From a virus, in the IMG/VR virus record IMGVR_UViG_3300036862_000053, positions 1 to 23,318 of that record: a DNA stretch of 23,318 bases; one strand, written 5' to 3'. The position numbers were made by a program, and so were the translations under genes. The notes below the pieces were generated by a model that was given only the letters and a program-made list of their open reading frames with translations, was not told where the DNA came from and ran no database searches. This document shows positions 1 through 23,318 of the stretch, piece by piece (the first letter of the stretch is position 1; each line of letters begins with the position of its first letter).

Positions 1-753
1 GGCATCCACTGTGGTGACGAGGTAGGAGTAGAAGGCTTGGCCTGCGGTGAGGGTGGTGGTGACGCCGGTGATGTTGGTGTTGGTCGCGGAGGTGCCGAAG
101 GTGATCGGCAGCATGGTCCAGTTGGTAGGGGCGATGAGGGTGAGGACGTAGGGCTGGTAGGACGGATGGCAGAAGATCATCTGGTTGACGTTCTGCGCGA
201 ACTTAAGCTGACGCAGGTCGGCTGAGATGTAAGGGGAGGAGATGGTGTAGACACGCTGGGTGTTGGTCGGGAGAGAGAATGGGTTGTTGGTAATGGCCAC
301 GCCGAAGAGGTCGGTTAGGGAATAGTTGTTGGCGGTGGCGTTTTGTATGATGTAGTATTTGTTCCCGGCGAAGATCCAGTCGTTGTTGAGATAGCCGTGG
401 CCGTTGGAGGTGAAGATGGTTGGGGAGCCGACTGCGGCAGCGGTGATGACTTTGGCGGTCTCGAGGACTGGGGCGCCATCAAAGTAGAACCGGATGTATT
501 GGTCGCCGAACTCCATCATGTAGCCGACGGAGAAGGATGCTTGGAAGGGGATCAGGCGGACAGCGGTGGCGGATTTGTAGCACTGGAGGACGTATTTGGT
601 GCCGGGCCGGGTGGAGGCACCGCCGCGATAGTCGACGAACCAGTTCTCAAGTAGCGCGGCGCCGGACTTGTACTTCTGGAGGTCAACACGGGCGAAGAGC
701 TTCGGGGACCATTCACCGGCATTGAGGGAGGCTTGGATTACAACGTCGCTCAT
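1..753 (-). CDS. Phage tail protein with FCCH-like domain, N-terminal part (partial)
   Basis: The first 251 codons of a gene that runs off the left edge of the window. The N-terminus (about residues 5-50) has the pattern NAGEWSPKLFARVDL, then LENW and STRPGTKYV. This opening is typical of a large podovirus tail protein often annotated as containing a ubiquitin-activating-enzyme E1 FCCH domain. A segment around residues 105-130, with SNGHGYLNNDWI, fits that small beta-barrel fold. A later stretch, QNVNQMIFCHPSYQPYVLT, is another landmark of the family. The start ATG at 753 overlaps the TGA of the upstream tail tubular gene (ATGA), so translation is probably coupled. By context it is a structural tail-tube or nozzle-associated component, although its precise position in the tail is not known to me. 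The family call is from recognition; no alignment was run. Confidence 0.85.
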   Translation of the reverse strand, partial: MSDVVIQASLNAGEWSPKLFARVDLQKYKSGAALLENWFVDYRGGASTRPGTKYVLQCYKSATAVRLIPFQASFSVGYMMEFGDQYIRFYFDGAPVLETAKVITAAAVGSPTIFTSNGHGYLNNDWIFAGNKYYIIQNATANNYSLTDLFGVAITNNPFSLPTNTQRVYTISSPYISADLRQLKFAQNVNQMIFCHPSYQPYVLTLIAPTNWTMLPITFGTSATNTNITGVTTTLTAGQAFYSYLVTTVDA

Positions 754-1838
754 GCAAAGCTAGGCCACAGGCCTCCCCAGTCGAAGCTAGAATAGGGGCC
801 AGAGACCATGCCTTCGGTGTAGGCGATGCCACGGATGCGGATCCAATCCGGGGTCACATCGTTGATGGTGAGGCCCTCGTTGCCATCGGGGGTGCGAGCG
901 AGTTCAATGGCGTCGTTGGTTTGCTTGATGAGATCATTGGCGAAGTTACGATCGCCACGCAGGGCCATTGCGAGTTGGCCAGCAACGAGATTGATGAGGG
1001 CGGATTGGAACAGGGTGTCCCAAACATTGGGATTGGTGACTTGGCGGACATATTGCAGGGTGGCGAATTCTTGGTTGGTGAGAATGACGCGCTGCTCACC
1101 CTTGGGGCCAAAGGTCAGGGTGAAGGTGGCCCCGGTGCCCGAGCCAGTGGTGGAACTCTGTGCTATAGTCCCAGTCTGCGGCGCAAAATAGGACCCTCCC
1201 TGCGGGGTAGCCGAGCCCGCAATCTGATTGACCACAGCGACAGTCCCCACAACTCCGGCGGGGGCAGTGAGGACTGTGAGTTGAACTGGAGCACCGATTG
1301 GTGCACTGGTGGTCGGCCCGAGTGGGAGGGTGATGATGTCGCCAACAGCGTAGCCAGTACCACCAGCCACAACCGCGGCCGCAGTGACGGGGTAGAATTC
1401 ATCGATGTGGACCTTGAAATTGATGGGAGGGCCTCGCCAGAAGGCAGAGGAGCCGCCGGTGACTGCGGTGGTGATGGGGACACCGCCGGAGAAGCCGGTT
1501 TGGTTGGCGGGGATTATGAGTTGGGCGCGGAGACAGTCGACGGGGTATTGGTATTCGTAGGCCCACGGAGGTGCGGGCTGACCCGGTTGCCAGAGGGTGG
1601 TGGCAGCGGAGGTGTTCTCAGGGGTGCCAGGGACTGAGGTGATGTAGGTGAGGTTGGCGGTTTTGAGGGCACAGTTCCACGGGGCCATTCGCAGGAGGTC
1701 ATCACGGGAGTTGGTGTAGATGATGTTGAATTGAATGGCCTCGTTGGAGGTTTGGTTGGCAAGTTCGGCATCAGTCACGGCTGTCCGCGTGCCGATTGTT
1801 TGTAGGGATCGGTTGCAGATGTCCGTGACTGATGTCAT
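750..1838 (-). CDS. Tail tubular protein A (T7 gp11-like) with an inserted domain
   Basis: 362 residues. The N-terminus (MTSVTDICNRSLQTIGTR, then NIIYTNSRDDLLRMAPWNCA) and the C-terminal helices (about 255-345, with LQYVRQVTNP and LINLVAGQLAMAL) match the T7 gp11-type tubular protein A family, which forms the adaptor ring between portal and tail nozzle. T7 gp11 is about 196 residues. The extra length here lies mainly at about residues 150-245, a Gly/Thr-rich beta segment opening with GGTGYAVGDIITL and closing with TGSGTGATFTLTF, which looks like an inserted surface domain. The start ATG directly follows the TAA of the 51-residue gene upstream (TAAATG), and the stop overlaps the next tail gene. 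Residue landmarks are seen directly; the ring-forming role is family knowledge. Confidence 0.85.
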   Translation of the reverse strand: MTSVTDICNRSLQTIGTRTAVTDAELANQTSNEAIQFNIIYTNSRDDLLRMAPWNCALKTANLTYITSVPGTPENTSAATTLWQPGQPAPPWAYEYQYPVDCLRAQLIIPANQTGFSGGVPITTAVTGGSSAFWRGPPINFKVHIDEFYPVTAAAVVAGGTGYAVGDIITLPLGPTTSAPIGAPVQLTVLTAPAGVVGTVAVVNQIAGSATPQGGSYFAPQTGTIAQSSTTGSGTGATFTLTFGPKGEQRVILTNQEFATLQYVRQVTNPNVWDTLFQSALINLVAGQLAMALRGDRNFANDLIKQTNDAIELARTPDGNEGLTINDVTPDWIRIRGIAYTEGMVSGPYSSFDWGGLWPSFA

Positions 1839-1994
1839 TTAGTGTCGTCCTTGGGTTCCACAGGTGCCATGGTTCTGCGAGGGCTGGGCCATCCCGGGGC
1901 CTTCGTGGTATTGGTCCTTGGGGCCCTGTGGTGGGGAGTAGGTGGTGGGTTGTGGGGAGGGTTTGCCGCCGTCGTGGGTTTTGACACCGGACAT
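1839..1994 (-). CDS. Small hypothetical phage protein (51 aa)
   Basis: A 51-residue protein starting MSGVKTHDGGKPSPQP and ending in GTCGTQGRH, rich in Gly, Pro and Gln and with no predicted fold. Its ATG overlaps the TAA of the 96-residue gene upstream (TAATG), and its TAA abuts the ATG of tail tubular protein A. This placement in a continuous coupled chain is the main reason to accept it. A purine-rich AAGGAGA lies just upstream of the start. I recall similarly short Gly/Pro-rich proteins beside tail tubular genes in other podoviruses, but no function is known to me. Confidence 0.75.
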   Translation of the reverse strand: MSGVKTHDGGKPSPQPTTYSPPQGPKDQYHEGPGMAQPSQNHGTCGTQGRH

Positions 1995-2284
1995 TAGACT
2001 CTCCTTGGGACGCTGGGGCCATCGTCAGGCTTCTTGGTGAACTCGGCTGCGGGGACGGCTTTGGGCTTGGTGGCTTCTTCGTCAGCATCGGCCTCGGCTT
2101 TCATCTTGGCCATCGCCTCAGCATCAGCCGCGGCTTCTTCCTCGGCGCGCTCAAGGGCATGCTGTTTGCATTCCTCGTTGATCTCCGTCAGCCGAGTCAT
2201 GGCTTCAGCGACGATGCCACCGAGCTTCGGGCCATGTCCTGCACACTTCTCGATCACACTCAATAGCATGAATGCTTCTTCCAT
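1994..2284 (-). CDS. Hypothetical charged helical protein (96 aa)
   Basis: 96 residues. The first 40 form an amphipathic helical segment (MEEAFMLLSVIEKCAGHGPK and following). Residues 40-75 are a Glu/Ala/Lys-rich stretch likely to form a single alpha-helix or coiled coil, and the C-terminus is Pro/Lys-rich. The start at 2284 has a good Shine-Dalgarno sequence (AGGAG, 7 bases upstream). Its stop overlaps the next ATG (TAATG). It sits among the small proteins that precede the tail genes. I do not recognise a family; a minor virion or assembly role is only an inference from position. Confidence 0.75.
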   Translation of the reverse strand: MEEAFMLLSVIEKCAGHGPKLGGIVAEAMTRLTEINEECKQHALERAEEEAAADAEAMAKMKAEADADEEATKPKAVPAAEFTKKPDDGPSVPRRV

Positions 2285-2293
2285 TGTGTTCTC

Positions 2294-2500
2294 CTATCTG
2301 TGTTTGCCCTGCGAGCCGCGGGGGTGATTGGTTTCTCCGACCATCGGAGCCTTGAGTCCACGGCCCTCGTACATCGGGACCGAGTTGTAGTTCATCTCGT
2401 GAATGCCGCACTCGGCGACATATTCGACGTTGACGGCTTTGGAGACGGGTTCCTGCTTAGTGGACCCCATTCCGCTGGTGGTGGCGCGACCCTGTTTCAT
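2294..2500 (-). CDS. Small hypothetical phage protein (68 aa)
   Basis: 68 residues starting MKQGRATTSGMGSTKQEP and containing MYEGRGLKAPMVG, then a Gly/His/Arg-rich end. No membrane segment, no signal peptide. Its ATG begins immediately after the TAG of the 48-residue gene upstream, so ribosomes can pass directly between them. Short basic proteins with a similar SGMGSTK start occur in podovirus tail regions as far as I recall, always as hypothetical proteins. Function unknown. Confidence 0.75.
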   Translation of the reverse strand: MKQGRATTSGMGSTKQEPVSKAVNVEYVAECGIHEMNYNSVPMYEGRGLKAPMVGETNHPRGSQGKHR

Positions 2501-2647
2501 CTACTTTCCCTTTCCTTTGCCTTTGGCCTGATCGGCCTTGTTGAACTCCTTTGCCACCTTCTGGGGGATCCCCATCTTCTTGGCGAACTGGGGATTGTGT
2601 GCAGCGGCGGCCATGGTGCGAGCTTGCTTAGCGGACTTGCTGGGCAT
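2501..2647 (-). CDS. Short basic phage protein, SKSAKQARTM type (48 aa)
   Basis: 48 residues: MPSKSAKQARTMAAAAHNPQ at the start, FAKKMGIPQKVAKEF in the middle, and a C-terminal tail of alternating Lys and Gly. A GGAGG lies just ahead of the ATG, two bases after the upstream stop, and the TAG is followed directly by the next ATG. The pattern 'SKS-x-Q-R-M-AAAHNP-FAKK-GIP-VAKEF' recurs in many unrelated tailed phages as a tiny protein of unknown function. The strong basic charge suggests nucleic acid or protein binding, which is inference. Confidence 0.8.
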   Translation of the reverse strand: MPSKSAKQARTMAAAAHNPQFAKKMGIPQKVAKEFNKADQAKGKGKGK

Positions 2648-2649
2648 TG

Positions 2650-3015
2650 CTAACCTCCATTGGGTTTCGATAGCTGACGGGTGTGGTCGTAACGATTGCC
2701 GGGCCGTTCAGCCATATCCCGGCGGACCTGTTCGAAGACCCCACCATCGCAATGGAGGTCATCGAGGATGTGACGGAAGCGATCGGCACAGCGTTCCATT
2801 TCTCGTTCGATGTGGCTGGGACATGGAATACCAAGGGAGACGTATTCGCCCTTGATGTGAACTACGTCATGGAAGTAGTTGGCAAAGCGACGCATCTTCT
2901 CAGGGACTTCGCTTTCGGCATCCCGAACGGCGCAGATCAACTCAGTCGATTGCTGCCGAATGAGTTTTAGCTCGTCCGCGATGCGCTTGAGGAGGTTGTT
3001 GGTTTCATCATTCAT
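2650..3015 (-). CDS. Hypothetical protein with N-terminal coiled coil (121 aa)
   Basis: 121 residues. The N-terminal 35 residues (MNDETNNLLKRIADELKLIR and following) have heptad-like hydrophobic spacing and probably form a coiled coil. The middle, around residues 40-100, is helical with three Cys and several His. The start overlaps the stop of the tailspike-like gene upstream (ATGA). No signal peptide or membrane span. Sitting directly after the spike, it could be an assembly partner, but I do not recognise a family and sequence alone gives no function. Confidence 0.7.
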   Translation of the reverse strand: MNDETNNLLKRIADELKLIRQQSTELICAVRDAESEVPEKMRRFANYFHDVVHIKGEYVSLGIPCPSHIEREMERCADRFRHILDDLHCDGGVFEQVRRDMAERPGNRYDHTRQLSKPNGG

Positions 3016-4856
3016 GGTTGCACAAACGATGGGTTAAATCGGGCGAAGTTGGTAATGGGGGTGCTGGTGCTGGCGCCGCTGGGTTGGCCATTGTTGATGA
3101 GGTGGGTGTAACCTGAACCGGCCCAGATCATCCCCATGGTGGTGTTGCCGATGATGTTCTCAGAGCCGAGGGTGACGACACCGTCGCAGGTGCCGCCACT
3201 AGCACAGCCTTGGGAGTTGATGTTCAAGAGGAAGGTCTGGAGGTTGTTGCCATCATTGGGGATGTTTACGAAGATGCAGAACTGGTTGATGTTCTCGCAG
3301 TGGACATTTTGCACATTGGCAGCACCGCCGAGGAGTTGCAGTCCGCCTTGGCCCTGCGGGGTGAGGCTACTGGGGCCGCCGAGGACGAGGTCCCTAAGGG
3401 AGATAATGGAGGAGCCAAAATTCATGCCGCTGGCGGTGGTGTTGCCGATCTTGACCATGACATTGTTGGGGCTGCCTTGATTGATGCTGACCTTTTCAGC
3501 CCCAACATAGGAAGAGCCGCCATAACCCTTTTCGAAGTCAAAGCCTCCACGCTGACCGGAATAGATATAGATCCTGTACAACCCACCGAAGTCTTGAAGG
3601 TTGTTGGAGTAGATCATGAAGGAGTTGGAGGCGACTGGGACGGATCGGCTGGCGTGGAATGAGAGATCTCGATAAGAGGAGCCAAGACAGGCAAAGCCCC
3701 AAACGGGATCACAGATTGTAAAGGCTTGAAGGGATCCGTTGTATGCATCACAGAGATGGAACATGGATGATCCAGGCTCAGAGGCACCGGAGATGGTGAC
3801 GCCTTCGCCTGAGACCAGTGGGGAGGAGCCGCAGACCATGTAGGAGCCGGAGGGGACCTCTAGCTTCCCACCCCAATAGCCGCCGGAGTCGAACGACAGG
3901 GAGGATCGAAGGCTGGCGACGTAGTTGAATGCCCCACGCACACAGGTATCGTTGTTGGTCGCCGAAGCATCAGTGCCGTTGTAATCGCCGATGCAGCCGA
4001 ATTGTTTGATGTTCGGCCAGTTGTCGGCCATGTATTGGAAGTGGTTTCCGGCGCTGTCGGTGAAGCTGGCTTGTGGAGTGGAGACCGCGGTTACGGTGAT
4101 GGTGGGTTGGACTGAGCAGCCAGTGAAGGCGCCACCTGCGGTGAGGACATCACCAACGCTATAGCCATTGCCGGGGGTGTTGGTGATGTTGACCGCGGTC
4201 AGGACGTTGCCGGAGACCGTGGCGGTGCCCACGGCGATGTTGGGGTTGCCAGATTTGTTCCAGATGATCGCGGTGGTGCTGATGGAGCCGCTTGGGGCGC
4301 CATAGGTGCCATTGGTGCAGCCAGTGCCGCCTTGAATGGAAAAGGTGGTGATGTAGGAATCGAGGAAGGCGGCTGAGCCGACGTTGCGGAAGATGGCACC
4401 ACCACCTACGTTGTTGCCATAGTCGAGGGTTTTGACGTAGGTGAAGCCGGTGAGATTGAGAGCCGCCGCGGCGGTGCGTGTGGGGAAGACAATGGTGGTG
4501 CCACTGCCACCGGCGCTGACACAGGTGAAGCCAGTGCCAGAGGTCCATTGAAGGCTTTGACCGGCGGCCGAGCATGAAGGGACCGAGAGGCTGGTTTCGG
4601 TGGTACCATTCACTGAGCCGATGACGGTGTTGGCGGAGAAGGGGATGCCACCGAGGGCACCGCCGTTGTTGTATTGGACTTGGCCATTGGAGCCACCGGC
4701 GGCGCCGAGGAAGGCCGAGGGGTTGGTTGGACGAGGGATGTTGCTGGAGCCGGTGATGTTGCCACAGACAGTGTTGTTGGCGAAGACGCCATTGCATTGA
4801 GCGGACGCAGCCGCAGGGGCCAACAGCAGAGCGAGCGCGAGAAGGAAACGTTTCAT
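3012..4856 (-). CDS. Tailspike-like protein, pectate-lyase-type beta-helix, with signal peptide
   Basis: 614 residues from the ATG at 4856, which overlaps the stop of the upstream gene (ATGA). The frame stays open far upstream, but that extension overlaps other coding genes and looks non-coding. Residues 1-19 are a clear Sec signal peptide (MKR, long Leu/Ala core, ASA before Gln20). Residues 21-120 are Gly/Asn/Thr-rich with paired cysteines. About 225-255 holds a GYSVGDVLT motif like that in tail tubular protein A. From about 283 (NIKQFGCIGDYNGTDASAT, then KLEVPSGSYMVCG and VTISGASEPGSSMF) it follows the pectate-lyase-superfamily N-cap seen in phage tailspikes that cleave polysaccharide. Sixteen cysteines, an even number, fit disulfide formation in the periplasm. 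Enzyme activity is inferred; catalytic residues are not identifiable by eye. Confidence 0.8.
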   Translation of the reverse strand: MKRFLLALALLLAPAAASAQCNGVFANNTVCGNITGSSNIPRPTNPSAFLGAAGGSNGQVQYNNGGALGGIPFSANTVIGSVNGTTETSLSVPSCSAAGQSLQWTSGTGFTCVSAGGSGTTIVFPTRTAAAALNLTGFTYVKTLDYGNNVGGGAIFRNVGSAAFLDSYITTFSIQGGTGCTNGTYGAPSGSISTTAIIWNKSGNPNIAVGTATVSGNVLTAVNITNTPGNGYSVGDVLTAGGAFTGCSVQPTITVTAVSTPQASFTDSAGNHFQYMADNWPNIKQFGCIGDYNGTDASATNNDTCVRGAFNYVASLRSSLSFDSGGYWGGKLEVPSGSYMVCGSSPLVSGEGVTISGASEPGSSMFHLCDAYNGSLQAFTICDPVWGFACLGSSYRDLSFHASRSVPVASNSFMIYSNNLQDFGGLYRIYIYSGQRGGFDFEKGYGGSSYVGAEKVSINQGSPNNVMVKIGNTTASGMNFGSSIISLRDLVLGGPSSLTPQGQGGLQLLGGAANVQNVHCENINQFCIFVNIPNDGNNLQTFLLNINSQGCASGGTCDGVVTLGSENIIGNTTMGMIWAGSGYTHLINNGQPSGASTSTPITNFARFNPSFVQP

Positions 4857-5278
4857 TGCAGGAGTGTCCATCCACCGGTTTCGAGGATTGGTTTGAGGAT
4901 GATTGAGCCGAAGGAAGAAGCGAGTTGGACCGAGGCGAGACTGGAGATTAGCTCGCTGCCAAAGGGGACGATGTTGTAGGTGTTGAGGCTGGCAAAGCCA
5001 CCGATGTCGACGATGGTCACGGGGTTGAGGATCCACTGACCGGGGATCGCTTGAGGGCCAGCGATGGACGCGCGCGAGGATGGAAGGTTGATGGTCACAT
5101 TGGCATTGGCATTGATGGTGATAAGGGTGGTGCCCCGTTGGATGGTGTAGGTGCCGGTAGAGATGATCGGGAGCACCGCCGCCTGAGGCACATACTGCCA
5201 CCCAACACTGGGGCCCAAATAGACCCGTTCCAGTTGGCGGAAGGTCCCGCCCTGATCCAGATCCAGTTGGCTGCTCAT
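4853..5278 (-). CDS. Predicted small fibre or baseplate-like beta protein (141 aa)
   Basis: 141 residues, no signal peptide and no cysteine, in contrast to its neighbours. It starts MSSQLDLDQGGTFRQLERVY and continues with alternating hydrophobic and polar residues suggesting beta-strands (TYTIQRGTTLITINANANV, then NPVTIVDIGGF), ending in ILETGGWTLLQ. The start overlaps the stop of the 64-residue gene (ATGA) and its own stop overlaps the tailspike start. Position between small tail genes and the spike suggests an adaptor or minor fibre protein. I do not recognise a named family. Confidence 0.7.
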   Translation of the reverse strand: MSSQLDLDQGGTFRQLERVYLGPSVGWQYVPQAAVLPIISTGTYTIQRGTTLITINANANVTINLPSSRASIAGPQAIPGQWILNPVTIVDIGGFASLNTYNIVPFGSELISSLASVQLASSFGSIILKPILETGGWTLLQ

Positions 5279-5469
5279 AGAGTCCCTCGCTTGTATTCGC
5301 CCGAGGGGGCATGGAGCTTGAATCGCTTGTCCATCTCGGTCTTTGTTGCGGCGTCCTGTGGGACCTGCCAGACGTTGAGGTCTTTGGTGGCGACGGTGAC
5401 GATGGTGCCTTCAGGGACATAGCGACGGTCGCTGTCGAAGTGCGCGGCGAGGAGTTTGACAATGGGCAT
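5275..5469 (-). CDS. Small hypothetical protein (64 aa)
   Basis: 64 residues beginning MPIVKLLAAHFDSDRRYVPE and ending in Lys/Arg-rich GEYKRGTL. Its ATG overlaps the TAA of the 185-residue gene (TAATG) and its TGA overlaps the following ATG. The segment VPEGTIVTVATKDLNVWQV looks like a short beta-barrel or SH3-like strand pair. No membrane segment. Unrecognised; it is supported mainly by exact operon coupling on both sides. Confidence 0.7.
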   Translation of the reverse strand: MPIVKLLAAHFDSDRRYVPEGTIVTVATKDLNVWQVPQDAATKTEMDKRFKLHAPSGEYKRGTL

Positions 5470-6026
5470 TAGGCCCTCCGAACGCTAGAAGTGGGACCGG
5501 CGGGCTTGTTCTCGATCAGGGCCTTGAGCGCGGCCAGTTCGGCCTTCAGCGATTCCAGTTCGCTGGCGGGGACTGAGGCATTGGCCTGCGGTAGGGAGGC
5601 ACCAATTTGCTTGGCGAATCCTTCCATCATCTTCTCCATGAACTGCTGCTCGGCTGAGGTCATGCCGCCGTTGGTGGGCAGGGTGTCGATGGGGTGTTCC
5701 CATTTGTGGCGCAGGGATGCAGTAAGGGCTTCGGCCGCTTCGTTCAGGGGCTCCATCTCAGGGGTGGGCTCGCCGACGAAGATGTAGTCGTTGCGTTCAT
5801 TGCGGGCGCCGTCGACCGCAAGGGCCACAATGATCTCACCGGGGTAGTTGTAGTCGGCCGGGTCGTTGGGATCGAGGAGCATGGGGACGGGGTAGAGCTT
5901 GCGGACGGATCGGCCGTTGGCACGATTGGTTTCCTTGTGCTCCCATTCGACCACGGTGCCGTCGGGGAGGGCAGGGACTTTGAGATAGTGGCCGGTGATT
6001 AGACGCCAGCGAGGGGCTTCAGTCAT
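5469..6026 (-). CDS. Hypothetical protein with C-terminal coiled coil (185 aa)
   Basis: 185 residues from the ATG at 6026, chosen because an AGGAG lies 8 bases upstream; a longer frame reaches 6056 without a better start. Residues 1-80 form a beta-rich domain (RWRLITGHYLKVPALPDGTV, VVEWEHKE, KLYPVPMLLDPNDPADY). Residues 145-180 are a Leu/Ala/Glu-rich coiled coil (SELESLKAELAALKALIE). No signal peptide and no cysteine. It lies between a signal-peptide fibre and small tail genes. A trimerising minor structural or chaperone role is conceivable, but no family is recognised. Confidence 0.7.
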   Translation of the reverse strand: MTEAPRWRLITGHYLKVPALPDGTVVEWEHKETNRANGRSVRKLYPVPMLLDPNDPADYNYPGEIIVALAVDGARNERNDYIFVGEPTPEMEPLNEAAEALTASLRHKWEHPIDTLPTNGGMTSAEQQFMEKMMEGFAKQIGASLPQANASVPASELESLKAELAALKALIENKPAGPTSSVRRA

Positions 6027-6036
6027 AGTAGTCTCC

Positions 6037-7743
6037 TTACATTCGTAGGGTTGCACTTAGGTTGTTCTGGTTGTTGTTGTCGAAGGTGACAGTGGTGGTG
6101 CCATCGGCTGCCTCATTGGCGGAGATGATGTTGAGGCCGAGAGCAGGGGTGAAGCTGGCAGTATGGGCAGCGCCGAAGACAGTGATGGCGGCGGTCGCGG
6201 CGAAGGCGAAGGTACGGCCAGCGGAGAAGACAGTGGTGGTGTTGAAGCCGACGCCGAAGAGACCAGCAGAGCCAGCGGTGGCGGTGGTGTTGATTTGGCC
6301 TATCATGGTAGTGGAGAGGCCATCCTCGACTAAGCCAGAGACGAAGCTGATTTGGTTGCCAGCGGAGGCCCGGGCTTGGCGAATGGTGGCACTGCTGTAT
6401 TGGTAGCCAGAGCCACTATCGGTGACGATGGTGGAGACGTTGACGCGGTTGTAACGATTCCAAACGCCAAAGGACGCAGCCGATCCCCCTGAGGCACTAC
6501 CACCATAGATCCAATCGAAGGTCGCGGTGCCGTTGGAGCAGGCAGTACCAACATAGGTGCCTCGAGAGGCGGCGGGGCCATTGGTGATTGAGGCATTGTT
6601 GAGGTCGATGCCATTGACACGGGTAAGGGCGGTGCCAGCCGATCGGGCGGCGGTGCTGGTCCACGCAGGGCCACGGGTGAGGGTTGGGGTTCCAGAGTTG
6701 GACCAAACAAAGTAGTCGTAGCAGGAGTTGTTGGCGACGGCCGCAGGGCCAGCGTTGCCAGTGGCGGAGTTGGCGTTGATATTGGAGAGTTCGGTGATGG
6801 CAGTGGGGGTGAAGTTGGTGCCGTCGTAGATTGGGATTAGGTTGCCGACGTAGAGGGCGTAGAAGACGGTGCCTGCGGCCGAGACGGTGGAGGTGAGCAC
6901 GGGGGTCGCGGTGGTTAGGGTCAGGCGGCCTTGTGGGGTGATGGTGGTATTGAGCCGGGCGTTGGGGAGGATGCCTGAGGTGAGATTGGCGGCACTGCCC
7001 GCAGTGAATGTGTTTGCGGTGCAAGCGGTGCAGGTGCCTGTGAGGTTAGTGATTACGCCAGACACCGGAGTGCCCAGGGCCGGGCCGACGAATACAGGAG
7101 AGGAAAGAGTTGGAGCTATGTTGAAGACAAGGAGATTACTCCCGGTCTTGTCGGTCATGGCACTTAGGAGATTGGCACTGGATGGGGTGGCGGCCCAAGT
7201 GGCAACGCCGGTACCGAGGCCAGTGATGGAGCCAATCGCTGGGGTGATGGTGATGGCGGTTAGGGTTGTGACCCGACCCTTGGTGTCGATGGTTACGGCC
7301 GGGGCTTGAGTGGCGGAGCCAATGGGACCAGCCCCGAGGCCGATGGCTGTGAGGGTGGGGTTAGGATAGGTGCCGGTGAGATCGCCGCCTGCGGGGCCAG
7401 ATGGCACAGCCGAGGGCACTGCCCCGTTGACGAATAGGCCTTCGGCGTTGATGGTGCCAGCGCCCTGTGCACCGCCAGTGGCATTACCGACTACGTGGCC
7501 TGTGGGGGAGAAGGTGAAGAGCTTTGTGGCTGCACTGGTGCTGCCTTGGAGGAAGCGAAAGGACTCGACGACGGAGCCAGCGGTGTTGTAGAGGGAGACA
7601 TCATTGCGGCCGGTGGCATTGAGGGCAGCGCCAAAGATGGCGGAACTGCCTTGACGCATCTGCACGTCGTTGATGTTTGGCTGCTGCGCGTATGCGGGCG
7701 TGAGGGCGAGTGCAAGCGCAAGAGCGAGCTTAGAATATCGCAT
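6037..7743 (-). CDS. Tail-fibre-like protein with signal peptide
   Basis: 568 residues, low-complexity in Gly, Ala, Thr, Ser and Asn. Residues 1-19 are a Sec signal peptide (MRYSK, Leu/Ala core, AYA before Gln20). Residues 119-130 contain GGDLTGTYPNPT, a motif repeated in phage collar and tail-fibre proteins. A following stretch (about 190-230, with NLLSAMTDKTGSNLLVFN and PALGTP) is also typical of fibres. The remaining 300 residues look like beta-rich receptor-binding or carbohydrate-recognition domains. Four cysteines, an even number. The start overlaps the end of the preceding gene by 14 bases. Fibre identity is from motif recognition. The signal peptide is odd for a virion fibre, which normally assembles in the cytoplasm. 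Confidence 0.8.
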   Translation of the reverse strand: MRYSKLALALALALTPAYAQQPNINDVQMRQGSSAIFGAALNATGRNDVSLYNTAGSVVESFRFLQGSTSAATKLFTFSPTGHVVGNATGGAQGAGTINAEGLFVNGAVPSAVPSGPAGGDLTGTYPNPTLTAIGLGAGPIGSATQAPAVTIDTKGRVTTLTAITITPAIGSITGLGTGVATWAATPSSANLLSAMTDKTGSNLLVFNIAPTLSSPVFVGPALGTPVSGVITNLTGTCTACTANTFTAGSAANLTSGILPNARLNTTITPQGRLTLTTATPVLTSTVSAAGTVFYALYVGNLIPIYDGTNFTPTAITELSNINANSATGNAGPAAVANNSCYDYFVWSNSGTPTLTRGPAWTSTAARSAGTALTRVNGIDLNNASITNGPAASRGTYVGTACSNGTATFDWIYGGSASGGSAASFGVWNRYNRVNVSTIVTDSGSGYQYSSATIRQARASAGNQISFVSGLVEDGLSTTMIGQINTTATAGSAGLFGVGFNTTTVFSAGRTFAFAATAAITVFGAAHTASFTPALGLNIISANEAADGTTTVTFDNNNQNNLSATLRM

Positions 7744-8134
7744 AGCCCAAGCTCCCAGGGGCGTTGGCAGTGGAGATGGTTACGCAGAGATCGGCGGACT
7801 GAGGGACCACAAGGACTGCTCCGTAGCCATTACCGAGGCTGAGGGTTTGACCAGCGGCGAAGGTCATTGCGCCTGTGAGGTTTGTGGTGCCGGTGGCACA
7901 ATTGGTGCCGGTGCCAGCTGAGAAGGTCACAACGGATGTGGCAACCGGGATCATGTTCAGGGCAGTGACGTAGATGGATTTGCCCGCGATGCCGTTGATG
8001 ATGCGGAGGGCCGTGGTGGTCGTGGCAGCGATTGGGGTAGTGCCCATGGTGGCAGGGGTGAAGACTGACTGCTGTGCCGAGGCAGCGGTGAGGATGCCTG
8101 TGGTCAGCAACAATGCTAGAAGGAAGTGTTTCAT
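7730..8134 (-). CDS. Small exported protein, beta-rich (134 aa)
   Basis: 134 residues. Residues 1-20 are a Sec signal peptide (MKHFLLALLLTTGILTAASA, cleaved before QQ). The mature part is beta-rich, with a motif like SIYVTALNMIPVATSVVTFS, then a Cys at GTNC and a second Cys at ADLC that could form one disulfide. No membrane anchor after cleavage. Its ATG overlaps the TGA of a small frame upstream (ATGA) and its end overlaps the fibre start by 14 bases. Its size and fold style suggest a small periplasmic or cell-surface beta-sandwich. Similar proteins appear in phage regions of soil alphaproteobacteria as I recall, without a defined function. Confidence 0.75.
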   Translation of the reverse strand: MKHFLLALLLTTGILTAASAQQSVFTPATMGTTPIAATTTTALRIINGIAGKSIYVTALNMIPVATSVVTFSAGTGTNCATGTTNLTGAMTFAAGQTLSLGNGYGAVLVVPQSADLCVTISTANAPGSLGYAIF

Positions 8135-8310
8135 CGATGCACCCTCATGATTCGAATTTCACGGTTCAGTGGGAACAGGTTGGCTCCAAGGGAGACGAAA
8201 GCGAGGTTGCCATTGCGCAGGCCATAGAGGACGAATTGATCGGCCATAATGGCACTGGCGCCGAGCGACGTGCCAATCACCAACAATGCGACCCGCAGCA
8301 ATACACCCAA
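8131..8310 (-). CDS. Small membrane-anchored frame overlapping the Wzy-like gene end
   Basis: A reading frame ending VSLGANLFPLNREIRIMRVH plus Arg, whose stop overlaps the next ATG (ATGA), as with true genes of this operon. In its upstream part it encodes a hydrophobic helix (LGVLLRVALLVIGTSLGASA), while the Wzy-like frame over the same bases becomes Arg/Trp/His-rich and looks non-coding. The start is unclear. TTG at 8310 would include the helix; GTG at 8280 or ATG at 8247 (38 residues) are alternatives, and none has a clear Shine-Dalgarno. It is either a separate small protein translated by re-initiation or the true C-terminus of the Wzy-like protein after a +1 frame change near 8320-8335. 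Confidence 0.55.
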   Translation of the reverse strand: MGVLLRVALLVIGTSLGASAIMADQFVLYGLRNGNLAFVSLGANLFPLNREIRIMRVHR

Positions 8311-9250
8311 GGAATGCAATGATTGGGCAGTAGAGGGGAAAGTAGAAGAGTGAGAGGGTGGTAAGGCCCACGAAGGTCGGGTGCCAATGGGAGTCGATGC
8401 GGGTGAGGCAGAGGAGGTAGATGGCATAGATGGGCAGGGCACCGATGCCGAGTTCGAACCAGAGTTGGAGGAAGTCATTGTGTGCAAATCCCGGGTGGAT
8501 GAGGGCGATGGCATGGGGGTAGTGCTCGGTCGGGTTGAAGTAGAAGTAGGTGGTGAAGCTGCCGATGCCGTGGCCCCAAAGGTTGAGTTGGCGCAGGGTG
8601 ATGCCCCAGTTCATCAATCGGAGGATGTCGGTGGAAGAGGGGTTGATGGACATGATGGCGATGGCAATGATGGCGCAGGGGATCGCGATGTACCACCGGG
8701 TCATGCGGGAGAGGAGGACGATACCGAGGACGAAGAAGCCGCCGCGGGAGCCACTGAAGATCAGTCCTGCTATTGGGCCAAGGGACCACAGGTAGAGGCT
8801 GTGGGACCAGAGGGCGATGATAACGAGGGCACAGATCGCACTGAGTACAGTCGGGTTATAGAACAACCCCGATGGCCGCTCAAGGAACGGGACCCCTTGG
8901 AAGCCGAAGACTTGGGCGAGGGCGATGGCCGCATTGACCGACAAGCCGAGGGCGAGGCCCTTCAACAGGGGATCAAAGTCGAGGATGGTGGAGCCCATCC
9001 AAAAGGCGAGGCCGCAGATCGACAGGAGCCAGAAGCCATAGAGCCCATCGTAGCCATTAGGCACCCACAGGAGGGAAATGGCGGACCAAGCCAACACGGC
9101 TAGGCCCGCCCAGTATGCTGGTCCAAAGGCACCTTCGCGCCAGAGGCTCAGGGGGAGGACGATGGAGAAGAGGGCCCATTGCGTCGGGATCATTGCCCCG
9201 AGGACACCGGGGATGAAACAGATCGGCGCAATGAGACCTAGGAGGAACAT
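8159..9250 (-). CDS. O-antigen ligase/polymerase-like membrane protein (Wzy_C family)
   Basis: 363 residues from the ATG at 9250, whose start overlaps the upstream stop (TAATG). It is highly hydrophobic, with roughly ten membrane helices. Two landmarks identify the Wzy_C/O-antigen ligase family. One is SGSRGGFFVLGIVLL (about 166-180). The other is a long loop with GHGIGSFTTYFY, then HPGFAHNDFLQLWFELG (about 252-268), where Arg and His residues are important in family members. Such enzymes polymerise or transfer lipid-linked glycan on the periplasmic face of the inner membrane. In a phage this would alter host surface polysaccharide. The last 40 residues are Arg/Trp-rich and probably not the native end (see the overlapping frame). 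Whether it is a ligase or a polymerase cannot be told. Confidence 0.8.
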   Translation of the reverse strand: MFLLGLIAPICFIPGVLGAMIPTQWALFSIVLPLSLWREGAFGPAYWAGLAVLAWSAISLLWVPNGYDGLYGFWLLSICGLAFWMGSTILDFDPLLKGLALGLSVNAAIALAQVFGFQGVPFLERPSGLFYNPTVLSAICALVIIALWSHSLYLWSLGPIAGLIFSGSRGGFFVLGIVLLSRMTRWYIAIPCAIIAIAIMSINPSSTDILRLMNWGITLRQLNLWGHGIGSFTTYFYFNPTEHYPHAIALIHPGFAHNDFLQLWFELGIGALPIYAIYLLCLTRIDSHWHPTFVGLTTLSLFYFPLYCPIIAFLGCIAAGRIVGDWHVARRQCHYGRSIRPLWPAQWQPRFRLPWSQPVPTEP

Positions 9251-9690
9251 TAGCTGATGCTCATGCAGTGATAGGAGACTTTGTTGGTGGAGGTGGTGGG
9301 TTGGACCAAGGCGATCGAGCCAGTGGTCACTGTGTAAGATATAGCAGTGGTGGGTAGGCCTGCTTGCCATGTGACCACACAGTTGGGGGCGGTGACGTAG
9401 GCTTGGCCGAAGGTGATGGTGGCAGTGGTGGCGCTGGCTCCCATTGTGACTGTACCAGCGGTGTCAGTTCCAGCGACCGACGGTGTGCCGGTTCCTGCAA
9501 CTGTTGGAGGAGGACGCCCCGCACCCGTTGAGAGAATGTGTCCGGGAAAGTACACTCCGTTGTTGGTATCAACGGAGAACGCTCCTGTGGTGTCTTGAGA
9601 GAGTTGAAGGGCACGGGTGATGGTCTGGGCAATGGCGGCACCGAATCCTAAGAGGAGGATCAATGCCGAAGGGAGGAGGTATTTGCGCAT
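9250..9690 (-). CDS. Small exported beta protein (146 aa)
   Basis: 146 residues from the ATG at 9690. Residues 1-21 are a Sec signal peptide (MRKYLLPSALILLLGFGAAI, then AQ). The C-terminal half (about 85-145) carries a TATITFGQAYVTAPNCVVTW motif and ends near KVSYHCMSIS, with two cysteines that may pair. This 'FG-AY-APxCVVTW ... SYHC' pattern recurs at the C-termini of exported or fibre proteins in alphaproteobacterial phage regions, as I recall. A longer in-frame start at 9720 would add ten residues that mask the signal peptide and overlap the gene upstream, so it is rejected. The stop overlaps the ATG of the Wzy-like gene. Confidence 0.75.
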   Translation of the reverse strand: MRKYLLPSALILLLGFGAAIAQTITRALQLSQDTTGAFSVDTNNGVYFPGHILSTGAGRPPPTVAGTGTPSVAGTDTAGTVTMGASATTATITFGQAYVTAPNCVVTWQAGLPTTAISYTVTTGSIALVQPTTSTNKVSYHCMSIS

Positions 9691-9701
9691 CTGTGGGTTC
9701 C

Positions 9702-10202
9702 TTATCTGATCACATACCATGTGGTGTTGGCACGGTTGAAGACAACTTCTTTACAGGTGACCGCGCCAAGGTTGTTTAATGATACCGTGGTGTTTAAGGT
9801 CTGACCGGTGCTGGTGGTCATAGCAATGGTCGTGGTAGCAAAGGCAGAGCCAGTCACATTGCAGAACCCAGCCTTCGCACCATCCGGCACCGGGTTCGGT
9901 GGGAGGGTGAAGGTAGTGGAAGCCAACGGTTGGGTGGTGATCAGAGCGAGACCGCCAAAGCGCAGGGATGCTAGGGAACCAGTGCCAAAGGTCAGGGCAC
10001 CGGTGAGGGCACCCTGCACTTTAGCAATGGAGTTGCGAACGGTGTTGGAACAGAGATAGGACCCTGGACCTCCGGGGCCTTGACCTGCATTCCAACATTC
10101 ATTGCCGGTGATGTCATCTTGGATGACGGTTTGGGCAAGCAAGGTGAGTGGGACGGCGAGTAGCCCCACTCCCACTGCGGCCCCAAGGAGCCATTTGCGC
10201 AT
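9702..10202 (-). CDS. Exported protein of unknown function (166 aa)
   Basis: 166 residues, start ATG at 10202 with AGGGAG upstream. Residues 1-23 are a Sec signal peptide (MRKWLLGAAVGVGLLAVPLT, then LLAQ). The mature protein has four cysteines (NECWN, YLCSN, GFCNV, VTCKE) that could form two disulfides, and Thr/Ser-rich beta strands ending NRANTTWYVIR. It is the first gene after the capsid cement gene, 12 bases apart, so it is expressed with the capsid genes. No known family; by composition it resembles a small adhesin or receptor-mimicking beta protein, which is inference. Confidence 0.75.
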   Translation of the reverse strand: MRKWLLGAAVGVGLLAVPLTLLAQTVIQDDITGNECWNAGQGPGGPGSYLCSNTVRNSIAKVQGALTGALTFGTGSLASLRFGGLALITTQPLASTTFTLPPNPVPDGAKAGFCNVTGSAFATTTIAMTTSTGQTLNTTVSLNNLGAVTCKEVVFNRANTTWYVIR

Positions 10203-10214
10203 GCTGGGGCTCCC

Positions 10215-10751
10215 TTAGTTGGCGACGGTGATACCGGCGGGATAGCCGCCCATCACCGAGTTGTCTGTGCCTTTGTAAGGCTGGTCGTCGCGGTCAAGGA
10301 CGATGAACGAGGAGACGTTCCCTGCGGTCATGGTGGCAGCGCCGACGGTGTATAAGAGGCGCAGGAAGCGGGGGATGGCAATGCCGTCCGGTGGGCGAGG
10401 CATGTCCATATCCAGCAACCTCGAGCCCGCGTTGAGGGTGGCGAGGGCATAGGCAGGGGATGCGTACCAGCTGCTGAATGCCGCTGGGGCTCCGGTGCCG
10501 TCGTCCACTGCGCCTTGGAGGGTGACAGAGAGGGTACCGGCACCGCCCGAGGTGAAGGTCGTGGTCACAAGGACCAAGAGCTTCATGGCCGGGTCGTCGC
10601 CGATGCCGATGTCTCGGGCACCGCCGCCATTGGCAGAGGAGGGGATGCCTGAGGTGACACCGAGGTCGATGACGTTCGTGGAGGCTTGGGTGCCCGCAGC
10701 GATCGCCAAGGAGACGGCGTTGTCGAACTGGAGGAGTGCGTCGAGAATCAT
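10215..10751 (-). CDS. Capsid cement protein, Bbp16-like
   Basis: 178 residues from the ATG at 10751, chosen for its AGGAG 10 bases upstream; a longer frame to 10859 overlaps the coat gene and is non-coding in character. The opening MILDALLQFDNAVSLA, followed by ASTNVIDLG and a Gly-rich loop with ARDIGIGDDPAMKLLV, matches my memory of the Bbp16 family. In Bordetella phage BPP-1 that protein decorates and stabilises the capsid on top of the Bbp17 coat shell. The middle is a beta-rich TFTSGGAGTLSVTLQGAVDD segment. It lies 13 bases after the coat protein gene, the usual arrangement. Family assignment is by recognition of motifs and context. Confidence 0.8.
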   Translation of the reverse strand: MILDALLQFDNAVSLAIAAGTQASTNVIDLGVTSGIPSSANGGGARDIGIGDDPAMKLLVLVTTTFTSGGAGTLSVTLQGAVDDGTGAPAAFSSWYASPAYALATLNAGSRLLDMDMPRPPDGIAIPRFLRLLYTVGAATMTAGNVSSFIVLDRDDQPYKGTDNSVMGGYPAGITVAN

Positions 10752-10764
10752 GGGGTGGCTCCTA

Positions 10765-11808
10765 TCAAGTAACCTGCGCTTCGTTGCTGAGAATGGCATC
10801 GCAGGTGCGAACGGGGATGCCGCGGAAGGTGGTGACGACTTTGCCGTTGAACTCTTCAAGGCGAAGCAAGACGTTGGTCTTGTTCATCGCTTGGAGGTCG
10901 AGGTAGGTTCGGATGATGCGGTTGCAGTAGATGTGCACTGCACCCATGTTGGCACGGACCGCGGGGGTGTCTGAGGTCTGGATGGCGGTGGCCATCGAGG
11001 GGGCGGTGGGCAGGCGATAGAGAGCGCGGACGATCAGGTTGATCAGGTTCGCCGCGCTGACACCGGTCAACTGCGTCACATCGATGTTGGCGATGCGGGC
11101 AGTGTAGCGCCAGTCGCGGAGGCAGAGACCGACTTCCCATTTGAAGTGATCGCGGTAGGCTTGGTAGGTGTTGCCCGACGCATCCTGCACTGGCCACTCA
11201 CCCATGTCCCGGTGCTGGAGGCCGGTGATTTTGTTCTTGGGGAAGATGCCGTGGATGGTGTCCGAGCCCCAAGTGACGACCCACATGGAGGTGTTGGTGG
11301 AGGCAGTGCCGCCGCCGTCGAGGACGTTCGCAGCGGTTTGGCTGGACGCCGCGGTGAGGGTGGAGTAGCGAGGGGCCAAGCCGGTGAAGCGTTCCGGGTT
11401 GATGTGCTGGTTGCCGTAGATGAAGGTCGAGGCGACCTGCTGGGACATGCCCTGGAGGAAGGCACGGACTTCGGAGAGGCGGAACTCAGCGGTGTTGCCA
11501 TTCAGGTCCGCAATGTCCTTGTCGATCACTGCGTAGGTTTCGAGGTTGCCGCAGGTGTCGACGATTTGTGCAGTGGTGGACTTCGCGTTGGGGACACCGG
11601 CATTGAGTAGGCGCCAAGTGGCTTGGGGGAGTCCCGTGCGGACGGTGGTTTTGTGTCCGGTGGGGAGGTTGCCTTCCATGACGAGGATGTCATCGAGGAT
11701 TTCGTTCGTTTGGGAGAGGAGTTCGATGATGTGGGCTACGCGGTAGCCGTCATCCATCCTCTTCGCCCAATCGGCGTAGGTTAGTGCGACGTTGCCAATA
11801 GTGGCCAT
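10765..11808 (-). CDS. Major capsid (coat) protein, epsilon15 gp7 / BPP-1 Bbp17-like
   Basis: 347 residues from ATG 11808, preferred over an in-frame start at 11823 because GGAG lies 8-9 bases upstream and the context is TAATG-like. N-terminal landmarks are LTYADWAKRMD, then LSQTNEILDDILVMEGNLPT and GHKTTVRTGLPQATWRLLN, a signature I associate with the GP7/Bbp17 coat proteins of epsilon15 and BPP-1 (HK97 fold). Length agrees with the family (about 330-350). It follows the scaffold gene and precedes the cement gene, as expected for the capsid cassette. A 12-bp inverted repeat ends two bases ahead of its Shine-Dalgarno and may raise its expression. Confidence 0.9.
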   Translation of the reverse strand: MATIGNVALTYADWAKRMDDGYRVAHIIELLSQTNEILDDILVMEGNLPTGHKTTVRTGLPQATWRLLNAGVPNAKSTTAQIVDTCGNLETYAVIDKDIADLNGNTAEFRLSEVRAFLQGMSQQVASTFIYGNQHINPERFTGLAPRYSTLTAASSQTAANVLDGGGTASTNTSMWVVTWGSDTIHGIFPKNKITGLQHRDMGEWPVQDASGNTYQAYRDHFKWEVGLCLRDWRYTARIANIDVTQLTGVSAANLINLIVRALYRLPTAPSMATAIQTSDTPAVRANMGAVHIYCNRIIRTYLDLQAMNKTNVLLRLEEFNGKVVTTFRGIPVRTCDAILSNEAQVT

Positions 11809-11823
11809 TAGGGTGATCTCCAA

Positions 11824-11892
11824 AGAGAGGTTGAAGCATTAGGTGGGCGGGGCATCCACGTGGGTGATCTGGCCATTGCGTTCAACCTCTCT
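11824..11892 (-). repeat. Inverted repeat between scaffold and coat genes
   Basis: AGAGAGGTTGAA at 11824-11835 and its perfect complement TTCAACCTCTCT at 11881-11892 (plus-strand reading), 12-bp arms with a 45-base loop. In the minus-strand transcript the 3' arm ends two bases before the GGAG Shine-Dalgarno (11818-11821) of the coat gene. There is no T-run, so it is not an intrinsic terminator. It may act as an RNase processing or stabiliser element, or as a standby structure for the ribosome. The loop contains no credible gene. Confidence 0.7.
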
Positions 11893-11901
11893 GAGGCACA
11901 C

Positions 11902-12627
11902 TCACGGTAGATTGGGGTACAGGGCCTTCGCGGCCGTGGGGGGTTTTGCCCCCGGCGCGGCTTGGCCATGTGGGGATGGGTTTGCACCGGCGACATGTTT
12001 GCCTTCGGTGACGAAGTCGGCGAGTTTCCACATGGCCTTGATGAAGGCGGGGTGGTCGCCGGCGCCGGTCAAGTCCATTGCCTCTTTGAAGGCAGTGGTG
12101 AGGGCAGGATCGCCGATGGCATTGAGGGTTTTGGCAATGCCGACCTTGACGGCCTCGATGCCGGTTTTGCCGTCGGCGGCAGCGGATCGGATGTCGGGAT
12201 CGGCTTCGATGGTGGCGCGCCAGCCAGCACGGGTGGCTTCATAGGTGGCCGCAGGGGCCTTTGCGGCGTCGATCATCTGGGCAGTGTGGAAGTTGACAAG
12301 CTTCTGGGCTTGGTCCTGATTGAGACCGAGTTCTTTGAAGATGGGCACAGCGGCATCAATGGCGGCCTTGTCAAGGGTGTAGCCTTCGGGCGCAGTGAAG
12401 TCAGCGTAGGTGTCGGGGGCCTTTGGAGGGTCAGTTGGCTTTGCCGGGTCCGGGGTCTTGGATGTAGATGTCGGCTCCGAGGTAGTAGTGCTCGGCGGTG
12501 GGGCGGTCTCCGTCGTCTTCGGGATCGCTACTGGTTCCAAGATCTCCCCCGTCGGGGATCGGGCCGCTGGGTCGTTCGGCAGAGGGGTCGTCTGGGGCGG
12601 AGTTGAGGTCACTGTGGTATCGCTCAT
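11902..12627 (-). CDS. Capsid scaffold protein (predicted)
   Basis: 241 residues. Residues 1-70 are Pro/Thr/Ser-rich and probably disordered (MSDTTVTSTPPQTTPLPNDP onward). Residues 75-215 are helical, starting YADFTAPEGYTLDK, with FKELGLNQDQAQKLVNFHTA, a pattern often seen in phage scaffold proteins placed just before the coat gene. The C-terminus is Ala/Pro/Lys-rich. GAGGGA lies ahead of the ATG. The first 197 bases overlap, in another frame, the end of the Bbp19-like gene. Scaffold proteins guide procapsid assembly and are then lost or cleaved. Assignment rests on position and composition rather than on a conserved catalytic motif. Confidence 0.75.
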   Translation of the reverse strand: MSDTTVTSTPPQTTPLPNDPAARSPTGEILEPVAIPKTTETAPPPSTTTSEPTSTSKTPDPAKPTDPPKAPDTYADFTAPEGYTLDKAAIDAAVPIFKELGLNQDQAQKLVNFHTAQMIDAAKAPAATYEATRAGWRATIEADPDIRSAAADGKTGIEAVKVGIAKTLNAIGDPALTTAFKEAMDLTGAGDHPAFIKAMWKLADFVTEGKHVAGANPSPHGQAAPGAKPPTAAKALYPNLP

Positions 12628-12910
12628 TGGATTCCCTCATCGCTTGAATATATTGGTCGGGGCAGTGGGCCATGATGTCGGCCAAGAGGAAGAGGCCCAC
12701 GTTTCGCTGGCCCTCTTGGAATGCGGAGATGGATGGTTCGGGGTTGAAGGTGGTGGAGAAGATATGGCAGTTGCCGAGGAGATCCCAGAGCCATTGGCGG
12801 CCTTGGATGGTGGACATCACTTCGGTGATCACGGCGGCGCGGGAGACCTCGGCAAGGCGGGCGGCCTTTTCCTTGCGGCGGATTGATTTGCGGTCGGAGG
12901 CGTTGTCCAT
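12431..12910 (-). CDS. Bbp19-like phage protein
   Basis: 159 residues. The opening MDNASDRKSIRRKEKAARLA is a basic helix. The middle has GRQWLWDLLGNCHIF, then QEGQRNVGLFLLADIMAHCP and DQYIQAMRESNERY, a pattern I associate with the Bbp19 family found between portal and scaffold genes of BPP-1-type podoviruses. The conserved part ends at about residue 97; the Asp/Pro-rich tail is encoded in the 197 bases that also encode the N-terminus of the scaffold. The start lies 2 bases after the stop of the upstream gene. Role unknown; position suggests a capsid-assembly or ejection function. Confidence 0.8.
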   Translation of the reverse strand: MDNASDRKSIRRKEKAARLAEVSRAAVITEVMSTIQGRQWLWDLLGNCHIFSTTFNPEPSISAFQEGQRNVGLFLLADIMAHCPDQYIQAMRESNERYHSDLNSAPDDPSAERPSGPIPDGGDLGTSSDPEDDGDRPTAEHYYLGADIYIQDPGPGKAN

Positions 12911-12912
12911 TA

Positions 12913-13101
12913 CTAGTCGTCCCTATGATTGGTTCGGCTGGTTACAACAACTGCATTGTTGCCTTGTGCGCGATCTAACTCCTTGGCACGGTCATTATCC
13001 ATGACCTGCTTCAATGAACGGCGTACAACAACTGCGGCCGAAACGCCTATTACCATTACGGCGATTGGCCAACTTCCTGCGACGATTTGTAAGGCTTCCA
13101 T
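12913..13101 (-). CDS. Small single-span membrane protein (62 aa)
   Basis: 62 residues from the ATG at 13101, which overlaps the TAA of the 59-residue gene (TAATG); the longer frame to 13125 is less likely. A single hydrophobic helix lies at about residues 5-25 (IVAGSWPIAVMVIGVSAAVVV), followed by RRSLKQVMDNDRAKELDRAQ and a charged tail. N-terminal span with a basic cytoplasmic tail fits a small inner-membrane protein. It could be a holin-like or virion ejection protein, but no lysis enzyme is near it in this window, so function is left open. Confidence 0.7.
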   Translation of the reverse strand: MEALQIVAGSWPIAVMVIGVSAAVVVRRSLKQVMDNDRAKELDRAQGNNAVVVTSRTNHRDD

Positions 13102-13280
13102 TAGTGCACCGTGTAGATTGGGCATTCGTCCGTGGTCATGGCGACGAGGTTGTCACCAACACGGACGACGCAGCGCTCTGCGAGCAGGGGTTCCTTGGTG
13201 GGCTTGTCGAAGTGGTCGCGCAGGTGGGAGACCTCGAGGACGTTGCCGTAGGGATCGACTGTGCGGTATTGAAGGCTCAT
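13101..13280 (-). CDS. Small hypothetical protein (59 aa)
   Basis: 59 residues, MSLQYRTVDPYGNVLEVSHL at the start and VGDNLVAMTTDECPIYTVH at the end. The ATG overlaps the TGA of the portal gene (ATGA) and the TAA overlaps the ATG of the membrane-protein gene (TAATG). Composition is that of a small folded beta protein with two cysteines. Unrecognised; accepted because it fills the gap exactly and is coupled on both sides. Confidence 0.75.
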   Translation of the reverse strand: MSLQYRTVDPYGNVLEVSHLRDHFDKPTKEPLLAERCVVRVGDNLVAMTTDECPIYTVH

Positions 13281-15052
13281 GGAGCTACGCCTCCCATTGC
13301 TTGCAGGGCGTTGATGCCACCACCGACGTTGGTGTCGCCGAGGTTCTTGCCTGCCTGAGATAAGGCTGCGATCTGTTCGGCCTGCATGGCCTGTTGCTCC
13401 TGCTGGGCGCGTTGTTGGCGGATCTCGGCTGTTGCTTCCGGACTTCTGATTAACTTGGGATCGTTGTTGAGCAACTCGGAGTATTTGTCAATGCCATAAT
13501 CGGTGTCAATGTTGTCCATGATGTCAGGTTTGGCGGCGAGGAGATTGCCTGCCATGGTGAAGACACGTTCGATCCCAGCGGACTGGGCGGCCTGTTGGGC
13601 CTGTTGGAGCATCGAGACGTATTCGACTTGGATCATTTGGCCTTGGATCTCAGGCGGCGCTGGCGGGAGGATACCGGCCCGATTAGCGATGCCAAACACG
13701 CGATCAAGAACGGGACCAAGGACTTCGTGATCGATCCGCTCAAGAGCAGGCCCAAGAGCAACCAGAGATTCAGACTTTCGCATATCCCATTCGACTGCGG
13801 TGACATTGGAGCGGGTTTCATATTGGCTCGCTGTCATTAGTACGTCGTTGAAGAAGGTCTTGGAGAGGCGGGTGCGGACTTCGTTGAGGTCCTCGGTGAT
13901 TTCGGCCACAGGGAATTTGGTGTCGTAGACCGAGGCGATGCCGGGCTTGCCGGAGGCGGTGTAGCCTTGAACGTAGGTCATGCCACCGGGGAGCAGGGAA
14001 GCGGGTTGGTTCTTGAGTTGGATGTCGGCGACAAGGGGTGGGTTGACCATCTTGTCGATGGCTTGGGCTTTGCGGCGGGATTCGAGTTGGAGTTGTTTCT
14101 GGTCGGGGAGGCCATCCATGCCGGGGCTGCGGCCGTAGGCATCGTTGGAGACAAGGTCCCATCGGCCACAGATGTTAGGCATGTCATAGTAGCCCTTCTT
14201 ACGAAGGAAGCCTTGGGGTTGGATGTTGCCGCCTTGGGGGGAGGCGGAGCCACCCCATTCCCAGTAGAGTTCGCGAAAGGCGAAGCGGTCGGAGAAGCCG
14301 AACTTCGAGGCGCGGCCGTCGTTGTTGGGTTCGAGGCTGTGGGCGACGATGATTTCGCGGGTGAGTTGGGCACCGTCGTTGCCGTCGTAGGCGCGACGGA
14401 CCGATTCACTGCAATGGTCGTAGCCGAATTCGTCGACCACGGCCGAGATGGTCATGGTGAATTCGCGATAGAAGATCGTTGGGCGGTACTTGCCGTCGAT
14501 GTCGATGTAGTATTCCCCGGCGCAGGGGTTGAAGCAGTTGATGACGTTGTCGAAGTCTTCGTAGATGAGTTGGACGGCGGTGCCGAAGACGACAAGGTCG
14601 TAGTAGAACTGGGCGATGGAGTTGTAGAAGTTGGATTCGGAGAAGATGAGGTAGAGGATGCGTTCACACTCTGCGAGCCATAGGGAGACAGGACTGGTAA
14701 GTGTGGAATCGACAGTACCCACACGGAGCTTGAACCATGGGCGAGTCGGCGATGATTTGCCAGACACCAAGCCACTCGCAAGGTTGCGTGCGCATATCAC
14801 ACCTGTCGAGTCCAGAATGTGTTGGTTGATCGGCGAGCCTCGGCTCTGCATGTTCGGGGTTATGATCCATCGGTATCTCCTTGGGAGGAAGTAGTCGGCT
14901 AGTTCGCGCCAGTGGGTCCACCAACTGTAGCGGTTGACACGGAGGCCGAGGAGGCGGCCCTGCGAATATCTGAGGGCAGCGGCATCTACGTCGGAGTTCG
15001 ACGATCGATCCTTGATGGGGAAGGCGCCTGCGAGTTGACCGTCGAGTGCCAT
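13277..15052 (-). CDS. Head-tail connector (portal) protein, T7 gp8-like
   Basis: 591 residues, within the usual range for podovirus portals. N-terminal region: WWTHWRELADYFLPRRYRWI, then ILDSTGVICARNLASGLVSG and SSPTRPWFKLRVG, landmarks of the head-tail connecting protein family. Around 155-175 the FYYDLVVFGTAVQLIYED segment follows. The C-terminal 100 residues are Gln/Ala-rich and helical (EIRQQRAQQEQQAMQAEQI), as in portal barrels. The ATG shares one base with the upstream stop (TAATG). It forms the dodecameric ring through which DNA is packaged and ejected, partnering with the terminase encoded upstream. Confidence 0.92.
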   Translation of the reverse strand: MALDGQLAGAFPIKDRSSNSDVDAAALRYSQGRLLGLRVNRYSWWTHWRELADYFLPRRYRWIITPNMQSRGSPINQHILDSTGVICARNLASGLVSGKSSPTRPWFKLRVGTVDSTLTSPVSLWLAECERILYLIFSESNFYNSIAQFYYDLVVFGTAVQLIYEDFDNVINCFNPCAGEYYIDIDGKYRPTIFYREFTMTISAVVDEFGYDHCSESVRRAYDGNDGAQLTREIIVAHSLEPNNDGRASKFGFSDRFAFRELYWEWGGSASPQGGNIQPQGFLRKKGYYDMPNICGRWDLVSNDAYGRSPGMDGLPDQKQLQLESRRKAQAIDKMVNPPLVADIQLKNQPASLLPGGMTYVQGYTASGKPGIASVYDTKFPVAEITEDLNEVRTRLSKTFFNDVLMTASQYETRSNVTAVEWDMRKSESLVALGPALERIDHEVLGPVLDRVFGIANRAGILPPAPPEIQGQMIQVEYVSMLQQAQQAAQSAGIERVFTMAGNLLAAKPDIMDNIDTDYGIDKYSELLNNDPKLIRSPEATAEIRQQRAQQEQQAMQAEQIAALSQAGKNLGDTNVGGGINALQAMGGVAP

Positions 15053-15249
15053 TAGCGTTTTGCCTTATCAAGGTCACGGGTGCCTAGGGCGATGCCAAGT
15101 TCGGAATCGGCTGTTGGTTCCATCAGCCGAGATTCTTGATCCATTTGCGCAGCGGCCATTAGGAGCCATGGTTCGTCGGCAGCGGAGGGCTTGCGCGGGG
15201 CAAAGCCTTGGTTGGCGGAGTCTTGCTTGCGGATGGGGACTACGGGCAT
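15052..15249 (-). CDS. Small hypothetical protein (65 aa)
   Basis: 65 residues from the ATG at 15249, chosen because it overlaps the upstream TAA (TAATG); an in-frame ATG at 15258 would add three residues. Sequence starts MPVVPIRKQDSANQGFAPRK and ends GTRDLDKAKR. The middle (DEPWLLMAAAQMDQESRLM) is a short helix. Its stop overlaps the portal start. No membrane segment. Unrecognised; supported by coupling. Confidence 0.7.
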   Translation of the reverse strand: MPVVPIRKQDSANQGFAPRKPSAADEPWLLMAAAQMDQESRLMEPTADSELGIALGTRDLDKAKR

Positions 15250-15452
15250 TAAGACCATGTCCTTCGATAGGGACGAAGCATTTCAATGTGCCCGCAGCAA
15301 TCGCAGATGATGGCTTTAGGTGTATCGCCACAAGTGTAAACAACCCAATCATGGCGGGAGACTGTGCAACACAGACGCTGTAATACTTTACGCGTTAGCT
15401 GTTTATGTGCAGGGGCTAACTTGAAACTAGTGACTGATACATCTTCGGGCAT
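15249..15452 (-). CDS. Small cysteine-rich protein, possible zinc binder (67 aa)
   Basis: 67 residues. After a basic helix (APAHKQLTRKVLQRL) come CC, then TCG about 15 residues later, then CDCCGH, six cysteines and nearby histidines that could bind zinc. It starts 3 bases after the stop of the previous gene and its TAA overlaps the next ATG. Beside the terminase and portal, a small zinc-ribbon protein could assist packaging, but this is inference. No family recognised. Confidence 0.65.
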   Translation of the reverse strand: MPEDVSVTSFKLAPAHKQLTRKVLQRLCCTVSRHDWVVYTCGDTPKAIICDCCGHIEMLRPYRRTWS

Positions 15453-15455
15453 GGG

Positions 15456-15731
15456 TTATTGTCCAAGAAGGGTCTTTTGGCCAGTGGCCGGGGGTGGAGT
15501 TGGCACCCCACCAATGAATGAGGATTGCTGTTGCTGTTGGCGTGGGGCAGGGGATTTGGATGGTGGGGCTTGCGGTGGTGGGGCGGTGGGAGTGGGGCCG
15601 CCTCCACCTCCTCCTGAGGTCGCGGCTGCGGCACCGCCTGCCCCGAGGGCACCAAGGGCAAGGGTGCCAAGGGCGGACATAGAGAAGGGATCGACGGTAC
15701 AGAGGCCGTTGGGGATGCTGTGGTCACGCAT
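15456..15731 (-). CDS. Small Gly/Ala/Pro-rich protein with a hydrophobic helix (91 aa)
   Basis: 91 residues. Residues 17-38 are a small-residue hydrophobic helix (MSALGTLALGALGAGGAAAA), followed by a Gly-run and a Pro/Gln-rich low-complexity tail. GAGGAG lies 7 bases ahead of the ATG, which overlaps the end of the large terminase gene by 8 bases. Small proteins of this composition are frequent between terminase and portal in podoviruses as I recall, and are sometimes virion-associated. Function unknown. Confidence 0.65.
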   Translation of the reverse strand: MRDHSIPNGLCTVDPFSMSALGTLALGALGAGGAAAATSGGGGGGPTPTAPPPQAPPSKSPAPRQQQQQSSFIGGVPTPPPATGQKTLLGQ

Positions 15732-17412
15732 TCATTCGCTCCTCGGAGTAAGGGTTGTATTCGTGCTCTGCAACGTCGCGTTGGGGATGGGGGTGGTCAC
15801 CACCAGCATTAGCATTGCGATGAAGAGGGCCACCGAAAGTAAGACACAGAGCGTCAAGCGTATCGAGGTCGAGATCTGGGTTTTCGTCAAGGATGTCTTC
15901 CTTTGAGGTTAGTTGGATCTCGTCCTTGGTGTTGAAGGTGTATTTGATGGCGAGCATCGCGGAGCGGAGTTCGGGGCTAAGCGGCAGGAGGCCGGTCTTG
16001 AGCCATGCGCGCAGGGCACCGTACATGGCCGCGCGCATGTTGGCGTAGCGCTCGCCAGAGTTGTCGTTGTTGATGCCGGTGATGGAATCCTTGGCACCGA
16101 ATTGGACTTCCCAGACGAAGAGGCGTTGTTGGCGACATTGGTCCACGACGCCACCGCCGACACCACCGCCGTCGATGAAAATGCCGTCGGGGTGCCAGAG
16201 GTTGTAGGTGTCGGTTATGCGGTTGGCTAGTTCGGTGGTAGAGAGGCCGGAGTAGAGTTTTCGTTCGAGCGTTCGTGCGTCTCGGCCCTTGCGGGGAAAG
16301 ATGACCGAATTGTTACGCCCAAACCGTGCGACGTCAACACCAATCGCCAAGGGTGTGAACGCGTCAACAAATACCTCACGGTCTGGAGACATCGCTTCAT
16401 CGATCTCGGTCGCGGAGAAGAATTCCATCTCGCCGCGACGGGGGAACATTCCCTTGACGCGGATTCGGAACCAGTCGGTGTCTTCGCCATAGATGGTCTC
16501 CCAACGCTTGATGCGGACTTTGTTGGTGATCTCGACGGTGCGACTGTCGAGTTGGCGGGACTTCCACATTGAGGCATGGGTCCCACCGGGGAAGCAGTCT
16601 TTGAATCGGCCAGAGTTGCGGGTGGGGTTGCCGAAGACCAGCCAGATGATCTGGGTGTCGGAGTCGGTGGTGGCGCCCTCGATGGTTTCCCAGATGATGT
16701 CGGCGATGGCGGAGGCTTCGTCGAAGATGATCAGGAGGCGCTTGCCCCGGTTGTGCATACCGGCGAAGGCTTCGGGGTTGGTTTCGGACCAAGCGATCAT
16801 GTCGATGCGCCACGTGCGCTCGCGGGAGGGGTCTTTGGAGACGAGCGAGGTGGCGTTTAGGGTAAAGTGGTCCCGGGCGAAGAAGCAGAGGTTGAACCAA
16901 CGGCCGAGTTCGGCCCAGGTTTTGGTCTTCAACTGGGTTTCAGTATTAGCAGTGACCACTCCTCGACAGTCTGGGTAGGTAGTAAAGCCCCACAGGATAA
17001 GCATCGAAACAAGTGCGGACTTTCCAACACCATGACCTGAGGCAGTAGCAAGTTGGATGGCTTCCTGGTCTCCCGATTCGTCGTGGGCATCGATGATCTC
17101 CATTGCCTGTGCGAGGGTGATGAGGCCTTGGCGAATGTCCTCCATGATCTCACGTTGCCACGTCAGGGGACCATTGGGGAACTTCGCAAGGATCGTCCCG
17201 GGTTCGCCCCAAGGGAAGGCGCCCATGGCGAAGGCAAGGGGATCATCCGCGACCTCGGCCAGCCACTCCAATAGTCCCTGATCCATCGCACCCGCAGGGC
17301 CAAGGGGCCCACTGTTTGAACTGTCGCGGGGCGACACTGCCTCAGCGCCAAGAGGCCCAGAGCGATCAAACCCGCCGGGAGTCCGACTATCTCCTGTTGG
17401 GCGATCAAGCAT
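15724..17412 (-). CDS. Terminase large subunit
   Basis: 562 residues. The ATPase domain shows Walker A SGHGVGKS (125-132), Walker B LLIIFDEAS (226-234) and the coupling segment IWLVFGNPTRNSG (256-268). The nuclease domain shows IGVDVARFG (Asp360), IFIDGGGVGGG (Asp414) and LDTLDALCLTFGG (Asp517/520), the acidic residues expected for an RNase H-like fold. It cuts concatemeric DNA and drives it through the portal. The first 42 residues are Gly/Pro-rich, and MDQG at residue 43 is an alternative start; the ATG at 17412 lies 15 bases after the small subunit stop and is preferred by spacing. The C-terminal 25 residues are His/Asp-rich. Confidence 0.95.
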   Translation of the reverse strand: MLDRPTGDSRTPGGFDRSGPLGAEAVSPRDSSNSGPLGPAGAMDQGLLEWLAEVADDPLAFAMGAFPWGEPGTILAKFPNGPLTWQREIMEDIRQGLITLAQAMEIIDAHDESGDQEAIQLATASGHGVGKSALVSMLILWGFTTYPDCRGVVTANTETQLKTKTWAELGRWFNLCFFARDHFTLNATSLVSKDPSRERTWRIDMIAWSETNPEAFAGMHNRGKRLLIIFDEASAIADIIWETIEGATTDSDTQIIWLVFGNPTRNSGRFKDCFPGGTHASMWKSRQLDSRTVEITNKVRIKRWETIYGEDTDWFRIRVKGMFPRRGEMEFFSATEIDEAMSPDREVFVDAFTPLAIGVDVARFGRNNSVIFPRKGRDARTLERKLYSGLSTTELANRITDTYNLWHPDGIFIDGGGVGGGVVDQCRQQRLFVWEVQFGAKDSITGINNDNSGERYANMRAAMYGALRAWLKTGLLPLSPELRSAMLAIKYTFNTKDEIQLTSKEDILDENPDLDLDTLDALCLTFGGPLHRNANAGGDHPHPQRDVAEHEYNPYSEERMNA

Positions 17413-17427
17413 CTGGGTCTCTTGACC

Positions 17428-18075
17428 TCACAAACGGCGGAAGGGGGACGCCACCAAGCGCTCACGGGCCGGAGGTGATGCCATGTCGCTTGGTGGCGAT
17501 TGAGGCCCAGCGTGGGACGAGGCCTCAATGGTGCGGACGGATGCGGAGCGCTTGCGGGCGGCTTCGAGGGAGGCCGCGAAGTCGACATTGACATTGACGT
17601 TCTTGTTGACCTTGCCATAGCCAGTGCGGTCGAGGCCGAGTTCGGCGATGCCGAGGAGATCGCGGGTGGGGAGGAATTCGTTCTCTTCGGCTGCCTTGTC
17701 AAGCTTGTCCGAGAGCATTGCCTGTGCTTTGAGGGCGTTGGTGCGCATGTAGTCGATCACGGGGTCGGCCGCGGCGATGAATTCGGCCGTGACCACACCA
17801 CGGTAGTGAGCAACGAGTTCTTTGAACGCGGGGTCGTAGGTGAGTTGGCGGACTCCGGCGTAGGAGCGACCACAGAGTTCGGCGACCTCTTTGAGGGGCA
17901 GGCCTGCGGCCACTGCACGCGCGACCCGGTGGTGGGTGTCACGAAGGACTTGGATGGTTTGCAGAGGGCCACGCTTTTCGGTCAGGTGGACAAGATCGGC
18001 ACGCGACAGCGAGCGGAGGTTTGAGACCTCTGCGATTTGGGTGTGCTGTCGACCGTGGCCGAGACGGGGTTTCAC
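17428..18075 (-). CDS. Terminase small subunit (predicted)
   Basis: 215 residues with a GTG start at 18075; AAGGAG lies 7-10 bases upstream and the start overlaps the TAG of the nuclease gene (TAGTG). Residues 50-80 fit a helix-turn-helix (VARAVAAGLPLKEVAELCGR, then SYAGVRQLTYDP), as expected for the DNA-recognition domain. Residues 95-165 are helical and could form the oligomerisation ring. The last 40 residues are Ser/Pro/Arg-rich. It is followed by the large subunit after 15 bases. In the family, this protein binds the packaging site and regulates the motor. Identity rests on HTH plus position. Confidence 0.85.
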   Translation of the reverse strand: MKPRLGHGRQHTQIAEVSNLRSLSRADLVHLTEKRGPLQTIQVLRDTHHRVARAVAAGLPLKEVAELCGRSYAGVRQLTYDPAFKELVAHYRGVVTAEFIAAADPVIDYMRTNALKAQAMLSDKLDKAAEENEFLPTRDLLGIAELGLDRTGYGKVNKNVNVNVDFAASLEAARKRSASVRTIEASSHAGPQSPPSDMASPPARERLVASPFRRL

Positions 18076-18440
18076 TAGAGTCTCCTTACGAATCCACTGG
18101 GGCGCTGGGTGATGACATAGGCCTCAGGGACCTCGATCATGGTTGGGGGTTTGAGCTTCACGTTGTAGTAGGGGCGATACAATGCAATCATTGCTCGTTC
18201 GACCTCATCGAGATCTTCCACACGACATGGAAGCACATGCACCTCATCGAAGAGCATCCCCTTGACCATCGCTTGCATCCACGCTGGGGCCTTCTGGCGC
18301 CTGCCCCACATCGACCGATGGGACTCGATCCGCGTCAACGGCTTCTTCGCTTGACCGATGTAGACGATCTTCCCCTCGCGAAGCAGTGCATAGATCCCAC
18401 ATCGCAACACCGCCGAGACATCAATAAATCCTTCCAACAT
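18075..18440 (-). CDS. GIY-YIG nuclease-domain protein
   Basis: 121 residues from the ATG at 18440; a GTG at 18455 would add five. The core has CGIYALLREGKIVYIGQAKK (about 14-33), giving the GIY and YIG motifs with usual spacing, then ESHR with the catalytic-type Arg region, and EVERAMIALYRPYYNVKLKP carrying the conserved Glu, Pro and Asn. No DNA-binding domain is attached, so it is a single-domain form. It heads the packaging operon, directly downstream of the promoter. It could be a free-standing homing nuclease, an accessory nuclease for DNA packaging or a host-DNA degrader. Domain assignment is firm, role is inference. Confidence 0.85.
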   Translation of the reverse strand: MLEGFIDVSAVLRCGIYALLREGKIVYIGQAKKPLTRIESHRSMWGRRQKAPAWMQAMVKGMLFDEVHVLPCRVEDLDEVERAMIALYRPYYNVKLKPPTMIEVPEAYVITQRPSGFVRRL

Positions 18441-18479
18441 CTTCCCAATTCCCACTGCAAATTTTCACCATCTGCATCC

Positions 18480-18507
18480 ACCATACCACATCCCCTGCAC
18501 TTGTCAA
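18480..18507 (-). promoter_or_regulatory. Sigma70-type promoter of the late (structural) operon
   Basis: On the minus strand, a perfect TTGACA (18507-18502), 16-base spacer and TATGGT (18485-18480). Transcription would start near 18473, about 33 bases before the nuclease ATG. It lies just beyond the terminator of the upstream small gene, so the 18-kb late operon appears to have its own start. No phage-type single-subunit polymerase promoter was noticed. Confidence 0.75.
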
Positions 18508-18586
18508 GCCCCCTACTTTGGGCCTTCGATATGGGCATTTCAAATTTTTGTGCGTCAGCTGGAGGGGTATCTGGGCGAGGTGCGGG

Positions 18587-18626
18587 ACAAAAATTTTGGC
18601 CCACCCCCGGTCGATGGAGGTGGGCC
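18587..18626 (-). terminator. Intrinsic-type terminator after the 81-aa gene
   Basis: Arms GGCCCACCCCC (18598-18608) and GGAGGTGGGCC (18616-18626) form an 11-bp stem (one G-U in RNA) with a 7-base loop. On the minus strand the stem is followed by AAAATTTTTG, giving a short U-run. It ends the transcript of the gene at 18659-18904 and separates it from the late promoter. Confidence 0.75.
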
Positions 18627-18658
18627 TGTGGCAGATCAGTCACAGTGTGGCAGATGGG

Positions 18659-18904
18659 TCACTCTTTGACGGTCAACAGCTTGGCGTTGGTCTCGATGAA
18701 GGCGCCGATTGCCTTCACGCTGTCAGGGGAGAGCAAGCGCTCCCACTGGGTGCGGTAAAGGGTGACTGGGAAGCGGCCAAGGCCGTAGACGGAGAGTGCG
18801 CCCTTGTCGGAGACCTTGAGGCTGATCTTGCGGGCTGGCTGCGCCTGCATCTGGGCAACGAGGGCGAGCAACTGTTCACGGGTCATTTCGTTGAGTGCGG
18901 TCAT
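18659..18904 (-). CDS. Conserved small phage protein (81 aa), monocistronic
   Basis: 81 residues. Residues 1-25 are a helix (LNEMTREQLLALVAQMQAQ). Residues 26-80 have ISLKVSDKGALSVYGLGRFP followed by VTLYRTQWERLL and a C-terminal helix ending LLTVKE. The stretch K-x-S-x-KGA-S-YGLGR-PVTLY-QWE recurs in small proteins of many phages as I recall; no function is established to my knowledge. AGGAG lies 8 bases ahead of the ATG. It has its own terminator downstream. It is transcribed away from the operator-rich region, so it might be a regulator or an early gene, but it lacks an obvious helix-turn-helix. Confidence 0.8.
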   Translation of the reverse strand: MTALNEMTREQLLALVAQMQAQPARKISLKVSDKGALSVYGLGRFPVTLYRTQWERLLSPDSVKAIGAFIETNAKLLTVKE

Positions 18905-19019
18905 GGTTCGCTCCTATTCGGCTGGCGTGATTGCCATTTGCCGATGACCCAACGATGCGCCCCGATTGCGGCGGGAATGTGGCGACAGCGGATCACAAAA
19001 ACGTGACCTCGCACCGCAA

Positions 19020-19373
19020 CACGCTAGCCTTCGCACACGCAGCCATTGCAGTGCACAATCGCACATGGCAGCGAGCCGGGCCAGCAATGTTAGCACAATT
19101 GGCTCTGGTGAGTCTGAGCACCCCTAAGCTGGTTGAGATAACCTAGCGTTGCTATAGGTGCCCTGTGTATGCCTCCCACCCCCGCCGCCACCTGCCCTTG
19201 GTTTGTTCGTGTGTGTGTGTATATGGTGTGTAAGCTCCCCCTACGGACACAGGGCATGGGTAGCAGCGCTAGGTTATGTCAGTCATCATAGGGGTATTCA
19301 GCGGTACCAGGGATGCAGGGGATGGTTTATGTGGTGAAATGGGTGAAGATTGTGCTTGACTATCCTAGCGTGG
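19020..19373. promoter_or_regulatory. Four copies of a CCTAGCG operator-like motif
   Basis: The core CTAGCG with flanks occurs at 19021-19028 (minus, GCTAGCGT), 19142-19150 (plus, CCTAGCGTT), 19265-19273 (minus, CCTAGCGCT) and 19364-19372 (plus, CCTAGCGTG). The fourth lies inside the 17-base spacer of the rightward promoter and the two middle copies lie in the arms of the large inverted repeat. This is the distribution expected of a repressor operator set. The binding protein is not identified in this window. Confidence 0.5.
19138..19277. repeat. Long imperfect inverted repeat, 31-bp arms, 78-base loop
   Basis: Left arm 19138-19168, right arm 19247-19277, 26 of 31 positions pairing. The paired blocks are ATAACCTAGCG with CGCTAGGTTAT (11 bp), TGCTA with TAGCA (5 bp) and TGCCCTGTGT with ACACAGGGCA (10 bp). 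The loop contains a GT repeat. No T-run follows on either strand, so it is not a simple terminator. A replication-associated cruciform or a paired operator is possible. Confidence 0.8.
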
Positions 19374-19384
19374 TGTGATACTAT
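19356..19384 (+). promoter_or_regulatory. Sigma70-type rightward promoter
   Basis: TTGACT (19356-19361), 17-base spacer, TACTAT (19379-19384), with TG one base ahead of the -10 (extended -10). Expected start near 19391, about 27 bases before the ATG at 19418. A CCTAGCG motif sits in the spacer, suggesting repression by an operator-bound protein. Confidence 0.75.
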
Positions 19385-19417
19385 GGTACAATGGCCCAAT
19401 TGAGATAGGACACTGTG

Positions 19418-19753
19418 ATGCCACGCAAGCCGGGAATAGGTCCAGCGATATTGAGGATTGAGGGATTGAGCACAGGCCGTGATCCCCTTGCAGTGGATGA
19501 GTTCACAGGCCAGCCCTTAGAGCAGCCATATGCCAAGCCACCACGGATTGATAATGCACAAGCGGCAAGGGATGCAATGAACCGGGCTGAGCGCCAACGC
19601 AAGGCTGAGCTATTGCAGAGTGTGGGGATATTGCCTAAGCCACCCAAGCCAAAGCCATTACTCAAGCCCAATCAGCACATCATACCCACCACTAATGGTG
19701 AACGATTGTTATTCACATTCCCTATAACCAAGCATCCATTCAGGCGTATGTAG
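19418..19753 (+). CDS. First rightward gene, basic Pro-rich hypothetical protein (111 aa)
   Basis: 111 residues from the ATG at 19418; AGGA lies 7 bases upstream (a GTG at 19415 also fits). The sequence starts MPRKPGIGPAILRIEGLSTG, has a helix around residues 45-65 (NAQAARDAMNRAERQRKAEL) and a Pro/Lys-rich stretch (PKPPKPKPLLKP), ending in TKHPFRRM. Basic and probably partly disordered; may bind nucleic acid. It is the first gene after the strong rightward promoter, so it should be expressed early. No family recognised. A 9-bp hairpin follows the stop. Confidence 0.7.
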   Translation: MPRKPGIGPAILRIEGLSTGRDPLAVDEFTGQPLEQPYAKPPRIDNAQAARDAMNRAERQRKAELLQSVGILPKPPKPKPLLKPNQHIIPTTNGERLLFTFPITKHPFRRM

Positions 19754-19756
19754 TGA

Positions 19757-19784
19757 CGCGAGGTAATTATCCACCTACCTCGCG
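19757..19784. repeat. Hairpin after the first rightward gene
   Basis: CGCGAGGTA (19757-19765) and TACCTCGCG (19776-19784), a perfect 9-bp stem with a 10-base loop starting 3 bases after the stop codon. No T-run follows, so termination would need a factor. It may instead protect the mRNA end or serve as an operator for the promoter about 30 bases downstream. Confidence 0.6.
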
Positions 19785-19816
19785 GCGCAATGATGAGCGC
19801 TTCACGAAAAGTTGAT

Positions 19817-19845
19817 TTGACGCGGCGGCCGAAATGGCGCATACT
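19817..19845 (+). promoter_or_regulatory. Second rightward promoter (candidate)
   Basis: TTGACG (19817-19822), 17-base spacer, CATACT (19840-19845), shared ATACTATG sequence with the first rightward promoter. Would start near 19852, just before the Shine-Dalgarno of the 42-residue gene. No CCTAGCG motif here, so control would differ from the first promoter. Confidence 0.5.
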
Positions 19846-19876
19846 ATGTGGGTACTGCAATAAGGGAGATAGATTG

Positions 19877-20005
19877 ATGGGAACATATGCAGCGTATTTC
19901 GAACAAGCCGGCCAGATTTGGCAGGACTATTTCGATGGCAAAATCAGTGTCTCAGTCCGTGATGGCAGATTGCGCTGGCTCAAGGACAAATGGAATATCA
20001 AATAG
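19877..20005 (+). CDS. Small hypothetical protein (42 aa)
   Basis: 42 residues from the ATG at 19877, chosen for AAGGGAG 8 bases upstream. Starts MGTYAAYFEQAGQIWQDYFD and ends RLRWLKDKWNIK; aromatic-rich with a basic end, probably one helix and a beta hairpin. A longer frame begins at 19790 but runs across the promoter. Its end overlaps no neighbour; the next gene starts 20 bases later. Unrecognised. Confidence 0.6.
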   Translation: MGTYAAYFEQAGQIWQDYFDGKISVSVRDGRLRWLKDKWNIK

Positions 20006-20025
20006 CTAAGGCAAAGGGCAAACCA

Positions 20026-20268
20026 ATGGCGATCAATCCCCAACGACAGATCACTGAGATACAAGACGCAGCCGATGCATTGTGTCAGTGGTTCGAAAGC
20101 CAAGACATCCCATGTGGCCGAGCAGTAGCCATCATGTCCTATCTCCTCGGCGCCATGTCAGTAACCGAGGTTGATAACTTCGATGCTGCATACGCGAAGC
20201 TCAAGCTGGCCCATGCAGCAAGTGTGACCATTGCCCTAAGTGCGTGTAAGTTGTCGGGCAAGCGCTGA
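20026..20268 (+). CDS. Hypothetical helical protein (80 aa)
   Basis: 80 residues from the ATG at 20026, with AAAGGG 8 bases upstream; a start at 19990 would overlap the preceding gene and has a poorly spaced Shine-Dalgarno. It opens MAINPQRQITEIQDAADALC and is mostly alpha-helical (ADALCQWFESQDIP, AVAIMSYLLGAMSV, AYAKLKLAHAASVTIALSAC). Three cysteines. No signal peptide. Its TGA forms part of a repeated TGAGATAGGACACATC sequence. No family recognised. Confidence 0.65.
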   Translation: MAINPQRQITEIQDAADALCQWFESQDIPCGRAVAIMSYLLGAMSVTEVDNFDAAYAKLKLAHAASVTIALSACKLSGKR

Positions 20269-20286
20269 GATAGGACACATCCAGCC

Positions 20287-20451
20287 ATGTGCTATATCAT
20301 CACTCTTGACAGTCATGAATACTTTGGCCCGTTCCTAAATGCAGGGGACGCTCGTGCTTGGGCAAGGTATACTGGTCGCACCAGCTATCAGCTAGTGCTT
20401 GAACTTCCCAACTACGCCAAGAGCCAAGTTCAAGCGGCCAGAATGCCCTGA
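20287..20451 (+). CDS. Small hypothetical protein (54 aa)
   Basis: 54 residues, starting MCYIITLDSHEYFGPFLNAG, then DARAWARYTGRTSYQLVLEL and ending AARMP. It has a beta-alpha-beta look, with the strands ITL and QLVLEL. The repeated AGATAGGACACATC lies immediately upstream and supplies the Shine-Dalgarno (AGGA, 11 bases from the ATG), and its own TGA begins the next copy of the same repeat. Unrecognised. Confidence 0.65.
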   Translation: MCYIITLDSHEYFGPFLNAGDARAWARYTGRTSYQLVLELPNYAKSQVQAARMP

Positions 20452-20797
20452 GATAGGACACATCAAGGCTTACGCCGGGCGGACAGAGATGTCCTACCCG
20501 GCTTGAGCCAGTAGGGAGGGCTCTAGTTGCTGCTCCCTCAGTGGACGTGAACCATAGGAGGCGGATCATGCAGGGGATGGCCGATCGGTAGGGCCAAAGA
20601 CCCTATTGCGAGCCATCTCCAACATGATCCTGAGGTGACCCACCGGATAGGGTGCTCTTTGACAATGGCAAAGCGTTAGCGCACGGTCAATACGTGACGC
20701 AGTGATCGCCAAGCCTACAGCCGATTGAGTGAGGGCGCAGACTTGCGCACACTCTAGGGATTGCATTGGGGGCAATAGCGCCCTTGGAGGCAACACC
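20452..20797 (+). other. Noncoding, hairpin-rich stretch
   Basis: 346 bases with no convincing gene. A compound hairpin lies at 20467-20509 (GGCT/AGCC, GCCGGG/CCCGGC, GGAC/GTCC, loop AGAGAT). A weaker GGGAG/CTCCC hairpin follows. A TAGGG/CCCTA hairpin lies at 20589-20605. AGGGCGC (20732-20738) pairs with GCGCCCT (20778-20784), enclosing ATTGC/GCAAT, and ends just before the GGAGG of the next gene. A lone TTGACA occurs at 20658-20663 without a good -10. A 7-codon frame after AGGAGG (20568-20591) is not taken as a gene. No tRNA fold found. Confidence 0.6.
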
Positions 20798-20962
20798 ATG
20801 CAGCAAATGACATTCACGAAGGCCCTCAAGGAATATTTCGGCTTCAAGCCGGGACAGAACCTGACGGAGTTTATGGGTGAGATCAAGGCGCTGACAATCG
20901 AGGACCGCGAATACTTCAAGCGCGAGTTCGCCAAAGTCGGCATTGAGATCATTGCGGCCTGA
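20798..20962 (+). CDS. Small conserved phage protein (54 aa)
   Basis: 54 residues from the ATG at 20798, with GGAGG 8 bases upstream. MQQMTFTKALKEYFGFKPGQ, then NLTEFMGEIKALTIEDREYF and KREFAKVGIEI. The pattern 'L-K-E-FGFKPGQ-L-EF--E-KAL---DR-YF--EFAK-GIEI' recurs in short phage proteins as I recall, sometimes in several phages of one host group, without known function. Three helices are likely. The hairpin-rich leader upstream may regulate its translation. Confidence 0.75.
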   Translation: MQQMTFTKALKEYFGFKPGQNLTEFMGEIKALTIEDREYFKREFAKVGIEIIAA

Positions 20963-20966
20963 TGCG

Positions 20967-20985
20967 TAGGGGCCTTGTGCCCCTA
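20967..20985 (+). terminator. Possible terminator hairpin
   Basis: TAGGGGC (20967-20973), 5-base loop, GCCCCTA (20979-20985), a perfect 7-bp stem 4 bases after the stop codon of the 54-residue gene. Followed by TTGCCCC rather than a true T-run, so factor-independent termination is doubtful. Confidence 0.4.
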
Positions 20986-21053
20986 TTGCCCCCCGTGCAA
21001 TCCCTTCATATTGCCCTTGCCTCGCCAATGGATTAACATTGGAGGGACAACGG

Positions 21054-21251
21054 ATGCCTGATACTGATTTGCCAGAACCGATTAAGACCAATGCTGGTGA
21101 AACAATCGAGATCACCTGTTCTGATTTCGATGTCTACACTGTGGAATGCTGGGACGCTAGTGACAGCTCGCGTTGGCATCGCAGCTTCCATGATAAGGCT
21201 AAAGCCTTAGAGGAATTCAATCGCTGGCAGCATCTAGCGATTAAGGATTAA
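21054..21251 (+). CDS. Small acidic hypothetical protein (65 aa)
   Basis: 65 residues from the ATG at 21054; GGAGG lies 8 bases upstream. MPDTDLPEPIKTNAGETIEI, then TCSDFDVYTVECWDASDSS, with Cys and Trp residues, and a C-terminal helix KAKALEEFNRWQHLAIKD. Mixed beta then alpha; acidic. No signal peptide or membrane segment. Unrecognised. A short frame starts 4 bases after its stop. Confidence 0.65.
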   Translation: MPDTDLPEPIKTNAGETIEITCSDFDVYTVECWDASDSSRWHRSFHDKAKALEEFNRWQHLAIKD

Positions 21252-21254
21252 GCC

Positions 21255-21335
21255 ATGAGTGAAACCGACGCACTCATGGATAGGTTGTTGAGAGAGTTCT
21301 TTAACCGTCAGACCTGTGAGGGTAGGACACAGTAA
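21255..21335 (+). CDS. Very short candidate gene (26 aa)
   Basis: 26 residues (MSETDALMDRLLREFFNRQT and six more), starting three bases after the stop of the previous gene with no separate Shine-Dalgarno, so it would depend on re-initiation. An amphipathic helix. The fourth copy of the TGAG-TAGGACACA repeat lies within its end. It could equally be chance. Confidence 0.35.
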   Translation: MSETDALMDRLLREFFNRQTCEGRTQ

Positions 21336-21357
21336 GCACAAGCTTCCTTGGCGAGAC

Positions 21358-21492
21358 ATGGGCAATGTGAAAATGGATTGCATCCCTGAGTGGGGGCGTG
21401 TTGTAGAGGACACATTAAGCCACTCAGGCGTGCAATCCCGCACGATTAAGCCAACCATAGATCAACTGGAGACAGGGGCTCTGTTTGTGTGA
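21358..21492 (+). CDS. Small hypothetical protein (44 aa)
   Basis: 44 residues, MGNVKMDCIPEWGRVVEDTL at the start and TIDQLETGALFV at the end. The ATG lies 22 bases after the previous short frame, with only a weak GGCGAG ahead. Composition is reasonable for a small folded protein. Unrecognised. A TGCCC/GGGCA hairpin with a TTCA loop follows at 21510-21523, in the 120-base gap before the next gene. Confidence 0.5.
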   Translation: MGNVKMDCIPEWGRVVEDTLSHSGVQSRTIKPTIDQLETGALFV

Positions 21493-21612
21493 GTGCTTGT
21501 CGCGAAGCGTGCCCTTCAGGGCATTCCTAGCAATAGCCAAAGACACTCCCAACCCTTACGACTCTCGATAACAGATGATAGCATTGGCTTCCCAAAGAGG
21601 CTAGTAGATATC

Positions 21613-22281
21613 ATGACTAACCTAGACACAGCCGACACCCCTGAGGCGGAAGTTCCGTCAACGATGATTAAGTTTGCACTAAAGAATGGTGCAGGCGATG
21701 TCGAAGTTGATACCGCTCGTATCCCTGAGGATGTTTATCGCGAAGCGCTAATGCTTGGCCTTAAGTCCATCGGTGAGCGTGGGATGTCCAAGCTGACCAA
21801 AGAAGCCTATCCCGACGAGGCAGAGCGCAAGGCCGCAATCAAGGCCAAAGCCCTTGCCAACATCGAGGATGCATATGCCGGAAAGACCAAGATCACTGGT
21901 CAGAAGGCAGTGAAAAAGGCTTCCGGTGCAGTGATGACTGAGGCAATGCGACTGGCCCGAAACCTGATCAAGGACGCCATGAAGGCGAACAAGATCAAGA
22001 TTTCGACGGTCAAAGCCTCGGCAATCACCGCTGCGGCCAAGACGTACCTGGACGAAAACCCGGATGTCCTTGCGCAGGCTGAGGCCAACCTCAAACAGCG
22101 TGAGGAAACCCCGATCAAGATCGACATCAAGTCGTTGATCAAGGTCGATCCGGAGTTGGTTGCCAAGGACGAAGCGAAGAAGGCCAAGGCAAAGGCAGAC
22201 AAGCCCTTATCGGCAAAGCAAGCTGGCAAGGTCCAGCCGCGAGCCAAGGGTTCGAAGCCCCAGCCGCAAGCAACGGCATAA
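21613..22281 (+). CDS. Lysine/alanine-rich hypothetical protein, possible nucleic-acid binder (222 aa)
   Basis: 222 residues from the ATG at 21613; the frame is open to a GTG at 21493 but that part looks non-coding. Residues 15-60 form a mixed beta/alpha region (STMIKFALKNGAGDVEVDTA, then EALMLGLKSIGERGMSKL). Residues 60-170 are strongly helical and charged (AIKAKALANIEDAYAGKTK, LARNLIKDAMKANKIK). The last 35 residues are a Lys/Ala/Pro tail (KKAKAKADKPLSAKQAGKV) like those of histone-like and DNA-condensing proteins. A nucleoid- or replication-associated role is inferred from composition only; no recognised domain. Confidence 0.75.
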   Translation: MTNLDTADTPEAEVPSTMIKFALKNGAGDVEVDTARIPEDVYREALMLGLKSIGERGMSKLTKEAYPDEAERKAAIKAKALANIEDAYAGKTKITGQKAVKKASGAVMTEAMRLARNLIKDAMKANKIKISTVKASAITAAAKTYLDENPDVLAQAEANLKQREETPIKIDIKSLIKVDPELVAKDEAKKAKAKADKPLSAKQAGKVQPRAKGSKPQPQATA

Positions 22282-22363
22282 GGCAGCCGCCCCCGGGCCG
22301 GTCCTAGCCGAAGTATGTGAATAATCGCAGTGAGTAATAGGAACCCCATGCAATGGGGACACA

Positions 22364-22462
22364 TTGAGTACGCAAGACGTGGATGTCAGCCCTAAGCAAG
22401 GCGATTCACTGATCTGCTCGGTGGCAAAGCCTAGGATCACTGCGATGCACTTGCTGAGGTAG
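22364..22462 (+). CDS. Possible leader peptide frame (32 aa, TTG start)
   Basis: A TTG-start frame (MSTQDVDVSPKQGDSLICSV and twelve more, read with fMet) with GGGGAC ahead. It ends in a TAG at 22460-22462, inside the 5' arm of the alternative hairpins that follow. It may be a leader peptide or chance; no similarity recognised. Confidence 0.25.
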   Translation: MSTQDVDVSPKQGDSLICSVAKPRITAMHLLR

Positions 22463-22497
22463 CTGTACTGCCTCTGATTACCTCCGACTTAGCTACC
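22456..22497 (+). promoter_or_regulatory. Two mutually exclusive RNA stems
   Basis: GAGGTA (22456-22461) can pair with TACCTC (22479-22484), or GGTAGCT (22458-22464) can pair with AGCTACC (22491-22497). They share GGTA, so only one stem can form at a time. This is the layout of an RNA switch or attenuator, but no U-run follows the second stem. Confidence 0.4.
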
Positions 22498-22645
22498 CTG
22501 AGTGAGCAATGAGAATGCCTTGGCAATTGAAGGCCATAGCCCCACAATCTCAGGATCACTCAGGTTTCTTTCGCAAAGGCAGCCATAAGCAAGGCAATGC
22601 CTTCATAGATGGCTGTGAACGCAAACCCTAACAAAGGACATTGTT

Positions 22646-23318
22646 ATGTCTCCGACCGTAAACAACTTCGTCCACGATCTCGTGGCAATGGCCAAGGCCA
22701 TGGAAGATCTTCCGGTGGTGCAAGCGGAACTTGAGTCCGCCAAGGCTATGATCGACAACCAATCCCTGCACATCCAGCGCCTTGAGCTTCGACTAATCGA
22801 CCGTGCAAGCGAAGCTGACGCCCTCAATGCCAACATCCGCAAGTTGGAGGCAGAGCGTGATGACGCCGAGCTTCGGTTTCTCGAAGCTGATGACAAGCTC
22901 TCTGGCATCGTTCGCTTGGTCAAAGATCAGGCGTCGGCTTTGGGGTTGTTCGTGCAGGCGATCGAGCCCCAACCAGCAGTGACTGAGCCCACCCCGATCG
23001 AAACCCATGGTGACGCCTCGAACATCGACAGCGTTAGCACCGGCCCTGTGGAGGTGGCCAAAATGGACCCCGGACCTGCGTCTTGGGACGCCATCACCTC
23101 GCCAAGCACTGCCCCCGACGCCTCGGCTGTGTCCGACGCAGACGTTGCATCTTCGACCACGCCGGGTGAGCTTTACCATCAGGATACCCAAGCGGCTGAC
23201 GCTTCGGAGGTAGCGTCCCCGTCGGACCCTATTGCGAACGAGGCTGGACATTCTTCGGCAAGCGCTGTGTCTGGTGTGGACCATTCTGCCACCGCTGGGG
23301 TTAGCGTGCAGCCGGACC
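22646..23318 (+). CDS. Coiled-coil protein with low-complexity tail (partial)
   Basis: 224 complete codons, open to the right edge. ATG at 22646 with AAAGGA 8 bases upstream. Residues 1-95 are a long coiled coil (MAKAMEDLPVVQAELESAKA, then LRLIDRASEADALNANIRKL and EAERDDAELRFLEADDKL). From about residue 110 it is an Ala/Ser/Asp/Pro/Thr-rich, acidic, disordered region with few hydrophobic residues. No signal peptide. Such elongated helical plus disordered proteins in phages are often scaffolds or replication accessory proteins, but this one is unrecognised. The AACAA/TTGTT bases around the Shine-Dalgarno could partly sequester it. Confidence 0.75.
   Translation, partial: MSPTVNNFVHDLVAMAKAMEDLPVVQAELESAKAMIDNQSLHIQRLELRLIDRASEADALNANIRKLEAERDDAELRFLEADDKLSGIVRLVKDQASALGLFVQAIEPQPAVTEPTPIETHGDASNIDSVSTGPVEVAKMDPGPASWDAITSPSTAPDASAVSDADVASSTTPGELYHQDTQAADASEVASPSDPIANEAGHSSASAVSGVDHSATAGVSVQPD

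Follow-up and report, generated by a model that had tools for sequence, protein, structure and literature searches.

Export signals and paired cysteines in a gene cassette within the virion operon of a BPP-1/epsilon15-like podovirus

Textbook tailed phages make their adhesins in the reducing cytoplasm, and we know of no tailed phage that folds its host-binding parts outside it. The DNA analysed here, an IMG/VR virus record of 23,318 bases (the window), carries a podovirus late operon on the minus strand, in which five genes (SP1 to SP5, Table 1) encode proteins that begin as exported proteins do. The question was whether these export signatures are genuine, and what exported proteins would be doing among the virion genes of a tailed phage.

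A cassette inserted into the virion operon

The late operon runs from terminase through portal (phrog_332), scaffold/protease, major capsid protein (MCP, phrog_212), a cement-type protein (phrog_427) and a long cassette to tail tubular protein A (TTA, phrog_394) and TTB (phrog_376). By MCP, the closest cultured phages were podoviruses of the BPP-1, BcepC6B and phiV10/epsilon15 types, at 47-54% identity. Shine-Dalgarno sequences were clear for SP1 to SP4, and SP5 starts in a 4-bp overlap with the preceding gene.

Table 1. Features of the cassette and of the flanking virion genes, in operon order
Feature	Position	Strand	Description
Major capsid protein, phrog_212	10765..11808	-	profile family assignment
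Cement/decoration-type gene, phrog_427	10215..10751	-	5' boundary of cassette
SP1	9702..10202	-	166 aa; predicted Sec signal aa 1-23 (10134-10202); Cys 36/51/114/150
SP2	9250..9690	-	146 aa; predicted Sec signal aa 1-21 (9628-9690); two Cys
Wzy_C-superfamily multi-span membrane protein	8159..9250	-	O-antigen ligase/polymerase superfamily; optional gene
SP3	7730..8134	-	134 aa; predicted Sec signal aa 1-20 (8075-8134); Cys 79/117
SP4	6037..7743	-	568 aa; predicted Sec signal aa 1-19 (7687-7743); 4 Cys
185-aa cassette protein, conserved, signal-less	5469..6026	-	49 loci, 0 signals
64-aa small ORF	5275..5469	-	no homologue found in relatives
Putative adaptor, type A	4853..5278	-	141 aa; no signal, no Cys; stop overlapped by SP5 start
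SP5, candidate receptor-binding spike	3012..4856	-	614 aa; predicted Sec signal aa 1-19 (4800-4856); 16 Cys
SP5 mature anchor QCNGVF...C	about aa 20-70	-	variable body beyond anchor
Small conserved signal-less protein, downstream of SP5	2650..3015	-	3' part of cassette
Tail tubular protein A, phrog_394	750..1838	-	3' boundary of cassette

The portal, MCP, cement, TTA and TTB homologues of the window lie in the order common to the BPP-1 and epsilon15-phiV10 type (Rauchvirus, Uetakevirus, BcepC6B), which places the phage among them. The conventional layout, with TTA within about 1 kb of cement and the fibre gene last in the late operon, was not found in the window. In BPP-1, BcepC6B and phiV10, TTA begins within about 1.3 kb of MCP, cement and a further one or two small genes standing between them with no large insertion, and the fibre gene follows the internal virion proteins at the operon end; the gap between MCP and TTA was instead 8.9 kb in the window and 3.3-9.9 kb in 30 relatives. 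In the window's BPP-1/epsilon15-like clade, the cassette is an insertion of 3-10 kb that separates the cement gene from those of the tail tube. Candidate stretches from IMG/VR were searched with the MCP, which matched 572 of them (the group, which is large and uncultured, comprising at least this number of contig stretches), and 80 loci were taken for analysis. The preliminary description had proposed a search for the same gene order in other phages; the signal-bearing cassette recurred among these relatives and is not confined to one contig. One relative sits in a Terriglobia MAG, on a 36-kb contig that looks wholly phage.

Signals were rare where the cassette is absent: none was found in the 96 virion-region coding sequences of six annotated relatives, and among 29 conventional loci, taken from genomes of Pseudomonas and Gastranaerophilales, two of the 245 genes downstream of MCP had one. 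When nine cassette and late proteins of one complete genome with the cassette (G405) were scanned with profiles, the sole fibre match was a signal-bearing protein of 1003 residues at the SP5 position; the endolysin gene follows directly after the large internal protein. Five further complete genomes gave similar gene lists, as judged from N-termini. One locus (L082) has an extra signal-less fibre-like gene, and another (L065) has an HNH gene at the SP5 position, with SP5 not found in that locus.

Export signals and cysteine pairs

Signals were scored by a rule-based detector that looked for a positive n-region, an uncharged hydrophobic h-region and an AxA-type c-region. The five Sec signal peptides of the preliminary description were all present, since the detector called a Sec/SPase I signal in 5/5 SP genes and in 0/18 of the other genes of the window. 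Cleavage was predicted at LLA|QT, AIA|QT, ASA|QQ, AYA|QQ and ASA|QC for SP1 to SP5; the last of these was set by the invariant Gln of the SP5 homologues, the detector's top-scoring site lying two residues earlier. Mature proteins beginning with Gln or Thr had been expected, and Gln is what stands at this position in all five, Thr in none. Gln occupied +1 at 105 of 146 predicted sites across the loci, and it was also common in the Terriglobia MAG (13/19), the sole bacterial comparison. The Bacteroidetes Q-rule (PMC5837995) was rejected as the reason for this residue, because Shine-Dalgarno sequences are strong and GC is 50-62%.

The signals were a property of families. Within the 80 loci they were found in every SP1 (33/33) and SP2 (33/33), in 23/25 members of a second family at the SP1 position and in 21/26 SP3 proteins; none was called in cement (0/75), the 185-residue family (0/49), adaptor type A (0/18) or adaptor type B (0/21). 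Overall, 202 of 548 cassette genes were positive, against 11 of 551 genes outside the cassette and 12 of 1678 antisense ORFs, although the loci are related and a p-value on these counts would not be independent. Several of the 11 positives outside the cassette, encoded towards the opposite end of the late region, look like true export substrates. One mature motif, QFGxCLPxxC, stood behind a Sec signal in one locus (L011) and behind Tat-type (twin-arginine) signals in two others (L019 and L026), with one match to Pfam TAT_signal.

The cysteines gave a second line of evidence. A recount agreed with the preliminary description that SP1 to SP5 hold 4, 2, 2, 4 and 16 cysteines, all even, and that the signal-less neighbours of 141 and 185 residues hold none; the cysteines of SP1 to SP5 all fall within the mature part, and the Wzy-like membrane protein has 8. 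Parity was then compared across the loci, using proteins with any cysteine after removal of sequences more than 70% identical. An even mature number was found in 124 of 134 signal-bearing proteins (binomial p 4e-26) versus 84 of 189 signal-less ones, and cysteine density per 100 residues was 1.76 versus 0.72-0.82. The p-value is overstated because homologous proteins are not fully independent, but paired cysteine changes are free of that weakness. In the SP1 alignment, cysteines at columns 42 and 58 occurred together in 5/5 cases and were jointly absent in 19 (p 2e-5), and a cysteine at column 130 had a partner at 169 or 97 in all 14 rows. In SP2, two cysteines were invariant across 23 aligned homologues and a second pair was co-gained in relatives; cysteines at columns 85 and 115 co-occurred (p 7e-5). 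Even number and paired gain and loss are both what disulfide-bonded proteins would be expected to display, and they point to predicted disulfides in the mature proteins.

The interchange of Sec and Tat signals together with paired cysteine gain means that a structural or accidental hydrophobic N-terminus fails as an explanation. Export of the cassette proteins is well supported as real at the level of sequence. The family-wide signals, the parity, the co-gained pairs and the Sec/Tat interchange lend strong support to the earlier suggestion that they look made for the periplasm.

Fibre-like proteins and a candidate adaptor

The signal-bearing proteins across the loci matched Phage Tail Collar, Gly_rich_2, Laminin_G_3, SPRY, SASA esterase and right-handed beta-helix families, as well as tail fibre, tail collar, tail spike and pectin-lyase PHROGs. 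The C-terminal part of SP4 was 34% identical to the annotated tail spike of Pseudanabaena phage Pam5 (gp18) and 30% identical to gp20 of Agrobacterium phage Rivra; these two proteins share this domain with SP4 but have no signal peptide, and 0 and 1 cysteines. SP2 and SP4 gave weak unrelated matches only against PDB sequences. The model of SP1 had a mean pLDDT of 79 over the mature domain and about 90 from residue 61, and its fold matched CBA120 TSP4 (Z 10.4 over 97 residues, rmsd 2.5); the other matches listed included T4-type gp10 (Z 8.6-9.5), T4 gp9 (Z 8.0) and the Pa223 capsid spike (Z 8.2). The TSP4 match spans the larger part of mature SP1, which is thus modelled as a TSP4/gp10-type anchor, and a common fold shows no function. 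Matches of SP1 to uridine phosphorylase in the PDB sequence search were compositional, and were rejected because the modelled fold differs. The fibre nature of the predicted exported families is well supported.

SP5 showed the architecture of a tailspike or fibre, a conserved N-terminal anchor with exchangeable bodies: residues 14-71 were up to 86% identical between homologues, and the bodies beyond were unrelated between phages. SP5-position proteins of relatives matched tail collar and tail fibre families; SP5 of the window had no family match in the profile searches, and neither it nor adaptor type A had a match among PDB sequences. An AlphaFold2 model of SP5 built with 15 homologues had a mean pLDDT of 43 and was left out of cysteine distances and fold searches. 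A tblastn search of cultured phages with SP1, SP2, SP3, SP5, both adaptors and the type-B anchor gave no match. A likeness of the type-B anchor to the common tail-fibre motif GDNSTxIATTxFV found no confirmation on checking.

Of the 44 usable loci, 41 have a signal in the product of the gene that follows the putative adaptor; in the other 3 the N-terminus of this product is signal-like but has no K/R. Adaptor type A was paired with a QC[NS]G[VI]F anchor in 22/22 cases and type B with a CxxRP..NACA anchor in 22/22 (18 by pattern and 4 read by eye). This co-variation is the pattern expected of a docking pair, and linkage of adjacent genes could give the same.

In the window and in five relatives (L012, L017, L041, L042 and L067), the Wzy-like gene immediately follows that of SP2 or its homologue. 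PF04932 (Wzy_C) was found in 6 of 9 homologues, with a best E-value of 7.7e-9; the copy in the window (E 0.43) fell below the Pfam cut-off, and glycan polymerase/ligase activity is putative, assigned at the family level. The Wzy label of the preliminary description therefore holds for the family, but the gene is optional and so not central to the cassette. Seroconversion by epsilon15 is reportedly due to a phage-encoded Wzy. Like the phage-encoded Wzy of epsilon15 and D3 seroconversion (PMC4815439, PMC9241936), the protein of the window is a Wzy_C superfamily member in a phage genome; it differs in being encoded, by an optional gene, inside a virion operon, and in phages for which a search of ten relatives gave no integrase.

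Proposed docking at lysis, rival readings and known systems

The sequences themselves show export signals conserved by family, cysteines that are even in number and gained in pairs, anchors that carry exchanged bodies, adaptors that co-vary with the anchors, fibre domains and an insertion in the virion operon. With slightly better than even confidence, we propose that the cassette encodes adhesins, some receptor-binding and others accessory, which are exported, acquire disulfides and, once lysis brings them to the cytoplasmic virion, dock by their mature anchors. Among the three functions offered in the preliminary description, exported fibres attached at or after lysis fit best, because of the anchor with swapped bodies, the adaptor co-variation, the tail-collar, fibre and spike matches, the predicted tailspike-anchor fold of SP1 and the lack of any other fibre in the profile-scanned complete genome; the attachment itself we infer. 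Modular fibre- or spike-type adhesins would be exported by the host Sec, rarely Tat, system, the signal peptide would be removed to leave a new N-terminus that is mostly Gln, and disulfides would form in the periplasm. SP5 would be the main receptor-binding spike, and SP1 to SP4 accessory spikes, lectins or enzymes. Since virion assembly in Caudoviricetes is cytoplasmic, the exported proteins could meet the virions only at lysis, when breakage of the membranes by holin and endolysin would bring the two together; the conserved mature anchors would then dock on virion-side proteins, in the case of SP5 on the signal-less product of the gene just upstream. Finished P22 particles can acquire their tailspikes in vitro, and late docking is therefore physically plausible. 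The complete scheme of two-compartment assembly, in which capsid and tail are cytoplasmic and the receptor-binding proteins are periplasmic, oxidised and stored until cognate adaptor/anchor docking at lysis, is offered more tentatively, its chances falling a little under even.

The strongest competitor holds that the proteins are exported and never virion-bound, acting with the Wzy-like protein in the periplasm or on the outer surface, whether as decoys, as lectins that block receptors or as enzymes that modify the surface, to shut out superinfecting phages or keep progeny from sticking to debris. It explains the export signatures equally well, the SASA, LamG, SPRY and beta-helix domains and the optional Wzy_C protein beside SP2 fit surface remodelling, and fast turnover fits competition. 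We nevertheless consider it rather unlikely, given that the genes lie within the virion operon and vary in the manner of host-range modules, that anchor type tracks the signal-less neighbour, that the profile scan of G405 offered no other fibre, that SP1 is modelled with a virion-type anchor fold, and that no integrase was found in ten relatives. A related reading, lysogenic conversion, was set aside as unlikely because no tyrosine integrase, the type sought, was found in those ten relatives. The proteins might alternatively be depolymerases or adhesins secreted for folding and freed at lysis to strip exopolymer and help progeny diffuse, as the pectin-lyase, beta-helix and esterase domains of some bodies would allow; this is improbable, for it leaves the conserved anchors, the adaptor co-variation and the SP1 fold unexplained, and lysis would free cytoplasmic enzymes too, so that export would serve disulfide formation alone. 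Podoviruses do eject membrane-active proteins, and on that precedent the hydrophobic N-termini could be membrane- or virion-binding peptides kept in the particle. The AxA|Q sites with their frequent Gln at +1, the confinement of cysteine parity to signal-bearing proteins, the paired gain of cysteines and the use of Tat-type in place of Sec signals ahead of one mature motif make such retention highly improbable.

If docking of exported adhesins at lysis is true, host-range modules can be periplasmic products, the last step of virion assembly can be delayed until lysis, and fibre finders trained on proteins that lack signals may overlook or misfile such fibres. The adaptor/anchor code, type A with QCNGVF and type B with CxxRP..NACA, is directly testable. 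In the open-licence literature, judged by titles and abstracts, no description of signal-bearing tailed-phage fibres was found. The parts of the cassette are of known kinds and their combination is new; two-compartment assembly would, if shown, be new in kind.

Two other known systems are close. Modular tailspikes and fibres (T4 gp9/gp10, CBA120 TSP4, Phage Tail Collar) have a conserved anchor and swapped bodies as SP5 does, but the signal peptides and conserved even cysteines are features of the cassette. Filamentous phages have virion proteins with Sec signals (pIII and pVIII), pIII with disulfides, as proposed for the cassette; their virions, however, assemble in the membrane, whereas the phage of the window is of the tailed type assembled in the cytoplasm.

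Gene neighbours of SP2 and SP5

Homologues of SP2, a cassette protein with a predicted Sec signal, were followed directly by a Wzy_C-like membrane gene in the window (8159-9250), L012, L017, L041, L042, and L067, and this adjacency suggests some connection between the two. HNH-endonuclease-like genes were found as insertions directly 3' of the gene for the putative adaptor (L013:6940 and L065:9058); a search of L065 for the gene of the candidate spike SP5 found none. Upstream of the gene for the small terminase, a small gene (window 18075-18440) was conserved in 28 loci and, judged by eye, looks GIY-YIG-like.

Predicted signals by type and position

The mature motif QFGxCLPxxC was present in two of the four cassette proteins with twin-arginine type signals, and also behind a Sec signal in L011:7092-7940. 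An SP2 homologue lay between terminase and portal genes, outside the usual cassette (L209:3677).

Signal-bearing proteins in compared loci
Locus	Coordinates	Feature
L019	9879-10733	cassette, twin-arginine type
L026	4723-5589	cassette, twin-arginine type
L026	2699-3733	cassette, twin-arginine type
L036	6705-7550	cassette, twin-arginine type
L029	3092-5082	upstream of capsid gene, outside cassette
L037	3186-5144	upstream of capsid gene, outside cassette
L064	3003-4736	upstream of capsid gene, outside cassette
L068	1235-4562	upstream of capsid gene, outside cassette

Other phages and prophages

Gastranaerophilales prophages (L087, L091-L095, L097, L098, L100-L106, and L111) carried a single predicted exported protein of ~140 aa, whose gene lies in antisense orientation between those for portal and scaffold. 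In Pseudanabaena phage Pam5, two signal-bearing proteins (L137:9831-10298 and 10307-10636) were encoded directly after the tail spike gene, and because of this arrangement predicted exported proteins may lie next to spikes in other phages too.
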